Position numbers and translations under genes: made by a program | Assembly (NCBI GenBank): GCA_017461445.1 | Contig: JAFTXW010000003.1 | Location: forward strand, 43,333-107,332 | Length of the DNA stretch: 64,000 bases | Source of the DNA: Oscillospiraceae bacterium | GTDB lineage: Bacteria > Bacillota > Clostridia > Oscillospirales > Oscillospiraceae | Direction of reading: 5' to 3' | The notes under the pieces: model-generated | The model's database searches: none | Told to the model about the DNA's origin: nothing | Seen by the model: only the letters and a program-made list of their open reading frames with translations | In this document: positions 1-64,000 of the stretch, one piece after another | Position numbering within the stretch: position 1 is the stretch's first letter | Layout: each line of letters begins with the position of its first letter

Positions 1-845
<845 letters not shown>

Positions 846-882
846 CTATAATATAGATAAAGCTAAATTGTTTACTCGTTTA

Positions 883-969
883 GTTGAAAATTGAAAGTTG
901 AAAATTGTGGTATCCGCTTCGCGGATGAATGAAATAATTTTCAATTTTACATTTTCAATTTTCAATTTG
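883..969. repeat. TTGAAAATTG-ladder palindromic element (copy 1)
   Basis: Left side is a ladder of TTGAAAATTGAAAGTTGAAAATTG, the centre is a small hairpin ATCCGCTTCGCGGAT, and the right side is the inverse ladder (TTTTCAATTTTCAATTT). Similar elements lie at 21751-21825, 25670-25760, 54563-54677 and 54762-54833. The grpE stop codon (TGA within GCAAATTGAAAATTG on the minus strand) lies inside this element. It fills the grpE-dnaK gap within a transcribed operon. Confidence 0.85.
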
Positions 970-1486
970 CCACTTGCACCATTGCGAACCGTACGATCTT
1001 CTCGCCGATCTTGAAGCCCTTCTGGAACACCTGGGAAATGGTGTTTTCCTCCAGGCTTTCGTCGTCGATGTGCATGACCGCGTTGTGCAGGTTGGGGTCG
1101 AAGGTGTCGCCCTTCTCGCCGAAGATCTCCACGCCCAGGCCGTTCAGGATCTTGACCAGCTCGTTCATGGTCAGCTCCACGCCCTTCTTGTAGGCGGCAT
1201 CCTCGGTGGGCTGGTTCAGGGCACGCTCCAGATTGTCGTACACGGGGAGCATCTTGGCTACCGCGTCGGCCTTGCCGTTGCCGTAGGACTGCTCCTTTTC
1301 CTTGACGGTGCGCTTGCGGAAGTTGTCAAACTCCGCCGCCAGGCGCAGGTGGGAATCGTGCTCCGCGTTATATTTTTCCTCCCAGGGGTTCACCTCGGGG
1401 ACTTCGGGAGTTTCCTCCACGACCTCCTCAACAGTCTCCTCCACGGGGGTCTCATTCAGTTCTGTTTCTTTTTCCTTTTTTGCCAC
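962..1486 (-). CDS. grpE: Nucleotide exchange factor GrpE
   Basis: Promotes ADP release from DnaK. The 174-residue product has a long acidic Glu/Val-rich N-terminal tail (about residues 1-50), a coiled-coil region (LRLAAEFDNFRKRT), and a C-terminal beta domain ending in GFKIGEKIVRFAMVQVAN, as in the family. The start is a GTG at 1484-1486; the hrcA stop is 2 nt upstream and hrcA's last codons supply the AAGGAGG ribosome site. The stop codon falls in a TTGAAAATTG repeat. It sits between hrcA and dnaK in the standard Firmicutes heat-shock order. Confidence 0.97.
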   Translation of the reverse strand: MAKKEKETELNETPVEETVEEVVEETPEVPEVNPWEEKYNAEHDSHLRLAAEFDNFRKRTVKEKEQSYGNGKADAVAKMLPVYDNLERALNQPTEDAAYKKGVELTMNELVKILNGLGVEIFGEKGDTFDPNLHNAVMHIDDESLEENTISQVFQKGFKIGEKIVRFAMVQVAN

Positions 1487-1488
1487 GG

Positions 1489-2565
1489 TTAGGCCTCCTT
1501 ATGGGTTTCCTCGGAGACAGGCTCCGGTAATTGCATTTGCTCCGGCTTTGCGAACATTTTGCTCAGGCTCTCCGCGAAGTAGCTTAAGCGGGCGGTGACC
1601 TTGGCGTAATCCATTCTGGTGGGGCCCACCACGCCGATCATGCCCTGCATACCGTCACCGATATCAAACTTGGTCATGACCACGCTGGTGTCCTTCAATT
1701 CGTCAGCCACATTTTCGGGGCCCACCAGCACCTTGGTGCCGTTGGCTCCCTGCATGACCGCCGGGAGATTGCTGAGGTTTTCCTCGTCGATGGAGGACAT
1801 GATCCGCTGGGCTTTGTCCACATCCCGGTATTCGGGAAGGCTCAGAAGCCTTGACTGCCCCGTAACGGCCATGTTGGTGGAGCCGTGGTTTTTCAGGGTC
1901 TCCTGGGTGAAATCCAGGATCACGGGAACCAGGCTGGCGGCGGCTCCGGCAGAGCGCATCACCTTATCCATCAGCTCTTCGGTAAATTCCTCCAGGGAAA
2001 TTTCCGTCATGGCGGCGTTTAAGACCGCGCTGAGAAGCTTCAGGTCTGTCTCCGTAATATTCAGCGGCAGCTTGATCAGCTTGTTGGTCACCTGGTCGTC
2101 GGAAAGCATCAGCACCAGAATGAAGCTGCCCTTGCCTGCCAGGATCAGATCGAACCGGCGGACGGTGGCTCCTCCCTGGCGGGAGGCGGCGGAGATGGCA
2201 GGCAGATTCGTGGCCTGGGAGACCAGCTTTGCCACCCGCTCCATCATTTTATCCACACGCTGCATCTTTTCCTCGATGGCGTTGTTGATGGATTTTGTCT
2301 CATCCATGCTCAGGCGGTAGTCCAGCATCAGCTCATCCACATACAGCCGGTAGCCCGCGGCGGAGGGGATCCGTCCCGCGCTGGTGTGGGGCTGTTCCAG
2401 ATAACCCATGTTGGTCAGATCCGCCATTTCATTGCGGATGGTCGCGGAGGAATATTTCATGTCCGGCAGCTCAGCGATGGCCTTGGAGCCAACCGGCTCG
2501 GCGGTGCGGATGTACAGGTCAACCACAGACCGCAGTACCTTCTTCTTACGCTCGGTAAGTTCCAT
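1489..2565 (-). CDS. hrcA: Heat-inducible transcription repressor HrcA
   Basis: Represses class I heat-shock genes by binding CIRCE. The 358-residue product has an N-terminal winged helix (MELTERKKKVLRSVVDLYI, then SSATIRNEMADL and the SAGRIPSAAGYRLYVDEL segment), followed by a GAF-like domain ending in GVVGPTRMDYAKV. The start at 2565 is chosen over an upstream in-frame ATG at 2604 because GGAGG lies just before it and because the longer version would run into the CIRCE operator. First gene of hrcA-grpE-dnaK; negative autoregulation is expected from the CIRCE site 28 nt upstream. Confidence 0.97.
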   Translation of the reverse strand: MELTERKKKVLRSVVDLYIRTAEPVGSKAIAELPDMKYSSATIRNEMADLTNMGYLEQPHTSAGRIPSAAGYRLYVDELMLDYRLSMDETKSINNAIEEKMQRVDKMMERVAKLVSQATNLPAISAASRQGGATVRRFDLILAGKGSFILVLMLSDDQVTNKLIKLPLNITETDLKLLSAVLNAAMTEISLEEFTEELMDKVMRSAGAAASLVPVILDFTQETLKNHGSTNMAVTGQSRLLSLPEYRDVDKAQRIMSSIDEENLSNLPAVMQGANGTKVLVGPENVADELKDTSVVMTKFDIGDGMQGMIGVVGPTRMDYAKVTARLSYFAESLSKMFAKPEQMQLPEPVSEETHKEA

Positions 2566-2593
2566 GTCATTCCTCCGTTTCTGTTTCTTGTTT

Positions 2594-2620
2594 TTAGCAC
2601 TCAAGCTCCCTGAGTGCTAA
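2594..2620 (-). promoter_or_regulatory. CIRCE operator
   Basis: Perfect TTAGCACTC-N9-GAGTGCTAA inverted repeat, the canonical HrcA binding site. It lies between the promoter at 2625-2653 and the hrcA start, about where the transcript begins. A further GAGTGCTAA half-site (2635-2643) sits inside the promoter spacer. Confidence 0.98.
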
Positions 2621-2624
2621 GCAC

Positions 2625-2653
2625 ACTATACCAGAGAGTGCTAAAAAAGTCAA
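2625..2653 (-). promoter_or_regulatory. SigA-type promoter of hrcA-grpE-dnaK
   Basis: On the minus strand, -35 TTGACT (2648-2653), a 17-nt spacer, and -10 TATAGT (2625-2630). CIRCE begins 4 bp downstream of the -10, which suits repression by HrcA. Confidence 0.88.
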
Positions 2654-2784
2654 GGGGGATGATTATAAACTATTTTTGAACTTTTTGTGGCATTTATTCA
2701 CAATTAGGCAGACATCCGATGCGTACCCCTGTATCCTTTACGCCATCGATTACCACTCATTTCGTTACTGCGGTATTTTTCGTA

Positions 2785-2856
2785 TAACGCGCTGGTACGG
2801 GAGCACCCATCCCTTCCCCCAGGGGAAGGGATGCGGCATAACCGCAGATAAAACAC
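2785..2856. repeat. CTGGTGCGGC / GCCGCAGATAAAACAC palindromic repeat
   Basis: Contains TAACGCGCTGGTACGG, a hairpin of CCCTTCCCC with GGGGAAGGG, and GCGGCATAACCGCAGATAAAACAC. A shorter relative is at 9673-9710 (TTTAACGCACTGGTGCGG...GCCGCAGATAAAACAC), and diverged parts occur at 39165-39240 and 48500-48540. Most of the 2654-2894 gap is occupied by this element, and no gene is seen there. Confidence 0.6.
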
Positions 2857-2870
2857 AAAACAACAATTTA

Positions 2871-2890
2871 CCGCAGGGTCACCCCTGCGG
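2871..2890 (-). terminator. Possible terminator of the small-protein operon
   Basis: Hairpin CCGCAGGG with CCCTGCGG just past the stop codon at 2895. On the minus strand it is followed by a T-rich but imperfect tract (TAAATTGTTGTTTTG). Confidence 0.45.
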
Positions 2891-2894
2891 CATT

Positions 2895-3131
2895 TTAATA
2901 TCTCAGACAATCCCGCAACCGCTTCTCCGCCCGGTGGAGGGTGCGGCTCACGGTGCTTTTGTGTACGCCCCGGGCCTGGGCGATCTGGGTGACGGTCTGC
3001 TTTTCAAAGTAGTGGGCCGTCAGCACCTGCCGCTGGTTCTCCGTCAGGGCCTCGTCAATGACCCGGTAGACCCGCTTCAGCTGCACCTCCCGGGGAAGCC
3101 GCAGGCCGCTTTCAGAAAGTATATTTTTCAT
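2895..3131 (-). CDS. Sigma-70 region 4-like helix-turn-helix protein
   Basis: A 78-residue protein that looks like an isolated sigma region 4 / LuxR-type helix-turn-helix: ALTENQRQVLTAHYFEKQTV, then TQIAQARGVHKSTVSRTLHR, where the second helix is the expected recognition helix. No region 2 is present, so it is not a complete sigma factor. The start at 3131 is favoured because AAAGGGG lies about 10 nt upstream; an in-frame ATG at 3152 lacks a ribosome site. It overlaps the preceding gene by 20 nt. Similar small proteins occur in Clostridia, often in phage-like settings; no target can be named. Confidence 0.8.
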   Translation of the reverse strand: MKNILSESGLRLPREVQLKRVYRVIDEALTENQRQVLTAHYFEKQTVTQIAQARGVHKSTVSRTLHRAEKRLRDCLRY

Positions 3132-3345
3132 TGCGCCAGTAGCCCCTTTCATAGTATCGGGCGGTCAGCTCCGCCAGCTCGTTCATCTGGGTCAGCATGG
3201 GGGTCAGCTCGGTAATGCGCCGCTTCAGCTGCCAGATCTCCTCCGGGTCCTCCGCTGCCGCCAGGGCAAAACGCAGTTCCCGCAGCCGGGCCCGCAGGGG
3301 CACCGCCGCCTCCTCATAGCATCGGCTCAGCTCCAACAGTGTCAT
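3112..3345 (-). CDS. Small helical protein of unknown function
   Basis: A 77-residue charged protein, predicted almost wholly alpha-helical (MTLLELSRCYEEAAVPL, RARLRELRFAL, IWQLKRRITELTPMLTQMNE), with an aromatic tail. The start at 3345 follows AAGGAGG by 6 nt. It overlaps its neighbours on both sides (ATGA with the zinc-ribbon gene, 20 nt with the HTH gene), so the three are probably translationally coupled. No function recognised. The helix-rich shape next to a sigma-like HTH would suit a partner or anti-factor role, which is conjecture. Confidence 0.7.
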   Translation of the reverse strand: MTLLELSRCYEEAAVPLRARLRELRFALAAAEDPEEIWQLKRRITELTPMLTQMNELAELTARYYERGYWRNEKYTF

Positions 3346-3473
3346 TTGGCCCTCCTTTCGCAGCGCAGGCAGACAAATCCGGGCGCGTACCGCTCCCCGC
3401 CGCACACCCGGCAGCGGCAGGCCGCCGCCCGCTGGACATCCACATACAAAACAGGTTCGATCATCGGAATCAT
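3342..3473 (-). CDS. Tiny zinc-ribbon-like protein
   Basis: A 43-residue frame with six cysteines: CRCRVC near residues 19-24 and CLRC near 35-38, an arrangement that suggests a zinc ribbon (C-x2-C, about 10 residues, C-x2-C). The ATG at 3471-3473 is preceded by GAGGGG at about 6 nt. The TGA stop overlaps the next start (ATGA). The good ribosome site and tight coupling support it as real despite its size. Likely first gene of the micro-operon. Function unknown. Confidence 0.6.
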   Translation of the reverse strand: MIPMIEPVLYVDVQRAAACRCRVCGGERYAPGFVCLRCERRAK

Positions 3474-3614
3474 GGAAATCCCCTCTTTCGTCATATTGTT
3501 ACAAAGAGAATACCCCATCCCCAGGGCAGGTGTCAGTCGATTTCCGCCTGCATCTTTTCACGGGATTTTGCACAGCATATGTGATACCCTGTGGGCAGAT
3601 AAAGTTTTCTGTCT

Positions 3615-3755
3615 GTAGGGGAGGGTCTTGACCCTCCCGCCAAAAATCTGTAAGGATTTTTGGATTTTCCGAAGGAAAACAAATTGTTATCGCCTAATGG
3701 CGATGTGATTTTGCCTTTTGGCAAAATCACCGGGAGGGTCAAGACCCTCCCCTAC
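3615..3755. repeat. Multi-hairpin palindromic element, family A copy 1
   Basis: Perfect 25-bp inverted ends (GTAGGGGAGGGTCTTGACCC and onward), each end itself an imperfect palindrome. Inside are four separate hairpins: CCAAAAATC/GGATTTTTGG, TTTTCC/GGAAAA, ATCGCC/GGCGAT and GATTTTGCC/GGCAAAATC. It lies between the divergently transcribed micro-operon and tadA. The 3474-3830 gap otherwise holds only the tadA promoter. Confidence 0.9.
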
Positions 3756-3781
3756 GCACACGAAACAATCCTTTCTCTCCC

Positions 3782-3810
3782 TTGACCAATCCCCCTCTTT
3801 CCGTTATGAT
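3782..3810 (+). promoter_or_regulatory. Promoter of tadA
   Basis: -35 TTGACC (3782-3787), 17-nt spacer, -10 TATGAT (3805-3810), 20 nt before the tadA start. Confidence 0.75.
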
Positions 3811-3830
3811 AAGGAAAAGGAGTGGATAGC

Positions 3831-4340
3831 ATGGACGACCTGTATTTTATGGAGGAAGCGTTGCAGCTGGCCCGGGAGGCGGCTTCTGAGGGAGAGGTGC
3901 CTGTGGGCTGCGTTATCGTCCGGGGGGACGAGATCGTGGGCCGGGGCCGCAACCGGCGGGAGAAGGACAAGTCCGCCCTGTCCCACGCGGAGATCGAAGC
4001 CATCGGCCAGGCCTGCAAAAACTTAGGCGGCTGGCGGCTGTGGGAATGTACCTTGTATGTGACATTGGAGCCCTGCGCCATGTGCGCGGGAGCCATCCTC
4101 AACGCCCGGATCCCCCGGGTGGTCTACGGGGCCAGCGACAAAAAGTTCGGTGCCGTGGGCTCTGTGTGCAGCCTGTTTGACATGAACTTCAACCACCACC
4201 CTACGGTGGAAAAGGGCATCTGTGAGGAAGAAGCCGCCCAGCTGCTGACGGAGTTTTTCCAAAACCTTCGCCTCGAGCTGCGGACAAGACCCAAATGGAA
4301 ACCAGGACAAAAACGGGAAACGGAACAAAATGAGGAATGA
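3831..4340 (+). CDS. tadA: tRNA-specific adenosine deaminase TadA
   Basis: Deaminates A34 to inosine in the anticodon of tRNA-Arg. The 169-residue cytidine-deaminase fold shows the zinc and proton-shuttle motif HAEIEAI (about residues 53-59) and the second zinc motif PCAMCAGA, followed by VVYGASDKKFGAVGS, typical of TadA. The ATG at 3831 is preferred to the in-frame GTG at 3822 because AAGGAG lies 8 nt before it. The last codons run into a GAGGAATTAGGAG repeat that also contains the stop, so the Glu/Gln-rich tail may be repeat-derived. Confidence 0.95.
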   Translation: MDDLYFMEEALQLAREAASEGEVPVGCVIVRGDEIVGRGRNRREKDKSALSHAEIEAIGQACKNLGGWRLWECTLYVTLEPCAMCAGAILNARIPRVVYGASDKKFGAVGSVCSLFDMNFNHHPTVEKGICEEEAAQLLTEFFQNLRLELRTRPKWKPGQKRETEQNEE

Positions 4341-4388
4341 GGAATTAGGAGTTAGGAATTTGCCTGAATACAATTCCTAACTCCTAAC
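4331..4388. repeat. AGGAGTTAGGAATT palindromic repeat, copy 1
   Basis: GAGGAATTAGGAGTTAGGAATT on the left, AATTCCTAACTCCTAA on the right, about 14 nt apart. A second copy is at 12511-12564. It contains the tadA stop codon and fills the tadA-spoIIP gap. Confidence 0.75.
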
Positions 4389-4409
4389 CGCATCAAAGGG
4401 AGGTACGGA

Positions 4410-5405
4410 ATGAATCAACAGCAGAGGACCATCCGCGTCGGCGCGGCGGCGGTGCTTTGTGCCTGCGTGTTTCGCCTGGGGGCCTCCGGCTTGCCGGAAA
4501 AGCTCCTTTCCTGGCTTTCCAAACCGAATACTGCCGCCTTCCTGACATATTTAGAAACCGGACGTAACGTCCGGTTTTCTGCATCCCAGGAGGTATTTTG
4601 GGTATTTCCCGCGGAATCCGCCGTTCCCCAGCCGGAGGAGACGGTTCCGGAGCCGGAAAAGCCCGCCTTCACCGGGGAGGACGCGGCCCTGGTGGAGCTG
4701 TACAACACCAGCGGCAAAAGCCCCGAACCGGCGGAGCTGATCACCCGGCCCCTCAGCTGGGATCTGACCGGCGGGGAGCCTACGGTGCTGATCCTTCACA
4801 CCCATTCTACCGAAAGCTACACCAAAAACGGCGAAAGCTATACGGAGACCTCCGCCTACCGCACCCTGGACGAAGACTACAACATGCTCTCCATCGGGGC
4901 CTATGTGGCGGAGCTTTTGGCGGGGAGCGGCATCACCGCCATCCAGGACCGGGAGCTCCATGACTATCCTTCCTACAACGGCTCCTATGTGGACGCCCGG
5001 GCATCCATTCGGGCCTATCTGGAGGAGTACCCCACCATTCAGCTGGTGCTGGACCTCCACCGGGACGCGGCGGGCACCACGGGAAACCAGCTGCGCACCC
5101 TGGCATCCGTAGACGGACAGACCTCCGCCCAGCTGATGCTGGTGATGGGCACAAATTACGACACCTGGCCGGACAACCTTTCCCTCGCCCTGAAGCTCCA
5201 CGCCCAGCTGGAGCAGCAGTCGGAAGGCATCATGCGAAAGCTGTGCCTGCGGCCCCAGCGGTTCAACCAGGATCTGTGCCCCGGGGCATTGCTGGTGGAG
5301 GTGGGCGCGGCGGGCAATACCCACGCGGAAGCCCTGTTGGCAGCGGAGCAGCTGGCGCAGGCCATCATTTCCCTGGCAAAGGGCACCGGCGAAACCCCCG
5401 AATAG
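4410..5405 (+). CDS. spoIIP: Stage II sporulation protein P (cell-wall hydrolase)
   Basis: Peptidoglycan amidase/endopeptidase of the SpoIID-SpoIIM-SpoIIP complex that thins septal wall during engulfment of the forespore. The 331-residue product has an N-terminal membrane anchor (VGAAAVLCACVFRLGASG), a Pro/Glu linker at about residues 70-90, and the SpoIIP amidase domain with LILHTHSTESYT (zinc ligand and catalytic region), VLDLHRDAA and LCPGALLVEVGAAGNTHAEA. Ribosome site GGGAGG. Its presence indicates an endospore-forming lineage. A LacI-type gene begins just after its stop. Confidence 0.93.
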   Translation: MNQQQRTIRVGAAAVLCACVFRLGASGLPEKLLSWLSKPNTAAFLTYLETGRNVRFSASQEVFWVFPAESAVPQPEETVPEPEKPAFTGEDAALVELYNTSGKSPEPAELITRPLSWDLTGGEPTVLILHTHSTESYTKNGESYTETSAYRTLDEDYNMLSIGAYVAELLAGSGITAIQDRELHDYPSYNGSYVDARASIRAYLEEYPTIQLVLDLHRDAAGTTGNQLRTLASVDGQTSAQLMLVMGTNYDTWPDNLSLALKLHAQLEQQSEGIMRKLCLRPQRFNQDLCPGALLVEVGAAGNTHAEALLAAEQLAQAIISLAKGTGETPE

Positions 5406-5407
5406 GC

Positions 5408-5445
5408 TTGAAAAACATATCGAATTGGATTATAATGTATACATT
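5408..5445 (+). promoter_or_regulatory. Promoter plus palindromic operator of the LacI-family gene
   Basis: -35 TTGAAA (5408-5413), 17-nt spacer, -10 TATAAT (5431-5436), starting 3 bp after the spoIIP stop. A perfect 12-bp palindrome AATGTATACATT (5434-5445) overlaps the -10, where a repressor would block initiation; autoregulation is the simplest reading. Confidence 0.8.
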
Positions 5446-5465
5446 AATACAAAGGAGGCGCACCC

Positions 5466-6524
5466 ATGACCATTAAGGATTTGTCCGCCCAGACAGGCTA
5501 TTCTGTCGGCACCATCTCCCGGGTGCTGAACCACCAGCCGAATGTCAGCGACAAAGCGCGGGAGATCATCCTCAAAGCGGCGGCGGAATGCGGCTTCCAG
5601 CTGAACACCAACGCCAAGCAGCTGAAGCAGCAGCACAGTACCTCCATCCTGGTGGTGGTAAAGGGCATTTCCAATGAGCTGTTTGCCAGCCTGGTGGAGT
5701 CTGTTCAGGCCCGGATCGCCGGCATGGGATATCCCCTGATCGTGGACTACATTGACGAAAATGACAACGAGGTAAGCCGGGCCGTACAGCTGTGCCGGGA
5801 AAAGAAGCCCCTGGGCGTGCTGTTCCTGGGCGGCAACCGGGAGCATTTTCTACAGGATTTTGACAAGATCACCGTTCCCTGTGTGCTGGTGACCAATGAC
5901 GCCGCGGGCCTGCCCTTCGAGAACCTCAGCAGCGTCTCCTCGGACAACGTACTGGCCGCCCGGATGGCGATCGACCATCTGGTTTCCCTGGGCCATCGCA
6001 AGATCGTAGTGATCGGCGGTGAGCGGCAGGTGTCCGATACCACCAAGCTGCGCTACCAGGGATGTCTGGAAGCATTCCGGCAGCACGGCATCGCCTTTGA
6101 CGAAGAACTGGACTACGAGACCGCCCGCTTCTCCCTGGCCGAGGGCTTTCGGGCCGCCCGGGCACTGCTGGAGCGGGGCCGGGAATTTACCGCCCTGTTC
6201 GCTATGTCCGATGTCATGGCCATCGGTGCCATCCGGGCATTGCGGGACGCGGGAAAGCGGGTGCCCCAGGATGTGGCCGTCATCGGTCTGGACGGCCTTG
6301 CCATCGGCGAATACACCGTCCCCCGTCTGGCTACCGTCCGCCAGGAGGTGGAGGCACTGGCGGAATCCAGCCTGCGGCTGCTGCAGCGAAATATCAAAAA
6401 TACTCCCGCTCCCTGCCATGAAACCATCCCCGTCAGCCTGGACCCCCGGGAAAGCGCGGCAACCCCCCGGTGCGGACGCACCAAACCGCTTCCCCCGGAC
6501 GCAAATCAAGGGTCGAAAAGTTAG
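5466..6524 (+). CDS. LacI-family transcriptional regulator
   Basis: A 352-residue repressor: N-terminal LacI helix-turn-helix (TIKDLSAQTGYSVGTISRVL, about residues 2-21, and the hinge-proximal segment GFQLNTNAKQLKQ), then a periplasmic-binding-protein-like effector domain (DHLVSLGHRKIVVIGG, VIGLDGLAIGEYTVPRLATV). Ribosome site AAAGGAGG. No sugar-utilisation gene adjoins it, so the ligand is unknown. About the last 18 codons (from 6470) match an intergenic repeat found at 48470-48540, so the natural C-terminus has probably been replaced or extended by repeat sequence. Confidence 0.92.
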   Translation: MTIKDLSAQTGYSVGTISRVLNHQPNVSDKAREIILKAAAECGFQLNTNAKQLKQQHSTSILVVVKGISNELFASLVESVQARIAGMGYPLIVDYIDENDNEVSRAVQLCREKKPLGVLFLGGNREHFLQDFDKITVPCVLVTNDAAGLPFENLSSVSSDNVLAARMAIDHLVSLGHRKIVVIGGERQVSDTTKLRYQGCLEAFRQHGIAFDEELDYETARFSLAEGFRAARALLERGREFTALFAMSDVMAIGAIRALRDAGKRVPQDVAVIGLDGLAIGEYTVPRLATVRQEVEALAESSLRLLQRNIKNTPAPCHETIPVSLDPRESAATPRCGRTKPLPPDANQGSKS

Positions 6525-6530
6525 AGAAAC
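6470..6530. repeat. Family G repeat arm encoding the 3' end of the LacI-type gene
   Basis: GGTGCGGACGCACCAAACC followed by GCTTCCCCCGGACGCAAATC and AAGGGTCGAAAAGTTAG. The reverse complement of 48470-48540 gives the same order with small changes (GGTGCGGCAGCACC, CCGCTTCCCCCGGATGCAAA, TCAATAGTTGAAA). The gene's TAG stop is part of the repeat. Confidence 0.75.
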
Positions 6531-6540
6531 GCAGCGAATC

Positions 6541-6600
6541 GCACGAATGCTGTCATTCCGAGCGGAGTGAAAGGTCGTCGAGGGATGACAGCATTCGTGC
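6541..6600. repeat. Inverted repeat between the LacI-type gene and the polysaccharide operon
   Basis: GCACGAATGCTGTCAT (6541-6556) is repeated in inverted form at 6585-6600, with TGTCATTCCGAGCGGAGTG in the loop side. It could form a 16-bp stem in RNA and may act as a terminator, though no U-tract follows. Confidence 0.7.
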
Positions 6601-6636
6601 AAAAATTACTTTTTCCTCCCTGTATCCCAAATGGGG

Positions 6637-6665
6637 TTGTCCCCTTCGAGGTTTTTCGGTAATAT
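6637..6665 (+). promoter_or_regulatory. Candidate promoter of the polysaccharide operon
   Basis: -35 TTGTCC (6637-6642), 17-nt spacer, -10 TAATAT (6660-6665). It leaves a leader of about 110 nt before the first gene at 6781. The leader has a GC-rich imperfect hairpin followed by CTTTTGTTTTT near 6720-6765, which could attenuate. Confidence 0.55.
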
Positions 6666-6780
6666 GCGGGAGAATTATCCAACATTTCAAAATTACGGCC
6701 CGCGGGTCCGTATGCTGCGCACCGGCTTTCGGGGGAAAACCTCCGGGGCCGCTTTTGTTTTTACGGGAAAGGAGAAGAGG

Positions 6781-8061
6781 ATGGACATCAGAATTCTGAT
6801 CGTGGGTACCCTGCCCTACAATCCTTCCGCAGCCTCCCGGGCTTTTGATTCCTATTTCCACGGCTGGCAGCGGGATGCCCTTGCCCAAATCTTTTCCAAT
6901 CCCCATATTCCCCCAAAAGGCCACTGCGGCAGGCTGTTCCAGATCACGGACCGGCAGCTTCTGCGGCGTTGGTTTCATCCCGGCACAAAGGTTGGCCGGG
7001 CTTTTTGTTATGAAGAATTGGGAGAACAGAAAGCAGAGCTGCCCCGCCTGACCCGGCGGCTTTATGCCCTGGGGAGCCGCAAATATCCCCTTGTGTACCT
7101 GCTGCGGGGGCTATTGTGGCGGAAACGGTTCTGGCACACGGAGGAGCTGGACAGCTGGCTGGAGGAATTCCAGCCCCAGTGCGTGTTTCTCAGCTTCTCC
7201 GACGATTATTTCATCCCAAAAATCGCCCTGTATGCTGCGGAAAAGTTCAACATCCCCATTTTGTCCTCCATCGGGGACGACTACTATTTTAATGACCGCT
7301 TTTCCCTGTCGCCGCTGTACCACCTGTACCGGCTGACCTACCGCCGTCTGATCCGCCGGGTCTTTGCCCACGGGGGCAGTGCCATTTACATTGGCGACAA
7401 AATTCGGGACAAATATAACGGTTCCTTGGGCCTGAACGGGCGGACGGTATACCTGGCCTCCGACCAGGAACGGAGGGAATTCCGTCCCATTGCTTCGAAA
7501 AATCCCAAAATACGTTATTTCGGCAACCTCCGGCTGGGCCGGAACCGAACGATTGCGGCCATCGGGGAAGCCCTTGGGCGGATCGACCCCAAATACCGGG
7601 TGGATGTGTATTCCAATGAGCAGGACGAGGGGGTGCTGCGGGTCTTGAAGCGGTGCCCCATCGTGCGCTTTCATGGAGCGGTGCCCTACGAAGAAGTCCA
7701 GCGGCTGACGGGGGAAAGCGACATCCTGCTGCTGGCAGAGGGCTTCGGCAAACGGGACGTGGACACCGTCCGCTATTCCCTGTCCACCAAGACGGCGGAT
7801 GCCATCGCCTCCGGGGCGGCGGTCTTTGCCTGCGGCCACCGGGAGACAGGGGCCATGGAATACTGCGAAAAAACCGGCTGCGTGACCGTATGCACCGATT
7901 TACAGCAGCTGGAAAAATCCCTCCGGGGTCTGCTCTTTGACCCGGCACGGCAAAAAGCGCAGTATAACGCCGCCACCCACCTGCTCACCCACCGCCACCG
8001 CCTGGAACACAGCACACAGGTATTCCGGGACACCATAAAGGAGACGATCCATGGAAGCTGA
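6781..8061 (+). CDS. Glycosyltransferase, GT-B-like, surface polysaccharide
   Basis: A 426-residue protein resembling group 1/4 glycosyltransferases: N-terminal IRILIVGTLPYNPSAASRAF, then a Rossmann-like C-terminal half (KIRYFGNLRLGRNRTIAAIG, VDVYSNEQDEGVL, RFHGAVPYEEVQRL, SDILLLAEGFGK, TADAIASGAAVFACG), the usual nucleotide-sugar donor side. The start at 6781 follows AAAGGAG; an upstream frame extension lacks a ribosome site. First gene of a five-gene operon; its end overlaps the next gene by 11 nt. Donor and acceptor cannot be told from sequence. Confidence 0.8.
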   Translation: MDIRILIVGTLPYNPSAASRAFDSYFHGWQRDALAQIFSNPHIPPKGHCGRLFQITDRQLLRRWFHPGTKVGRAFCYEELGEQKAELPRLTRRLYALGSRKYPLVYLLRGLLWRKRFWHTEELDSWLEEFQPQCVFLSFSDDYFIPKIALYAAEKFNIPILSSIGDDYYFNDRFSLSPLYHLYRLTYRRLIRRVFAHGGSAIYIGDKIRDKYNGSLGLNGRTVYLASDQERREFRPIASKNPKIRYFGNLRLGRNRTIAAIGEALGRIDPKYRVDVYSNEQDEGVLRVLKRCPIVRFHGAVPYEEVQRLTGESDILLLAEGFGKRDVDTVRYSLSTKTADAIASGAAVFACGHRETGAMEYCEKTGCVTVCTDLQQLEKSLRGLLFDPARQKAQYNAATHLLTHRHRLEHSTQVFRDTIKETIHGS

Positions 8062-8872
8062 ATCCTTGACCCTGATGATCCAGACCTGCGGCAAATACAG
8101 CGACCTTTGGGAGCCCCACATGGCCTTCCTTTCCCAAAACTGGCCCGGGCATCCCCCGGCGGTGCTGGTGACGGACGAACCTACCAACGCGGTATTTCCC
8201 GGGGTGGAGGTATTCGCCGCCGGGGCGGGGCTCCATATGCCCGGACGGCTGGCGGCGGTGCTGCCCCGCATCCAAACGAAATACATTCTGCTGACCCTGG
8301 ACGATTATTTTCCCGTGTACCCCATCAATACGGCAGAAATTGCCCGGCTGGTAAAAATCATGGATGCGAAGGGTCTGGACTATATCCGCCTGTTTCCCGA
8401 CCCGCCCTCCTTCCGCCCCTTTCCGGGACAAAAAGAGGTGTACCGGATAAATCTGAACAGCGATTATGCCGTAAACCTGTACCCCGGCCTTTGGCGCAAA
8501 TCCTTTCTGGAAGCCACCCTTCCGGGCCCGGCGGATATCTGGGCCTACGAGGTTTCCCTGACCCACACCGCCCGGCAGCGGAACGCCAAATGCGCCATGA
8601 CCTGGGGCCGGGAATTCCCGGTGCTGGACGTGATCCGCAAGGGAAAGCTTCTCCGCCGGGCAAAACGGTTCCTCTCCCGCCGGGGGATCTGCCTGGAAAG
8701 CCGGGAAACGGTACCCCTTTGGGAGGAAATTCGCATTTTCTGCTTCAACTGGGGCAAAAAGCTCCTGCCCCGGCCCGCCGCCCGGTGGGTAAAAAAGCAG
8801 CTGAGAAAATGGGGCTTCTCCTTCTATACCGACCAGTTTGAGGAAAATTATGACACAAATACAGCAAATTGA
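8051..8872 (+). CDS. Putative glycosyltransferase of the polysaccharide operon
   Basis: A 273-residue protein starting LTLMIQTCGKYSDLWEPH, with YILLTLDDYFPVYPI at about residues 78-92. The LDDYF segment resembles the aspartate motif of GT-A fold transferases. The C-terminal third is basic and helical. Ribosome site AAGGAG; it overlaps the genes on both sides, showing tight coupling with the flanking transferase and LicD genes. Family assignment rests on the motif and context. Confidence 0.65.
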   Translation: MEAESLTLMIQTCGKYSDLWEPHMAFLSQNWPGHPPAVLVTDEPTNAVFPGVEVFAAGAGLHMPGRLAAVLPRIQTKYILLTLDDYFPVYPINTAEIARLVKIMDAKGLDYIRLFPDPPSFRPFPGQKEVYRINLNSDYAVNLYPGLWRKSFLEATLPGPADIWAYEVSLTHTARQRNAKCAMTWGREFPVLDVIRKGKLLRRAKRFLSRRGICLESRETVPLWEEIRIFCFNWGKKLLPRPAARWVKKQLRKWGFSFYTDQFEENYDTNTAN

Positions 8873-9665
8873 GCGGGAGATGCTGGCGGTGTTCGCAGGC
8901 ATCTGCCAAAAGCTGGGGCTGCGGTACTATCTGGTCTGCGGCAGCGCACTGGGGGCGGTGAAATACGGCGGCTTCATCCCCTGGGACGACGACATCGACG
9001 TGGCCCTCCCCCGATCAGATTACCGGCGGTTCCTGGCGGAGGCCCCCGCCCTGCTGCCGGGGCACCTGTTTCTCCAGAATTACCGCACCGACCCGGCCTT
9101 TCCCCAAATCTACAGCAAGCTTCGCCATTCCGGCACCGCCTGCATCGAGGAAAACGCCGCCCACCTTCTCATCCACCACGGCATCGCCATGGATATTTTC
9201 CCCCTGGACGGATATCCATTGACCCAATTGGGACAATGGCGGCTGGAATTGGGAAAGACATGGTACCGCCACCTGCTGAACACCGCCTTTGCCGAGCCCA
9301 AGGGCCTGCGCTGCCGTATGGAGCACCGCCTAAAGCGGCTGCTGGGCTGCCACCGCCGGACGGCAGTCTACGCCGCAAGGCTGGATGCCCTTCTGCAAAA
9401 ATACCCGGCGGAAAACGCACCGGTCTGGTGCAACCACGGCAACTGGCAGGGACGGCGGGAGTATATGCCCCGAAGCTGGTTCGGCGACGGCCGCGAAGCC
9501 CACTTCGAGGGCCTGCCCGTCACCATCCCCGCGGACTTCCGCCAATACCTGACCCAGAAATACGGCGATTACCAAAACGACCCGCCAAAGGAACAACAAA
9601 AAAGCCACCACAAATATACCACAATAGACTGCACCAGACCCTATACCGATTACCGGGAGGGGTAA
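8850..9665 (+). CDS. LicD family phosphotransferase
   Basis: The LicD family transfers phosphocholine or related groups to cell-surface glycans. The 271-residue protein has the hallmark nucleotidyltransferase-like block CGSALGAVKYGGFIPWDDDI (about residues 28-47) with its DDD acidic cluster, then YSKLRHSGTACIEE and MDIFPLDGYP. The ATG at 8850 follows GAGG by 7 nt; an upstream in-frame TTG at 8838 is less likely. It overlaps the previous gene by 23 nt. The product implies a decorated surface polysaccharide or teichoic acid; the moiety is unknown. Confidence 0.88.
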   Translation: MTQIQQIEREMLAVFAGICQKLGLRYYLVCGSALGAVKYGGFIPWDDDIDVALPRSDYRRFLAEAPALLPGHLFLQNYRTDPAFPQIYSKLRHSGTACIEENAAHLLIHHGIAMDIFPLDGYPLTQLGQWRLELGKTWYRHLLNTAFAEPKGLRCRMEHRLKRLLGCHRRTAVYAARLDALLQKYPAENAPVWCNHGNWQGRREYMPRSWFGDGREAHFEGLPVTIPADFRQYLTQKYGDYQNDPPKEQQKSHHKYTTIDCTRPYTDYREG

Positions 9666-9672
9666 ATGATCG

Positions 9673-9710
9673 TTTAACGCACTGGTGCGGCCTAGCCGCA
9701 GATAAAACAC
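9673..9710. repeat. Short CTGGTGCGGC / GCCGCAGATAAAACAC repeat
   Basis: TTTAACGCACTGGTGCGGCC, then TAGCCGCAGATAAAACAC. It shares both ends with the element at 2785-2856 but lacks the central CCCTTCCCC hairpin. Sits between the LicD and EpsG-like genes inside the operon. Confidence 0.6.
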
Positions 9711-9738
9711 CAACCTCTCTCACAAAGGAGCCCCGTCC

Positions 9739-10770
9739 ATGTTCCTCTATCTGGGCCTGATTTTTGGACTGACCGCCTTTTCCCTGGTGGTGAAGGCCGC
9801 AGTTCCTGAGCAAGAAAAGGGGGAGCAGCTGATTTTGATCCTGGGCATTGCCGCCATTTTTCTGCTGCTTGTGCTGAAAAAGGACACGGTGGGCCTGGAT
9901 ACTCTGGGCTACCGTCGGCAGTACCGCCTTGCGGGGACAATGCCCTGGCGGGATTTTGACTATGTGTATTTTGAAAAGGGCTACCTGTTTCTGATGAAGC
10001 TCTTTTCCAAAAGCGGCCTGCCCTTCCGCTGCTTCACGGGAGCCATTTACGGCCTGCTATGCGCGGCATATTACCGCTTTCTGCGGAAATACGCCCAGAA
10101 TGTGACCCTCTCCCTGCTGATTTTGATCTGCTACCAGTTTCTGGTATTTCACATCTCCGGCCTGCGGCAGAGCCTTGCCATGGGAGTGTGCCTGTTCGCT
10201 TTCCTGTCCCTGGACAGGGGACACCCCCTCCGGGCGTTGGCACTGACGCTGCTGGCAGCCACCTTCCACCGGGGCGCGGCGGCATTTGCGCTGGTATTCC
10301 CGGTGTATGCCCTCCGGGGGCGGCGGTTTCCGGGGCTGCTGTACCCGCTGGGAGCCGCAGCGGCGGTGGCCCTTCGGCCTGTGCTCTGGCAGCTGGCGGG
10401 ACTGGTATTTTCCGACATTTCCTACCCCGGCGGGGCGGAAATCGGCGGAAATCTGGTGTTTCTCGCCGGGATAGCGGTGTTCCTCCTCTACACCCGGGCC
10501 GCCAAGGGTTCGGACGGTTTTCTCGCCCACATGGCCTACACCGCCCTCTGCTGCGACCTGGTGCTGTCCGGCTCCACCCTGCTGCGGTGCAACCTGTTTT
10601 TCACCCTGTTTCTGATCCCCGGGATACCCAACGCCATCCGCCGCTGCGAGCACCGCACCCGGCTGGTGCTGAATGTGGCCCTGGGGGCCTTTCTGATCCT
10701 GCTGTTTTACGCCGACACCCTGGCCATCAACCAGCTGGGCCTGCTGCCCTACCGATTCTTTTGGGAGTAA
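9739..10770 (+). CDS. EpsG-like polysaccharide polymerase (multi-spanning membrane protein)
   Basis: A 343-residue membrane protein with about ten hydrophobic segments. It has the EpsG/Wzy-like features DTLGYRRQYRLA near residue 55, YFEKGYLFLMKLFSKSG, and SGLRQSLAMGVCLFAF at about 140-155, where the Arg-Gln pair is characteristic. Expected to join repeat units at the membrane during exopolysaccharide assembly. Ribosome site AAAGGAG 9 nt upstream. Fourth gene of the operon, 16 nt before the Wzz-like gene. Confidence 0.8.
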   Translation: MFLYLGLIFGLTAFSLVVKAAVPEQEKGEQLILILGIAAIFLLLVLKKDTVGLDTLGYRRQYRLAGTMPWRDFDYVYFEKGYLFLMKLFSKSGLPFRCFTGAIYGLLCAAYYRFLRKYAQNVTLSLLILICYQFLVFHISGLRQSLAMGVCLFAFLSLDRGHPLRALALTLLAATFHRGAAAFALVFPVYALRGRRFPGLLYPLGAAAAVALRPVLWQLAGLVFSDISYPGGAEIGGNLVFLAGIAVFLLYTRAAKGSDGFLAHMAYTALCCDLVLSGSTLLRCNLFFTLFLIPGIPNAIRRCEHRTRLVLNVALGAFLILLFYADTLAINQLGLLPYRFFWE

Positions 10771-10786
10771 ACGAAAGGAGAATTTT

Positions 10787-11473
10787 ATGGAAAAAGAGTT
10801 ACCGCTTTTAACGCTTGGCGACCTGTGGCGCATTTTCCGCAAATGCTGGGCCGTGATGCTCCTTCTGGCAACACTGTCGGCGGCGGGGCTTTACGCCCTG
10901 AACTACCTTCTGCCGCCCCGGTACGCCTCCACCGCCACCCTGTACATTCTCCGCCAGAGCAGCAACGACCAGCAGATTTCGGAGGATTTCTCCCTGGCCC
11001 TGAACGTGGTCAGCGACTGCGACCACCTGCTGAAAAGCCACAGCGTCCTGGACGCGGTGATTGAGAACCTGTCCCTGGACATCTCCTACAAAGACCTGCG
11101 CGCCTGCATCTCCACCAACAACCCGGACAGTACCCGTATCTTAGAAGTAACCGCCGAGGCGGAGACCCCCGCCCGGGCCAAGGCCATCGTGGACTCCATC
11201 TGCACCATCGGCACGGACAAAATTCGCCAGGCCATGGGCTTCGCCCAGGTGAACCTGTACGAATACGGCGTCTGGGACAGCGAGCCCTGCAACCGGATGG
11301 AACCCCTCCACTGCGCCCTGGCCTTCGCCGGAACCGCCGTGCTGGTCTACGGCCTGTCCCTCCTGTCCTTCCTCCTGAAACCACCCCCGGCAGAACCCGA
11401 AAAGGTCAAAACCATAGTAAAGGTGGCAAGACCCGTAAGCAAAAAAGAACCCTCCGGAACAACAGATACATAA
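10787..11473 (+). CDS. Wzz/YveK-like chain-length determinant protein
   Basis: A 228-residue inner-membrane protein of the polysaccharide co-polymerase / tyrosine-kinase-modulator type: an N-terminal transmembrane helix (WAVMLLLATLSAAGLYALNY), an extracytoplasmic domain beginning PPRYASTATLYIL, and a second helix (ALAFAGTAVLVYGLSLLSFL) at about 175-195. The cytoplasmic tail is Lys/Pro-rich. No matching BY-kinase gene follows, and there is no flippase or initiating transferase nearby, so those parts must lie elsewhere. Confidence 0.82.
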   Translation: MEKELPLLTLGDLWRIFRKCWAVMLLLATLSAAGLYALNYLLPPRYASTATLYILRQSSNDQQISEDFSLALNVVSDCDHLLKSHSVLDAVIENLSLDISYKDLRACISTNNPDSTRILEVTAEAETPARAKAIVDSICTIGTDKIRQAMGFAQVNLYEYGVWDSEPCNRMEPLHCALAFAGTAVLVYGLSLLSFLLKPPPAEPEKVKTIVKVARPVSKKEPSGTTDT

Positions 11474-11485
11474 GTTGTATTCCGT

Positions 11486-11515
11486 TGTAGGGCGGGGTCA
11501 TGACCCCGCCCTACA
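11486..11515. repeat. Family A element, bare palindrome (GGGGTC type)
   Basis: A perfect 30-bp palindrome, TGTAGGGCGGGGTCA and its complement. It has no internal cargo. Lies between the convergent polysaccharide operon and AEC transporter gene. As a palindrome it could form a stem in either transcript. Confidence 0.9.
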
Positions 11516-11534
11516 GTAGTATAACGCAAAAGGG

Positions 11535-11566
11535 AAAAAACAGCGGATGCCAATTGGCATCCGCTG
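11535..11566 (-). terminator. Terminator of the AEC transporter gene
   Basis: On the minus strand, a perfect stem CAGCGGATGCC-AATT-GGCATCCGCTG (11541-11566) followed by six T, 8 nt after the stop codon at 11574. Confidence 0.9.
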
Positions 11567-11573
11567 AAATCAT

Positions 11574-12482
11574 TCAGAGCATCACCAGCAAAAGCGTCAC
11601 GATGATAACAATGCTGATAACAATGGCGATAGAATTGATGGCACTGGACAAGCCCACGTCGCTTTTCATTTCCGCCGTGAACACAGGCACCGCCGAGCCG
11701 ATGGGGGAGAAGGCCAGGATCACCAGGGCCTGGCGGATTTCCAGATCAAAGGGCAGCAGGAAATAGTAGCACATGGCCAAGATCCCGGCGATGGCATAGC
11801 GGGCGGTGAGGATCTTCACGATGGAACCCAGCTGGCTCCGATCCCCGGACAGCTTGAAGCCCACGCCGATCATCAGCATGGCGAGGAAGGCGTTGGCGTT
11901 GCCTACAATCCCCGCGAAGGACACGATAGGCCCCGGCACATCCAGGCTCAGCAGGTTCAGTACCACCAGCACCACATGGGTCAGGAAGGGGATGGAGGAA
12001 AGGGGTGCCCTCAAAATGCGTCCGATATTGACCCTTCCCCCCTCCTTGATGGCCCGGGCCACGCCGTAGGAGCCGCCGAGACAGATAAAGGAATTGCCCA
12101 CATCGAACAGGCTGGTGGTCAGCACGCCCACAGGGCCCAGAAATCCCTGGGTAAAGGGCAGGGCAAAGGTACCGATGTTGTAGCCGGGCACATTCAGCAC
12201 CGCGAAAGCTGTCTGCTCCCGGTCTGCTTTGCGGTACATCAGCCAGCCCGCGATCATGTACACAATGCCGCCCCCAAGCCCCAGAGCCGAAATGGTCAGC
12301 ATGGTGGCATCGATGGGCTTACCTGCGGAGCTGGCAATAATGGCACAGGGCAAGGTAATTTTAATGACGATCTTCGACAGCACACCGAAGGTCTCCGGCC
12401 CAAAAAAGCCCCGCTGGCGCAGAACGTAACCCAATATGATGATGGCTATGTAACAGCCCGCTTTGATCAGAATTTCCTGCAT
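11574..12482 (-). CDS. AEC (auxin efflux carrier) family transporter
   Basis: A 302-residue integral membrane protein with about ten hydrophobic helices in two similar halves. Recognisable blocks are the N-terminal IIILGYVLRQRGFFGPETF with VLSKIVIKITLPCAI, the mid-protein VPGYNIGTFALPFTQGFLG and the C-terminal FSPIGSAVPVFTAEM, as in the AEC family (bacterial members often carry malate or other organic anions). Start at 12482 with a modest GGAGG upstream. Substrate cannot be assigned. Between the palindrome at 11486 and the M20 hydrolase gene. Confidence 0.87.
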   Translation of the reverse strand: MQEILIKAGCYIAIIILGYVLRQRGFFGPETFGVLSKIVIKITLPCAIIASSAGKPIDATMLTISALGLGGGIVYMIAGWLMYRKADREQTAFAVLNVPGYNIGTFALPFTQGFLGPVGVLTTSLFDVGNSFICLGGSYGVARAIKEGGRVNIGRILRAPLSSIPFLTHVVLVVLNLLSLDVPGPIVSFAGIVGNANAFLAMLMIGVGFKLSGDRSQLGSIVKILTARYAIAGILAMCYYFLLPFDLEIRQALVILAFSPIGSAVPVFTAEMKSDVGLSSAINSIAIVISIVIIVTLLLVML

Positions 12483-12510
12483 AGGGAAACCTCCAAAACT
12501 ATAATCAGGT

Positions 12511-12564
12511 GTTAGGAGCCAGGAATTATCTTCCAGCCGGAAAATTCCTAACTCCTAATTCCTC
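12511..12564. repeat. AGGAGTTAGGAATT palindromic repeat, copy 2
   Basis: GGTGTTAGGAGCCAGGAATT on the left and AATTCCTAACTCCTAATTCC on the right. Fills the gap between the M20 hydrolase stop and the AEC start. Confidence 0.7.
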
Positions 12565-12582
12565 ATTTTTGCGAACAGCTCC

Positions 12583-13755
12583 TTACGCCTCCGCCAGCCA
12601 TTTCACCGCGCAGTGGGCGTAGGCGGCGGCACCCATGGGGCAGACCTCTTCGTTGAAGCGAACCTTGGGGTTGTGGGCGGGGGCCGCGCCCCGGTCGTCG
12701 GGGTAGCCTGCGGAGAGGTACATGAAGGTTGCCGGGACCCGCTCGGCGATGGAGGCAAAATCCTCCGACGCGCTGGCGGAGATACCGGGAACAGGCCGCA
12801 CATTGGGCATTCCCATATCCTGCAGGTAGGCCGCCACTTTGTTTGTCAGAGCCGGGTCGCAGATCAGGGGCGGCACCTGGGACAACGGCTCCACCTTGGC
12901 GGTGCCGCCGTAGACCTCGGCGGTCTTTTGCGCCACCTCTTCGATGCGCCGCACCAGCAGCTCCCGGCTGGCCTTGTCGTTGGTGCGCAGGGTGCCCTGG
13001 AGCACCGCCTCGTTGGGAATGATATTGGGGGCGGAGCCTGCCTGGAAGCTGCCCACCGTCAGGACGCAGGCCTTGTTTGGGTCCGCCTCCCGGGCAATAA
13101 GGGCTTCCAGTGCCAGATACACATGGACGGCAATGTTGATGGGGTCAATGGAGGTGTGGGGATAGGCCCCGTGGCCGCCCCGGCCGGTGACGGTGATCTT
13201 GAAACCGTCCACGGAGAACATCATCGTCCCGGTGCTGTTGTACATAAAGAGACCGATGGGCATTTTTCCTGCGGTAACATGGAAGGCGATGGCCGCGTCG
13301 GGAGCGGGGTTTTCCAGAATGCCGTTTTCGATCATGTCCTTCGCCCCCTCGAAGGTCTCCTCGGCGGTCTGGAACATGAATTTCACGGTGCCCGCCAGCT
13401 CCCCTTCCGTCTCCTTCAGCATTTTCGCGGCGGTCAGCAGCATGGCGGCGTGGAAATCGTGACCGCAGGTGTGGGCCCTGGTTCCGGCGGGGCAGGCGAA
13501 GGGCTCGCCGCTTTCCTCCGCCATGGGCAGGGCATCCATATCCGCCCGGAGCAGGATACACTTCCCGCCCCGGCCCAGAGTAGCCGTAACGCCGTGACCG
13601 CATTCCTTTGGCTCCAGACCGTATTCGGTCAGCTTTTCCATCACATAAGCCTTGGCCTTGGGCATATCCAGCCCCACCTCGGCGGTGGTGTGGAGGTAAC
13701 GGCGGTGGGCAATGGTCTCCTCCCGCAATTCGAGGGCACGTTCGTAGTAATTCAT
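12583..13755 (-). CDS. M20 family amidohydrolase (hippurate/IAA-amino-acid hydrolase type)
   Basis: Dimetal hydrolase that cleaves N-acyl amino acids. The 390-residue product shows HRYLHTTAEVG near residue 18, LLRADMDALPM, HTCGHDFHAAM (metal ligands, about residue 100), the FMFQTAEE catalytic Glu region near 133, and GRGGHGAYPH at the dimerisation domain. The start at 13755 follows AAAGGG; a longer frame reaching 13827 has no ribosome site. The neighbouring AEC carrier on the same strand might move a product or substrate, which is only contextual. Confidence 0.9.
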   Translation of the reverse strand: MNYYERALELREETIAHRRYLHTTAEVGLDMPKAKAYVMEKLTEYGLEPKECGHGVTATLGRGGKCILLRADMDALPMAEESGEPFACPAGTRAHTCGHDFHAAMLLTAAKMLKETEGELAGTVKFMFQTAEETFEGAKDMIENGILENPAPDAAIAFHVTAGKMPIGLFMYNSTGTMMFSVDGFKITVTGRGGHGAYPHTSIDPINIAVHVYLALEALIAREADPNKACVLTVGSFQAGSAPNIIPNEAVLQGTLRTNDKASRELLVRRIEEVAQKTAEVYGGTAKVEPLSQVPPLICDPALTNKVAAYLQDMGMPNVRPVPGISASASEDFASIAERVPATFMYLSAGYPDDRGAAPAHNPKVRFNEEVCPMGAAAYAHCAVKWLAEA

Positions 13756-13811
13756 ATTGACACCCTTTCTGTCATTGGTTTTGTCGATATATCCGCCCAC
13801 GGCGAACACGT

Positions 13812-13945
13812 TATTTTGGCTCCGCAAAATCGAAATATCCCTTCGGGATTCGATATGACAAAAATCCCCTCTCGCGCCTCAGCGCATATCAAAAATCCCG
13901 CAAGGGATTTCTATCAAGGAATCAATCGTGTGTCAGACACACGAT
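13812..13945. repeat. Tandem array of short hairpins without outer arms
   Basis: Consecutive hairpins: ATTTTGGCTCCGCAAAAT, ATATCCCTTCGGGATTCGAT, AAATCCCGCAAGGGATTT, and CGTGTGTCAGACACACG, the last of which includes the final codons of the rlmD-type gene. Same hairpin style as the interior of family A elements, but no GTAGGGG arms are present. Confidence 0.6.
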
Positions 13946-15271
13946 CGACTCCACATGGGCACACCTTGGGAACAGATCCGCCGCCATGGCATTCTTCACA
14001 GCATATCCCCGCTCTTTTAATAGTGCCACATCCCGGGCCAACGTAGCCGGGTCGCAGGAAACATAGACGATGCGCCTGGGGGCCATCCGGTGGAGGGCTT
14101 CGATGGTGTCGGCGTTGAGGCCCTTCCGGGGCGGGTCTACCACCACCACGTCGGGGCGGACGCCGTTCTTTTCCAGTTCCAACGCCGCCTGGCCCGCGTC
14201 GCCGCAGAAAAATTCCGCGTTTTCGATGCCGTTGCGCTTGGCGTTGTCCCTGGCATCCTCCACCGCCTGGGGGATCACCTCCACGCCGATGACCTTTCCG
14301 GCGGCAGAGGCCATTGCCAGGGTAATGGTGCCCACGCCGCAGTAGAGATCCAGAACGGTGTCTTCCTTCGTAATTTCCGCCTGGGAAATGGCAGCCTCAT
14401 ACAGCCGCTGGGCCTGGTGGTGGTTCACCTGGTAGAAGGACCGGGGCGACAGCCGGAAAACAAGACCGCAAAGGGTATCCTCGATGAAGCCGGGGCCGTG
14501 GAGGGTGATAAATTCGTCGCCCAGCACGGCGTTGCCCTTTTTGGTGTTGACGGACAGGACGAGGGTGGTAAAGCCGGGGATCTTCTGGAGCCGCTTGAGA
14601 AGCTCCTCAGGCCGGGGAATTTTCCGCCCGTTGATCACCAGGCACACCAGCACCTGACCGGAGACCACACCCCGGCGGACATAAATATGCCGCAGCAGGC
14701 CCTTGTGGGCCACTTCGTCATAGACCGTCACCCGGTACTGGTTGACATAATCCATCACCGCATCCTTAACGGCATCGGTCTCACTGGGCAAAATCAGGCA
14801 CCGGGGATTTTCCACCACATCGTGGGTTCCCGCCCGGAAGAACCCCGCGTAGGCCCTACCCTTCTTCTGGGACACGGGATACTGGGCCTTGTTGCGGTAG
14901 CCGTGGCAGGTAGGGGCGGCAAGGATAGGAACGCTTTCCAGATTCTCACCCCCCAGACGGTTCAGGCAGTTTTTCACCCGCTCCGCTTTCAGCCGGGATT
15001 CCTCGTCGTAGTCCATGTGCCAGAAATCGCAGCCGCCGCAGAGCTTCGCCACAGGACACTCCCGGTTGACCCGGTGAGGGGACTTTTCCAGAAGCTCCAC
15101 CATCTTCCCCGCCGCCCAGGTCTTCTGGGCCTTCTCAATGCGCACCCGGACCTTCTCCCCCGCAATGGCATTGGGAATAAACACAGCGCAGCCCTCGATA
15201 TGGGCCACCCCCTGCCCCTCGGCAGTGTAGTCCGTAATGACGGCTTCGTAAATTTGATTTTTTGTGAGCAT
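13922..15271 (-). CDS. rlmD: 23S rRNA (uracil-C5)-methyltransferase, RlmD/RumA type
   Basis: SAM-dependent methylation of a uridine (U1939 type) in 23S rRNA. The 449-residue protein has an N-terminal TRAM domain (about 1-60), an iron-sulfur cysteine set CPVAKLCGGCDFWHM, the SAM motif LDLYCGVGTITLAMA near 290, VDPPRKGL, and the catalytic cysteine in VSCDPATLARD. The start at 15271 follows GGGGAGG; an in-frame upstream start at 15286 is less good. Precise RNA target (RlmD versus RlmCD, TrmA-like) cannot be set from sequence. Its last codons form a hairpin with the adjoining repeat array. Confidence 0.88.
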   Translation of the reverse strand: MLTKNQIYEAVITDYTAEGQGVAHIEGCAVFIPNAIAGEKVRVRIEKAQKTWAAGKMVELLEKSPHRVNRECPVAKLCGGCDFWHMDYDEESRLKAERVKNCLNRLGGENLESVPILAAPTCHGYRNKAQYPVSQKKGRAYAGFFRAGTHDVVENPRCLILPSETDAVKDAVMDYVNQYRVTVYDEVAHKGLLRHIYVRRGVVSGQVLVCLVINGRKIPRPEELLKRLQKIPGFTTLVLSVNTKKGNAVLGDEFITLHGPGFIEDTLCGLVFRLSPRSFYQVNHHQAQRLYEAAISQAEITKEDTVLDLYCGVGTITLAMASAAGKVIGVEVIPQAVEDARDNAKRNGIENAEFFCGDAGQAALELEKNGVRPDVVVVDPPRKGLNADTIEALHRMAPRRIVYVSCDPATLARDVALLKERGYAVKNAMAADLFPRCAHVESIVCLTHD

Positions 15272-15298
15272 AGTTGACCTCCCCACAGTGGGATGCGC

Positions 15299-15766
15299 TT
15301 ATAAAATAACTTCCATCCCGATCTTCTGGGGCTTCAGGCCCCGCTTTTCGTAGAAATGCATGGCGTTGTCGTTGCCGCACCAGACATTCAGGGTGACGGC
15401 ATGGCAGCCCAACTCCCGGGCATAATCACAGACCCGCTCGTACAGGGCGGTGGCAATGCCGGTGCCCCGCTTTGTTTCGTCCACGCACAGGTCGTCGATG
15501 TAAAGCACCCTCCGGTCGCAGAGGACGGGGTCATTTTCCGTGATCTGCAAAATGCAGAAGGCATAGCCCGCCAGCTTGCCGTCAATTTCCGCTGCCAGAA
15601 TGGGCCGCTTGGGGTCGGCAAGAAGGGCTGTCAGGGCGGCCTCGTCATATTTCTGCGCCCCCGCCCGGAACAGGTCAGGCCGGATCTGATGGTGCACCTC
15701 ACCTACCTGCTGTAGTAAATCAATCATCCCAGGAATATCCCGGGTTTCAGCAAAACGGATCAGCAT
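15299..15766 (-). CDS. GNAT family N-acetyltransferase
   Basis: A 155-residue acetyl-CoA-dependent transferase with a single GNAT fold. Motif A is visible as YIDDLCVDETKRGTGIATAL at about residues 88-107, including the pyrophosphate loop, then VTLNVWCGNDNAMHFYEKRG at about 124-143. Transcribed with, and 27 nt upstream of, the rlmD-type gene. Acceptor substrate unknown. Confidence 0.88.
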   Translation of the reverse strand: MLIRFAETRDIPGMIDLLQQVGEVHHQIRPDLFRAGAQKYDEAALTALLADPKRPILAAEIDGKLAGYAFCILQITENDPVLCDRRVLYIDDLCVDETKRGTGIATALYERVCDYARELGCHAVTLNVWCGNDNAMHFYEKRGLKPQKIGMEVIL

Positions 15767-15808
15767 AATGATTCTCCTCGATAAATTGTTGTTTAGCGGA
15801 GCATGCCC

Positions 15809-15950
15809 GCGTAGGGGCGACCCTTGCGGTCGCCCGGTGATTTTGCCCGAAAGGCAAAATCACACCGCCGCAGGCGGCACAAATTTTGATTGCCCTTACG
15901 GGCAATGGCACCCTACGGGTGCCCGGGTGCCCGCAAGGGTCGCCCCTGCG
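15809..15950. repeat. Multi-hairpin palindromic element, family A (GCGACC type)
   Basis: Left arm GCGTAGGGGCGACCCTTGCG, right arm CGCAAGGGTCGCCCCTGCG, slightly diverged. Inside: GTGATTTTGCC/GGCAAAATCAC, CCGCC/GGCGG, ATTGCCC/GGGCAAT and GGCACCC/GGGTGCC hairpins. The first hairpin is the same module as in the copies at 3615 and 52411, although the arms differ. Between the GNAT gene and the divergent radical SAM gene. Confidence 0.9.
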
Positions 15951-16031
15951 ATACATTTCCTGTTCAAACAGCACGACAAACGATAATTTATCACTATATT
16001 ACCACAAAATTGCCGATTGGTAAAGCTATGC

Positions 16032-16060
16032 TTGTGAATTGGTGAAAAAACTGGTATGAT
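16032..16060 (+). promoter_or_regulatory. Promoter of the radical SAM gene
   Basis: -35 TTGTGA (16032-16037), 17-nt spacer, -10 TATGAT (16055-16060), about 20 nt before the start. Confidence 0.7.
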
Positions 16061-16080
16061 AGGGGCAAGGATGTGATTTT

Positions 16081-16938
16081 ATGGATTATGTTAACTGCCA
16101 GCTGTGCCCCCGCCGCTGCGGCGTTGACCGGACGGCCGGGGAGCGGGGGTTCTGCGCCTGCCCGGATACAGCTTTGGTTGCCAAGGCCATGCTCCACAAG
16201 TGGGAGGAGCCGGCTCTCGCGGGCAGCGGCGGCAGTGGTGCGGTGTTCTTCGGCGGCTGCACCCTGCGGTGCCGCTACTGCCAGAACGCCGCCATCAGCG
16301 GCGGCCCCGTGGGAAAGCCCATGGACTCCCAAGAGCTGCGGCAGCTGTTTGAAAGCCTGATCGCCCAGGGGGCGGAAAACATTGACCTTGTGACCCCCAC
16401 CCATTTTCTGCCCACCATTCTTCCCGCCCTTTCTCCCAAGCTGCCCGTGCCCGTAGTATACAACTGCGGCGGCTACGAGCGGGCGGAAACCCTCCGGGAA
16501 CTCTCGGGAAAAATCGACATTTACCTCCCCGACCTGAAATACGCCGACCCCCGGCTGGGGCAGACCCTCTCCGGCGCGAAGGACTATTTCCCCGTGGCCT
16601 GCGGGGCCATCCGCGAAATGGTGCGCCAGACCGGCCCCGTCCAATGGGAAGGGGACAAGGTGGTGCGGGGCACCATCATCCGCCACCTGATCCTCCCCGG
16701 CTTTGTGGACAATTCCCTGCGGGTTCTGGACTGGATCGGGGAACATTTCGCCCCCGGCGAAGTCCTGGTAAGCCTGATGCGCCAGTACACCCCCATGGGA
16801 AACCTCCCCGCCCCCTTAAACCGCCGGGTCACCGACGAAGAATACGACGCCGTCCTCAGCTGGATGTACCTCAACGACCTGGAAGGCTTCACCCAGGAAG
16901 CCGAAGCCGCCGATAAAGGCTTCATCCCGGATTTTTAG
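16081..16938 (+). CDS. Radical SAM protein, pyruvate formate-lyase activase-like
   Basis: A 285-residue radical SAM enzyme of the PflA-like group (COG1313 type). An N-terminal Cys-rich segment NCQLCPRRCGVDR (about residues 5-17) precedes the 4Fe-4S/SAM motif GGCTLRCRYCQN (C-x3-C-x2-C, about 59-70). Later blocks are VVYNCGGYE and DIYLPDLKYADP. These proteins resemble glycyl-radical-enzyme activases, but the target is usually unknown, and no glycyl radical enzyme lies nearby. Start at 16081 lacks a strong ribosome site but is 20 nt from a good promoter. Confidence 0.85.
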   Translation: MDYVNCQLCPRRCGVDRTAGERGFCACPDTALVAKAMLHKWEEPALAGSGGSGAVFFGGCTLRCRYCQNAAISGGPVGKPMDSQELRQLFESLIAQGAENIDLVTPTHFLPTILPALSPKLPVPVVYNCGGYERAETLRELSGKIDIYLPDLKYADPRLGQTLSGAKDYFPVACGAIREMVRQTGPVQWEGDKVVRGTIIRHLILPGFVDNSLRVLDWIGEHFAPGEVLVSLMRQYTPMGNLPAPLNRRVTDEEYDAVLSWMYLNDLEGFTQEAEAADKGFIPDF

Positions 16939-16980
16939 TGCTGTAGATTATCGTTTGTCGAACTGTTTCCAGATATCACT

Positions 16981-17108
16981 GTAGGGGAGGGTCTTGACCC
17001 TCCCGGGCATCCGAAGGATGCCGTTGACCGAAGGTCAATAGGAAATGGAACGTCCTTGCGGACGTTGCGATGCTTCGCATCGCCGGGAGGGTCAAGACCC
17101 TCCCCTAC
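16981..17108. repeat. Multi-hairpin palindromic element, family A (GAGGGTC type)
   Basis: Perfect inverted arms (GTAGGGGAGGGTCTTGACCC and onward). Inside: GGCATCC/GGATGCC, TTGACC/GGTCAA, AACGTCC/GGACGTT and GCGATGC/GCATCGC hairpins, each with a loop of four bases or fewer. Lies between the radical SAM gene and tldD. Confidence 0.92.
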
Positions 17109-17137
17109 GCATACAAACACCAATTTCCCACATTATC

Positions 17138-17166
17138 TTGCATTTTTCCAGGAAGTATTATACAAT
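17138..17166 (+). promoter_or_regulatory. Promoter of tldD-tldE
   Basis: -35 TTGCAT (17138-17143), 17-nt spacer, -10 TACAAT (17161-17166), about 35 nt before tldD and outside the repeat. Confidence 0.7.
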
Positions 17167-17200
17167 AACGCCATCAAATTAAAACAAAGGAGCCCTGCTT

Positions 17201-18580
17201 ATGATATCCAGAGAAATTTGCCAGCGGGTATTGCGGAAGGCGGTTTCCACCGGCGCGGATTATGCGGAAATCTTTGCCGAGAACACCGTCAACCATACCA
17301 TCAACATGATCGCCTCCAAGGTGGATTCCATCAACGACACCGTCATTGCCGGTGCCGCCGTCCGGGTCTACAAGGGCCTGCGCAGCGTCATGGCTACCAC
17401 CGTGGACACCACCGAATCCGGCCTGCTGGCCTGCGCCGAGAAGGCTGCCGAGGCCCTGGGCCAAGGTACCGCTCAAATAGACATCGTACTGAAGGAGCGG
17501 CTGTTCGGGGACATCCACCCCGTGAAGGTCTGCCCCGTGTCCGTGGAAAACAAGGAAAAGGTCGCCATTCTGAAGGAGGGCTACTTCGCCGCCAGGGAAT
17601 ATGACCCCTGCATCGCCCAGGTCCGGGGCACCCTGCTGGATGTGGATCACAACATCCTTATTGCCTCCACCGAGGGCCTCTACGCCCAGGACCGCCAGAT
17701 CCGCACCCGGATGATGATCGATGCCGTTGCGGAGAAGAACGGCGAGACCCAGACCGGCGGCTGCCGTCCCGGCCGGAGAATGGGCCTGGAAATGTTCGAG
17801 ACCATCTCCCCCAAGGCCACCGGCGAGCACGCTGCCAAGCAGGCCGTCACCATGGTCAGCGCGGGCTACTGCCCCGCAGGCGTGATGCCCGTCGCCATCG
17901 ATAACGGCTTCGGCGGCGTCATCTTCCACGAGGCCTGCGGCCACTCCCTGGAAGCCTCCAGCGTAGCCTACGGCAGAAGCCAGTTCGCGGGCAAGCTGGG
18001 TGAGAAGATCGCCAATGAGAAGGTCACCGCCATCGACGACGGCACCATCCCCAACGCCTGGGGCTCCATTAACATCGACGACGAGGGCACCCCCGCCCAG
18101 AAGAACGTGCTGATCGAGAAGGGCGTTCTGAAATCCTACATGATCGACAAGTTCAACGGCCGCCGCATGGGTATGGCCTCCACCGGCAACTCCCGCCGCC
18201 AGAGCTACGCCTACACCCCCACCAGCCGTATGACCAACACCTACATCGCCCCCGGCGAGGATAAGAACGAGGACATCATCGCCTCCATTGAGTATGGCCT
18301 CTACGCCAAGGAAATGGGCGGCGGCTCCGTGAACCCCGTCACCGGTGAATTCAATTTCTCCGTCAACGAGGGCTACATCGTCCGCAACGGCAAGATCTGC
18401 GAGCCTGTCCGGGGCGCAAGCCTGGTTGGCAAGGGCAGCGAGATCATCCAGAACATCGACATGGTGGGCACCCAGCTGGATATGGGCCAGGGCATGTGCG
18501 GCTCCTCCAGCGGCTCCGTCCCCACCAACGTAGGCCAGCCCCTGATCCGGGTCTCCCAGATCACCGTCGGCGGCAGATAA
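17201..18580 (+). CDS. tldD: Metalloprotease TldD
   Basis: Catalytic subunit of the TldD-TldE heterodimeric peptidase, which trims unfolded or modified peptides. The 459-residue protein carries the family's HExxxH zinc motif as FHEACGHSLEAS (H243, E244, H247 by count), followed by SVAYGRSQFAGKLGEKIA and DDEGTPAQKNVLIEKGVL. Ribosome site AAAGGAG. The next gene is the non-catalytic partner TldE, 12 nt downstream. No obvious peptide-precursor gene is nearby. Confidence 0.95.
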   Translation: MISREICQRVLRKAVSTGADYAEIFAENTVNHTINMIASKVDSINDTVIAGAAVRVYKGLRSVMATTVDTTESGLLACAEKAAEALGQGTAQIDIVLKERLFGDIHPVKVCPVSVENKEKVAILKEGYFAAREYDPCIAQVRGTLLDVDHNILIASTEGLYAQDRQIRTRMMIDAVAEKNGETQTGGCRPGRRMGLEMFETISPKATGEHAAKQAVTMVSAGYCPAGVMPVAIDNGFGGVIFHEACGHSLEASSVAYGRSQFAGKLGEKIANEKVTAIDDGTIPNAWGSINIDDEGTPAQKNVLIEKGVLKSYMIDKFNGRRMGMASTGNSRRQSYAYTPTSRMTNTYIAPGEDKNEDIIASIEYGLYAKEMGGGSVNPVTGEFNFSVNEGYIVRNGKICEPVRGASLVGKGSEIIQNIDMVGTQLDMGQGMCGSSSGSVPTNVGQPLIRVSQITVGGR

Positions 18581-18592
18581 GGAGGATGCACC

Positions 18593-19930
18593 ATGGATTT
18601 TAATACCTTTAAGAATACCGTCATTGCCAAGTGCGCAGAGCTGGGCATTGCTGACTACGAGCTGTACTATCAGGCAGCCGAGTCCACCTCCGTCTCCGCC
18701 TTCCAGCACGAGATCAACCAGTTCACCGGCTCCACTGAGGGCGGCGTGTGCTTCCGCTGCATCGTGGGCGGCAAGATGGGCTACGCCTCCACCGAGGAGC
18801 TGAGCGAAGCCGCCGCTGCCGCCATCGTGGCCCGGGCCGCGGACAACGCCTCCGTTCTGGAAGCCGAGGAGCCTGTGTTCCTGGGCGAGGGCGGCAAGAC
18901 CTACGCCCCCGTGAAGGACACCGGCGTGACCATGCCCGCCACCGACGCGCTGATTGCCAAGGTCCTTGCTACCCAAGAGCAGATCTATGCTGCCAACCCC
19001 GCAGTCATCGACGGCAGCTCCACCCAGGGCATTGCGGAGCGCAGCGAGATCGCCATCTACAACTCCAAGGGTCTGGATCTCCACAGCGAGACCACCCTCA
19101 CCGGCCTGGTGGTAGCCGCCGTGGTCACCGACGGCAAGGAAATGGCCAACGATTACCAGATCAAGCTGGGCAAGCTGGAGGATATCGACACCGAAGCCCT
19201 GACCAAGAAAGCCGCAGAGACTGCCCTGGGCAAGCTGGGCGGCGACGTGGCCCCCACGGGCCAGTATCCCGTGGTCTTTGACCCCGAAGCCATGAGCGAC
19301 CTGCTGGCTACCTTCTCCGGCATCTTCTCCGCCGAAAATGCCCAGAAGGGCCTGAGCAAGCTGGCAGGGAAGGAGGGCACCGCCATCGCATCCGAAGCGG
19401 TGACCCTGGTGGACGACCCCTTCCACCCCCAGAGCCCCATGCCCCAGAGCTTCGACGCGGAGGGCACCCCCGCCTATACCAAGAACGTTATTGAAAAGGG
19501 CCAGTTCAAGACCCTGCTCCATAACCTGAAGACCGCCGCTGTGGCCGGGGTGGAGACCACCGGCAATGCCTCCAAGGCAGGCTACGCCTCCCCCGTAGGC
19601 ATCCGTCCCTTCACCTTCTACATCGCCCCCGGCGAAATCACCGAAGAGGAGCTGCTGGCAAAGGCCGGAAACGGCGTTTACATCAACTCTCTGGGCGGCC
19701 TCCACGCAGGCGCGAATCCCGTCTCCGGTGACTTCTCCCTCCAGAGCGCGGGCTTTATGATCGAGAACGGCAAGAAGACCACCGCCGTCAAATCCTTCAC
19801 CGTGGCAGGCAACTTCTACGATGTGCTGAAAAACATCACCGCTGCAGCCTCCAACCTGGAGCTCCCCGGCATGGCCTCCTACGGCTCCCCCAGCGTCCTG
19901 GTGGAGGGCCTCTCCATCGCAGGCAAGTAA
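18593..19930 (+). CDS. tldE: TldE/PmbA family partner of TldD
   Basis: A 445-residue homologue of TldD that lacks the HExxxH motif, as in TldE/PmbA. Family blocks include ESTSVSAFQHEINQFTGSTE at the N-terminus, DDPFHPQSPMPQSFDAEGTP, and NGVYINSLGGLHAGANPVSG near the C-terminus. Ribosome site AAGGAGG just before the ATG. Completes the TldD-TldE complex with the preceding gene. Confidence 0.95.
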   Translation: MDFNTFKNTVIAKCAELGIADYELYYQAAESTSVSAFQHEINQFTGSTEGGVCFRCIVGGKMGYASTEELSEAAAAAIVARAADNASVLEAEEPVFLGEGGKTYAPVKDTGVTMPATDALIAKVLATQEQIYAANPAVIDGSSTQGIAERSEIAIYNSKGLDLHSETTLTGLVVAAVVTDGKEMANDYQIKLGKLEDIDTEALTKKAAETALGKLGGDVAPTGQYPVVFDPEAMSDLLATFSGIFSAENAQKGLSKLAGKEGTAIASEAVTLVDDPFHPQSPMPQSFDAEGTPAYTKNVIEKGQFKTLLHNLKTAAVAGVETTGNASKAGYASPVGIRPFTFYIAPGEITEEELLAKAGNGVYINSLGGLHAGANPVSGDFSLQSAGFMIENGKKTTAVKSFTVAGNFYDVLKNITAAASNLELPGMASYGSPSVLVEGLSIAGK

Positions 19931-19937
19931 ATAGAAA

Positions 19938-19966
19938 CCGCCCTGTGGAATCACACCACAGGGCGG
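19938..19966. terminator. Hairpin after tldE
   Basis: CCGCCCTGTGG-AATCACA-CCACAGGGCGG, 8 nt past the stop. No U-tract follows on the plus strand and only a short one on the minus strand, so it may be a weak terminator or a 3' stabilising stem. Confidence 0.55.
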
Positions 19967-19986
19967 TAACTTATACCTGTTATACA

Positions 19987-20014
19987 GTAGGGGAGGGTCG
20001 AGACCCTCCCCTAC
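19987..20014. repeat. Family A element, bare palindrome (GAGGGTC type)
   Basis: GTAGGGGAGGGTC-GA-GACCCTCCCCTAC: 13-bp arms with a 2-nt centre and no cargo. It shows the basic unit into which other copies carry insertions. Lies between convergent tldE and the alanyl-tRNA editing gene. Confidence 0.92.
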
Positions 20015-20030
20015 GCGCATACACGACAAT

Positions 20031-21176
20031 TTATTTAAAAAACACTTCAATCTCCGCCTTCTTCGCCATGACCCGGCCCTGCTGGATATTGGGCTTTCCG
20101 CCGCCCCTTCCGTTGAGGGCCTTGACCATATCCCGGCCCAGCGGACGCAGGTCGCCGCTGTGGGTGACGAGACAGAAGGCATAGCCGTAAGCGTCGCTGC
20201 CGCTGAACACAGCGGCGGTACCCCCACAGCTTTCAGCAATGGCATCCGCCAGCTCCCGCAGGGCAGCGGAATCCAAACCGTCTTCAAAGTGAAGAACATC
20301 CCCACAGTTTCCATAACCCTTCGCAATACCCGCGAAAATGCGCATTTCCAGCCCGGTGATGCGGTATTTCTGCTGGGCCAGCACCTCGTTCATCCGCCGC
20401 GCCGCCGCCCCCGTCTCAGTGATCTGGGCGGAAAAGGCCTGGGACACCTGCCGGTTCTGGTCGTAAGCGGCATTCAGCATGGCCAGAGCCCGCTGCCCGC
20501 AGGCCATCTCCATCCGGGTGCCGCCCCGGAAGGGGACGGCAGTGAACAGCTTGATAAGGCCGATCTCCCCCGTGGCCTGCACATGGGTGCCGCAGCAGGC
20601 GCAGCTGTCATAACCCGGCACCTCCACGATCCGCACAGGCCAGGGCAGAGCCCGCTTGGTGCGGTAAGTCACACCCGGCAGTTCCTCGGGACTGGGCACC
20701 CAGCAGCGGACGGGCAGATTTTTCCAAACCGCCTCGTTGGCCTCCCGCTCGATGTCCGCCAGATCCTCCACGGGGATGACCCCGTCAAAATCGATGGTGA
20801 TGATATCGCTGCCCATGTGGAAGCCCACGTTGTGGCAGCCGTAGCGGCGGTTGATGATGCCCGACACGATATGCTCGCCGGAATGCTGCTGCATCCGCAC
20901 GAACCGGAGGCCATAGTCAATGCGGCCCTCCACGGTTTCGCCCACCGTCAGCGGCCCATCGCACAGGTGGACAACCGCATCCCCCCGCTCCCGGGTATCC
21001 AGCACCCGAACTGTGCCCAGGATGCCCGTATCCCCCGCCTGCCCGCCTCCCTCAGGATAAAAAGCGGTAGCGTCCAAAACAATTTCAAAGCCCTTCTTCC
21101 CCTCTTCACAGGAAAGAACACAGGCGGAAAAGGCGGATAAATGGGAATCCTCATAATAAAGCTTTCGTGTTTCCAT
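20031..21176 (-). CDS. Alanyl-tRNA editing protein, AlaX type with DHHA1 domain
   Basis: Free-standing trans-editing factor that hydrolyses mischarged Ser- or Gly-tRNA-Ala. The 381-residue protein has the editing domain with YPEGGGQAGDTG (about residues 39-50), the zinc ligands QQHSGEHIVSG (HxxxH) and SCACCGTHVQATGEIG (CxxxH), a middle helical linker, and a C-terminal DHHA1-like domain (GRGGGKPNIQQGRV). This is the long AlaX form. The gene runs convergent to tldE. Confidence 0.9.
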   Translation of the reverse strand: METRKLYYEDSHLSAFSACVLSCEEGKKGFEIVLDATAFYPEGGGQAGDTGILGTVRVLDTRERGDAVVHLCDGPLTVGETVEGRIDYGLRFVRMQQHSGEHIVSGIINRRYGCHNVGFHMGSDIITIDFDGVIPVEDLADIEREANEAVWKNLPVRCWVPSPEELPGVTYRTKRALPWPVRIVEVPGYDSCACCGTHVQATGEIGLIKLFTAVPFRGGTRMEMACGQRALAMLNAAYDQNRQVSQAFSAQITETGAAARRMNEVLAQQKYRITGLEMRIFAGIAKGYGNCGDVLHFEDGLDSAALRELADAIAESCGGTAAVFSGSDAYGYAFCLVTHSGDLRPLGRDMVKALNGRGGGKPNIQQGRVMAKKAEIEVFFK

Positions 21177-21203
21177 GTTTTACACCTCAAAAGGAAATCT
21201 TTC

Positions 21204-21342
21204 GCGTAGGGGCGACCCTTGCGGTCGCCCGTTGCGATGCGCAGCATCGCACAAAATGGCTTCCCCCGGGGAAGGGATTTACCGCCTTTGGCGGTGCGAT
21301 TTGTTCCAAATCGCCGGGCGACCGCAAGGGTCGCCCCTACGC
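21204..21342. repeat. Multi-hairpin palindromic element, family A (GCGACC type)
   Basis: Perfect 28-bp inverted arms (GCGTAGGGGCGACCCTTGCG and onward). Inside: TGCGATGC/GCATCGCA, CTTCCCC/GGGGAAG, ACCGCC/GGCGGT and GCGATTTG/CAAATCGC hairpins. It lies between the CsoR-like gene and the alanyl-tRNA editing gene, both on the minus strand. Confidence 0.93.
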
Positions 21343-21390
21343 GGAACGCTGTGATAAAGGAAAGCGGCCCTCCGCAGAAAGCCGCTTCCC

Positions 21391-21732
21391 CTATTTCATA
21401 AACTTATCGATCGCCTCACACAGGTCGTCGATGGCTTCCGTATCCCCGGCGGCGACGGCGTCCACCATGCAGTGGCGCATGTGATCCTTCAGGATCACCT
21501 TGCCCGTATTGTCCAGGGCGGAGCGCACCGCCGCCAGTTGGATCAGCACCTCGGAGCAGTCATAGCCCTCCTCCACCATCCGCTTCACCTTTTCCAGGTG
21601 CCCGATGGCCCGGGACAGCCGGTTAATGACCGCCTTCTGGTTCTCGTGGACATGCCCGTGGGAATGGGCAATGCCGTGGGCGTGAAGATACGCGTGATCG
21701 TGTTCCTGTTCGTGGTCATGATGGTCAGACAT
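21391..21732 (-). CDS. CsoR/RcnR-family metal-sensing repressor with His-rich N-terminus
   Basis: All-helical DUF156 repressor that loses DNA affinity when metal binds. In the 113-residue product, C59, H84 and C88 keep the 25- and 4-residue spacings of the CsoR Cu(I) site. An unusual N-terminal extension (residues 1-30) holds about ten histidines, more suggestive of Ni/Co. Core blocks are VINRLSRAIGHLEKVKRMVE and LAAVRSALDNTGK. Divergent from a His-rich protein and CooT genes, so nickel or cobalt is the more likely signal than copper; this is inference. Confidence 0.88.
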   Translation of the reverse strand: MSDHHDHEQEHDHAYLHAHGIAHSHGHVHENQKAVINRLSRAIGHLEKVKRMVEEGYDCSEVLIQLAAVRSALDNTGKVILKDHMRHCMVDAVAAGDTEAIDDLCEAIDKFMK

Positions 21733-21750
21733 AGCCGCACCCCTTTCCTG

Positions 21751-21825
21751 AGTTGAAAATGGAAAATTGAAAATTGAAAATTATTCTTCACGCCATTTTC
21801 AATTTTCAATTTTAAATTTTCAATT
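21751..21825. repeat. TTGAAAATTG-ladder palindromic element (copy 2)
   Basis: Left ladder GTTGAAAATGGAAAATTG, right inverse ladder TTTTCAATTTTCAATTT. It begins about 20 nt upstream of the CsoR-like start, where its promoter or leader should be. Confidence 0.8.
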
Positions 21826-21893
21826 CGCATTATACTGCAAATCCCCGCCCCTGGCAAGCCCTCCCGGGGGATAATTGGGGAAAAATAAATGTT

Positions 21894-21922
21894 TTGACAG
21901 ACGGGGGCATTGCGCGTATAAT
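21894..21922 (+). promoter_or_regulatory. Promoter of the His-rich protein / cooT operon
   Basis: Consensus -35 TTGACA (21894-21899), 17-nt spacer containing ACGGGGGCAT, and consensus -10 TATAAT (21917-21922). G-tracts are typical of DUF156-family operators, so the spacer tract, and a second one at CCGGGGGATAATTGGGG (21864-21880), are candidate sites for the divergent repressor. Confidence 0.85.
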
Positions 21923-21951
21923 AAAGAAAAAATGTCAAGGAGGACTTTGCC

Positions 21952-22392
21952 ATGCATATCCATCACGACCACATCATCGGCAGTGCCCACGACCATGAGC
22001 ACAGCCATTCCCATACCCACGAGCACACCCACGACGGTGTCGCCCACACCCATGAGCATACCCATGCCCACACCCATGACCACGAGCATCCCCACGACCA
22101 TGACCACCTGCACGAGGAGGGTCAGGCCCACACCCACAGCCACGATTGCAGCAGCGGCTGCCAGGGCTGCCCCAGCCAGTGCGAGCACACTCCCATGGAG
22201 GAGCTGATGGCCCTGATGAAGTACATGGTGGGCCACAACGCCGCCCACGCCAAGGAGCTGGCCGACCTGGCCGTGCAGCTGGAGAAGGCCGGCAGCCACA
22301 CCGCCTACGAGCAGGTCATGGCCGCCGTGTCCGATTTCGAGAAGGGCAACATGCGCCTGAGCGTTGTCCTGAGCAGCCTGGAAGTAAAGTAA
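21952..22392 (+). CDS. Histidine-rich metal-binding protein
   Basis: A 146-residue protein. Residues 1-64 are nearly half histidine in HxH repeats (HDHEHSHSHTHEHTHDG), followed by a cysteine cluster CSSGCQGCPSQC at about 66-77 and a helical C-terminal domain. There is no signal peptide or membrane segment, so it is cytoplasmic, likely storing or passing Ni(II), Co(II) or Zn(II). Ribosome site AAGGAGG. Followed 15 nt later by cooT and divergent from a CsoR/RcnR-like repressor, which supports a metal-homeostasis role. Confidence 0.85.
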   Translation: MHIHHDHIIGSAHDHEHSHSHTHEHTHDGVAHTHEHTHAHTHDHEHPHDHDHLHEEGQAHTHSHDCSSGCQGCPSQCEHTPMEELMALMKYMVGHNAAHAKELADLAVQLEKAGSHTAYEQVMAAVSDFEKGNMRLSVVLSSLEVK

Positions 22393-22407
22393 TCGGGAGG
22401 TTTCATT

Positions 22408-22605
22408 ATGTGCCTTTCTACTGTTTATAAAAATTCCCTGACCCCCGAAAGTGTGGTCATGCGCAACGTCATGCGCATCGAATGCAAGGACGGCGTGGTC
22501 ATCCTCACCGACCTGATGGAGCGGCAGATGGCCATCGAGGGCACCCTGGAAATGGCAAACCTGGTAGACGGCGTAGCCGTCGTCAAGGAAAGCTATCCCG
22601 CATGA
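22408..22605 (+). CDS. cooT: CooT family nickel-binding protein
   Basis: A 65-residue protein beginning MCLSTVYKN; the near-N-terminal Cys2 is the nickel ligand known for CooT, a small Ni chaperone first linked to carbon monoxide dehydrogenase maturation. The rest (RNVMRIECKDGVVILTDLME) fits the family's short beta-rich fold. Ribosome site GGGAGG. Second gene after the His-rich protein. No CO dehydrogenase or other nickel enzyme is in the window. Confidence 0.85.
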   Translation: MCLSTVYKNSLTPESVVMRNVMRIECKDGVVILTDLMERQMAIEGTLEMANLVDGVAVVKESYPA

Positions 22606-22610
22606 TTTTG

Positions 22611-22642
22611 AATCCTCCCGGATACCTTCCGGGAGGATTTTT
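22611..22642 (+). terminator. Terminator of the His-rich protein / cooT operon
   Basis: Stem AATCCTCCCGG-ATACCTT-CCGGGAGGATT followed by T5. A family A element begins at its very end. Confidence 0.92.
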
Positions 22643-22778
22643 GCGTAGGGGCGACCCTTGCGGTCGCCCGGCGATGCGGAACGCATCGCTCCGCCGAAGG
22701 CGGCTGTTTTTTTTGATTGCCCTACCGGGCAATGGCACCCTTTGGGTGCCCGGGCGACCGCAAGGGTCGCCCCTACGC
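22643..22778. repeat. Multi-hairpin palindromic element, family A (GCGACC type)
   Basis: Arms GCGTAGGGGCGACCCTTGCG and inverse. Inside: GCGATGCG/CGCATCGC, CCGCC/GGCGG, ATTGCCC/GGGCAAT and GGCACCC/GGGTGCC. Three of the four hairpins are the same modules as in the copy at 15809, with different loops. Between the terminator and the secA promoter. Confidence 0.93.
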
Positions 22779-22842
22779 GGAAGCGGGACCATATTTTGAT
22801 GCGTTTAATTCACAATTTCGTCTATATTTTTCTTTACAGGTG

Positions 22843-22851
22843 TGCTATAAT
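22843..22851 (+). promoter_or_regulatory. Extended -10 promoter of secA
   Basis: TGC-TATAAT (extended -10) with no good -35, about 50 nt before secA. Confidence 0.6.
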
Positions 22852-22901
22852 ACGGTAAATTGAAGTATTATCGCTATTTCTACGACACGAAGGAGATTTG
22901 A

Positions 22902-25658
22902 ATGGGACTTTTCGATAAAATTTTCGGTACCCGCTCCCAGCGGGAAATTAAAAAGATCCAGCCCACGGTGGACAAGATCCTGGCGTTGGAGGCAACCTAC
23001 AAAACCCTCTCCGAGGAAGCCCTGAAGGGCAAGACCCAGGAGTTCAAAAACCGCCTGAATAACGGCGAGACCCTGGACGACATCCTCCCCGAGGCCTACG
23101 CCGCCATCCGGGAGGCCGCGGACCGGGTGCTGGGCATGCGGCCCTATCCCGTCCAGCTGATCGGCGGTGTGGTGCTGCACCAGGGCCGCATCGCGGAAAT
23201 GAAGACCGGCGAAGGCAAGACCCTGGTGGAGATCCTGCCCTGCTACTTAAACGCCCTGACCGGCGACGGCGTCCATGTGGTCACCGTCAACGATTACCTT
23301 GCCAAGCGTGACTCCGAGTGGATGGGCAAGGTCTACCGCTACATGGGCCTGACCGTGGGCCTGGTGATCCCCGGCATGACCGCCCAGCAGCGGCGGGAAG
23401 CCTACGCCGCCGACATTACGTATTGTACCAACAACGAGCTGGGCTTTGACTACCTCCGGGACAACATGGCCATCTATAAGCAGGAGCGGGTCCAGCGGGG
23501 CCACAATTTCGTCATCGTGGACGAGGTGGACTCCATCCTGATCGACGAAGCCCGTACCCCCCTGATCATTTCCGGCAAGGGCGAGGATTCCTCTAAGCTC
23601 TATGAAATGGCAGACTACTTTGTTTCCACCCTCCGTAAGCAGGTCTTTGCCAAAACCGAAGCCAAGGATGTCCACGACAACTACGACTGCGACTATTTTG
23701 TGGACGAAAAGGCCCGCACCGTGTCCCTCACCGCCAGCGGCATTGCCAAGGCCGAGAAATATTTCGGCGTGGAGAACCTGGCCGACGCGGAGAACACCAC
23801 CCTCTCCCACCACATCAACCAGGCCATGAAGGCCCGGGGCCTGATGAAGAAGGACATTGATTACGTCGTCAAGGACGGCCAGATCATCATCGTGGACGAG
23901 TTCACCGGCCGCCTGATGTACGGCCGCCGCTATAACGAGGGCCTACACCAGGCCATCGAAGCCAAGGAAGGGGTGCAGGTAGCAGGGGAGAGCAAGACCC
24001 TCGCCACCATCACCTTCCAGAATTTCTTCCGCCTTTATAACAAACTCTCCGGCATGACCGGCACTGCCCTGACCGAGGAAGAGGAATTCGAGGGCATTTA
24101 CAATCTGGACGTGGTGGAGATCCCCACCAACCGACCCGTGGCCCGTATCGACCACAGCGATATCGTTTACAAGACCGAGCCGGGCAAGTTCCGGGCCATC
24201 ATCCGCCAGGTAAAGGAATGCCACGTCAAGGGCCAGCCCGTGCTGGTGGGCACCATTTCCATTGAAAAGAGCGAAATTCTTTCCAAGCTCTTAAAGCGCG
24301 AGGGCATCCCCCACAGCGTCCTGAACGCCAAGTACCACGAGCAGGAGGCCCAGATCGTGGCCCAGGCGGGCAAATTCGGAGCCGTCACCATCGCCACCAA
24401 CATGGCGGGTCGTGGTACCGATATCGTGCTGGGCGGCAACGCCGAGTTCCTGGCAAAGTCCGAGCTGCGCAAGACCGACCTGCCCGAGGAGCTGCTGCGG
24501 GAGTGCGACTCCTACGCCGAGACCAGCGACCCCGATATCCTCGCCGTCCGGGCAAAGTACGAGGAGCTGCTGAAAAAATACCGGGCCGAGATCGCCGACG
24601 AAGCGGAAAAGGTGCGCAAGGCCGGGGGCCTGTTCATCATCGGCACCGAGCGTCACGAATCCCGCCGAATCGACAATCAGCTCCGGGGCCGCGCGGGCCG
24701 TCAGGGCGACCCCGGCGAGAGCCGCTTCTATCTGAGCCTCCAGGACGACCTGATGCGCCTGTTCTCCACCGACCGGGTCATGGGCATGATGGACTCCCTG
24801 GGTCTGGACGAGGACACCCCCATTGACGCGAAAATTCTCTCCGGTGCCGTGGAAAACGCCCAGAAAAATGTGGAATCCCGGAATTTCCGCATGAGAAAGA
24901 ACGTTCTGGAGTATGATAACGTTATGAACACCCAGCGTGAGGTCATCTACGCCCAGCGGCAGAAGGTGCTGGACGGCGAGGATCTCCGGGACAACATGAT
25001 GCAGATGCTCCGCACGCTGGTAGATACCAACGTCACCACCGCCTTCAGCGACAACGGCGGTGTCGCCGACGAAAGCGGCCTGAACCGCCTTGCCGCCACC
25101 ATGGAGGGCATCTACTTCGCCCGGGGCACCCTGTCCGCGCGGGCCAACCAGCTGGTGGGCCAGAAGGCCGATGCCGTGGCAGACACCATCTATGAGATCG
25201 CCCAGCACACCTACGAAGCCAAGGAAGCCGCCTACACCCCCAACGTTATGCGCGAATTGGAGCGTGTGGTCATGCTCCGTGTCGTGGACGAATACTGGAT
25301 GGACAACATCGACGCCATGGACGACCTGAAGCAGGGCATCGGCCTGCGGGCCTTCGCCCAGCACGACCCCGTTGTGGCCTATAAGGAAGAGGGCTTCCAG
25401 ATGTTTGAGGCCATGGTGCAGGCCATCCGGGAGGAGACCATCCGCCGGATGTTCCTGGTGCAGCTGCGCACCAACCAGGAGGTCAAGCGGGAGAAGGTAG
25501 CCAAAGAAACCGGCACCGCCGCAGCCACCAAGACCGCAGTGAAAAAGCAGCCCGTCCGCAACGCCGCCAAAAAAGTCGGCCCCAACGACCCCTGCCCCTG
25601 CGGCAGCGGCAAAAAGTATAAAAAGTGCTGTATGCAGAAAGACAAATTGGGGGAATAA
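22902..25658 (+). CDS. secA: Preprotein translocase ATPase SecA
   Basis: Motor ATPase that drives secretory proteins through SecYEG. The 918-residue product has Walker A in [10 protein letters not shown] (about residue 103), the DEAD-like [20 protein letters not shown] block at about 206-225, the helicase motif [14 protein letters not shown] and [20 protein letters not shown]. It ends in a SEC-C zinc motif [14 protein letters not shown], which binds SecB or ribosomes. Full length. Ribosome site GAAGGAG. Confidence 0.98.
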
Positions 25659-25669
25659 ATTTCCCCAAT

Positions 25670-25760
25670 AATTGAAAATTGAGAATTGAAAGTTGAAAAT
25701 TTTGAAATCATTGCGAAGCAATACCACAATTTTCAATTTTACAACTTTCAATTTTCAATT
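25670..25760. repeat. TTGAAAATTG-ladder palindromic element (copy 3)
   Basis: Ladder, central hairpin ATTGCGAAGCAAT, then TACCACAATTTTCAATTTTA and the inverse ladder. Fills the secA-pgeF gap. It is open in the pgeF frame, which gives a false 30-codon extension. Confidence 0.85.
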
Positions 25761-25775
25761 CATCGGAGTATCATC

Positions 25776-26576
25776 ATGTCTATTATTACGCAAAAAGTCG
25801 GAACATTAGAATACCTGGTGGCCCAGCACATCCCCGCCCCCCATTGCTTCACCACCCGCCATGGCGGTGTGAGCACCGGGCCCCTGTCCTCCATGAATCT
25901 CGCCATCAAGCTGGACGAGACCGAGGAAAACGTCGCGGAAAATTTCCGTATCCTGGGAAATGCCTTGGGCTTTACCCTTTCTGATCTGGTACTTACCCGG
26001 CAGACCCATTCCGACATCGTCCGGGTGGTGGGCCGGGAGGACTGCAAGGGCTGCTTTCACCGGGATTACCCCGAATGCGATGCCCTCGTCACCAATTCCC
26101 CCGGCGTAACGCTGGTGGTGTTCACCGCAGACTGCACCCCCATCCTCCTGTGTGACCCCGTCACCGGGGCGGTGGGCGCGGCCCACGCAGGCTGGCGGGG
26201 CACGGCCCTGGCCATCGGCGGGAAAGCCGTTCAGGCCATGGCGGAGCATTTCGGCTGCGACCCCGCCAACATCCGGGCCGCCATCGGCCCCAACATCGGC
26301 TTCTGCCACTTTGAGACGGATGCCGACGTTCCCGAAGCCATTCTCGCCGCCTACGGCGAGGAAGCCGCCCCTTACATCGAACAGCGGGGCGAAAAATATT
26401 ACCTGGACTTAAAAGCCATCAACGCCCTGTCCCTCCGCCGGGCGGGCGTGACCCATATCGAAATCAGCGAAGACTGCACCATGTGTTCCCCGGACCGGTT
26501 CTGGTCCCACCGGGTCACCCGGGGCATCCGGGGGAGCCAGGGTGCCCTCATCCAATGCAAAGAGGTGGTCAAATGA
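25776..26576 (+). CDS. pgeF: Peptidoglycan editing factor PgeF (laccase-domain purine nucleoside phosphorylase family)
   Basis: Member of the YfiH/DUF152 family, which removes wrongly incorporated L-Ser from peptidoglycan precursors and has purine-nucleoside activities. The 266-residue product has the family zinc and active-site motifs TRQTHSD, VFTADCTPILL and AAHAGWRGTA. The start at 25776 (GGAG upstream) is chosen because the frame further upstream is repeat sequence. Its stop overlaps the next start (ATGA), coupling it to a substrate-binding lipoprotein. Confidence 0.9.
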   Translation: MSIITQKVGTLEYLVAQHIPAPHCFTTRHGGVSTGPLSSMNLAIKLDETEENVAENFRILGNALGFTLSDLVLTRQTHSDIVRVVGREDCKGCFHRDYPECDALVTNSPGVTLVVFTADCTPILLCDPVTGAVGAAHAGWRGTALAIGGKAVQAMAEHFGCDPANIRAAIGPNIGFCHFETDADVPEAILAAYGEEAAPYIEQRGEKYYLDLKAINALSLRRAGVTHIEISEDCTMCSPDRFWSHRVTRGIRGSQGALIQCKEVVK

Positions 26577-28156
26577 AAAAAATAACGGCACTGCTTCTGC
26601 TGGCCGCCCTGGTCTGCGGCCTGCTTTCCGGCTGCGGCAGCGACGACGAGCCCTACGTCCCCACCGGCAACGCCCTGTACATGGAGGGCCAGGATCTGGA
26701 CGAATACCTGGCCCAGGAGGAGGAGCCCCAGGAATTCTCCCTGGCCTACTGCCCCGACCGCTCCATGAATCCCCTGATCGGCTACAACCACAACAACCGC
26801 GTCCTGTTCTCCCTGATCTACCAGGGCCTGTTCGGCGTGGACAATAACAACAACGTGACCCCCATCCTCTGCGCCAGCTACCAGGTGTCCCCGGACAACA
26901 AGACCTGGACCTTCTATATCGAGCCCACCGCCTGCTTCTCCGACGGCACGGCCCTGACCATCGAGGACGTGCTTGCCACCTACCAGGCGGCCCAGGCCAA
27001 CGGCTACTACAAGGGCCGGTTCACCCATGTGAACAACATCTCCGCCTCCTCCGCCGGCGGCATCACCTTCTCCCTGAACACCCCCTACGAAAACCTGCCC
27101 CTGCTGCTGGACATTCCCATCGTGAAAAAGGGCGAGGTGGAGGCCACCTTCCCCCTGGGCACCGGCCCCTATGTGTTTACGAATGGTGTCAACGGCTACA
27201 GCCTGCAGCGGAACGTCAACTGGTGGACCACCAAGGATATCCCCGTCCGGGCCACCGCCATTCCCCTGGTGGAGGCCACCACCGACGCCGAGATCCGGGA
27301 CGCCTTCGAATTCGGCGACATCGGCCTGGTCTGCACCAACCCCCTGTCCGGCTCCTACGCCGAATACCGCAGCGACTACGAGCTGTGGGACGTGGACAAC
27401 GGTATTTTCCTGTATCTGGGTCTGAACCTGACCTACAGCGATTATTTCAAGGACAACGATACCCTCCGGGATGCCCTGACCTACGCCATCGACCGGGCAG
27501 CCATCAACGAGAAGTTCTACCGGGGCCAGGCACTGGTGGCCACCACCGCCGTGTCCCCCGAATCCCCCTACTATTCCGCCAGCCTGGCCTCCCAGTATGG
27601 CTACGACTCCATGAAATTCCTGGATGCCATCAGCGGCTGGAATCCCCCCAAGGACGACGACGGCGACGAGCAGACCCTGCGGATCCTGGTGAACGCCGAC
27701 GACTCCGCCCGTCTCCGGGCCGCCCGGTACATTGCCGACGTTCTGACGGAGCTGGGCGTACCCGCGGGCACCCTGGAATACGGCAATTCCGGCAAGACCA
27801 CCTACGAAAAGGTGCTCCTGGCCGGCACCTACGACATGTACCTGGGCCAGACCCGCCTGTCTCCCAACAACGACCTGTCCCCCTTCTTCGGCTGGGGCCT
27901 GCTGGCCAGCGGCGGCCTGACCAACCAGAGCATCATGGACATGTGCAAGGAAGCCCTGGCAAACTCCGGCAACTACTACAACCTCCAGCAGAAGGTAGCT
28001 GAGGAAGCGGGCATCATCCCCGTCCTCTTTGGCCGCTACGCGGTCTACGCCGAGCGCGGCCTCTTCGACGGCCTGTCCCCCTCCCGGGATAACGCCTTCT
28101 ACTACTCCCTCGGCAAAACCATGGAAGGCTGTAAAATCCCCACAGTTTATGACTAA
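26573..28156 (+). CDS. Peptide-type ABC transporter substrate-binding lipoprotein (SBP family 5)
   Basis: Lipoprotein of 527 residues with signal peptide and lipobox LLSGC (Cys21). The mature part resembles oligopeptide/nickel-binding proteins (SBP_bac_5): DRSMNPLIGYNHNNRVLFSL, YQGLFGVDNNNNVTPILCAS, the TWTFYI and FSDGTALTIEDVLATYQAA blocks, and the second-lobe DALTYAIDRAAINEKFYRG. No permease or ATPase genes follow, so it is an orphan receptor. Coupled to pgeF by a 4-nt overlap. Binding of cell-wall peptides would fit that neighbour but is conjecture. Confidence 0.87.
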   Translation: MKKITALLLLAALVCGLLSGCGSDDEPYVPTGNALYMEGQDLDEYLAQEEEPQEFSLAYCPDRSMNPLIGYNHNNRVLFSLIYQGLFGVDNNNNVTPILCASYQVSPDNKTWTFYIEPTACFSDGTALTIEDVLATYQAAQANGYYKGRFTHVNNISASSAGGITFSLNTPYENLPLLLDIPIVKKGEVEATFPLGTGPYVFTNGVNGYSLQRNVNWWTTKDIPVRATAIPLVEATTDAEIRDAFEFGDIGLVCTNPLSGSYAEYRSDYELWDVDNGIFLYLGLNLTYSDYFKDNDTLRDALTYAIDRAAINEKFYRGQALVATTAVSPESPYYSASLASQYGYDSMKFLDAISGWNPPKDDDGDEQTLRILVNADDSARLRAARYIADVLTELGVPAGTLEYGNSGKTTYEKVLLAGTYDMYLGQTRLSPNNDLSPFFGWGLLASGGLTNQSIMDMCKEALANSGNYYNLQQKVAEEAGIIPVLFGRYAVYAERGLFDGLSPSRDNAFYYSLGKTMEGCKIPTVYD

Positions 28157-28170
28157 GCCATGATCACTTC

Positions 28171-28247
28171 GTAGGGGAGGGTCAGCTATGCACTAAGCAT
28201 CCGTAAGCAGCTTCGCTGCAACGGCTGCTAAGAAGACCCTCCCCTAC
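28171..28247. repeat. Family A element carrying the 51-nt nested cassette
   Basis: GTAGGGGAGGGTC (28171-28183), a 51-nt insert (28184-28234), then GACCCTCCCCTAC (28235-28247). It equals the bare palindrome at 19987-20014 with its 2-nt centre replaced by the cassette. The cassette includes CACTAAGCATCCGTAAGCAG and CTTCGCTGCAACGGCTGCTA, and folds on itself around TTCG. Lies between two lipoprotein genes. Confidence 0.93.
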
Positions 28248-28278
28248 GCCTATGTAATAAAGAAAGGAAGCAATTTCC

Positions 28279-29352
28279 ATGAAAAAGCTACTCGCCCTCC
28301 TTCTGGCCCTCTCCCTGCTCCTGTGCGGCTGCGGGGCGGAGCCTGAGCCCACTACCGGGGCCACCACAGAGCCCACCACTGCCCCCACCACGGAGCCCAC
28401 CACCGCTCCCACCACGGAGCCTGCCCCCGTCTACACCAACCCCCTGACCGGCCGGGTGATCGACGAGCCCTTCACCGGCCGTGTCTACGCCGTGACCATC
28501 AGCAACGTGGTGGACGCTCTGCCCCATGTGGGTATGGCCGAGGCGGACATTTATATGGAAATGTTCGTCAACGGCTCCATCATCCGGGGCCTGGCCCTGT
28601 ACACCGACCCCGCCAGCGTGGTCTCCATCGGCTCCGTCCGCTCCACCCGCCTGATGTTCAACGACATTGCCCAGCACTATGACCTGATCCTGTCCCACGC
28701 GGGCGGCTCCAACCAGGTCATGAACGATGCCGCCAACCGGGGCATCGACCACATGAGCGTGGACACCTGGGACAGCTACGAATTCGGCGCGTCCTTCCGG
28801 GATGACTACCGCAAGCGCAACATCGGCTACGAGCACAGCCTGCTGGCCAAGGGCGATATGCTGGAAAGCTACGCTGAGAGCAAGGGCTACGAGCTGACCC
28901 GGGCGGAGGACAAGGACTACGGCCTGACCTTTACCGAGGACGGCACCCCTGCCGGCGGCGAGACCGCCGCTTCCGTCAAGATCACCTTCAAGTACCGGGG
29001 CACCGTGAAGGAGACCATCATGCAGTATGACGAAGAGCTGGGCATGTATGTGTACAACCAGTACGGCAAGACCATGTACGACGGCTTCACCCAGGCCCCC
29101 GAGGCCTTCGAGAATGTGGTGGTCATGCACGCCAACATCTCCACCAACGGCATCTACTACCAGGCGGACTTCGTGGCAGGCGGCACCGGCTACTATGCCT
29201 GCGGCGGGCAGATCATTCCCATCACCTGGACCTGCGACGGCGAGGACCAGCCCTTCCGCTTCTTCACCCAGGAGGGCGAACCCCTGTCCTTCGGTGTGGG
29301 CAATACCTATATCGGCATCGCCCCCATCGATTCCCCCCTTTCCTACGAATAA
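28279..29352 (+). CDS. DUF3048 (YerB-like) lipoprotein
   Basis: A 357-residue lipoprotein. The signal peptide ends in LLLCGC (lipobox Cys18), followed by a Thr/Pro/Glu repeat linker (TTEPTTAPTTEP, about residues 25-48) and the DUF3048 domain: NPLTGRVID, ADIYMEMFVNGSIIRGLALY, IGSVRSTRL, LSHAGGSNQ and GGQIIPITW. The family (B. subtilis YerB) has no firm biochemical role. Ribosome site AAAGGAAG. A terminator follows directly. Confidence 0.9.
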   Translation: MKKLLALLLALSLLLCGCGAEPEPTTGATTEPTTAPTTEPTTAPTTEPAPVYTNPLTGRVIDEPFTGRVYAVTISNVVDALPHVGMAEADIYMEMFVNGSIIRGLALYTDPASVVSIGSVRSTRLMFNDIAQHYDLILSHAGGSNQVMNDAANRGIDHMSVDTWDSYEFGASFRDDYRKRNIGYEHSLLAKGDMLESYAESKGYELTRAEDKDYGLTFTEDGTPAGGETAASVKITFKYRGTVKETIMQYDEELGMYVYNQYGKTMYDGFTQAPEAFENVVVMHANISTNGIYYQADFVAGGTGYYACGGQIIPITWTCDGEDQPFRFFTQEGEPLSFGVGNTYIGIAPIDSPLSYE

Positions 29353-29363
29353 AATATACCAGA

Positions 29364-29395
29364 GCGTGCCGCAAAAATGCGGCACGCCCTTTTTC
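29364..29395 (+). terminator. Terminator of the DUF3048 lipoprotein gene
   Basis: GCGTGCCGC-AAAAAT-GCGGCACGC followed by CCTTTTT. Confidence 0.92.
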
Positions 29396-29514
29396 TATCA
29401 AAAACCGCCCCGGTGCGGCAGCACCCTCTGTTGTCCGAACGCACAACTTTGTCCGCCAGCGGCGGCCTATGGTTGTGCAAAAGGCAGAATGTATCGGCTG
29501 AACAAAAATTGTGC

Positions 29515-29568
29515 TTGAAATTTTAGTGCAACGGATATATTATTGTTGCAGAAAGATTTCTGCAACAA
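29515..29568 (+). promoter_or_regulatory. Promoter and LacI-type operator of the HPr-like gene
   Basis: -35 TTGAAA (29515-29520), 17-nt spacer, -10 TATTAT (29538-29543). An operator-like inverted repeat TTGTTGCAGAAA-GA-TTTCTGCAACAA (29543-29568, 12-bp arms) begins at the end of the -10. Nearly the same core stands at the same distance from the -10 of the MapP-like gene (31328-31347). Confidence 0.85.
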
Positions 29569-29590
29569 CCACCGCAACGGAGGGATCACC

Positions 29591-29851
29591 ATGCAGCAAT
29601 TCTTACACCCCATCCTGGAGCCCAGAGGGATCCACCTGCTCTGCGCCGGAAGGATCGCGAAGATCGCAAAGCTCTATGCGGATACCGCCATCACTGTCAC
29701 CCGGGGACGCCAGGGGGCTGACGCGGCAAATCTGCTGAGCCTGTTAAAGCTGAAGGTCCGCCAGGGAGATCTGGTGGTGGTCACCGCCGACGGCCCCAGC
29801 GAGAACGCTGCCATGACCGCGCTGCAAAGCTACTTTGAAAAGCATCTGTAA
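29591..29851 (+). CDS. HPr-like protein with altered phosphorylation sites
   Basis: An 86-residue HPr-fold protein: EPRGIHLLCAGRIAKIAKLY, SLLKLKVRQGDLVVVTADG, ENAAMTALQSYF. His15, phosphorylated by Enzyme I in HPr, is present in GIH, but the conserved Arg17 is Leu, and the position matching Ser46 (HPr kinase site) is Asn47. It may thus be a regulatory or degenerate paralogue rather than the general PTS carrier. Ribosome site GGAGGG 6 nt before the ATG. Its promoter carries an operator shared with the MapP-like gene. Confidence 0.8.
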   Translation: MQQFLHPILEPRGIHLLCAGRIAKIAKLYADTAITVTRGRQGADAANLLSLLKLKVRQGDLVVVTADGPSENAAMTALQSYFEKHL

Positions 29852-29917
29852 GCCAATATCGGGCATTTGACTTCCGCCCGTTTCCATATAGACACTTCTT
29901 TCTCCTCAAAATTCCGC

Positions 29918-29951
29918 AAAAGCCCCGGCTGATGGACCAGCCGGGGCTTTT
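29918..29951. terminator. Bidirectional terminator between the HPr-like and LacI-type genes
   Basis: AAAAGCCCCGGCT-GATGGACC-AGCCGGGGCTTTT, A-rich on one side and T-rich on the other, between convergent genes. Confidence 0.85.
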
Positions 29952-29960
29952 GCGTTGCCA

Positions 29961-30053
29961 AAATACAGAAAATGCAGAATGCACAGTGCAAAATGCAGTA
30001 TCAGGAAATACCATCATTCTGCACTCTGCATTCCGCATTCTGCATTTTTCGCA
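29961..30053. repeat. ATGCAGAATGC-ladder palindromic repeat
   Basis: Left AAAATGCAGAATGCACAGTG and variants, right CATTCTGCACTCTGCATTCC and GCATTCTGCATTTTTCGC. Same ladder-and-inverse plan as the TTGAAAATTG family, with another word. It starts right after the stop of the LacI-type gene on the minus strand. Confidence 0.75.
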
Positions 30054-30058
30054 TTCTG

Positions 30059-31084
30059 TTATTCTTCGATCCGCCTGCAGGTATCGCCCTCCACGATGCG
30101 GTGGGGCACCAAAATCTTGGCAGCCATGAAGCCGGGATTTTCCATCCGGTTGATCAGCTGGATGGCAGCCTCCTGGCCCAGGCGGTAAGAATTGATATCC
30201 ACGGAGGTCAGCTGGGGGGACAGCAGGTGGGCGTACAGGGAATTGTCGAAAGCGATAACGGACACATCCCCCGGCACGCTGAGGCCCAGCTGCCTGCAGA
30301 TCCGCTCCAGGGCAGAGACCAGCATATCGTCGCTGACCACGAAGGCGGTGGGCCGGTCCTCCCGGCGCAGCAGCTCCGTCAGGGCCCGCAGGCCCGCCTC
30401 GCTGAGGCCCTCCATCTCCACGCAGTAGTCGGAGAGGATGGGCAGGCCGTGCTGCAGAAGGGACAGCTGGTAGCCGCTGCGGCGGTCGGAGGCGAACAGG
30501 AACTCGTTCTTGCTGCCCAGGTATCCGATGCGGCGGTGGCCCAGGCTGTAGAGGTAATCCGTTACCTCCCGGCCTGCCAGCAGGTTGTCATTATCAATAT
30601 AAATGGCCTGATCCTCCGGCTCCACAGCCTTACCAACCACCACATGGAGCAGGCCGTTCTGCCGCAGATATTCCGTCACCGTGTCGTTTTTCCGGGAATA
30701 CAGCAGGACAAAGCCATCGGCACCGCCGTTTTTGTGCATCAGCCGGGTGCCCTCCAGAATTTCGGCGTAGTCACCGCCGGTGACCACGCCGGTAACCACC
30801 TTCCGGCTGTTGCACACCTGGCTGATGCCCCGGATGGCCTTCAGGAAGAAGGGATTGTCGTAGGCCTCCCGGTCGATGGGGGGCAGCACGATGCCAATGG
30901 TCTTTGCCGCAGGCTCCGCCTGGGGCTCGGGGGATATGGGCAGCTGGTAGCCCAGCTGGGTCATTGCTTCCCGGACCCGCTCCCGGGTCTCGCTGCTGAT
31001 GGCCGGGTTGCCGTTACACACCCGGGATACCGTGGAGGGGGACACCCCCGCCAGCTTTGCAACATCTTTGATCGTTACTGCCAT
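30059..31084 (-). CDS. LacI-family regulator (MalR-like)
   Basis: A 341-residue repressor with N-terminal helix-turn-helix VTIKDVAKLAGVSPSTVSRV, hinge region and sugar-binding-like effector domain (GIVLPPIDREAYDNPFFLKA, DFLYSLGHRRIGYLG-type segment, FDNSLYAHLLSPQLTSVDI). The start at 31084 follows AAGGAAG. It is flanked by the HPr-like and MapP-like genes, whose promoters carry matching TTGCAGAAA-N2-TTTCTGCAA sites; its own promoter has one half-site. A maltose/alpha-glucoside signal is suggested by MapP similarity only. Confidence 0.92.
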   Translation of the reverse strand: MAVTIKDVAKLAGVSPSTVSRVCNGNPAISSETRERVREAMTQLGYQLPISPEPQAEPAAKTIGIVLPPIDREAYDNPFFLKAIRGISQVCNSRKVVTGVVTGGDYAEILEGTRLMHKNGGADGFVLLYSRKNDTVTEYLRQNGLLHVVVGKAVEPEDQAIYIDNDNLLAGREVTDYLYSLGHRRIGYLGSKNEFLFASDRRSGYQLSLLQHGLPILSDYCVEMEGLSEAGLRALTELLRREDRPTAFVVSDDMLVSALERICRQLGLSVPGDVSVIAFDNSLYAHLLSPQLTSVDINSYRLGQEAAIQLINRMENPGFMAAKILVPHRIVEGDTCRRIEE

Positions 31085-31116
31085 TGCCGCACTTCCTTTT
31101 CCTTGAACCACCGTTT

Positions 31117-31172
31117 TTTCTGCAAACGACGCAAACTTTTTTCATTCTAACCCGAAAATTTTCAAATGTCAA
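31117..31172 (-). promoter_or_regulatory. Promoter of the MalR-like gene with partial operator
   Basis: On the minus strand, -35 TTGACA (31167-31172), 17-nt spacer, -10 TAGAAT (31144-31149). Downstream lies GTTTGCGTCGTTTGCAGAAA (31117-31136), containing one half of the operator seen at the two neighbouring promoters plus a direct GTTTGC repeat. Confidence 0.75.
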
Positions 31173-31296
31173 ATATTATTTTATCCTCCGGGAAAAATTT
31201 GTGAAAAACCCTACATTTTGTGTCGAAAAGATGCTGGAAGCTCCTGGAAGGAATTGTGCAAAAGAGAGAACCTTTTTCTTTGCCGCAGGATTTCTC

Positions 31297-31347
31297 TTGC
31301 AATTTCCATGCAACAGCAGTATTATAGTTGCAGAAAGTTTTCCGCAA
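31297..31347 (+). promoter_or_regulatory. Promoter and LacI-type operator of the MapP-like gene
   Basis: -35 TTGCAA (31297-31302), 17-nt spacer, -10 TATTAT (31320-31325). Operator TTGCAGAAA-GT-TTTCCGCAA (31328-31347) starts 2 nt after the -10, one mismatch from the operator of the HPr-like gene. Confidence 0.82.
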
Positions 31348-31370
31348 TTTGTGAACATTGGAGGATGGCT

Positions 31371-32207
31371 ATGAAAATTCTCACACTGAACACACATTCA
31401 TTACTGGAAGAAAATTACCAGCAGCAGCTGGATCAGTTTATAGAGGGCATCCTCCGGGAGATGCCCGACATCATCGCCCTGCAGGAGGTCAACCAGTCCG
31501 CCTTCGGGGAGGAGATCGACCCGGAAATGCTGGAGGGGCAGTACCCCGTCCCCGGCTGTATGCGTATCCTTCAGGACAATCACGCCGCCCAGGTGGCCTA
31601 CCGCCTGCGGCAGGCAGGCGTGGAATGCAGCTGGGCCTGGATCCCCATCAAGCTGGGCTACGGCAAATTTGACGAGGGCGTGGCGATCCTCAGCCTGGGC
31701 CGGAAGATCCGCTGTGTGGATCAGTTCCCCATCAGCAAGAGCAAGGACTACGACAACTGGCGCACCCGGGGCGTGCTGGGCGTCCAGGTGGAGGGCCTGG
31801 AGGACTGGTTCTACACCGTCCACATGGGCTGGTGGGACGATCAGCTGGAGCGGTTCCTGGACCAGTGGAAGAAGCTGAACTGCTGCCTGGCAAGCCGCCG
31901 CATGTGCGGCCCCGTCTGGCTGCTGGGTGACTTCAACGCCCCCGATGACCGCCGGGGCGAGGGCTATGACGCGGTAGCCGCCAGCGGCTGGGTGGACACC
32001 TACCGCACCGCGGAGAAGCGGGGCAGCGGCATCACCGTCCCCGGCCTCATCGACGGCTGGGCTCACAAGAACAAATCCAACCTGCGGTTGGATTACATCT
32101 GGTGCAGCCGGAATATTCCCATTGCGTACTCAAAAACCATCTTTGACGGCCAGAACGGCCCCATGGTATCCGATCACTACGGCGTTTTGATCGAAACGAA
32201 GGCATAA
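31371..32207 (+). CDS. Endonuclease/exonuclease/phosphatase-family protein, MapP-like
   Basis: A 278-residue metal-dependent phosphatase of the EEP superfamily. Visible catalytic motifs are LTLNTHS at the N-terminus, IIALQEVNQ (metal-binding Glu), LLGDFNAPDD (about residues 182-191), RLDYIWCS and SDHYGVLIE (catalytic His). The NTHSLLEEN opening recalls maltose-6'-phosphate phosphatase MapP of lactic acid bacteria. The start at 31371 is preferred to an ATG two codons earlier, which touches the GGAGG. Controlled by a LacI-type operator beside a LacI-family gene. The substrate is probably a sugar phosphate. Confidence 0.8.
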   Translation: MKILTLNTHSLLEENYQQQLDQFIEGILREMPDIIALQEVNQSAFGEEIDPEMLEGQYPVPGCMRILQDNHAAQVAYRLRQAGVECSWAWIPIKLGYGKFDEGVAILSLGRKIRCVDQFPISKSKDYDNWRTRGVLGVQVEGLEDWFYTVHMGWWDDQLERFLDQWKKLNCCLASRRMCGPVWLLGDFNAPDDRRGEGYDAVAASGWVDTYRTAEKRGSGITVPGLIDGWAHKNKSNLRLDYIWCSRNIPIAYSKTIFDGQNGPMVSDHYGVLIETKA

Positions 32208-32271
32208 TCCCCTTTTTTGCCGCCCTGCGGTCAGAAACGCGTCCTTCCAAAAGGCCTCATAAAATCCCATA

Positions 32272-32302
32272 AAAAGCCGTTTTGTATCAAAACGGCTTTT
32301 TT
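32272..32302 (+). terminator. Terminator of the MapP-like gene
   Basis: AAAAGCCGTTTTG-TAT-CAAAACGGCTTTT followed by more T. The rest of 32208-32451 shows no gene. Confidence 0.92.
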
Positions 32303-32451
32303 CTTTGCCGTTTTTTCGTTTCTACCGGCAGTAGAATTGGGATTTCTACCCGTTTCTACCGTTTCTTCCTGTTTCGGGAGGGATGGATGGGTTAAAATCA
32401 GGATGAATCTTTAGGATTTCAACAGAAATATAGAAAGGTCATCCGAATTTT

Positions 32452-33288
32452 ATGGTTCGCATCGTATCCGATACATCCACCCTCTATTCCACCACCCAAG
32501 CCAAGGCCGCCGGGTTCCATGTTTCCCCCCTTTCCGTCACAATCGCCGAAAAAACCTACCGGGAATTCGACGAGATCAGCTCCGAAACCTTCGTTTCCAT
32601 CATCCGCCAGGGCCACATGCCCACCTCCAGCCAGCCCGCCATCGGCGAAGTCCAGGAGCTGTATGCCCAGTTCCCCCAGGACGAGATCCTCAACGTCTCC
32701 ATGGCTATGGGCCTTTCCGGCACCTACCAAAGTGCCGTTGCCGCCGCGGAGCTGTGCGAGCACAGGGAAAAGATCACCGTTCTGAACACCCGCACCCTCT
32801 GCGGCCCCCACCGGTATCTGGTGGAGCTGGCCCAGAAAATGGCCGAAAAGGGCCACAGCGTCCGGGAAATCGTGAAAAAGCTGGAGGAAAAGATGGACAC
32901 CGCCAAGAGCTATCTGGTGGTGGAGGATTTTGACTACCTGCGCCGGGGCGGACGGCTGTCTCCCCTGGTTTCCTATGTGGGCAAGGCCGCCAGCCTGACC
33001 CCCATCATGACCCAGACCGACGACGGCTGCCGCCTGACCATCGCGGGTATCCGCCGGGGCTATCCCCACGCGGTGAAATACATCGTGGAAGCCCTGAAAA
33101 AGGCCGGTGTGGGCAAAAACTGGCGGGTGTACATCTCCCACGCCGACGCTCTGGACAAGGCCCAGCTGACCCTGAAGGCCCTGAAGGAGGCCATGCCCGA
33201 GGTGGTCTGCGACATTCTCCCCCTCAGCCCCGCCTTCATCACCCAGGGCGGCCCCGGCTGCATTGCGGTGCAGTACATCGCGGAATAA
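32452..33288 (+). CDS. DegV family fatty-acid-binding protein
   Basis: Members bind fatty acids; some (FakB) present them to the FakA kinase for phospholipid synthesis. The 278-residue product has the family opening RIVSDTSTLYSTTQA, TSSQPAIGEVQELY, the SMAMGLSGTYQSA ligand loop, VEDFDYLRRGGRLS at about 163-176, and a C-terminal GPGCIAVQYI. No fakA is seen here. The acyl-CoA ligase and fatty acid operon lie 8 kb downstream on the other strand. A hairpin terminator follows. Confidence 0.9.
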   Translation: MVRIVSDTSTLYSTTQAKAAGFHVSPLSVTIAEKTYREFDEISSETFVSIIRQGHMPTSSQPAIGEVQELYAQFPQDEILNVSMAMGLSGTYQSAVAAAELCEHREKITVLNTRTLCGPHRYLVELAQKMAEKGHSVREIVKKLEEKMDTAKSYLVVEDFDYLRRGGRLSPLVSYVGKAASLTPIMTQTDDGCRLTIAGIRRGYPHAVKYIVEALKKAGVGKNWRVYISHADALDKAQLTLKALKEAMPEVVCDILPLSPAFITQGGPGCIAVQYIAE

Positions 33289-33301
33289 TGCACAAATACG
33301 A

Positions 33302-33334
33302 AAGCCTGCGCATCCGTTTTGGGTGCGCAGGCTT
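33302..33334. terminator. Terminator between degV and the ABC adaptor gene
   Basis: AAGCCTGCGCA-TCCGTTTTGGG-TGCGCAGGCTT followed by GTTGTTTAT, between convergent genes. T-tract imperfect. Confidence 0.75.
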
Positions 33335-33339
33335 GTTGT

Positions 33340-35427
33340 TTATCTTCGGAAGGGGAGGCCGCCGGATTCTACGGCGTTGGAGATGACCAGGGTATCATAG
33401 TAGGCGTACCAGACGGTCTGGCCTTCGGTGAGGCCCTCCAGGATCTGGGCGTACTCCCCGTCGGAGGTGCCTACGGTGACGGGGACGGGGTTGGTCAGGG
33501 TGCCGCTTTCCTCGTCGCAGCCGGTGTAGACCACCGTTTCTGTTCCTTTTTCTTCCAGGGCCGCCACGGGGACGCAGAGTACATCAGAGGAGGTGGCAAC
33601 GGTCACATAGGCGCAGGCGCGCATACCGGGGAGCATATCGCCGCTCTTTTCCAGGGTCAGCTCCACGGTGAACTTGCTGCTGCCGCCGGAATTGGTGCCG
33701 CTGCTGCCGATGGCGGTGATGGCAGCCGGGAACTGCTGGCCCGTCAGGGCATCCACGGTGACCACCGCTTCCTGACCGGGATACAGCAGGCCAATGTCCA
33801 GCTCGTCCACGGTGATCTCCACCGTCATGTGCTCCTGAGAGGTGACGGAGGCCACCGTCAGGGTTTCCAGACTGTAGGGCTCGAAGGTCTCCTCCACAGC
33901 CGCGCCGCCGGTGAAGCCGGACATGCCGCCCATGGAGGGCATGGTGCCTGTGTTGGGGGCCTGCGTATTGCCGGGGTTGTTCATGCTGGGCTTTTCCTTG
34001 GGCGTATCGAAGGCGATCAGGTTGCCCTCCACGTCCAGCACCAGCATCAGGATATCCTCCGCCTTGACCTTCTCGGGGTCGATGCGGTCATCGGTGTAGA
34101 GCTTTTCCTCGGTCATGGCATCGGTGTCCAGGGTGACCTCGGGGAGCTTCCCCGGGTCGGTGACGGTGTAGGAATAGGGGGTCTGGAGCACCTTCATGGT
34201 GCCCTGCTCCACCTCCACCACCTTGGCAAGGCAGCCAAAGTACAGGGTATCCCCCTCCGTTTCCTCCGGCTGGGAGGGTTCTACGGGCTGGGAGGGTTCG
34301 GCGGGAGGGGCTTCCTCCGCAGGCTGTGTCTCCACAGGGAATTCCACCGCGCTGAGGAATACCACCCGGGGGCCGTCAGTGCTCCGGGCCGTCAGATTTA
34401 CGGTCTGGACGGCGGCAGTCTCTTCCACAGCGGACAGCATATACGCGCCGCTTTCGTCAATGCCTGACACGATGCCCGCGCAGGGGGCTGTCAGGGTGCC
34501 GGTGCGGTACATCTGGAACAGCTGCCCCATCAGCTCCTCGTACTCCTGCCGCTGGTCGATCAGCTGCTGGTACCGGGCGGTGGCTCCGGTGTCGGACAGC
34601 TGCATCAGGGTGCGGCCGGAGTAGACCGTGTCCCCCTCGGAAACCAGAATATCGGAAACGGTGCCGGAATAGGCCACAGCCTTCCAGGGGCTGTAGATGT
34701 ACAGCTCCCCGGAGCCGATGCGGCCCCCGTCCTCATCGGTCAGGCTGACCTTTTCGCCGATGGCGTAGTCATCATCCTCGATGGTGACGGTGAGTACCCC
34801 TTCCAGATTGGAGACCACGGTTCCCTCCACTTCCGTACCGTCGGAGAGGTTTACAGAAACCGTTTCCCCTGCCGTAAGGCCGGTGCCCCGCTCCACCTGC
34901 ACAGCCATCAGGCCATCCAGGGACAGCACCGCCAGGGCACCGTCCCGGAGCATCACATCCAGGACGGCTTCGCCCTCCCGGGCGTAGACAGCCTTGACGG
35001 TGCCGCCTGCCAGGGCTTTGACGGTATCCGCCGCCTCGTCCCCGGCGGCGTCGGCGATCTCCTCCGCCAGATAGTCCAGAGTCTCCTGAACCTGGGTAAT
35101 GGCGGTCATGACGCTGACCTTATCCACCTGGGCGATGGGGTCGCCTTCCGATACGGTATCGCCGTTGCCCACCAGGTAGCCCGTCAGCTTCACGTTTTCG
35201 GGAAGCTCCACGCTGACTGCCGCTTCCCCGGACAGCTGTCCGCCGCCGATGATCTGGCTGTCGATGTTCCTGCGCTCCGCCTGGGTGGAGAGAAGGCTGG
35301 CAACAGGGCCGTCGGAAGTGTCCGCGCCGGAGGCCAGCATGGGCATCACTGCCAGGATCAGCACCAGCACTGCCGCCAGGGCCCAGAGAAGATAGCGTTT
35401 TCTTTGCTTTTTATGGGTTTTATCCAT
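33340..35427 (-). CDS. HlyD/RND-type periplasmic adaptor-like protein, second adaptor of the ABC operon
   Basis: A 695-residue membrane-anchored protein: one N-terminal transmembrane helix (LLWALAAVLVLILAVMPMLA), lipoyl/barrel-sandwich segments (LTGYLVGNGDTVSEGDPIAQ and SDILVSEGDTVYSGRTLMQL), a Pro/Glu-rich linker near 355-375, and a C-terminal beta-barrel (AAITAIGSSGTNSGGSSKFT, LPGMRACAYVTVA, VPVAALEEKGTETVVY). Adaptor proteins in Gram-positives work with MacB-like ABC systems at the cell surface. Last gene of a four-gene operon that already contains another adaptor, which is unusual. Confidence 0.85.
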   Translation of the reverse strand: MDKTHKKQRKRYLLWALAAVLVLILAVMPMLASGADTSDGPVASLLSTQAERRNIDSQIIGGGQLSGEAAVSVELPENVKLTGYLVGNGDTVSEGDPIAQVDKVSVMTAITQVQETLDYLAEEIADAAGDEAADTVKALAGGTVKAVYAREGEAVLDVMLRDGALAVLSLDGLMAVQVERGTGLTAGETVSVNLSDGTEVEGTVVSNLEGVLTVTIEDDDYAIGEKVSLTDEDGGRIGSGELYIYSPWKAVAYSGTVSDILVSEGDTVYSGRTLMQLSDTGATARYQQLIDQRQEYEELMGQLFQMYRTGTLTAPCAGIVSGIDESGAYMLSAVEETAAVQTVNLTARSTDGPRVVFLSAVEFPVETQPAEEAPPAEPSQPVEPSQPEETEGDTLYFGCLAKVVEVEQGTMKVLQTPYSYTVTDPGKLPEVTLDTDAMTEEKLYTDDRIDPEKVKAEDILMLVLDVEGNLIAFDTPKEKPSMNNPGNTQAPNTGTMPSMGGMSGFTGGAAVEETFEPYSLETLTVASVTSQEHMTVEITVDELDIGLLYPGQEAVVTVDALTGQQFPAAITAIGSSGTNSGGSSKFTVELTLEKSGDMLPGMRACAYVTVATSSDVLCVPVAALEEKGTETVVYTGCDEESGTLTNPVPVTVGTSDGEYAQILEGLTEGQTVWYAYYDTLVISNAVESGGLPFRR

Positions 35428-35430
35428 TGC

Positions 35431-36618
35431 TTAACCTCCATAATGCAGGGCGTCGATGGGCTTCATCTTCGCCGCCTTGTTGGCGGGGTACAGGCCGAAG
35501 ACCACACCGATGAGAAAGCAGAACACCACCGCCAGCAGCACCACGCCGGTATCCAGATAGAACACCATGTCAAGGCTGGCTACCACCGTATTGATGATCT
35601 GCAGAATGGCCCAGCTGAGGAAAATGCCAAGGCCGCAGCCCATCATGCACAGCACCACGGCCTCCATCAGAAACTGGGTCAGGATGGTGCCCCGGCTGGC
35701 ACCGATGGCCTTGCGGATGCCGATCTCCCGGGTACGCTCGGTGACGGTGACCATCATAATATTCATAATGCCGATGCCGCCCACGATCAGGGAAATGGCG
35801 GCAATGCCGCCCAGCATGACGGAGAGCATGGAGGTGATGCTGGACATGGCTTCCTCCAGGGCATTCTGGGAGGAAATTTCAAAGGCATCCTCGTCCTGGT
35901 CAAACCGTTCCAGCAGCAGCTGGGTCATGGCTTCCTCCGCCTCCTCCACGGTACCGCCCTGGGCGGCACCCACATAGAAGCTGGTCAGCTCCCGGGTGAC
36001 GGTGCCGGACAGCCGCTGCAAGGAGGGGTAGGGCAGGTAGGCCGCCATGGTGCCGGAGGTCAGTACGCTGGTCAGGTTGTTTTCCTCCTCTGCCAGCACG
36101 CCCACGATGGTATACTTCACTCCGTCCAGGGAAATGGCTTGGCCCACGCAGTCCACATAGCCGATCAGCTCCTCGGCGGCGGTCTCATTGATGACGCAGA
36201 CGTAGCTGTTATTCTCCACATCGGCGGTTTTCAGCCAGCGGCCCATGGAAAGCTGCAGGCCCTGGATGTCATAATAGGCGGGGGTGGTGCCGTAGACGGT
36301 GATGCTGCCGCTTTCGCCGTCGGCGTAGGCAGTAAGGGAATCGGCGGAATAGGGGGCGATAAGGCCCACCTTGTCCTCCGCCATCCATTCGTTCAGGGTC
36401 TCCATATCCACGGGATAGCCCTTGTCGTCCTCGACGGTGACGGTGAGCAGGGAGCTGCCCAGGCTGGAAATGGTGTCGGTGACGGAGCTGGTGGCACCGT
36501 TGACCAGGCTCACCAGCACCACCAGGGCCACAACGCCGATGATGATGCCCAGCATGGTCAGCACAGCACGCATTTTGTTGGCTCCGATGGAGCGCAGGGC
36601 CATTTTAAAGGATAACAT
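35431..36618 (-). CDS. MacB-like ABC transporter permease
   Basis: A 395-residue permease of the FtsX/MacB type: N-terminal helix (LTMLGIIIGVVALVVLVSLV), a large extracytoplasmic MacB_PCD domain (about 45-260), and three C-terminal helices with the family's RTREIGIRKAIGASRGTILT loop. Probably exports a peptide, lipid or antibiotic-like compound by mechanotransmission. Its start overlaps the ATPase stop (TAATG), and the second adaptor follows after 3 nt. Confidence 0.93.
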   Translation of the reverse strand: MLSFKMALRSIGANKMRAVLTMLGIIIGVVALVVLVSLVNGATSSVTDTISSLGSSLLTVTVEDDKGYPVDMETLNEWMAEDKVGLIAPYSADSLTAYADGESGSITVYGTTPAYYDIQGLQLSMGRWLKTADVENNSYVCVINETAAEELIGYVDCVGQAISLDGVKYTIVGVLAEEENNLTSVLTSGTMAAYLPYPSLQRLSGTVTRELTSFYVGAAQGGTVEEAEEAMTQLLLERFDQDEDAFEISSQNALEEAMSSITSMLSVMLGGIAAISLIVGGIGIMNIMMVTVTERTREIGIRKAIGASRGTILTQFLMEAVVLCMMGCGLGIFLSWAILQIINTVVASLDMVFYLDTGVVLLAVVFCFLIGVVFGLYPANKAAKMKPIDALHYGG

Positions 36619-37289
36619 TACAGCGTCACCTCCGTGATCTGGCCGTCCAGGATGTGGATGGACCGCTCGGCCTGTTTGGCAACGTCGCCGTCGTGGGTGA
36701 TGAGGACGATGGTGTTGCCCTGGCGGTGGAGCTCATGGAAAATGTCGATGATCTCCTGGCTGGTCTTGGAATCCAGCGCGCCGGTGGGCTCATCGGCCAA
36801 AATCAGCTTAGGCCGGGTGACGATGGCCCGGGCGATGGCGACCCGCTGCTGCTGGCCGCCGGAAAGCTCCGTGGGCAGGTGCTTGGCCCGGTTGGCAAGG
36901 CCCACCCGCTCCAGGGCCTCCTTCACCCGCTGGACCCGCTCCGCCCGGGGCACCTTCTGATAGATCAGGGGCAGCTCCACGTTTTCCTCGGCCGAAAGCT
37001 TGGGGATCAGGTTGAAGGACTGGAACACGAAACCGATCTTTTCATTCCGAATTTTTGCCAGCTCATTTTCGGAGTAGGCCTCGATGGGCAGGTCGTCCAG
37101 GCGGTAGCTGCCCGCGTCGGCCACGTCCAGGCAGCCGATGATGTTCATCAGGGTGGACTTGCCGCTGCCGGAGGGGCCGATGATGCTGACAAACTCTTTT
37201 GGGTAAATGTGCAGCGTGGCGTAATCCAGGGCGCGGACACGTTCGTCGCCCACCAGATACACCTTGCACAGGTCTTTGATATCGATCAT
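36618..37289 (-). CDS. MacB/LolD-like ABC transporter ATP-binding protein
   Basis: A 223-residue nucleotide-binding subunit: Walker A GPSGSGKST (about 38-46), Q-loop FVFQSFNLIPKL, signature LSGGQQQRVAIARA, Walker B LILADEPTGALD and H-loop TH. The start at 37289 follows GAGAGG; a longer frame to 37340 overlaps the upstream adaptor. Partner of the permease downstream. Confidence 0.95.
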   Translation of the reverse strand: MIDIKDLCKVYLVGDERVRALDYATLHIYPKEFVSIIGPSGSGKSTLMNIIGCLDVADAGSYRLDDLPIEAYSENELAKIRNEKIGFVFQSFNLIPKLSAEENVELPLIYQKVPRAERVQRVKEALERVGLANRAKHLPTELSGGQQQRVAIARAIVTRPKLILADEPTGALDSKTSQEIIDIFHELHRQGNTIVLITHDGDVAKQAERSIHILDGQITEVTL

Positions 37290-37293
37290 GGCG

Positions 37294-38988
37294 TTACCTC
37301 TCGCCCCGTCCGCCGCCGAAGCCGCCGGAGGGCATCTCACCGCCGCCGCTGAAATCGGGTATATTGCCGCCGCTGGGCATACCGCCGGTGCTGCCGCCGG
37401 TCATATTACCGAAACCCCGGCCGCCCATATTGCCGAACATATCCAGGATGGATTGGGGCTCGGTATAGTAAACGGTATCTCCCTCGGAAAGGCCGGACTT
37501 GATCTCCACATAGTCATCGTTGCTGAGGCCGGGGACTACGTCCACCATGCCGCCGTACTCCTGGGTCTCCTCGTCGTAGGAGGTATAGACATAGCAGCCG
37601 GTGCTGGTTTCGTGGAGGGCATCCACGGGGATCAGGATGGCGTTATCCACGCCCTCGATGCGGACCTCCACGCTGGCGGTCATGCCGGGGAGCATCCCCG
37701 CCACCTTATCCAGGGTGATGACGGCGGTGTAGGAGCCGCTGGAATCGGTCTTGTCGATCTCGGTGACGATGCCCGTCAGGGTCTCATCGCTGACGGAGCT
37801 GACGGTCACATCCGCCTCCTGCTGCAATTCCAGAGAGAGGATATCCGATTCATCCACGCTGATGGTAACAGACATGCTCACATCGGGGGACAGGGTGACA
37901 AGGTCGGTAACGGTTTCGCTGTCCAGGTCTGCCACGGAATAGACGCTGCCGGAGATGGGGGCCGTCAGGCCGCCGTACCGCTGGATTTTTAAAAGCTCCA
38001 GCAGCTCCTCCTCCGCTTCGCCGCGCTGGCGCAGCAGGGCGTCATAGTTGGCGGTGGTAGCGGTGTCCTTCAGGGAGAAGAGGGTGGTATTGGCGTAGAC
38101 CTTCTGGTTTTCGCTGACGCTGACGGTGCTGACGGTTCCGGCGTAGCCTGTGACCTTCAGGGGGTTGTGGATATAGAGGGTGCCGGTGCCCGCTTCGGTG
38201 CCGTCCGCCTTCTGCACGGTCACTTCCTGGCCGTCCAGGGGGCCGTTGTCCGTCACCAGGACGGTGGCTGTGCCGCCGATAACGGAGTCCACGGTGCCCT
38301 CCTCCGTTTCCCCATCGGAAAGGAGGACGGTGACGGTCTCGCCCTCGGTCAGGGCATCGGTCTCAATGTCCAGAGCCATATAGCCATCCAGGGAAATGAC
38401 CGCCAGCGCGCCATGCTCCACCATGGCCTCCTCCACGGACATGCCCTTTTCGGCATAGATCCGCTTGATCCGTCCGGGAACGCCGGCGGAAATATAACTG
38501 CTGACGGTATCGCCCTCGGCATCGGTAATCTGGTCGTCCAGCTCCTCGATCTGTGCCTGCATGTCCGCCAGGGCGGCGCGGACGGAGGCCATATCGGCGA
38601 TGGCCAGCAGGTCGCCCTCCGCCACGGTATCGCCGAAGGCCACCAGGGTCTCGGTGATCTCCACGCCCTCGGGGACGGTGACGGTCTCGGTGTCCACGTT
38701 GGTCAGCATACCGGAGCCGGAGACCACGGTGCTGATGGTGCCCACCTCTGCCTGGGCACTGAGTACCTCCCCGGCGGAGCTGGCGAACCGGGTGCGCACC
38801 TGCTGCCGCAGGACGGACACCAGCACTACCAGTCCGATGAGGACGGCTGCCGCGATGACCAGAACGGTAATGAGAATTTTGCGTTTTTGGGCCTTCCTGG
38901 ATTTTCCAAGGGCCTCAAACAAAGCCTCGTCCCGGGCATTGCGCTCGGGGGCGGGCTGATTGGTTTCTTCCTTCGATTTTTTGAACAT
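37294..38988 (-). CDS. HlyD/RND-type adaptor-like protein, first gene of the ABC operon
   Basis: A 564-residue membrane-anchored adaptor: cytoplasmic N-terminus, one transmembrane helix (ILITVLVIAAAVLIGLVVLV), lipoyl-like halves (EITETLVAFGDTVAEGDLLA, VSTVSVSENQKVYANTTLFS), a coiled-coil hairpin near 320, a beta-barrel (GIVTEIDKTDSSGSYTAVIT, LPGMTASVEV), and a Gly/Met-rich tail (GGRGFGNMTGGSTGG) with a GGGRGER end. The start at 38988 follows AAGGAG. It precedes the ATPase by 4 nt. Same architecture as the adaptor at 33340-35427 but clearly diverged. Confidence 0.87.
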   Translation of the reverse strand: MFKKSKEETNQPAPERNARDEALFEALGKSRKAQKRKILITVLVIAAAVLIGLVVLVSVLRQQVRTRFASSAGEVLSAQAEVGTISTVVSGSGMLTNVDTETVTVPEGVEITETLVAFGDTVAEGDLLAIADMASVRAALADMQAQIEELDDQITDAEGDTVSSYISAGVPGRIKRIYAEKGMSVEEAMVEHGALAVISLDGYMALDIETDALTEGETVTVLLSDGETEEGTVDSVIGGTATVLVTDNGPLDGQEVTVQKADGTEAGTGTLYIHNPLKVTGYAGTVSTVSVSENQKVYANTTLFSLKDTATTANYDALLRQRGEAEEELLELLKIQRYGGLTAPISGSVYSVADLDSETVTDLVTLSPDVSMSVTISVDESDILSLELQQEADVTVSSVSDETLTGIVTEIDKTDSSGSYTAVITLDKVAGMLPGMTASVEVRIEGVDNAILIPVDALHETSTGCYVYTSYDEETQEYGGMVDVVPGLSNDDYVEIKSGLSEGDTVYYTEPQSILDMFGNMGGRGFGNMTGGSTGGMPSGGNIPDFSGGGEMPSGGFGGGRGER

Positions 38989-39127
38989 AGCTGCTCCTTC
39001 CGTTGATGGGGATTCCTGTTTTCCGCGCAGAAGGCCCTGCGCCGGCTTGCAGGAATATTTTAGCCATCCAGACTGAAGGAATGCTGAAAAATCGGTCACG
39101 GTTTTATAAAGGATTTGTAAACAGTAA

Positions 39128-39150
39128 CCCCCGGCTTAAAAAGCCGGGGG
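39128..39150. terminator. GC-rich hairpin upstream of the ABC operon
   Basis: CCCCCGGCTT-AAA-AAGCCGGGGG. No clear U-tract on either strand. Probably separates the PAS regulator gene from the ABC operon (both on the minus strand). Confidence 0.5.
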
Positions 39151-39252
39151 GCAGTGTGTCAATAAACTTTCTGGTGCGGTGTGCAAAACCGAGCCCCCGG
39201 GGAAGGAATGCGGCATAGCCGCTTAAAAGTGTTTTGTAACCGGGGGAAGGTT

Positions 39253-41217
39253 TTAGGCCAGGGGGAGGAGGTGTTCGCCGGTGAGTTCGGCCAGGGTGGT
39301 TTCGCCCCAGGTGTAGTTGGTCAGGTAGCTGCCCTTGAACAGCTGGGCGTATTCCTCCCGGCCGGAGAGGTAGTCGTACAGGTCGCAGCGGACCCGCTCC
39401 GTCACCAGGCGGCGTTTGCCGTTGACAGACTCAACGATGCCGCCGATGCCGTACTCCTCCAGCAGGTTTTTCAGCCGCAGGGCCACCTTGCGGTACCGGG
39501 CCAGGGTGACGGAATTGGCGGGCTCGTCCTCCCACAGGAAGCTGATGGCCTCCTCCGAGGACACGAAGCCGCCCCGGCGGTCCACCAGCAGGGCGAACAG
39601 CTCCTTGGATTTTTCATTGCGGAAGGCAATGGGCTTGTCGTCCACGAACACATCGAAATAGCCGAAGGTGCGGATACGCACGGACTTTTCCGGGATGTCC
39701 TCCGGCCCGGCAGTCTCCCTGCCGTCCACGTTATAGAGCATCACATAGAAGCCCTCGTCGCTGTCCTTCCGGGAGCAGATGGCCTTGATGCGGCGGTAGG
39801 CATTGCGGGTCATGTCGAAATAGGTAAATTCCGCTTCACCAACGGCGAAGAGCTTTTTGATATCCTCATAGTCAAGGCCGCTCTGGGCGATGAATTCCCG
39901 GATGGTGGGCCGCTTCTCCGTCAGGGTCAGCCAGTCCTCCCGGCTGTAGCCGAAGAAGCTGCACACATTTTCGCTGGTGTACAGGGGCTTGACGGTATCG
40001 CCCTCCACCTCGAAGGCCACCACGCCCTCGGTAAAGCGCATCACCAGCTGCTGCATGTTTTTGAGCGTGGCGTTCTCGCTGCGCAGGGCATCGGTCTCGG
40101 GCATATTGCGGCAGCAGTAAAGGCTCACGTTGGCATCCAGCTTCAAAAAGATGCCCGTGTAAGTCCGCAGCACGCCCCCGGAGGACAGGGCCCGGTAAGT
40201 GATCTGGGGCGGACGGCCGTCGGCTTCGCTTAGCTTTTTCTGATAAAAGGCCCTGAAAAAGTCCCGAACCTGCTGCCGGTCCTCTCCGCAGACACTGCCC
40301 ACGATCCACTTATCCGTGGCCTCCTCCATCTGCATGGGGATGTTCTCGATCCAGCGGAACATGGGGGAATTGCTGCCGCAGAGGCACTTGACCGTCCGGG
40401 CGGACAGGTCGAACTCGAAAATCTTGTCGTAGATCTCCGTCAACGCCTTCACATACCGCCGGGTCTCCTGCTCCCGGCGGAGCTGGTGACGCTCGGTGAT
40501 GTCCATGCAGGCACTTTGGAATTCCTCCTCGCCCCGTTCGTTGACGCATTTGGTGACCCAGCCGAAGAGGAAGGTCCGGGTGCCGTCGCAGCGGATCACG
40601 GGCATTTCACCGGCAATGGGCGCGCCGTGCTTATAGACCCGGTCCAGGTAGATGCCGAACCGCCGCCGCTCCTCCATGGGGATCAGCAGGAAAAGGTTCT
40701 GGCTGTACATTTCCAGTGCCTCCGTCCCGGCAGCTCCCCGGGGGAAGCCCAGAAATTCCCGCATCTGGTCGTTGATGTAGGTGATCCGGGGCGTTTTTTC
40801 GCAGGTGTAGCGGAGGAACCCGCAGGGCATGGTGTCGTTCAGGTAGTGGAGGTTCTCGTTTTCGCTTTTCAGGGCGGTGATGTCCGTCAGCACGCTGTCG
40901 GCCAGCAGAACGCCGTCCTGCCAATAGGAGGTGGCCGTGTCGCTGACACAGAGGACGCTGCCGTCCATGCGCAGCAGGCGGTACTGGGCGGTTAGGGTCT
41001 GCTCCCCGGCGGCCAGGTCACGCAGGAAATCCCCGCAGACCTGACGGTCCCCGGGGTGTACCTGGGAAATATAGCCGTTTTCCGCCATCAGCTCCTCCCG
41101 GGTGCGCCCAAGCATCTCGCAGAGGTTCCGGCTGGCAAAGGCCAGCCCGGCAGGCTCCGACAGGCGGTATTGATGAAAGCCGCTGATACGGCAGTCCAGA
41201 CTTTCTTCCATATTCAT
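39253..41217 (-). CDS. PAS-domain protein with C-terminal winged-helix (OmpR/SARP-like) domain
   Basis: A 654-residue cytoplasmic regulator. Tandem PAS-like sensor modules are seen at about 10-110 (FASRNLCEMLGRTREELMAE, TAQYRLLRMDGSVLCVSD), 125-235 (ITYINDQMREFLGFPRGAAG, SACMDITERHQLRREQE) and 375-520. A C-terminal domain (RIRTFGYFDVFVDDKPIAFR, then SKELFALLVDRRGGFVSSEE and WEDEPANSVTLARYRKVALR) resembles the winged helix of SARP-type regulators. No kinase or HD domain is present, so it probably links a small-molecule or redox signal directly to transcription. Start at 41217 with GGAG. The ABC operon downstream may be its target. Confidence 0.75.
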   Translation of the reverse strand: MNMEESLDCRISGFHQYRLSEPAGLAFASRNLCEMLGRTREELMAENGYISQVHPGDRQVCGDFLRDLAAGEQTLTAQYRLLRMDGSVLCVSDTATSYWQDGVLLADSVLTDITALKSENENLHYLNDTMPCGFLRYTCEKTPRITYINDQMREFLGFPRGAAGTEALEMYSQNLFLLIPMEERRRFGIYLDRVYKHGAPIAGEMPVIRCDGTRTFLFGWVTKCVNERGEEEFQSACMDITERHQLRREQETRRYVKALTEIYDKIFEFDLSARTVKCLCGSNSPMFRWIENIPMQMEEATDKWIVGSVCGEDRQQVRDFFRAFYQKKLSEADGRPPQITYRALSSGGVLRTYTGIFLKLDANVSLYCCRNMPETDALRSENATLKNMQQLVMRFTEGVVAFEVEGDTVKPLYTSENVCSFFGYSREDWLTLTEKRPTIREFIAQSGLDYEDIKKLFAVGEAEFTYFDMTRNAYRRIKAICSRKDSDEGFYVMLYNVDGRETAGPEDIPEKSVRIRTFGYFDVFVDDKPIAFRNEKSKELFALLVDRRGGFVSSEEAISFLWEDEPANSVTLARYRKVALRLKNLLEEYGIGGIVESVNGKRRLVTERVRCDLYDYLSGREEYAQLFKGSYLTNYTWGETTLAELTGEHLLPLA

Positions 41218-41257
41218 AGGGGTGCTCCTATCCGACAGGGGTGGGTGGTTTTTGGAA

Positions 41258-41286
41258 ATTATACCACGAAAAGGGAAACTCGTCAA
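41258..41286 (-). promoter_or_regulatory. Promoter of the PAS regulator gene
   Basis: Minus strand -35 TTGACG (41281-41286), 17-nt spacer, -10 TATAAT (41258-41263), about 40 nt before the start. Confidence 0.85.
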
Positions 41287-41326
41287 ATGGAGAGGAAGGC
41301 GGCAAATCCCTTCAGCACAAGGCACT

Positions 41327-41651
41327 AAGTGGCCGTAAGTCGCTTTGCTCCAACGGCCACTAAGCCCCGGGGGGGAAGGTGGCCCGCAGGGCCGGATGAG
41401 GAATGGCGTGCACTGTAGGCTAGTAGGAGGCCTGCAATAGATGCGAAACTGTAAGCTTTCCGCCCGCATTCCTCATCAGTCTGAAATTCCGGCCAAGTGT
41501 GGCCGAAATTTCAGCCAGCTTCCCCCCGGGGGAAGCCATTTTGTGCGATGCTGCGCATCGCATCGGGCGACCGCAAGGGTCGCCCCTACGCGAAAGGTCT
41601 GCATAGGAAACCAGGGTTTTCTGACTTTTCCGCTATTGATTCGCATTTAAA
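41327..41651. repeat. Composite repeat region between the acyl-CoA ligase and PAS regulator genes
   Basis: No gene is seen in the 443-nt gap. It holds a diverged copy of the nested cassette (41332-41364, GCACTAAGTGGCCGTAAGTC and GCTCCAACGGCCACTAAG), a long-range inverted pair GATGAGGAATG (near 41395) / CATTCCTCATC (near 41467), a hairpin CGGCCAAGTGTGGCCG, CTTCCCC/GGGGAAG and GCGATGC/GCATCGC hairpins, one right-hand GCGACC arm of family A (41564-41592), and a family G arm (41593-41651). No left family A arm is visible, so the element is one-armed or degraded. Confidence 0.75.
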
Positions 41652-41660
41652 AGGGGCGCA

Positions 41661-43289
41661 TTACCCTCTCAGCTCGGCTTTGCGGATCTTACCGCTGATG
41701 GTTTTGGGCATTTCTTTGACGAATTCCAGGATGCGGATCCACTTGTATTCCGCCAGGCGGGTATTGCAGAAGTCCTTGATCTCCTTTTCCAGAGCCGGGG
41801 AAGGGGTATTGGCTCCCGCCAGGGTGACCACGGCCTTGATGGCCTGGCCCCGGAGGGGGTCGGGAACGCCCACCACGCTGCACTCCGCCACGGCGGGGTG
41901 CTCCATCAGCACATTTTCCACTTCATAGGGGCCCACCCGGTAGCCGCCAGTCTTGATGATGTCGTCAAACCGACCGTGGAACCAGCAGCGGCCGTTCTCG
42001 TCCATGTAGGCGGCATCGCCGGTATGGTACACGCCGTCCCGCCAGGCGTGGGCGTACTGTTCGTCATTTCCCAGATAGCCGCTGAACACGCCCACCTGTC
42101 TGCCGGATTCGGGGGGCAGGATCACCACCTCGCCGATCTCGCCTACGGGAACCGGCTTTCCGTCCCGGCCCCGCAGCTCGATGCGGTAGAAGGGGGAAAT
42201 GGTACCCATGGAGCCTGCCGCCGCTTCATTGCCCTTGAAATTGGCCATCAGCAGGGTGGTCTCCGTCTGGCCGTAGCCCTCGCAGAGGGTGAGGCCCGTC
42301 CGTTCCGTAAAGCGGCGGAACACCTCGGGATTCAGCAGCTCGCCCGCTGTAGAGGCATGGCGCAGGGAGGGCATGTCGGGGATGCCCTTGCGCACCAGAT
42401 AGCGGTAGACCGTAGGGGGTGCGCAGAAGGAAGTTACCCCATAACGGTTAATGACGGCGCACAGCTGCTTCGGCTCAAAATTATCGAAATCAAAGACCAT
42501 CACCGCGCTGCCCACCAGCCACTGGCCGTAGAGCTTGCCCCAGGAGGCTTTCGCCCAGCCGGTCTCCGCCACGGTGAAGTGAAGGCCGCCGTCCTCCGCC
42601 TGCTGCCAGTATTTGGCAGTGACGATATGGGCCAGGGGGTAGGAAAAGTCGTGGATGACCCCCTTGGGATAGCCGGTGGTGCCGGAGGTGAAGTACAGCA
42701 GCATGGGGTCAGTGACGGCAGTCTCCACCCGTTCCAGGGTCTCCTCTGCTTCTTCCATCTCGGCGGTCAGGTTGCGGAAGCCGGGGACATCCCGGCGGAC
42801 GGTCCACAAAATGGCGTGGGAATCCGCTTCCTCCACTGCCTGCCGCAGCTTATCCGGCACGCCCCCGAAGGGGGTGCAGAGGATGGCATCCACCTGGGCC
42901 ATGCGGAGGCGGTAGACATAATCCTGCACCGTCAGCATATGGGTGGCAGGGATGACGGTAACGCCCAGCTTGTGGAGCGCGACCACCGCAAACCAGTATT
43001 CATAGTGCCGCTTCAGCACCAGCATAACACGCATTCCCCGGCGAAGTCCCGCGTTTTGGAACACATTGGCAAATTGATTGCTGTATTTTTTGATATCCCC
43101 GAAGGTGAAGATGTGCTCCTCGTTTTCCGTGTTGCACCAGACCAGGGCGGTTTTGCCCGGGGTCTCCTCCGCGATGGCATCCGCCACGTCGTAGCCGAAG
43201 TTGAAGTTCTCCGGGTAATCCAGGGTAATGCTTTCCAGGCCGCCCCGGCTGTTCAGGGTCTCCCGGCAGAATTTCTGATAAATGCTCAT
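41661..43289 (-). CDS. AMP-forming acyl-CoA synthetase, last gene of the fatty acid operon
   Basis: Adenylates a carboxylate and forms its CoA thioester. The 542-residue ANL-family enzyme shows the P-loop YFTSGTTGYPKG (about residue 190), GEGYGQTET-like EGYGQTETTLL, YHTGDAAYMDENGRCWFHGR, and the C-terminal KTISGKIRKAELR lysine motif. The sequence resembles medium-chain acyl-CoA ligases. The start at 43289 overlaps the accA stop (ATGA). Its place at the end of acc/fab genes suggests activation or recycling of fatty acids. Substrate chain length unknown. Confidence 0.88.
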   Translation of the reverse strand: MSIYQKFCRETLNSRGGLESITLDYPENFNFGYDVADAIAEETPGKTALVWCNTENEEHIFTFGDIKKYSNQFANVFQNAGLRRGMRVMLVLKRHYEYWFAVVALHKLGVTVIPATHMLTVQDYVYRLRMAQVDAILCTPFGGVPDKLRQAVEEADSHAILWTVRRDVPGFRNLTAEMEEAEETLERVETAVTDPMLLYFTSGTTGYPKGVIHDFSYPLAHIVTAKYWQQAEDGGLHFTVAETGWAKASWGKLYGQWLVGSAVMVFDFDNFEPKQLCAVINRYGVTSFCAPPTVYRYLVRKGIPDMPSLRHASTAGELLNPEVFRRFTERTGLTLCEGYGQTETTLLMANFKGNEAAAGSMGTISPFYRIELRGRDGKPVPVGEIGEVVILPPESGRQVGVFSGYLGNDEQYAHAWRDGVYHTGDAAYMDENGRCWFHGRFDDIIKTGGYRVGPYEVENVLMEHPAVAECSVVGVPDPLRGQAIKAVVTLAGANTPSPALEKEIKDFCNTRLAEYKWIRILEFVKEMPKTISGKIRKAELRG

Positions 43290-44074
43290 TTGCTCTCCTC
43301 GACGGCCCCCAGGCCCCGGAACCGGGCGTACCGCTTGGCGATCAGGTCCGGGTCCCGGGAGAGGGCGTCCAATTCTGTTTTCAGTGCGGCGGCGATGCGG
43401 TCGTAGAAGGGCTGCTTGCCCATGTCCTTTTCGGGCAGAATCCGCTCGATGACACCGAAGCGGAGGGCATCCTTGGCCGTCAGCTTCAGGCTGGCGGCGG
43501 CAGTCTCCGCCTGTTTGGCATCCTTCCACAGAATGCTGGCGCAGCCCTCGGGGGAAATGACGGAATACACCGCGTTTTCCAGCATCCACACCCGGTCCGC
43601 CACCGCCAGGGCCAGTGCGCCGCCGCTGCCGCCCTCGCCCACCAGGATGGACACCACAGGGACACAGAGGGTGGACATTTCCATTAAGTTTTCCGCGATG
43701 GCCTGACCCTGGCCACGCTCCTCGGCACCGATGCCGCAGCAGGCACCGGAGGTATCGATGAAGCAGACCACGGGCCGTCCGAATTTTTCCGCCTGCTTCA
43801 TCAGCCGCAGGGCCTTGCGGTAGCCCTCGGGGTTGGGGGCACCGAAGTTGCGGAAGCTCCGCTCCTTGGCGGTATGGCCCTTTTCGATGGCGATGACGGT
43901 CACGGGGGTATCCCCCAGCCAGGCAACGCCGCCCACAATGGCGGGGTCGTCACCGAAGCGGCGGTCGCCGTGAAGCTCCGTAAAATCCTTAAAAATATGG
44001 CCAATATAGTCAAGGCCCGTGGGGCGCATATTGTCCCGGGCCAGCTTGACCACGGCATAGGGTATCTGATCCAA
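43286..44074 (-). CDS. accA: Acetyl-CoA carboxylase carboxyltransferase subunit alpha
   Basis: With AccD, transfers the carboxyl group from biotin to acetyl-CoA to form malonyl-CoA. The 262-residue product has YIGHIFKDFTELHGDRRFGD at about 23-42, FRNFGAPNPEGYRKALRLMK, FIDTSGACCGIGAEERGQ and SEGGSGGALALAVAD-type crotonase-fold elements. The start is read as a TTG at 44072-44074, 8 nt after GGGAGG; no ATG fits, and the frame further upstream overlaps accD. Shorter than E. coli AccA, lacking most of its N-terminal extension. Confidence 0.93.
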   Translation of the reverse strand: MDQIPYAVVKLARDNMRPTGLDYIGHIFKDFTELHGDRRFGDDPAIVGGVAWLGDTPVTVIAIEKGHTAKERSFRNFGAPNPEGYRKALRLMKQAEKFGRPVVCFIDTSGACCGIGAEERGQGQAIAENLMEMSTLCVPVVSILVGEGGSGGALALAVADRVWMLENAVYSVISPEGCASILWKDAKQAETAAASLKLTAKDALRFGVIERILPEKDMGKQPFYDRIAAALKTELDALSRDPDLIAKRYARFRGLGAVEESK

Positions 44075-44078
44075 TGTG

Positions 44079-44930
44079 TTAACCTCCCTTGTGCAGCCGC
44101 AGCAGCCGGGTAAGCAGTGCCTTCTGCCCTGAACGGGGGGCAATGCTGTCGATGAAGCCGTGCTGCAGCACAAATTCCGCCTTCTGGAATTCCTTGGGCA
44201 GGGTCTTGCGGGTGGTCTGCTCGATGACCCGGGCTCCCGCGAAGCCGATGGTGGCCCCCGGCTCCGCCAGAAGGATATCCGCCTCCATGGCGAAGCTGGC
44301 GGTGACACCGCCGGTGGTGGGGTCCGTCAGCACGGCGATGTACAATAGGCCAGCGTCGGAATGACGCTTCACGGCGGCACTGGTCTTTGCCATCTGCATC
44401 AGGGACAGCAGTCCCTCCTGCATCCGCGCGCCGCCGGAGACGGCATAGCCCACAACGGGAAGCCGGTGTTCCAGGGCGTACTCAAAAAGCCGGGTCAGCT
44501 TTTCGCCCACGGCACTGCCCATGGAGCCCATCATAAAATAAGGCTCCATGACAAACAGGCAGCAGGCTTCCCCGCCGATGGCGGCGGTGCCGCAGACCAC
44601 CGCTTCGGCTTCGCCGCTGGCGGAGCGGACGGTGTCCAGCTTTTCCCCATAGCCGGGGAATTCCAGGGGATTCCCGGAGCGAAGCTCCGAAAACAGCTCC
44701 CGGAAGGTGCCCTTGTCCGCCGCCATGGCGATCCGCTGGCGGGCCTTCATGCGGAAGTGGTAGCCGCAGGGGCACACCAGATGGTTCGCCCACAGGCGGC
44801 TCAGGGGGATGGGCTTATGGCAGTTGGGGCAGGTCTTTTCCGGCTCCCCCGCGTCCTCATGGATGGGCGCGGCGGTGCGGCCGCCCTCCTCCAATGCGTT
44901 TTTCGGTTGTAAAAAGTTGAGAAAGGCCAT
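44079..44930 (-). CDS. accD: Acetyl-CoA carboxylase carboxyltransferase subunit beta
   Basis: The 283-residue beta subunit with its N-terminal zinc ribbon (CPNCHKPIPL and CPCGYHF, about 34-60) and crotonase-fold core (GYAVSGGARMQEGLLSLMQM, VLTDPTTGGVTASFAMEAD, EPGATIGFAGARVIEQT). The ATG at 44930 is preferred; a GTG three codons upstream (44939) is possible. Overlap or near-contact with accC upstream and accA downstream indicates coupled translation. Confidence 0.94.
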   Translation of the reverse strand: MAFLNFLQPKNALEEGGRTAAPIHEDAGEPEKTCPNCHKPIPLSRLWANHLVCPCGYHFRMKARQRIAMAADKGTFRELFSELRSGNPLEFPGYGEKLDTVRSASGEAEAVVCGTAAIGGEACCLFVMEPYFMMGSMGSAVGEKLTRLFEYALEHRLPVVGYAVSGGARMQEGLLSLMQMAKTSAAVKRHSDAGLLYIAVLTDPTTGGVTASFAMEADILLAEPGATIGFAGARVIEQTTRKTLPKEFQKAEFVLQHGFIDSIAPRSGQKALLTRLLRLHKGG

Positions 44931-44935
44931 GTTTT

Positions 44936-46243
44936 TCACCTGCTTCCCAGAAATGTCAGGTCATAATTGCCGAAGGCGAACCGGTCATCGTCCAGGATCA
45001 CCAGCTGGTCGGCAATGTTGGTGGGGATGCCCTGGATGACCAGCTCGCACAGGGCGGCCCGGAGCTTGCGCAGGGCTTCCTCCCGGGTCCGGGCACTGAC
45101 GATCAGCTTGCCCAGAAGGGAATCGTAGTAGGGCGGCACCTCCGTACCTGCCACCAGGCAGGTATCGAACCGCACCGCGGGGCCGCCGGGCACATGGAGC
45201 ATCTGAAGCTTGCCGCAGCCCCGGGCGTTGACCCGGCACTCAATGGCACAGCCGGAGAGGGAAATGTCCTCCTGGCGCATGTCCAGGGGGATGCCCGCGG
45301 CGATGCGGATCTGCCACTTCACCAGGTCGATACCTGTCAGCATCTCGGTGACGGCGTGCTCCACCTGCAGGCGGACGTTCATCTCCATGAACCAGAAATT
45401 TCCCCCGTTATCCAGCAGAAATTCCAGGGTGCCCGCGCCCACATAGCCGATCTTTCGGACGGCATCCCGAGCCAGGGCCATAATCTTCTGCCGCTGGGCA
45501 TCCCCCACGGCGGGGGAGGGGGTCTCTTCGATGAGCTTCTGGTTCCGCTGCTGTAAGGAGCAGTCCCGCTCCCCCAGGCAGACCACGTTGCCCTGCTCAT
45601 CCGCCAGAATTTGCAGCTCCACATGCCGGGCGGGGTAGATGTACTTTTCCAGATACACGCTGCCATCGCCGAAGGCACTCTGGGCCTCGGCGGTGGCCTG
45701 GTGCCAGCTTTCTTCCAGATCGTCAGAATTTCGCACCAGGCGGATGCCCCGTCCGCCGCCGCCGGCGCAGGCCTTCAGCATCACGGGGTAGCCGATGATC
45801 TTCGCCTGCTCCCGGGCTTCCTCCAAAGAGGTAAGGACTTTGGTGCCGGGGATGACGGTGAGGCCGGTGTTTTTCACCAGCTCCTTCAGCCGGGCCTTGT
45901 CGCTGAGCCGCTCCATACTGTCCGGCTCCGGGCCGATGAACACCAGTCCATTTTTCCGGCAGGTCCGGGCGAAATGGGCGTTTTCCGACAGGAAGCCGTA
46001 GCCCGGATGGATGGCCTGGGCTCCCGCCAGCAGGGCGGTGCTGATGATCTGGCTTTCATTCAGATAGCTTTCCGAAGGGGCACTGCCGCCGATGCAGAAG
46101 CTTTGATCCGCCAGGGCCACATGGAGCGCGTCCTTATCCGCTTCGGAATAGACCGCCACCGTGGCAATGCCCATCTCCCGGCAAGCCCGGATGATGCGGA
46201 CGGCGATCTCGCCCCGGTTGGCAATTAAGATTTTTGAAAACAT
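44936..46243 (-). CDS. accC: Biotin carboxylase
   Basis: ATP-dependent carboxylation of biotin on AccB. The 435-residue ATP-grasp enzyme has KILIANRGEIAVRIIRACRE at its start, IHPGYGFLSENAHFA, the glycine-rich loop KACAGGGGRGIRLV, and EMNVRLQVEHAVTEMLTGID. Typical length is about 450, so it is essentially complete. It follows fabZ closely and runs into accD. Confidence 0.96.
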   Translation of the reverse strand: MFSKILIANRGEIAVRIIRACREMGIATVAVYSEADKDALHVALADQSFCIGGSAPSESYLNESQIISTALLAGAQAIHPGYGFLSENAHFARTCRKNGLVFIGPEPDSMERLSDKARLKELVKNTGLTVIPGTKVLTSLEEAREQAKIIGYPVMLKACAGGGGRGIRLVRNSDDLEESWHQATAEAQSAFGDGSVYLEKYIYPARHVELQILADEQGNVVCLGERDCSLQQRNQKLIEETPSPAVGDAQRQKIMALARDAVRKIGYVGAGTLEFLLDNGGNFWFMEMNVRLQVEHAVTEMLTGIDLVKWQIRIAAGIPLDMRQEDISLSGCAIECRVNARGCGKLQMLHVPGGPAVRFDTCLVAGTEVPPYYDSLLGKLIVSARTREEALRKLRAALCELVIQGIPTNIADQLVILDDDRFAFGNYDLTFLGSR

Positions 46244-46245
46244 AG

Positions 46246-46662
46246 TTACGCTCCCGTGATGGCAAACGAAAATTCTGCGCTCACGCAGAGTCTGCCGTCA
46301 ACCGTCACCGTTCCTTCGGCAAAATAGAAGGGGTGCTTGGCCCGCTTGATGTGGCAGCGGGTCTCGATGGTGTCCCCGGGGCGCACTGGGGAACGGAATT
46401 TCACGTTGTTCAGCCCTGTGTAGACGGGGAGCTTGCCCGACCCCATCGCGTCCTTCATCAGCACGCAGGCGGACTGGGCCAGGATCTCGCACAGGATGAC
46501 CCCAGGCACGATGGGATTTCCGGGGAAATGGCCCCGGAGGAAAAATTCATCCCCCCGGACATGGTAGCGGCCCAGGGCTTCGCCGTTTTCCGCCGCCACC
46601 TCGTCCAGCAGGAGCATATCCTCCCGGTGGGGGAGGATCGCCATAATCTCTTCTTTGTTCAT
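46246..46662 (-). CDS. fabZ: 3-hydroxyacyl-ACP dehydratase FabZ
   Basis: Dehydrates beta-hydroxyacyl-ACP in fatty acid elongation. The 138-residue hotdog-fold enzyme has the start ILPHREDMLLLDEV, catalytic His in RGHFPGNPIVPGVILCEILA with the catalytic Glu in CEILAQ, and KFRSPVRPGD. Embedded between accB and accC, as is common in Clostridia. Confidence 0.95.
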   Translation of the reverse strand: MNKEEIMAILPHREDMLLLDEVAAENGEALGRYHVRGDEFFLRGHFPGNPIVPGVILCEILAQSACVLMKDAMGSGKLPVYTGLNNVKFRSPVRPGDTIETRCHIKRAKHPFYFAEGTVTVDGRLCVSAEFSFAITGA

Positions 46663-46665
46663 TTC

Positions 46666-47079
46666 TTACCTCTTGATGCGGAACAGCTCGGTGCCGTACT
46701 CCACCATCTGGCCGTTGGAGACACAGACGGACTCGATGATGCCGTCGCACTCCGCGCTGATCTCGTTCATCAGCTTCATGGCCTCCACGATGCACAGGGT
46801 CTGGCCCTGCTTCACCCGGTCGCCGGGGGACACATAGGGGTCGGCGTTCTCGGCGGGGGCGGAATAGAACAGGCCCACAATGGGGGAGCGGACGCTGATA
46901 TAATCGGCAGTTTCCGCCGCCGGGACGGGAGCCGGGGCGGCAGACACCACCGCCTGCTGCACCGGGGCGGACAGGCTCCGCTCCAGCCGCACCACCTTGT
47001 TATCCTCGGTGATCTCCAGGCCCGTCAAATCCAGCTCCTTCATCAGGGCGGCATATTTGCGAATATCGGATTCTTTCAT
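46666..47079 (-). CDS. accB: Biotin carboxyl carrier protein
   Basis: The 137-residue biotin carrier of acetyl-CoA carboxylase. C-terminal biotinyl domain with VEAMKLMNEI (biotinylated K102), flanked by VRSPIVGLFYSAPAE and GDRVKQGQTLCI. An Ala/Pro-rich linker (about 38-56) joins it to the N-terminal helical part. Between fabF and fabZ. Confidence 0.96.
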   Translation of the reverse strand: MKESDIRKYAALMKELDLTGLEITEDNKVVRLERSLSAPVQQAVVSAAPAPVPAAETADYISVRSPIVGLFYSAPAENADPYVSPGDRVKQGQTLCIVEAMKLMNEISAECDGIIESVCVSNGQMVEYGTELFRIKR

Positions 47080-47081
47080 AG

Positions 47082-48323
47082 TTACACCTTTCGGAAGGCC
47101 AGGCAGGCGTTATGGCCGCCGAAGCCAAGGGAATTGGACAGGCACAGGCTGATATCGGCCTTCACTGCCTGGTTGGGGACATAATTCAGGTCGCACTTGG
47201 GGTCCGGCTCCCGGAGGTTGATGGTGGGGGGCACGGTGCCCGTCTCCAGCACCTTCAGGCAGACGATGGCCTCAATGGCTCCCGCCGCGCCCAGCATGTG
47301 GCCGGTCATGGACTTGGTTGAGCTGACCAGGGCCTTGTAAGCCTGTTCCTCTCCCAAGGCCTTCTTGATGGCCAGAGTCTCGCCGCTGTCGTTCATGGGG
47401 GTGCCGGTGCCGTGGGCGTTGACGTAGACGGCTTCGGTGCCGTTGTAGCCCGCCTCCTCCAGGGCCTGCTTCATGGCCCGGGCACCGCCTTCCGCTTCGG
47501 GGTGGGGGGCGGTGATGTGGTGGGCATCGCAGGTGGAGCCGTAGCCGCAGACCTCGCCGTAGATCCTGGCACCGCGGGCCTTGGCGTGCTCATACTCTTC
47601 CAGCACCAGTGCCGCCGCGCCTTCACCGATGACGAAGCCGCCCCGGCGGGCATCGAAGGGCAGGGAGGCGGCGTTGGGGTCCTCCGCCGTGGACAGGGCC
47701 TTCATGTTGATGAAGCCCGCCACGCCTACGGAAACGATGGAGGCCTCCGCGCCGCCGGTGATGACGGCATCGGCATAGCCATGGCGGATGGCCCGGAGGG
47801 CTTCACCGATGGCATTGGAGCCGGAAGCGCAGGCAGTCACTGCAGGCAGGGCCGCGCCCTGGCAGTTGTAGCGGATGGCGATCATGCCCGCCGCCATATT
47901 GGCGATCATCATGGGAATGCACAGGGGGGATACCCGGTGGGGGCCCCGGTTATGGAGCTTTTCCACCTCGGTGGTAACGGTGTTCAGGCCGCCGATGCCG
48001 GAGCCGAAGTAGACCGCCACCCGCTCAGGGGGCAGGGTGCCGATGACACCGCTCTCCTCCACCGCCTGGACAGCCGCGCCCAGGGCGTACTGGGCGAACT
48101 TGTCGCTGCGGAGGGTCTCGCTTTTTTCCATATAGGTGAGGGGATCGAAGTCCTTTACCTGGGCGGCCAGCTTGGCCTTATAATTGGTGGTATCAAAGTA
48201 GGTAATGGGGCCGATGCCGTTGTAGCCGGCGGTCAGGTTCTGCCAGACAGTGTCCATATCACTGCCCACAGGACTGACCACACCCAGACCCGTCACCACA
48301 ACTCTGCGAAGTTCGTTGGTCAT
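47082..48323 (-). CDS. fabF: 3-oxoacyl-ACP synthase II FabF
   Basis: Condenses malonyl-ACP with acyl-ACP. The 413-residue thiolase-fold enzyme has VVVTGLGVVSPVGSDMDTVW at the N-terminus, the nucleophile Cys in VTACASGSNAIGEA (about 163-166), the catalytic His in VNAHGTGTPMNDSGE and in TGHMLGAAG. Ribosome site AAGGAG. Separated from fabG upstream by 226 nt occupied by nested repeats; the only large gap in the operon. Confidence 0.96.
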   Translation of the reverse strand: MTNELRRVVVTGLGVVSPVGSDMDTVWQNLTAGYNGIGPITYFDTTNYKAKLAAQVKDFDPLTYMEKSETLRSDKFAQYALGAAVQAVEESGVIGTLPPERVAVYFGSGIGGLNTVTTEVEKLHNRGPHRVSPLCIPMMIANMAAGMIAIRYNCQGAALPAVTACASGSNAIGEALRAIRHGYADAVITGGAEASIVSVGVAGFINMKALSTAEDPNAASLPFDARRGGFVIGEGAAALVLEEYEHAKARGARIYGEVCGYGSTCDAHHITAPHPEAEGGARAMKQALEEAGYNGTEAVYVNAHGTGTPMNDSGETLAIKKALGEEQAYKALVSSTKSMTGHMLGAAGAIEAIVCLKVLETGTVPPTINLREPDPKCDLNYVPNQAVKADISLCLSNSLGFGGHNACLAFRKV

Positions 48324-48361
48324 GTTGTTCTCCTTACTATTTTGTTTTGACGCACCAAATT

Positions 48362-48493
48362 CCTTCCCCCAGGATGCGGATCAAGGGTTGAAACGTTAGA
48401 AAACCTCGATTTACGATGCAGGTCTCTCGCGTAGGGGCGACCCTTGCGGTCGCCCCTACGCGGGGATGTGCTCATTTCAACTATTGATTTGCA
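48362..48493. repeat. Family G element with a bare family A palindrome at its centre
   Basis: Outer imperfect inverted arms of about 32 bp: CTTCCCCCAGGATGCGGATC (48364 on) against the reverse complement CTTCCCCCGGATGCAAATCA of the right side, continuing into GTTGAAA on both. At the centre is CGCGTAGGGGCGACC-CTTGC-GGTCGCCCCTACGCG (48428-48462). The element lies between fabG and fabF inside the operon. Just outside on the right is GGTGCTGCCGCACC. Confidence 0.82.
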
Positions 48494-48549
48494 TCCGGGG
48501 GAAGCGGTTGGGTGCTGCCGCACCACTGCGCTAAACAAGCATTTCTCTT

Positions 48550-49275
48550 TTACATAGCAATGCCGCCGTCGACGCGGAGGGTTTCTCCGGTGACGTATTT
48601 GGCGGTGGCCAGGTAGGCGGCGGCTTCGGCAACTTCGACCGCTTCGCCCATGCGGCCCAGGGGGATCATGGTGAGGAGGGGGTTATTCTCCTGGGTACCG
48701 GTCATGTCGGTGCGGATGAAGCCGGGGGCGATGGCGTTGCAGCGGATGCCCTTGGGGGCCAGCTCCTTGGCAACGGACTTGGTCAGGCCGATGAGGCCCG
48801 CCTTGGAGGCGGCATAATTGCACTGGCCCGCGTTGCCCATCAGGCCGGAAACGGAGCTGATGTTGATGATGCAGCCCTCCTTTGCCCGCAGGAACATGGG
48901 GGTGCAGTGCCGGGTCATGTTGAAAGCACCTTTCAGATTGGTGTCCAGCACCGCGTCGAAGGCCTCCTCCTTCATCATGGCGAGCAGACCGTCTTTCGTG
49001 ATGCCCGCGTTGTTTACCAGAATGTGGATGCCGCCGAAGTCGGTCTTGACGGCGGCGACGGTGGTCTTTGTCTCCTCAAAAGAGGAAACATCACATTGGT
49101 AAGCCGCCGCCTTCACGCCGTATTCCCGGCATTTTTCGCAGGTCTCCTCCGCCGCCTGGGCATTGCCCGCGTAGATCACGGCGATATTGGCCCCCAGGGA
49201 GGCGAATTTCAGGGCAATGGCCCCGCCGATGCCCCGGCTGCCGCCGGTGACGATGGCTGTTTTTCCTGTCAGCAT
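48550..49275 (-). CDS. fabG: 3-oxoacyl-ACP reductase FabG
   Basis: NADPH-dependent reduction of beta-ketoacyl-ACP. The 241-residue short-chain dehydrogenase shows TGGSRGIGGAIAL (cofactor loop, about residues 9-21), NNAGIT, INISSVSG (catalytic Ser) and the YAASKAG catalytic Tyr/Lys. The start at 49275 uses TGGAGG within the end of fabD and overlaps it by 7 nt. The longer frame upstream is fabD sequence in another frame. Confidence 0.96.
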   Translation of the reverse strand: MLTGKTAIVTGGSRGIGGAIALKFASLGANIAVIYAGNAQAAEETCEKCREYGVKAAAYQCDVSSFEETKTTVAAVKTDFGGIHILVNNAGITKDGLLAMMKEEAFDAVLDTNLKGAFNMTRHCTPMFLRAKEGCIINISSVSGLMGNAGQCNYAASKAGLIGLTKSVAKELAPKGIRCNAIAPGFIRTDMTGTQENNPLLTMIPLGRMGEAVEVAEAAAYLATAKYVTGETLRVDGGIAM

Positions 49276-50165
49276 GGCAGTTCCTCCAGATATTCGGTAA
49301 CGGTGACCGCCTTCACGGTGCCGTCGATCTTCTTTATCATATTGGTCAGGGTCTTGCCGGGGCCGATTTCGATGAAGGTATCGATGCCCCCGGCGATCAT
49401 ATCCCGGATGATTTTCTCCCACTGGACGGGGCTGGCGATCTGCTTTGCCAGCAGGGCAGCGGGATCATCCCCGTAGGGCTTCGCCGTCACGTTGGAATAG
49501 AGGGAGATTTTGGGCTGGCTGACCTTCGCCTTTGCCAGCTCCCCGGCAAAATCCTCCGCCGCTTCTGCCATAAAGGGGGAATGGAAGGCCCCCTTTACCT
49601 TTAAGGGCAGTGCCCGGCCCCCGGCGGCCTTTACGTCGGCGGAGAAGGCGGGCATTTGGGATGCCAGACCGGAAACGGTGATGTTTCCGGGGCAGTTGAA
49701 GTTCACGGGGTAGATGTCCGTATATCTGCCGCAGATTTCTTCCACAGCTTCGGCGGACAGCTTCACAACAGCCGCCATGGCGGTGTCGAATTTCTCCGCT
49801 TCCCGCTGCATGAGCCGGCCCCGCTGGCAGACCAGCCGAAAGCCCGTTTCGGCGTCGAATACCCCGGCAACCGTAGCAGCGACAACCTCTCCCAGGGAGA
49901 AGCCCGCCACCGCGTTGGGGGTGACACCCTTTTCCTTCAAAACCTCTGCCGCTGCCAGCTCCATAGCAAACAGGCAGGGCTGGGTGTTTTGGGTTTCCTT
50001 CAATTCCTCGGCGGTGCCGGAGAAGCACTGCTGCAGGGTGCCGGGGCGGAGGCGGTCACACATTTGGAACGCCTCTTCCGCCGCGGGATATTTGTCATAC
50101 AGTTCCTTTCCCATACCGGGGAACTGGTCTCCCTGGCCGGAGAACAGGAAGGCTATTCCACCCAT
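49269..50165 (-). CDS. fabD: Malonyl-CoA:ACP transacylase FabD
   Basis: Loads malonyl groups onto ACP. The 298-residue alpha/beta hydrolase-like enzyme opens IAFLFSGQGDQFPGMGKELY and has the nucleophile elbow AVAGFSLGEVVAA; the usual GHSLGE reads GFSLGE here, with the His replaced by Phe. GAFHSPFM holds the catalytic His. Overlaps fabK by 13 nt. Confidence 0.94.
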   Translation of the reverse strand: MGGIAFLFSGQGDQFPGMGKELYDKYPAAEEAFQMCDRLRPGTLQQCFSGTAEELKETQNTQPCLFAMELAAAEVLKEKGVTPNAVAGFSLGEVVAATVAGVFDAETGFRLVCQRGRLMQREAEKFDTAMAAVVKLSAEAVEEICGRYTDIYPVNFNCPGNITVSGLASQMPAFSADVKAAGGRALPLKVKGAFHSPFMAEAAEDFAGELAKAKVSQPKISLYSNVTAKPYGDDPAALLAKQIASPVQWEKIIRDMIAGGIDTFIEIGPGKTLTNMIKKIDGTVKAVTVTEYLEELPC

Positions 50166-51097
50166 GCCGCAGCCCTCCGCAGGATCGGCTCCGCTTCCTC
50201 CATGACCTCCCGGACGATGTCAGCGGCAGGCTGCTCCTGACTCACCATTGCGGCGATCTGACCGGAGAGGAAGCAGCCCTTTTCGTTGTCGCCCTCCTGG
50301 ACAGCCAGCCGCAGGGCACCCACTGCCAGATTTTCCAGCTCGTCGTCAGGCATTCCGCCGTATTCGGCCTTGGAATAGTTCCGGGCAAACTGGGTGCGCA
50401 GGCTGCGGACAGGATGGCCCAGCCGCTTGCCGGTGACCATGGTGCACAGGTCGTTGGCCTTCAAAATCTTTTCCTTGTAATTGGGGTGGATGGTGCACTC
50501 ATAGGCACTGAGGAACCGGGTGCCCATCTGGACACCGCAGGCACCCAGCATGAAGGCAGCCGCCACACCCCGCCCGTCGGCAATGCCGCCTGCGGCAATG
50601 ACGGGAAGGTTGGTGGCGTCGCAGACCTGGGGCACCAGCACTATGGTGGTCAGCTCGCCCACATGGCCGCCGCTTTCACCGCCCTCGGCAATGAGGGCAG
50701 AGGCACCCAGCCGGGTCATCAGCTTCGCCATGGCAACGGATGCCACCACGGGGATCACCTTGATGCCAGCCGCCAGCCATTCCTTGATGTACTTGGAGGG
50801 ATTGCCCGCGCCGGTGGTGACCACCTGCACCTGCTCCTCCACCACCACCTTCGCCACCTCGTCGGCGAAGGGGCTCATGAGCATGATGTTCACGCCGATG
50901 GGCTTTTCGGTCAGGGACTTAGCAACCTGGATCTGCTGACGGACATAGGACGCGGGGGCGTTGCCCGCCGCGATAATGCCAAGGCCGCCGCCATTACTTA
51001 CGGCAGCGGCCAGTTTTCCATCAGCGATCCAGGCCATGCCGCCCTGAAACACCGGGTACTGAATGCCCAGCAGTTCACAAATCGCAGACTTGACCAT
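50153..51097 (-). CDS. fabK: Enoyl-ACP reductase II FabK (FMN-dependent)
   Basis: Final reduction step in the elongation cycle; the FMN/NADH enzyme that replaces FabI in many Firmicutes. The 314-residue TIM-barrel protein has PVFQGGMAWIADGKLAAAVS, GLGIIAAGNAP, LIAEGGESGGHVGE and PVIAAGGIADGRGVAAAFML with GACGVQMGTRFL. It resembles nitronate monooxygenases; the operon context settles the role. Likely triclosan-insensitive. Next to acpP. Confidence 0.94.
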   Translation of the reverse strand: MVKSAICELLGIQYPVFQGGMAWIADGKLAAAVSNGGGLGIIAAGNAPASYVRQQIQVAKSLTEKPIGVNIMLMSPFADEVAKVVVEEQVQVVTTGAGNPSKYIKEWLAAGIKVIPVVASVAMAKLMTRLGASALIAEGGESGGHVGELTTIVLVPQVCDATNLPVIAAGGIADGRGVAAAFMLGACGVQMGTRFLSAYECTIHPNYKEKILKANDLCTMVTGKRLGHPVRSLRTQFARNYSKAEYGGMPDDELENLAVGALRLAVQEGDNEKGCFLSGQIAAMVSQEQPAADIVREVMEEAEPILRRAAAWVE

Positions 51098-51102
51098 TTT
51101 TC

Positions 51103-51324
51103 TTACCCCTGCTTGCTCTGGATGAACTTATCCAGGTCACCCACGGTGGCAACGGGCTGATCCAGCTCGATCTCGATGCCCAGCTCGTCCTCCAGGTTCA
51201 TCAGCAGCTCCACGGTGTCCAGGGAATCGATGCCCAGCTCGGTGAAGGTGCTCTCGGGGGTGATGGAAGAAACATCACAGCCGGTACGCTCTGCGACAAC
51301 TTTTGCAATGGTATTGAAATACAT
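51103..51324 (-). CDS. acpP: Acyl carrier protein
   Basis: The 73-residue carrier holds growing acyl chains on 4'-phosphopantetheine. The attachment serine is S34 in GIDSLDTVELLMNLE. Start at 51324 with AGGAGG 8 nt upstream; the in-frame sequence further upstream is leader. First gene of the fatty acid operon, after which comes fabK. No fabH is adjacent. Confidence 0.96.
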   Translation of the reverse strand: MYFNTIAKVVAERTGCDVSSITPESTFTELGIDSLDTVELLMNLEDELGIEIELDQPVATVGDLDKFIQSKQG

Positions 51325-51372
51325 AATGATATGCCTCCTGAATTTTTTCAGCGTTTTTTCGCTTATGGGGCC

Positions 51373-51426
51373 ATTATACCGTTCCCCGGTTCCCGGAAGC
51401 GTCCCCGGGTGTTCCAAAAGCGTTCC
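51373..51426 (-). promoter_or_regulatory. Candidate acpP promoter with repeated GGAAC boxes
   Basis: Minus strand -10 TATAAT (51373-51378) with a poor -35. Upstream are GGAAC boxes (plus-strand GTTCC at 51381, 51389, 51411 and 51422, plus a GTCCC variant at 51401), spaced 8-12 nt. Such repeats over the -35 zone would fit an activator or repressor site. Confidence 0.5.
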
Positions 51427-51453
51427 AAAATCTGAAAAATTTGTGAAATCTGC

Positions 51454-51504
51454 AAAAAAAGGATGCTGCCCCTTACAGCCAAATGACCATAACGGGCAGC
51501 ATCC
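51454..51504 (-). terminator. Intrinsic terminator in the acpP leader (possible attenuator)
   Basis: Minus strand stem GGATGCTGCCC (51494-51504) with GGGCAGCATCC (51461-51471), followed by seven T (51454-51460), 130 nt before acpP. Upstream a minus-strand TATAAT is visible at about 51561-51566. No gene lies between, so it would end a short leader RNA. Confidence 0.75.
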
Positions 51505-51673
51505 TTTGAAATAAGAAAGAAGGAGGAAAAATGAGAGGGAAGATTTATTTAATGTCATTATACAGGCCAATTGTTAAAATTCGAAGTAGATAAATGTGAA
51601 TTCTTTGTGAACTTATGGGACGGAGTTTTGTTTGCGTTAAAAAGACATATTTTTAATTTCTAATAATTTATTA

Positions 51674-51702
51674 TTGACTTTCGATAATCTTTATGGTATA
51701 TT
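51674..51702 (+). promoter_or_regulatory. Promoter of the DUF2975/HTH pair
   Basis: -35 TTGACT (51674-51679), 17-nt spacer, -10 TATATT (51697-51702), 25 nt before the start. Divergent from the fatty acid operon. Confidence 0.8.
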
Positions 51703-51727
51703 CCCAGTATATGGAGGTGTTTTGCAT

Positions 51728-52171
51728 ATGACAACCGAGCTTTCCGCAAAATGTACCCTTTGGGTGAACCGTTTGCTGTTTCTTCTGGTGGCCGGGCTGG
51801 TGTTCCTGCTGCCGGGAATTCTGGAATTTTACAACACCATCCGGCCTCTGGCCCAGAGCGGTCGCACCGCGATCCTGATTGGCTACTACTGCTGCACCCC
51901 TCTGGTGCTCTGGGGACTTTGGTGCGTTGACCGGCTGCTGAAAAACATTCTGGCCCGGCAGGTGTTCGTCACCGGAAACGTCCGCCGGGTGCGGCATATT
52001 CGCTGGTGCTGCGCCGGGGTCAGCCTGGTCTGCCTGCCCGCGTCCTTCTTTTATCCGCCCCTGGTATTTCTGGTCATCATCATGGCCTTCCTGACCCTTA
52101 TCGTCAGCGTGGTGGAGAACGCCCTGGCGGCGGCGGTAGAGATCCGGGAAGAAAACGACCTGACGGTGTGA
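51728..52171 (+). CDS. DUF2975 membrane protein
   Basis: A 147-residue protein with four hydrophobic helices (LLFLLVAGLVFLLPGILEF, LIGYYCCTPLVLWGLWCVD, IRWCCAGVSLVCLPASFF, VFLVIIMAFLTLIVSVVE), the DUF2975 pattern. Such proteins are usually paired with a small Cro-like HTH protein, as here (gene 9 nt downstream). Role unknown; possibly a membrane partner of the regulator. Ribosome site GGAGGTG. Confidence 0.85.
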   Translation: MTTELSAKCTLWVNRLLFLLVAGLVFLLPGILEFYNTIRPLAQSGRTAILIGYYCCTPLVLWGLWCVDRLLKNILARQVFVTGNVRRVRHIRWCCAGVSLVCLPASFFYPPLVFLVIIMAFLTLIVSVVENALAAAVEIREENDLTV

Positions 52172-52180
52172 GGTGGCGTT

Positions 52181-52405
52181 ATGGCGATCATTGTAAATCT
52201 TGACATGATGCTGGCGAAACGGAAAATGACCTCCCTGGAGCTGGCAAACCGCATCGGCATGACCCCCGCGAACCTGTCCATTCTGAAAACCGGAAAGGCC
52301 AAGGCCGTCCGCATGAGCACCATGGATGCCATCTGCCGGGAGCTGAAATGCCAGCCGGGAGACCTGTTTGAGTTCGTGGAGGATGATGACCCCTGGAGCC
52401 GATAA
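52181..52405 (+). CDS. Cro/YozG-like helix-turn-helix regulator
   Basis: A 74-residue HTH_3-type regulator: LDMMLAKRKMTSLELANRIG, then MTPANLSILKTGKAKAVRMS (recognition helix about residues 26-38) and LKCQPGDLFEF, the family's C-terminal signature. Starts 9 nt after the DUF2975 gene; the two form a common pair in Firmicutes. Likely autoregulatory. Confidence 0.92.
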   Translation: MAIIVNLDMMLAKRKMTSLELANRIGMTPANLSILKTGKAKAVRMSTMDAICRELKCQPGDLFEFVEDDDPWSR

Positions 52406-52410
52406 AACAC

Positions 52411-52604
52411 TGTAGGGGAGGGTCTTGACCCTCCCGGTGATTTTGCCCAAAAGGCAAAATCACATCGCCGCAAGGCGATAATTATTTTATTTTCCTTCGG
52501 AAAATCCAAAAATCCTTATGGATTTTTGGCGGGAGGGTCAGCTATGCACTAAGCATCCGTAAGCAGCTTTGCTGCAACGGCTGCTAAGAAGACCCTCCCC
52601 TACA
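52411..52604. repeat. Multi-hairpin palindromic element, family A, with nested cassette
   Basis: Left arm TGTAGGGGAGGGTCTTGACC, then GTGATTTTGCC/GGCAAAATCAC, ATCGCC/GGCGAT, ATTTTCC/GGAAAAT and CCAAAAATCC/GGATTTTTGG hairpins. The right arm GGGAGGGTC...GACCCTCCCCTACA is split by the 51-nt cassette seen at 28184-28234 (one base different). The hairpins are those of the 3615 copy in reverse order, so the cargo block is inverted relative to the arms' flanks. Confidence 0.93.
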
Positions 52605-52629
52605 TACCATTATTGAAAAGGTATCTAAT

Positions 52630-53676
52630 ATGTTTTATGTTCTGTTTTTTCTGTTACAGCTTCTTTTACCTCTGTGCTTTGGGGTTGGGGTTGTGATCGA
52701 CCGGGCGTTTGTGCTGGTCAGCGAGCCTTTGGTTTTGCTTGTTCTGACGGGGGCGACGGTGGCATTGACGGTAAAGCTGTACCGGGGGAAGGATTCCCGG
52801 TGGGCCTTTTTCGCGCCGCTGGTGTCGCTGGTGAACGGAATCACCATGCTGGTCTTTCTGGACTGGTGGGGCGCGATTTTCGGGGCGGTGGCTGTTGTGG
52901 TCTGCGGGTGGGTTCTTTACCAGCGAATGACCGGGGTGTTCTGGAGGGCTTTGTGCTATTTTCTTTCTGTACTGCTCACCTTTGCCGCGGGGCTGTGCCT
53001 GCTGCTGTTTTCGGCCATTACCCTGATTTCCACAACGGATGTGATGCGGCAGCTGGATTCCCCGGAAAACAGCCGCACCGCCCGGATCGAAGTGCAGAAC
53101 GCCGGGGCCATTGCGGACAACACACGGGTCATCGTCCGGGACAATGCACAGAGCTTTTCCCTCGGCTTCGGCAGCTTTGTGGAGGAATTTACCGTTTATT
53201 CCGGCAGCTGGGGGGAGCATGAAGGCATGACCCTGGTCTGGCAGGACGAGGACACCCTTCTTATCAACGGCGTTCCCTATACAGTGGATGCCCCCGCGCT
53301 GGCGGGGCGGCGGAACGCGCTGGACGCGTTGGATATTTCCATGTCCAGAGCCCGAGTCATCGAATATTCTGACACCCACGGGGGCTTCCATGGGGACGGC
53401 ACCACGGTGCTGGTGCTCTCCGGGGAGGCGTACATCCCCGAAAGCCGCTTCTGGCACGATCTGCCCATGACGGAGGAGGCCCGGAAGGCTCTGGCGCATT
53501 TCGGTTTGGCGGTGCCCGAAATGGAAAACGGGCAGTGGTTCTTCCTTGACCGGCACTACGAAAGCACAGACCCGGCGGACGTTTCCGCCCTCTTTGACCG
53601 CCATTCCTATAATTTCACCCTGGCGGTGTATGACGGTGACGCGGGGGTGCTGTATTATTGGAAGGTGGACACGTAA
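52630..53676 (+). CDS. Membrane protein of unknown function
   Basis: A 348-residue protein not recognised. The N-terminal 140 residues hold about five hydrophobic helices (FYVLFFLLQLLLPLCFGVGV, LVLLVLTGATVALTVKLY, WWGAIFGAVAVVVCGWVLY, ALCYFLSVLLTFAAGLCLLL). The remaining 200 residues look like an extracytoplasmic beta-rich domain (ENSRTARIEVQNAGAIADNT, TLLINGVPYTVDAPALAG). Starts soon after a family A repeat, with a weak AAAAGG site. Its gene and the one after it are both orphan membrane proteins. Confidence 0.7.
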   Translation: MFYVLFFLLQLLLPLCFGVGVVIDRAFVLVSEPLVLLVLTGATVALTVKLYRGKDSRWAFFAPLVSLVNGITMLVFLDWWGAIFGAVAVVVCGWVLYQRMTGVFWRALCYFLSVLLTFAAGLCLLLFSAITLISTTDVMRQLDSPENSRTARIEVQNAGAIADNTRVIVRDNAQSFSLGFGSFVEEFTVYSGSWGEHEGMTLVWQDEDTLLINGVPYTVDAPALAGRRNALDALDISMSRARVIEYSDTHGGFHGDGTTVLVLSGEAYIPESRFWHDLPMTEEARKALAHFGLAVPEMENGQWFFLDRHYESTDPADVSALFDRHSYNFTLAVYDGDAGVLYYWKVDT

Positions 53677-53682
53677 TTTTTT

Positions 53683-53714
53683 AGTGTGGAGAGTGAAGAG
53701 TGGAGGGTGGAGTT
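53683..53714. repeat. GTGGAGAGTGAAGAGTGGAG repeat (single arm)
   Basis: Purine-rich ladder AGTGTGGAGAGTGAAGAGTG followed by GAGGGTGGAG between two small membrane genes. It is like the left half of a ladder palindrome, but the inverse half is not visible. Confidence 0.45.
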
Positions 53715-53743
53715 ACATCCGAATTGGATTGGAGGTTCGTAAA

Positions 53744-54034
53744 ATGTATAATCTAATGAGTTTGCTTTTGGGATTTTTGGCCTGGATCTTCGGCGGGGTT
53801 GCGGCGATATGCGGAAAATTCAGAGGATTTTCCTTCGGCAGCTTTGGCCTGTGCGGGGTTTCTCTTGTTTTGCAGTTTTATGAGGTCAGCCGCCGGGTAG
53901 GCCTGAACGACTGGAGCGCGCTGATGGATACCGACGGCGTGGTGATCTTCGCGGCGAACACACTTCTGATCGTAACACTGGTGCTGAACAGCATTGCCCT
54001 GGTGCGGGATTGGATAACGCGGAAGGGACGATAA
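53744..54034 (+). CDS. Small membrane protein of unknown function
   Basis: A 96-residue protein with three hydrophobic stretches (LMSLLLGFLAWIFGGVAAI, FGLCGVSLVLQFYEVS, VVIFAANTLLIVTLVLNSIA). Good ribosome site GGAGG 9 nt before the ATG. No family recognised. It lies between the orphan membrane protein and rpsO. Confidence 0.7.
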   Translation: MYNLMSLLLGFLAWIFGGVAAICGKFRGFSFGSFGLCGVSLVLQFYEVSRRVGLNDWSALMDTDGVVIFAANTLLIVTLVLNSIALVRDWITRKGR

Positions 54035-54095
54035 ATGATCGAGGGGGCAAGGCATTTCCCCAACAAAAAATCTTTCTTTTCCATGAAAAATCTGC

Positions 54096-54124
54096 TTTAC
54101 TTTTGGGCAGACTTATGATATCAT
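54096..54124 (+). promoter_or_regulatory. Promoter of rpsO
   Basis: -35 TTTACT (54096-54101), 17-nt spacer, -10 TATCAT (54119-54124). It leaves a leader of about 125 nt before rpsO (54130-54254), long enough for the S15 autoregulation known in other bacteria, although no specific S15 site is recognised. Confidence 0.65.
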
Positions 54125-54254
54125 CAAAAGGCTGGCTATGGCCAGACGCAATTTTTATGCCCGTTGCTCAGTTGTGGGAGAAAGCTGTATGATATCAGTA
54201 CACCACCCGCCCCTACTTGGCTTCCGGGGAATTTATCGAAAGGTGGAAATAACC

Positions 54255-54521
54255 ATGATTCAGAAGGAAAAGAAAACCCAGGTCATCCTGGAGAACGCTA
54301 CTCACGAGGGCGATACCGGCTCCCCCGAGGTTCAGGTCGCTATCCTGACCGCCCGCATCAACGAGCTGACCGATCACCTGCGTGTGCACAAGCACGACAA
54401 CCACTCCCGCCGTGGTCTGCTGATGATGGTCGGTAAGCGTCGCAGCCTGCTGGACTATCTGGCAAAGAAGGACATCAACCGCTACCGTGCTCTGATCGCC
54501 AAGCTGGGTATCCGTAAGTAA
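54255..54521 (+). CDS. rpsO: 30S ribosomal protein S15
   Basis: The 88-residue primary 16S rRNA-binding protein of the 30S platform. Clear family blocks: [40 protein letters not shown], and [13 protein letters not shown]. Start at 54255 with AAAGGTGG upstream. Upstream of pnp, as in many bacteria. Confidence 0.98.
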
Positions 54522-54530
54522 GATATCAAT

Positions 54531-54562
54531 AAAAAGCGGCGATGGTGACATCGCCGCTTTTT
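54531..54562 (+). terminator. Terminator of rpsO
   Basis: AAAAAGCGGCGAT-GGTGAC-ATCGCCGCTTTTT, 9 nt after the stop. The repeat ladder begins at its 3' edge. Confidence 0.92.
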
Positions 54563-54677
54563 AGTTGAAAGTTGAAAATTGAAAATTGAAAGTTACGGTG
54601 TCGGCTTCGCCGACTATTTAAAATCATCCCCGAAGGGGATACCACAACTTTCAACTTTACATTTTCAACTTTCCACT
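54563..54677. repeat. TTGAAAATTG-ladder palindromic element (copy 4)
   Basis: Ladder, two hairpins GTCGGCTTCGCCGAC and ATCCCCGAAGGGGAT, then TACCACAACTTTCAACTTTA and the inverse ladder. Part of the 297-nt rpsO-pnp gap, which holds no gene. Confidence 0.85.
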
Positions 54678-54685
54678 TATCATCC

Positions 54686-54752
54686 CGGGAGATATTTAGC
54701 AGTTGAAAGTGATGCCGAATATCGGCGTTAGTTTCAAGTGCTAAACCTCCCG
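54686..54752. repeat. 67-nt long imperfect palindrome upstream of pnp
   Basis: CGGGAG at the left pairs with CTCCCG at the right; inside, TTTAGCAGTTGAAA pairs with TTTCAAGTGCTAAA, and GATGCCGAATATCGGCGTT closes the top. A nearly continuous stem of about 30 bp. Confidence 0.8.
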
Positions 54753-54761
54753 AACCAACCA

Positions 54762-54833
54762 AATTGAAAATCGAAAATGAAAAATTGAAAATTTCATCTA
54801 TAATTTTCAACTTTCAACTTTCAATTTTCAACT
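54762..54833. repeat. TTGAAAATTG-ladder palindromic element (copy 5)
   Basis: AATTGAAAATCGAAAATGAA on the left and CAACTTTCAACTTTCAATTT on the right, without a GC hairpin core. It ends 26 nt before pnp and is open in the pnp frame. Confidence 0.8.
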
Positions 54834-54859
54834 ACCAAAATTTCAAGGAGGTTAAACCA

Positions 54860-56980
54860 ATGATTACTCGCAAGCAGTATCCTAACCATCATGTTTATGA
54901 GATGGAAATCGGCGGCCGTCCCTTTACCGTGGAGACCGGTAAGGTGGCTGAGCTGGCCAACGCCGAGTGCATCTGCCGCTACGGCGACACCGTGGTGCTG
55001 GTCACCTGCACCTGCAACCCCATCCCCAAGGCCGGCATCGACTACTTCCCCCTGACCATCGAGTTTGAGGAGAGAATGTATTCCGTGGGCCGCATCCCCG
55101 GCTCCTTCAACCGCCGGGAGGGCAAGCCCTCCGAGCGGGGCATCCTGAACAGCCGTATCATCGACCGTCCCATGCGTCCCCTGTTCGACGAGGAGCTGCG
55201 CAACGACACCGTCGTGACCTGCACCGTTCTGGCAAACGACCATGAGAATCCTGTCGAGGTCGTGGCTTCCCTGGGTGCTTCCATCGCCATCGCTTCCTCC
55301 GACGTTCCCTGGAACGGCCCCGTGGCTACCACCAACGTGGCACACCTGAACGGCCAGTATATCGTGAACCCCTCCGCTGACGAGCGGGCCGCCTGCGACT
55401 GCTTCGTGTGCATCGCTTCCACCTTCGAGAAGGTGGTCATGATCGAGACCGAGGCCAACGAGGCTCCCGAGAACATCGTTTACGAGTGCATCCGTGTGGC
55501 CCACGAGACCAACATGGAGATCGTCAAGTTCATCAACGGCATCGTGGCCGAGATCGGCAAGCCCAAGTTCACCTTCGAGAAGGCCGCCGTCAACCACGAC
55601 CTGCTGGATGACCTGATGGCCTATGGCCTGAACCAGATCGAGTACGCTCTGGACACCGACGACAAGAACGTCCGCGAGGAGCGGCTCACCGCTGCCCGCC
55701 TGGACTTTGCCGCCAAGTTCGCTGAGAAGTATGAGGACTTCGAGACCCACATTGAGGTCTGCCTGTACAAGATGCAGAAGAAGGTCGTCAAGAAGTGGCT
55801 GCTGCAGGGCAAGCGCGTGGACGGCCGCGGCATGGACGACATCCGTCCCCTGGACGCTGAGGTCGGCGTTCTGCCCCGTGTTCACGGCTCCGGCCTGTTC
55901 TCCCGCGGTCAGACCCAGGTGCTCTCCATCTGCACCCTGAACACCCTGTCCGCTGCTCAGAAGCTGGACACCATCTACCCCGAGGAGACCAAGCGGTATA
56001 TCCACCACTACAACTTCCCCTCCTTCTCCACCGGCGAAGCCCGTGCCGCCCGCAGCACTTCCCGCCGCGAGATCGGTCACGGTGCTCTGGCGGAAAAGGC
56101 TCTGCTGCCCGTGATCCCCAGCGTGGAGGAGTTCCCCTACGCCATCCGTGTGGTGTCCGAGGTTCTGTCCTCCAACGGCTCCACCTCTCAGGGCTCCATC
56201 TGCGGCTCTACCCTGGCTCTGATGGACGCAGGCGTGCCCATCAAGCGGCCCGTGGCTGGCATCTCCTGCGGCCTGATCTCCGACCAGGAGACCGGCGAGT
56301 GGAGAACCTTCACCGACATCCAGGGTGTTGAGGACTTCCACGGCGAGATGGACTTCAAGGTTGCCGGTACCACCGAGGGTGTCACCGCCATCCAGATGGA
56401 CCTGAAGAACAAGGGTCTGACCATGGAGATCATCGCTGACGCGCTGGAACGCTGCCGCAAGGCCCGTCTGGAGATCCTGAGCGAGGTCATGCTGAAGGCC
56501 ATCCCCGCCCCCCGTGCTGAGGTCAGCGAGTTCGCTCCCAAGATGATCAGCATGAAGGTGCCCGTGGAGAAGATCCGCGAGGTCATCGGCTCCGGCGGCA
56601 AGACCATCCAGAAGATCTGCGCCGACACCGGTGCCAAGGTGGACATTGAGGACGATGGCAGCGTGTTCATCTCCGCTGTGGACTCCGCCGCCGCTTACGC
56701 CGCCAAGAAGATGATCGACGACATCTGCTTCGTTCCCGAGGTGGGCAAGCTGTACTACGGCAAGGTCGTCCGCATCCTGCCCATCGGCGCCTTCGTGGAG
56801 ATCGCTCCCGGCCATGACGGCATGGTGCACATCTCCAAGCTGGAGAACCGCCGCGTAGAAAAGGTCGAGGATGTTCTGAACCTGGGCGACATGACCTGGG
56901 TCAAGTTCATGGGCTTCGACGAGAAGGGCCGCGCCAACTTCAGCCGCAAGGACGCACTGAAGGAAATGGCTAACCAGTAA
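54860..56980 (+). CDS. pnp: Polyribonucleotide nucleotidyltransferase (PNPase)
   Basis: Phosphorolytic 3'-5' exoribonuclease of RNA decay. The 706-residue protein has two RNase PH domains (NSRIIDRPMRPLFDEELRND in the first; LSSNGSTSQGSICGSTLALM and FHGEMDFKVAGT in the second), a helical linker, a KH domain (IREVIGSGGKTIQKICADTG at about 571-590) and an S1 domain (GKVVRILPIGAFVEIAPGHD). Start at 54860 with AAGGAGG; the frame upstream is repeat sequence. The leader contains a long stem that might be an RNase III-type processing site. Confidence 0.98.
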   Translation: MITRKQYPNHHVYEMEIGGRPFTVETGKVAELANAECICRYGDTVVLVTCTCNPIPKAGIDYFPLTIEFEERMYSVGRIPGSFNRREGKPSERGILNSRIIDRPMRPLFDEELRNDTVVTCTVLANDHENPVEVVASLGASIAIASSDVPWNGPVATTNVAHLNGQYIVNPSADERAACDCFVCIASTFEKVVMIETEANEAPENIVYECIRVAHETNMEIVKFINGIVAEIGKPKFTFEKAAVNHDLLDDLMAYGLNQIEYALDTDDKNVREERLTAARLDFAAKFAEKYEDFETHIEVCLYKMQKKVVKKWLLQGKRVDGRGMDDIRPLDAEVGVLPRVHGSGLFSRGQTQVLSICTLNTLSAAQKLDTIYPEETKRYIHHYNFPSFSTGEARAARSTSRREIGHGALAEKALLPVIPSVEEFPYAIRVVSEVLSSNGSTSQGSICGSTLALMDAGVPIKRPVAGISCGLISDQETGEWRTFTDIQGVEDFHGEMDFKVAGTTEGVTAIQMDLKNKGLTMEIIADALERCRKARLEILSEVMLKAIPAPRAEVSEFAPKMISMKVPVEKIREVIGSGGKTIQKICADTGAKVDIEDDGSVFISAVDSAAAYAAKKMIDDICFVPEVGKLYYGKVVRILPIGAFVEIAPGHDGMVHISKLENRRVEKVEDVLNLGDMTWVKFMGFDEKGRANFSRKDALKEMANQ

Positions 56981-56989
56981 AAATACAGA

Positions 56990-57022
56990 ACTCCCGCTCC
57001 AAAATCGGAGCGGGAGTTTTTT
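56990..57022 (+). terminator. Terminator of pnp
   Basis: ACTCCCGCTCC-AAAATC-GGAGCGGGAGT followed by T5. Confidence 0.95.
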
Positions 57023-57035
57023 GCACTTATGCTTT

Positions 57036-57569
57036 TTAGCGGTTGATGACCTTCACCTGGAAGCCTGTCAGGACATCCAGGACTTTTTCGTTGAGGGCCT
57101 TGTCGAAGGAGTCGGTGCAGGCGGCATCTACGGTAATGGTGGCCTCGGGGTATTTGCTTTGGAGCACCACGGCGTTGCTGACCACGCAGATGTTGCTGAC
57201 CAGACCCACCAGCTCGATTTCGTCGGCTGTCTCCGGCAGAACAGCGGCGGTGGCAGGGTCGGTCACATCCATGCCGAAGACCAGCTTATCGATGCCGGGG
57301 GCTTCCACCTCCGCCAGGGCTTTCGCCGTTTCGCCGTAGACCTCCCAGCCCTTGGTGCCCTTGATACAGTGGACAACGGGGAGATTTTTGCCCTCGCGGG
57401 TATCCAGATAGTTTTCAAAATGGGTGTCCCGGGTGAAAAGCACATGGCCCTTGCCGTATTCCCTTACCTTGGCGGCGATTTTTTCATCCAGCTTTTCCGC
57501 CCCGGGGAAGCCCAGGGCACCGTCCACAAAGTCGTTCTGATAGTCGATTACAAACAGATAGCGGTTCAT
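57036..57569 (-). CDS. Isochorismatase-family cysteine hydrolase, nicotinamidase-like
   Basis: A 177-residue cysteine hydrolase. The catalytic Asp is D9 in FVIDYQNDFVDG, the Cys is in GLVSNICVVSNA, and a Lys candidate is in HCIKGTKGW; FTRDTHFENYLDTREGKNLP supplies metal-binding Asp/His residues as in nicotinamidase PncA. NAD salvage is thus the best guess, though other amidases share the fold. Start at 57569 with GGAGG; convergent with pnp. Confidence 0.85.
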   Translation of the reverse strand: MNRYLFVIDYQNDFVDGALGFPGAEKLDEKIAAKVREYGKGHVLFTRDTHFENYLDTREGKNLPVVHCIKGTKGWEVYGETAKALAEVEAPGIDKLVFGMDVTDPATAAVLPETADEIELVGLVSNICVVSNAVVLQSKYPEATITVDAACTDSFDKALNEKVLDVLTGFQVKVINR

Positions 57570-57598
57570 TGAATGACCTCCATAATTTTGATAATTCC

Positions 57599-57627
57599 AC
57601 AATATCAAAATTGCACGAAAAAGTCAA
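57599..57627 (-). promoter_or_regulatory. Promoter of the nicotinamidase-like gene
   Basis: Minus strand -35 TTGACT (57622-57627), 17-nt spacer, -10 TATTGT (57599-57604). Confidence 0.75.
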
Positions 57628-57671
57628 TGAAGCATTGCAAGAAGCGGCAAGATTTGATAAGATATAAAAAA

Positions 57672-57857
57672 TGTAGGGCGGGGTCATGACCCCGCCGAAC
57701 AGGTTGCGATTTCTGCCGTACTCATACAGTGCGACACGGCAGTGTTCCTAAAATCGCTGCTACTCAATCCCGTTAGTGCGTCGGCGGGGATCATCTTAGC
57801 AGCCGTTGCAGCGAAGCTGCTTACGGATGCTTAGTGCATAGCTGACCCCGCCCTACA
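57672..57857. repeat. Family A element (GGGGTC type) with nested cassette in the opposite orientation
   Basis: Left arm TGTAGGGCGGGGTCATGACC, right end GACCCCGCCCTACA. The 51-nt-type cassette (complement of CACTAAGCATCCGTAAGCAG and so on) lies just inside the right end at about 57794-57842, inverted relative to the copies at 28184 and 52411. The middle holds unique sequence with a longer hairpin (GCGATTT...AAAATCGC enclosing CTGCCGT/ACGGCAG). Between the nicotinamidase-like gene and murI. Confidence 0.9.
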
Positions 57858-57880
57858 ACGGGTTTATAAAAGGTGAATCT

Positions 57881-58642
57881 ATGAACACCAGGAAAGATTA
57901 CATCGCCGTATTTGATTCCGGCGTGGGGGGCATCAGCGTTTTGCGGCATCTGCGGCGGGTGATGCCTGGGGAGCGGTACCTCTATTTCGGGGACTCCGCC
58001 AACGCGCCCTACGGCACCAAAACAAAAGAAGAAGTAAAGCAACTTACCTTTGCCGCAGCCCAAACGTTAATGGAGCGGGGCATCAAGGCGTTGGTCGTTG
58101 CCTGCAACACGGCTACCTCCGCCGCCATCAACGACCTGCGGGCCGCTTACCCGGAGCTGATCGTCATCGGCATTGAACCTGCCCTGAAGCTGGCGGCGGA
58201 TAAATTCCCCGGCGGGCGGCTGTGCGTGATGGCAACCCCCATGACACTGCGGGAGGAAAAATTCGCCGCCCTGATGCACCGCTACGACCAAAACTGCACC
58301 GTTTACAAGCTGCCTGCTCCGGGCCTTGTGGAGCTGGTGGAAAGCGGAAAGGCGGATTCTCCCGAAATGGACGCGCTGCTGCGGGGGCTTTTTGCGCCCT
58401 ACCGGGGGCAGCTGGACGCGGTGGTGCTGGGCTGCACCCACTATCCCTTCGCCGCAAAGGCCATTTCCCGGGTACTGGGGGAGGGCGTTACCCTGCTGGA
58501 TGGCGGCGACGGCACCGCGAGAGAGACCAAACGCCGCCTGAAAGAAGCGGAACTGCTGGAAGAAGGGGAGGGCTCCCTGACCATTGAGAACAGTAAGGGG
58601 GATCAGCGGCTGATCGGGTTATCCTGGGATTTGCTTCGATAA
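57881..58642 (+). CDS. murI: Glutamate racemase
   Basis: Makes D-glutamate for peptidoglycan. The 253-residue enzyme shows FDSGVGGISVL near residue 11, YFGDSANAPYG, the first catalytic Cys in VVACNTATSAA and the second in LGCTHYPF, as expected for a cofactor-independent racemase. Start about 24 nt after the repeat; a weak AAAAGG is the ribosome site. Confidence 0.96.
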   Translation: MNTRKDYIAVFDSGVGGISVLRHLRRVMPGERYLYFGDSANAPYGTKTKEEVKQLTFAAAQTLMERGIKALVVACNTATSAAINDLRAAYPELIVIGIEPALKLAADKFPGGRLCVMATPMTLREEKFAALMHRYDQNCTVYKLPAPGLVELVESGKADSPEMDALLRGLFAPYRGQLDAVVLGCTHYPFAAKAISRVLGEGVTLLDGGDGTARETKRRLKEAELLEEGEGSLTIENSKGDQRLIGLSWDLLR

Positions 58643-58646
58643 TTCT

Positions 58647-58837
58647 TGTAGGGGAGGGTCATGACCCTCCCGCCAAAAATCCGAAAGGATTTTTGGATTT
58701 TCCGAAGGAAAATAAATTATAATCGCCTGTGGCGATGTAATTTTGCCTGTGGGCAAAATTACCGGGAGGGTCAGCTATGCACTAAGCATCCGTAAGCAGC
58801 TTCGCTGCAACGGCTGCTAAGAAGACCCTCTCCTACA
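58647..58837. repeat. Multi-hairpin palindromic element, family A, with nested cassette
   Basis: Left arm TGTAGGGGAGGGTCATGACC. Hairpins CCAAAAATCC/GGATTTTTGG, TTTTCC/GGAAAA, ATCGCC/GGCGAT and AATTTTGCC/GGCAAAATT in the same order as the copy at 3615. The right arm is interrupted after GGGAGGGTC by the 51-nt cassette and resumes as GACCCTCTCCTACA. Thus it equals the 3615 copy plus the cassette. Confidence 0.94.
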
Positions 58838-58864
58838 GCATTCTTTCAGAAGGAGGATAACAAG

Positions 58865-59488
58865 GTGGAGGGCAATATTCTGGTCATCGGCATTGCCGGG
58901 GGGACCGGCAGCGGGAAGACCACTTTGATGAAGAACATTATCGAAAAATTCGGCGATGTGGTCACGGTGCTGAGCCATGATAATTACTACAAGCGGCACG
59001 ATGATTTAAGCTATGAGGAGCGGTGCAAGCTGAATTACGACGAGCCCGCCGCCCTGGAAACGGATCTGATGGCAAAGCATCTGGATCAGCTGCGCCGTGG
59101 AGAGGCCATCGACTGCCCGGTGTATGATTTCACCGTCCACAACCGCTCCGACGAAACGGTGCGGATCGTGCCGGGGAAGGTCATCATTGTGGAGGGTATC
59201 CTGATTTTTGAGGACAAGGAACTGCGGGAGCTGATGGACATCCGCATTTTCGTGGACACCGATGCGGATGTGCGGCTGTGCCGGCGGATCAAGCGGGATG
59301 TGAACAAGCGGGGCCGGACCCTGGAAAGCGTGCTGACCCAGTACCAGGAGACGGTAAAGCCCATGCACGAAAAATATGTGGAGCCCAGCAAGAAGTTCGC
59401 CCACATGGTGGTGCCAGAGGGCGGAAAAAACCGGGTGGCTCTGGACATGATCCTGGGCCGCATCCAGCGGCATTTGGAGGAAGTATGA
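58865..59488 (+). CDS. udk: Uridine kinase
   Basis: Phosphorylates uridine and cytidine in pyrimidine salvage. The 207-residue P-loop kinase has GIAGGTGSGKTTL (about 9-21), LSHDNYYKRHDDLSYEER, YDEPAALETDLMAKHLDQLR and VEGILIFEDKELRELMDIRI, ending in the RRIKRDVNKRGRTLESVL lid. The start is a GTG at 58865, 8 nt after AGGAGG. Its stop overlaps the HAD hydrolase start. Confidence 0.93.
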   Translation: MEGNILVIGIAGGTGSGKTTLMKNIIEKFGDVVTVLSHDNYYKRHDDLSYEERCKLNYDEPAALETDLMAKHLDQLRRGEAIDCPVYDFTVHNRSDETVRIVPGKVIIVEGILIFEDKELRELMDIRIFVDTDADVRLCRRIKRDVNKRGRTLESVLTQYQETVKPMHEKYVEPSKKFAHMVVPEGGKNRVALDMILGRIQRHLEEV

Positions 59489-60111
59489 ACTACGAAAGCC
59501 TGATTTTTGACATTGACGGCACCCTCTGGGATTCCCGGGCGTTGGTGGCCGAGGGATATAATATCCAGCTGAAAAAGGAGGGCCTTGACCACCTGTGCGT
59601 TACCGCCGAGGACTTGAAGCCCCTGTTCGGCAAGGTGATGACGGAGATCGCCGACGCGATTTTGGCATCTATTCCCGAATCGGAGCGGTATGACCTGATG
59701 GAGCGGTGCATGGATACGGAAAACCGGTATCTCTTTGAAAACCCCTGCGACATCGGCTATCCCGGCATCCGGGAGACCATGGCGAAGCTTGCCCAAAAGC
59801 ACCGGCTTTTCATCGTCAGCAACAGCCAGTGTGGGTACCCGGAGCTGTGCATCAGCAAGCTGGGTCTGACCCCTTACATCACCGGGCATCTTTGCTTCGG
59901 CGACACAGGCACCGGCAAGTGCCAAACCATCCGCACCCTGATGGCAAAATACGGCATCGACAGTGCCGCCTACATCGGCGACACCCAGGGGGATTACGAG
60001 GCCACGGTGGAGGCGGGGATCCCCTTCGTCTGGTGCACCTACGGCTTTGGCACTCCGGAGGGGTATGAGGCCAAGGTGGATCGGTTTGAAGAGCTGAAAG
60101 ACCTATTATGA
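59485..60111 (+). CDS. HAD family hydrolase, phosphoglycolate phosphatase-like
   Basis: A 208-residue HAD phosphatase: motif I FDIDGTLWDS (nucleophile Asp, about 8-17), a four-helix cap, motif II FIVSNSQ, and motif IV YIGDTQGDYEAT. Coupled to udk by an ATGA overlap. The last bases (CTATTATGACCCCGCCCTAC) show that the stop codon is supplied by a half-copy of the GGGGTC-type family A repeat, so the C-terminus may have been trimmed by the repeat's arrival. Substrate unknown; a nucleotide is plausible by context. Confidence 0.9.
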   Translation: MNYESLIFDIDGTLWDSRALVAEGYNIQLKKEGLDHLCVTAEDLKPLFGKVMTEIADAILASIPESERYDLMERCMDTENRYLFENPCDIGYPGIRETMAKLAQKHRLFIVSNSQCGYPELCISKLGLTPYITGHLCFGDTGTGKCQTIRTLMAKYGIDSAAYIGDTQGDYEATVEAGIPFVWCTYGFGTPEGYEAKVDRFEELKDLL

Positions 60112-60123
60112 CCCCGCCCTACA
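60108..60123. repeat. Half-copy of a family A element (GGGGTC type)
   Basis: ATGACCCCGCCCTACA, matching the right half of the palindrome at 11486-11515. It overlaps the HAD gene's stop codon. No left half precedes it. Confidence 0.75.
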
Positions 60124-60169
60124 AAAATAAATAACATTTTCGGTATAACCGAAGAAAGGAAGTATAAAT

Positions 60170-60610
60170 ATGATCGTATGTCCCTGGAAGGATCTGGGCC
60201 GTTATGCGGCTGTTGTTCCCGGTCTGGAGGAGGCCATGAAGGTGGTCGCGGAGCTGACCGACTACACCCCCCGCACCATCCCCCTGTCCGACGGCAACCG
60301 CATCATGGTCCAGCAGGCCACCACTAAGTCCGCCGAAGGCGCAAAGTTTGAGGCCCACCGCAATTATCTGGACATCCAGTACATCGTCAAGGGCGAGGAG
60401 TATGTGGGCTGGGCACCCCTGGACACCCTGACCATGGAAGGCGAGTACAACGCCGCCAAGGACAAATCCACCCTCACCGGCCACGCCGACTTCCTGCGCA
60501 TCGGCGAGGGCTACTGCTATGTGGTCTACCCCGAGGATGCCCATATCCCCGGCGTGTATCTGGAGAATCCCTGCGATCTTATCAAGCTGGTCGTGAAGCT
60601 GAAGGTATGA
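60170..60610 (+). CDS. YhcH/YjgK/YiaL (DUF386) family protein
   Basis: A 146-residue cupin-like protein of the DUF386 family (EbgC / N-acetylneuraminate anomerase NanQ-like). Conserved blocks are EAHRNYLDIQYIVKGEEYVG (metal-binding His/Asp) and FPEDAHIPG-like YPEDAHIPGVYLENP. Members act on free sugars, often as anomerases, but the substrate here is not set by context. Ribosome site AAAGGAAG. A terminator follows. Confidence 0.88.
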   Translation: MIVCPWKDLGRYAAVVPGLEEAMKVVAELTDYTPRTIPLSDGNRIMVQQATTKSAEGAKFEAHRNYLDIQYIVKGEEYVGWAPLDTLTMEGEYNAAKDKSTLTGHADFLRIGEGYCYVVYPEDAHIPGVYLENPCDLIKLVVKLKV

Positions 60611-60626
60611 TATTTCCTGCATAAAA

Positions 60627-60666
60627 AACGTCACCCTGGGAAAGCTTTCCTGAGGTGACGTTTTTT
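60627..60666 (+). terminator. Terminator overlapping the DUF421 translation start
   Basis: AACGTCACC...GGTGACG stem with an inner GGAAAGCTTTCC stem, then T6 (60661-60666). The GAGGTGA on its descending arm is also the best ribosome site for the following TTG start. Confidence 0.88.
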
Positions 60667-61342
60667 GATCCAATCTTTTTTTCGCACCGTAATGTTTTAT
60701 CTGCTGCTGATGGTCGGCATCCGGCTGCTGGGCAAGCGGCAGATTGGGCAGATGGAGGCATCGGAATTCGTGGTGACCATGATGGCGGCAAATCTGGCTA
60801 CCATCCCCATGGAGGATACGGAGCTGCCCCTGATGTCCGGGGTGATCCCCATCGTGACGCTGGTGGTGCTGGAGCTGGTTCTGTCCTGGGTCATTATGAA
60901 AAGCGTGGTGCTGCGGAAATTCCTCTGCGGCAAGCCGGTGATCCTCATTGACAACGGGAAGCTGGTTTTGGAGAATCTGCGCCGCACCCGGGTGACCCTG
61001 GACGAGCTGACGGGCCATCTGCGGCAGAAGGATGTGCTGGACATCCGCACGGTGCAGTACGCCATCCTGGAAACCGACGGAAATCTCTCCGTTTTCCCCT
61101 TTCCCAAGGATAAGCCCGCCAGCGCGAAGGACGCGGGCATCCAGGCCCAAAAGCAGCTGCTGCCTATCACCATCATTGAGGACGGGTATGTGTCCAAAGA
61201 AAACCTGAAAAAAGCGGGCAAGGACGAAAACTGGCTGGCCCGGGTACTGAAAAACTACAACGCCCAGCCCACCGACGCCCTGATGCTGACCGTAGACACC
61301 GCCGACCAGGTGGTTTATATAGGGAAGGATCAGTGCTTATAG
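60665..61342 (+). CDS. DUF421 (YetF/YrbG-like) membrane protein
   Basis: A 225-residue protein: three N-terminal hydrophobic helices (VMFYLLLMVGIRLLG, SEFVVTMMAANLATIP, MSGVIPIVTLVVLELVLSWV), the family motif GKRQIGQMEASEFV at about 24-37, and a cytosolic DUF421 domain with LRRTRVTLDELTGHLRQKDV and VQYAILETDGNLSVF. The start is read as TTG at 60665, since the next ATG (60692) would remove part of the first helix and has no ribosome site. In Bacillus, YetF-type proteins affect spores; the role here is not known. Confidence 0.88.
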   Translation: MIQSFFRTVMFYLLLMVGIRLLGKRQIGQMEASEFVVTMMAANLATIPMEDTELPLMSGVIPIVTLVVLELVLSWVIMKSVVLRKFLCGKPVILIDNGKLVLENLRRTRVTLDELTGHLRQKDVLDIRTVQYAILETDGNLSVFPFPKDKPASAKDAGIQAQKQLLPITIIEDGYVSKENLKKAGKDENWLARVLKNYNAQPTDALMLTVDTADQVVYIGKDQCL

Positions 61343-61349
61343 CAACAGA

Positions 61350-61377
61350 GCCCCCGGTCTGTGTGACCGGGGGCCTT
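61350..61377 (+). terminator. Terminator of the DUF421 gene
   Basis: GCCCCCGGTC-TGTGT-GACCGGGGGC followed by CTTATTAT, between convergent genes. Confidence 0.8.
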
Positions 61378-61397
61378 ATTATGCCGTTAACTGTGGA

Positions 61398-63002
<1,605 letters not shown>

Positions 63003-63075
63003 ATAAGTTACCTCTTTCATTTAATTAAGTAATACCATGCTGCGGTCAGCTTGGTACCCCATATTTTGCGATTCT

Positions 63076-63104
63076 ATATTACACTATCGATAAAAGAAAA
63101 TCAA
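63076..63104 (-). promoter_or_regulatory. Promoter of pckA
   Basis: Minus strand -35 TTGATT (63099-63104), 17-nt spacer, -10 TAATAT (63076-63081) with TG one base upstream (extended -10). Leader of about 70 nt. Confidence 0.8.
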
Positions 63105-63202
63105 TAAATAATTGTGTGAAAAAATTGCGGTGCGGTGGAAGTGATTTTGGTGAGATTGCGGAAATTCTGACCATATCCAGCGGCGGAAAAGGGAAAAATC
63201 TA

Positions 63203-63231
63203 TTTACAATCCAATTTCTTTATGCTAATAT
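63203..63231 (+). promoter_or_regulatory. Promoter of oadA
   Basis: -35 TTTACA (63203-63208), 17-nt spacer ending TGC, -10 TAATAT (63226-63231). Leader of about 100 nt with no clear terminator or known riboswitch. Confidence 0.75.
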
Positions 63232-63337
63232 GTAACTGGTGAAGATTGGGACTTGATCGGGATGTGTTCCGGTGAAGAACGAACCGATGAGTTTTGTCTT
63301 ATCTATAAAATCCATTCTACGGAGGTTACATACAAAA

Positions 63338-64000
63338 ATGGCAAGAAAAGTTCAGTTTGTGGAGACTGTGCTGCGTGATGCCAACCAGTCTCTGATCGCG
63401 ACCCGCCTCCCCTATGACAAGTTCGAGCCCATGCTCGAGACTATCGACAAGGCAGGCTACTATGCTGCCGAGTGCTGGGGCGGTGCCACGTTTGACGTTT
63501 GCCTGCGCTACCTGAACGAAGATCCCTGGGAGCGCCTGCGCAAGATTCGGGCAAAGATGCCCAACACCAAGCTGCAGATGCTGCTGCGCGGTCAGAACGT
63601 TCTGGGCTACTCCCACTATCCCGATGACTTTGTCCGGCTGTTCGTCCAGAAGGCCGTTGAAAACGGCATGGATGTCATCCGTATCTTCGACGCTCTGAAC
63701 GATGTCACCAACATGAAGGTCGCCATGGAGGCTACCGTCAAGGCCGGTGCCATTGCTTCCGGCACCATTTCCTACACCACCAGCCCTGTCCACACTCACA
63801 AGAAGTATGTGGAGATGGTCAAGGAGCTGAAGGAAATGGGCGCTTCCACCATCTGCATCAAGGATATGGCTGGTATCATGGGTCCCCAGGAAGCTTACGA
63901 TATGGTTTCCGCAATTAAGGACGCTGTGGATCTGCCCATCGACCTGCACACCCACTCCACCACCGGTCTGGCATTCATGACCTACCTGAAGGCTGTGGAA
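63338..64000 (+). CDS. oadA: Oxaloacetate decarboxylase alpha / pyruvate carboxylase B-like carboxyltransferase, N-terminal part
   Basis: Biotin-dependent carboxyltransferase domain acting on oxaloacetate/pyruvate. The 221 residues in the window form a DRE-TIM barrel: ETVLRDANQSLIATRL at about 9-24 (metal-binding Asp), ECWGGATFDVCLRYLNEDPW, LQMLLRGQNVLGY, RIFDALNDVTNM, CIKDMAGIMGP and the metal-ligand DLHTHSTTGLA. The frame is open to the right edge, so the product and any C-terminal biotin domain are cut off. Start ATG at 63338 with GGAGGT 11 nt upstream. Whether it serves an Na+-pumping decarboxylase or a carboxylase cannot be told here. Confidence 0.93.
   Translation, partial: MARKVQFVETVLRDANQSLIATRLPYDKFEPMLETIDKAGYYAAECWGGATFDVCLRYLNEDPWERLRKIRAKMPNTKLQMLLRGQNVLGYSHYPDDFVRLFVQKAVENGMDVIRIFDALNDVTNMKVAMEATVKAGAIASGTISYTTSPVHTHKKYVEMVKELKEMGASTICIKDMAGIMGPQEAYDMVSAIKDAVDLPIDLHTHSTTGLAFMTYLKAVE

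Follow-up and report, generated by a model that had tools for sequence, protein, structure and literature searches.

The modular intergenic repeats of the window (the whole stretch of 64 kb of DNA that was analysed) are very probably REPINs, nonautonomous elements spread in trans by a RAYT transposase, with arrays of hairpins as their ends and a complete, RAYT-bearing element as their parent form. The GTAG foot, the perfect stem, the head-to-head pairing, the extragenic site, the scarcity of duplications, and the occurrence of the same palindrome on the flanks of a RAYT gene all indicate REP doublets, or REPINs. Among RAYT-associated REPINs they form a new and unusually elaborate type, whose ends are arrays of hairpins and whose parent was probably found in a sister species.

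A preliminary description of the window had listed 14 copies with three related types of arms, and arms were present at all 14 places. The pattern GTAGGGGAGGGTC, with up to two mismatches, matched the window 21 times, versus 2.09 +/- 1.46 matches expected, and none of 100 shuffled sequences reached 21. Two arms and an insert are present in nine copies (starting at 3615, 15809, 16981, 21204, 22643, 28171, 52411, 57672, and 58647), three copies are bare palindromes of 28 to 35 bp without inner hairpins (11486, 19987, and 48428), and two are half copies (41564 and 60108). All 14 copies are located between predicted genes. Each arm is a hairpin by itself, with an outward GTAG foot and a perfect stem of 8 to 9 bp. 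The REP is GTAG-GGGAGGGTC-NN-GACCCTCCC in type 1, GTAG-GGGCGACC-NNNNN-GGTCGCCC in type 2, and GTAG-GGCGGGGTC-NN-GACCCCGCC in type 3, and all three types have a short palindrome with the tetranucleotide GTAG at its foot. Outward GTAG at both ends indicates a head-to-head REP doublet. The full-size copies indeed carry short perfect hairpins, mostly two to four each. The hairpin-filled form accounts for 7 of the 14 copies, excluding the copy at 28171, with module X alone in its loop, and that at 57672, with a different spacer plus module X.

In the element at 52411 to 52604, the left REP of type 1 (GTAG plus GGGAGGGTC-TT-GACCCTCCC; 52412 to 52435, plus strand) is followed on the same strand by hairpin A (GTGATTTTGCC/GGCAAAATCAC; 52437 to 52463), which covaries over the copies, and by hairpin B (ATCGCC/GGCGAT; 52464 to 52479), which covaries only with two species pooled. 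An unpaired AT-rich linker (52480 to 52488, plus strand) stands where a complete element from a sister species has its RAYT gene. Hairpin C (ATTTTCC/GGAAAAT; 52489 to 52505) and hairpin D (CCAAAAATCC/GGATTTTTGG; 52506 to 52529), both on the plus strand, are supported by sequence, fold, and covariation. The right REP is inverted (52531 to 52603, minus strand), and its loop is enlarged by module X (52540 to 52590).

The other type 1 copies are a doublet with a full A-B-C-D spacer in which A adjoins the right-hand REP (3615 to 3755, minus strand), a doublet with the hairpin set that is usual under type 2 arms (16981 to 17108, minus strand), a solo palindrome of 28 bp (19987 to 20014, unstranded), a solo with module X (28184 to 28234) within its loop (28171 to 28247, unstranded), and a doublet with a full spacer and module X in the loop of the right REP (58647 to 58837, minus strand). 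Type 2 is represented by a mosaic doublet with A from the type 1 set and B-C-D from the type 2 set (15809 to 15950, plus strand), two doublets with four hairpins (21204 to 21342, minus strand; 22643 to 22778, plus strand), the right half of a doublet with one inner hairpin just upstream of its coordinates (41564 to 41592, minus strand), and a solo palindrome (48428 to 48462, unstranded). The type 3 copies are a solo palindrome (11486 to 11515, unstranded), a doublet without the four-hairpin set and with module X in opposite orientation in the loop of its right REP (57672 to 57857, plus strand), and a half (60108 to 60123, minus strand). A different repeat family, AT-rich inverted arrays of TTGAAAATTGAAA-like units, occurs in the window at 884 to 974, 21750 to 21826, 25670 to 25761, and 54563 to 54838.

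In the whole genome (G000; 2.66 Mb in 61 contigs, 90.8% complete), 69, 55, and 15 exact REPs of types 1, 2, and 3, respectively, were found, and the reversed-pattern control gave 0 for each type. Contigs C43 and C46 repeat parts of contig C24, and some DNA is present twice in the assembly; for this reason some exact REPs are counted twice. Repeats from the duplicated contigs made up 4 of the 67 listed doublets and were removed for the unique counts. Stretches picked around the type 1 and type 2 matches contained 30 unique type 1 and 22 unique type 2 doublets (at least 100 bp, with two inverted REPs and GTAG outward), along with 7 type 1 solos and 1 type 2 solo; the window holds 1 doublet, 1 solo, and 1 half of type 3. 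The type with a resident RAYT, type 2, is the least reduced to solos, which at these small numbers fits the reading of singlets as remnants that was given for the REPINs of Pseudomonas fluorescens (Bertels and Rainey 2011, PMC3116915). The neighboring genes of the 52 doublets, by rough gene calls, were codirectional in 37 cases, divergent in 7, convergent in 3, and undecided in 5.

The arms recur genome-wide and in sister species, not in the window alone, and their distribution among species is patchy, both as would be anticipated for the modular family first proposed. Among 60 genomes, with the own genome included, exact REPs of types 1, 2, and 3 occurred in 7, 3, and 9 genomes, respectively. 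Exact type 3 REPs numbered 40 in G009, 15 in G027, and 10 in G033. Genome G018 (92% complete) has 30 exact type 3 REPs but no RAYT match at an E value of 1e-8, so that no transposase is visible there for this REP family. When 61 genomes of the genus were searched with a 2.5-kb query, the genes matched at 83 to 84% identity at most and nothing matched across the element, and this low identity of the tested genes ruled out a base-level comparison with empty sites. An abutting direct repeat was absent at the ends of 29 of the 30 type 1 doublets. A 2-bp repeat was present in 18 of the 22 type 2 doublets and none in the other 4; it matches the conserved CGC/GCG just outside GTAG/CTAC. Across 60 type 1 ends, the base preceding GTAG was never G. 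The scarce end duplications and the lack of G before GTAG are in line with IS200/IS605-type chemistry.

The genome encodes a single PF01797 protein, on another contig than the window. The earlier statement that no transposase is present therefore holds for the window and not for the genome, and the suggestion that mobility, if any, would be in trans is supported. This RAYT (L001) has 164 amino acids, the motif MPNHIHI, and a Y1_Tnp domain with the HUH motif (PF01797, 36 bits versus a cut-off of 23). Its best NCBIfam match was REP_Tyr_transpos (E value of 4.6e-21, 75.2 bits versus a cut-off of 80). M-P-x-H-x-H was invariant in all 19 RAYTs aligned, and the first PDB match of their profile was 4er8, TnpArep. 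The gene is located between two complete type 2 doublets and not in a clean REP-A-B-gene-C-D-REP element. It forms a long branch on the RAYT tree of the genus, and no RAYT for type 1, the most abundant arm, or for type 3 was detected in this 90.8% complete genome. The position outside a clean element, the long branch, the NCBIfam score below the cut-off, and the missing RAYTs for types 1 and 3 count against the REPIN reading.

A RAYT match at an E value of 1e-8 was found in 78 of 136 genomes of the genus, and 78 unique RAYT loci remained after 11 of 89 were dropped as repeats. Outward GTAG REPs were present on both sides within 450 bp at 32 of the 78 loci, and 70 loci had at least one GTAG REP, either flanking or internal. 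RAYTs flanked by the same REP were found for type 2 in the own genome and for types 1 and 3 in sister species only. Exact type 1 REPs flank L109, L267, L306, and L329; exact type 3 REPs lie on both sides of L061, L302, and L305 and on one side of L108 and L111, and RAYTs with type 3 flanks, exact on at least one side, occur in G009, G027, and G033. On a tree of 75 RAYTs (3 short loci of the 78 dropped, insert columns removed, many forks unresolved), the 29 REP stem types of 68 labelled rows gave 32 changes. The minimum was 28, the mean after shuffling was 55.7, and the lowest of 200 shuffles was 51. The REP stem type follows the RAYT tree, indicating that arms and enzyme belong together. The view that the repeats are something other than ordinary REPs was half right: the multihairpin spacer is unusual, and the arms are classical REPs, with a GTAG foot, a perfect stem, and a RAYT that has this palindrome on its flanks.

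A complete element was present in a sister species (G066; L267). Its order is REP-A-B-AGGAGG-ATG-RAYT-stop-C-D-REP' over 596 bp, with an intact frame and type 1 arms, and the type 1 loci retrieved from the same genome include 7 doublets or near-doublets that have hairpin arrays but no gene. In gene-less copies, the linker occupies the position that the RAYT gene has in the complete element. Given the order REP-A-B-RAYT-C-D-REP in the sister species, the four-hairpin REPIN reads as a RAYT element with a short linker in place of its gene. A second element, REP-A-B-RAYT-REP in G025 (L109), has a broken frame and hairpins on one side only. Among the 22 REP-bounded RAYT elements listed, a two-hairpin array beside the REP was seen only in L267 (both sides) and L109 (one side). 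Isolated hairpins occur in L110, L332, and L335, and the remaining elements have none, including L306 and L329 with their type 1 REPs. Since the latter two are type 1 RAYTs, the array is a feature of a few lineages and not of the REP type, which slightly lowers the confidence in the REPIN reading. Both hosts of array-bearing RAYT elements, G066 and G025, also have hairpin-array doublets, and G009 has a type 3 RAYT element without hairpins and type 3 doublets without the A-B-C-D plan. The 8% contamination of the G066 assembly and the 70% completeness of the G025 assembly count against the REPIN reading with this parent. The type 1 RAYT of G025 is broken (L109:1568-1903) despite 37 exact type 1 REPs in that genome.

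The recurring spacer order in the doublets of the own genome is A-B-linker-C-D; in several type 2 elements, one or more hairpins are missing or the middle is another one. Perfect hairpins with a stem of at least 6 were counted in unique doublets without inserts. The mean was 3.5 in type 1 spacers (22 elements, range 2 to 4) versus 0.21 in dinucleotide shuffles, and 2.67 in type 2 spacers (18 elements, range 1 to 4) versus 0.12. The type 1 spacers of G025 had a mean of 3.18 (n = 11) versus 0.17 after shuffling, and all 11 doublets retrieved from that genome contain 2 to 4 hairpins. In G066 the plan is kept and the stem letters differ; the order was found in three species, with compensatory changes. 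Long, variable spacers that lack the A-B-C-D plan are found in the type 3 doublets retrieved from G018, G009, and G025, the type 1 doublets of G022 have spacers of 20 to 27 nt, those of G031 have other hairpins, and G033 has one type 3 doublet with A- and B-like hairpins.

Covariation was tested by swapping the 5' and 3' hairpin arms between elements in 5000 permutations. The pooled set comprised 28 elements from two species; all type 2 elements, 8 type 1 elements with inserts, and 5 type 1 elements with another hairpin set were left out. Pairing dropped from 9.54 with own arms to 8.71 of 10 with swapped arms in hairpin A, from 5.75 to 5.26 of 6 in B, from 6.46 to 5.87 of 7 in C, and from 8.75 to 7.72 of 9 in D, and 0 of 5000 permutations reached the observed value for each hairpin. 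Within single species, the count was 52 of 5000 for A in G000, 5 of 5000 for C in G025, and 0 in the remaining tests of A, C, and D. Hairpin B was not significant within either species (352 of 5000 in G000 and 5000 of 5000 in G025), which counts against the REPIN reading with selected hairpins. The covariation of the stems supports one modular family with interchangeable inner hairpins.

When folded as single-stranded DNA, two elements of the window gave z scores of -14.9 and -13.8, far beyond the shuffles. In the predicted lowest-energy fold, the two REPs are paired together with the four hairpins on top, and folds with local pairs only cost 12 to 14 kcal/mol on average relative to it. This fold differs from the form that RAYT is thought to cut and counts against the REPIN reading. 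The notion that the inner hairpins hold the two REPs apart was not supported, because the long-range stem wins by the same 12 to 14 kcal/mol on average with hairpin spacers; its advantage with the variable type 3 spacers was 15.5 kcal/mol.

The observation that the same hairpins occur under different arm types was confirmed when the doublets of the genome were compared. The type 2-style hairpin set is found under type 1 arms in four doublets (16981 in the window, L078:8004, L080:14177, and L086:534), a type 2-like A-B half is joined to a type 1 C-D half at L101:1320, and a type 1-like A is joined to a type 2 B-C-D at 15809. Hairpin sets may therefore pass between arm types by recombination between doublets. 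Module X, an imperfect hairpin of about 51 nt, enlarges the loop of one REP and occurs with type 1 and type 3 arms; in the window it is found at 28184 to 28234, at 52540 to 52590, and in REP loops of the copies at 57672 to 57857 (type 3; REP at 57673) and 58647 to 58837. Across 60 genomes it had 13 matches (up to two mismatches), all in the own genome, and at the 12 loci retrieved (10 after removal of repeated contigs) every copy lay within a REP loop. An independent mobile element was rejected on these grounds, and module X is regarded as a long-loop REP variant. A second loop insert, with an ATTGCC..GGCAAT core, was seen in type 1 and type 2 REP loops (L065:624-817, L067:6310-6509, and L071:2020-2215), and another palindromic repeat is nested in the middle of the spacer in three type 2 doublets (L066:817-1087, L075:633-926, and L092:1643-1894).

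The perfection of the stems may have a mutational cause, such as template switching in quasi-palindromes or conversion between copies, with no selection for folding. Such processes would account for the frequent change of both arms at once, the free variation of the loops, and the recurrence of near-identical hairpin sets within one genome. They are harder to reconcile with an A-B-linker-C-D order that is kept in three species despite different stem letters and with one complete element that has hairpins on either side of the gene, and a mutational origin is considered possible but rather unlikely. It alters the cause of the hairpins and not the identity of the elements, so that its odds overlap with those of the preferred REPIN reading.

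The strong covariation of the stems would also suit a structured RNA family, either a regulatory RNA or an mRNA 3' stabilizer, retained for its transcript, as would the 37 of 52 doublets between codirectional genes (by rough gene calls) and the start of the copies at 52411 and 58647 only 4 to 5 nt past a predicted stop codon. No Rfam family matched the window at the gathering threshold (0 matches with 4227 families), and on the presumed transcript strand the pairs broken on one side were G.T in 3 and A.C in 4 of 29 mismatches, a comparison of low power. Seven of the 52 doublets lie between divergent genes, bare palindromes without a spacer also occur, and the arms follow the RAYT tree, all of which makes an RNA family improbable. 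Of the structured DNA/RNA first envisaged, the RNA reading gains nothing, with no Rfam match in the window and no G.T excess in the low-power comparison. Being REPINs would not preclude a role in mRNA stability acquired later. Inverted ends, an internal-deletion form, and a high copy number are likewise features of MITEs of a DDE transposase or of elements moved by an ordinary IS200 transposase, but target-site duplications were absent in 29 of 30 type 1 doublets, the 13 IS200-like PF01797 loci retrieved (127 to 145 bits) had no perfect GTAG REP, and RAYT loci carry the same REPs. This origin is very improbable.

The preferred reading, REPINs, places the repeats among known systems. With the REPINs of P. 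fluorescens (PMC3116915) they share two inverted REPs with a spacer, an extragenic location, a specific RAYT, compensatory spacer changes, singlets interpreted as remnants, and presumed folding into either one long hairpin or a clover. Those units are about 70 to 80 bp, with spacer arms that pair into one hairpin, whereas the units here are mostly 130 to 146 bp, with two hairpins per end and a central linker. The GTAG REP dimers and REPtrons (Di Nocera 2013, PMC3733652) likewise have the GTAG tag, perfect stems, head-to-head dimers, loops of different lengths (dimers are known in which a long-loop REP is paired with a short-loop one), hybrid dimers, structured spacers, RAYTs with repeat-specific REPs, and several families per genome. 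In the sections considered, the spacers of that report either have ends complementary to each other or contain one or two stem-loops, and there is no mention of four hairpins in constant order or of a parental element that shares them; the abstract does not name Clostridia. RAYTs between two inverted REPs (Nunvar 2010, PMC2817692) share the REP-RAYT-REP unit and hybrids with REPs of two RAYTs. In the Stenotrophomonas clusters of that report, the inter-REP segments lack mutual homology, whereas the spacers here share their hairpin plan with the flanks of a RAYT gene. The BIMEs and TnpA_REP of Escherichia coli (Corneloup 2021, PMC8266576) have in common the HUH enzyme, the GTAG foot, and REP/iREP pairs; stems are bulged in the REPs of group 2 (E. 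coli), whereas those here are perfect, as described for group 3. Among the papers listed in a search limited to titles and the start of abstracts, with supplements and most subscription papers outside its scope, none described these repeats or RAYT genes with internal REPs.

The E. coli RAYT cuts the folded single-stranded REP and requires GTAG (PMC8266576). In the proposed mechanism, the RAYT (TnpA_REP), an HUH/tyrosine transposase, would act on single-stranded DNA by recognizing the GTAG foot together with the hairpin. In this lineage both ends of the element consist of three hairpins, the REP plus two. The complete element is REP-A-B-[RAYT gene]-C-D-REP, and the hairpin-filled repeats of the window share its ends but have a short AT-rich linker for the gene. 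Present or past movement was probably by RAYT via a single-stranded intermediate. The inner hairpins may help transposition by holding the strand in a conformation that RAYT can cut, and the bare 28-bp palindromes may be products of deletion between two REPs.

At least one REP was located within the coding region of 35 of the 78 RAYTs of the genus (e.g., L051, L057, L113, L285, L307, L308, L315, and L333). An inverted pair brackets the HUH motif in 22 of 78; the sense REP lies at codons 36 to 39 of the matched part and the inverted REP mostly at codons 86 to 107. Of 58 in-gene REPs, 49 start at a codon boundary. No in-gene REP was found in dinucleotide-shuffled genes over 20 rounds, and REP density was 1.67 per kb in RAYT genes versus 0.14 per kb more than 500 bp away. 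The two REPs of one gene differ by 0 to 1 of 13 letters in 22 of 22 cases, versus an average of 4.4 between genes. Inside and flanking REPs differ by at most one mismatch at 19 of 21 loci, and the in-gene pair changes with the REP type. In G109, the in-gene REP is present in 24 exact copies, four of them within two RAYT genes. By a slightly wider criterion, an inside REP was found at named loci in 56 of the best 80 of 509 relatives, a nonrandom sample. The own RAYT has no in-gene REP. REPs located in frame within other genes have been described before (PMC3733652).

The fixed A-B-linker-C-D order and the covarying stems mean that the spacer is not idle. The complete element beside gene-less copies in the same genome points concretely to internal deletion as the origin and supplies a parent that can be tested, and natural replicates are available in the genus, where the 68 labelled RAYT rows comprise 29 REP stem types. 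As a tentative proposal, held at somewhat less than even odds, recognition would be by hairpin arrays, with exchangeable three-hairpin end cassettes and REPINs derived by deletion, and recognition hairpins would also be built into the RAYT gene, bracketing the HUH core and changing with the REP type. If this is true, RAYT would read, cut, or regulate its own gene via the signals of its mobile copies.
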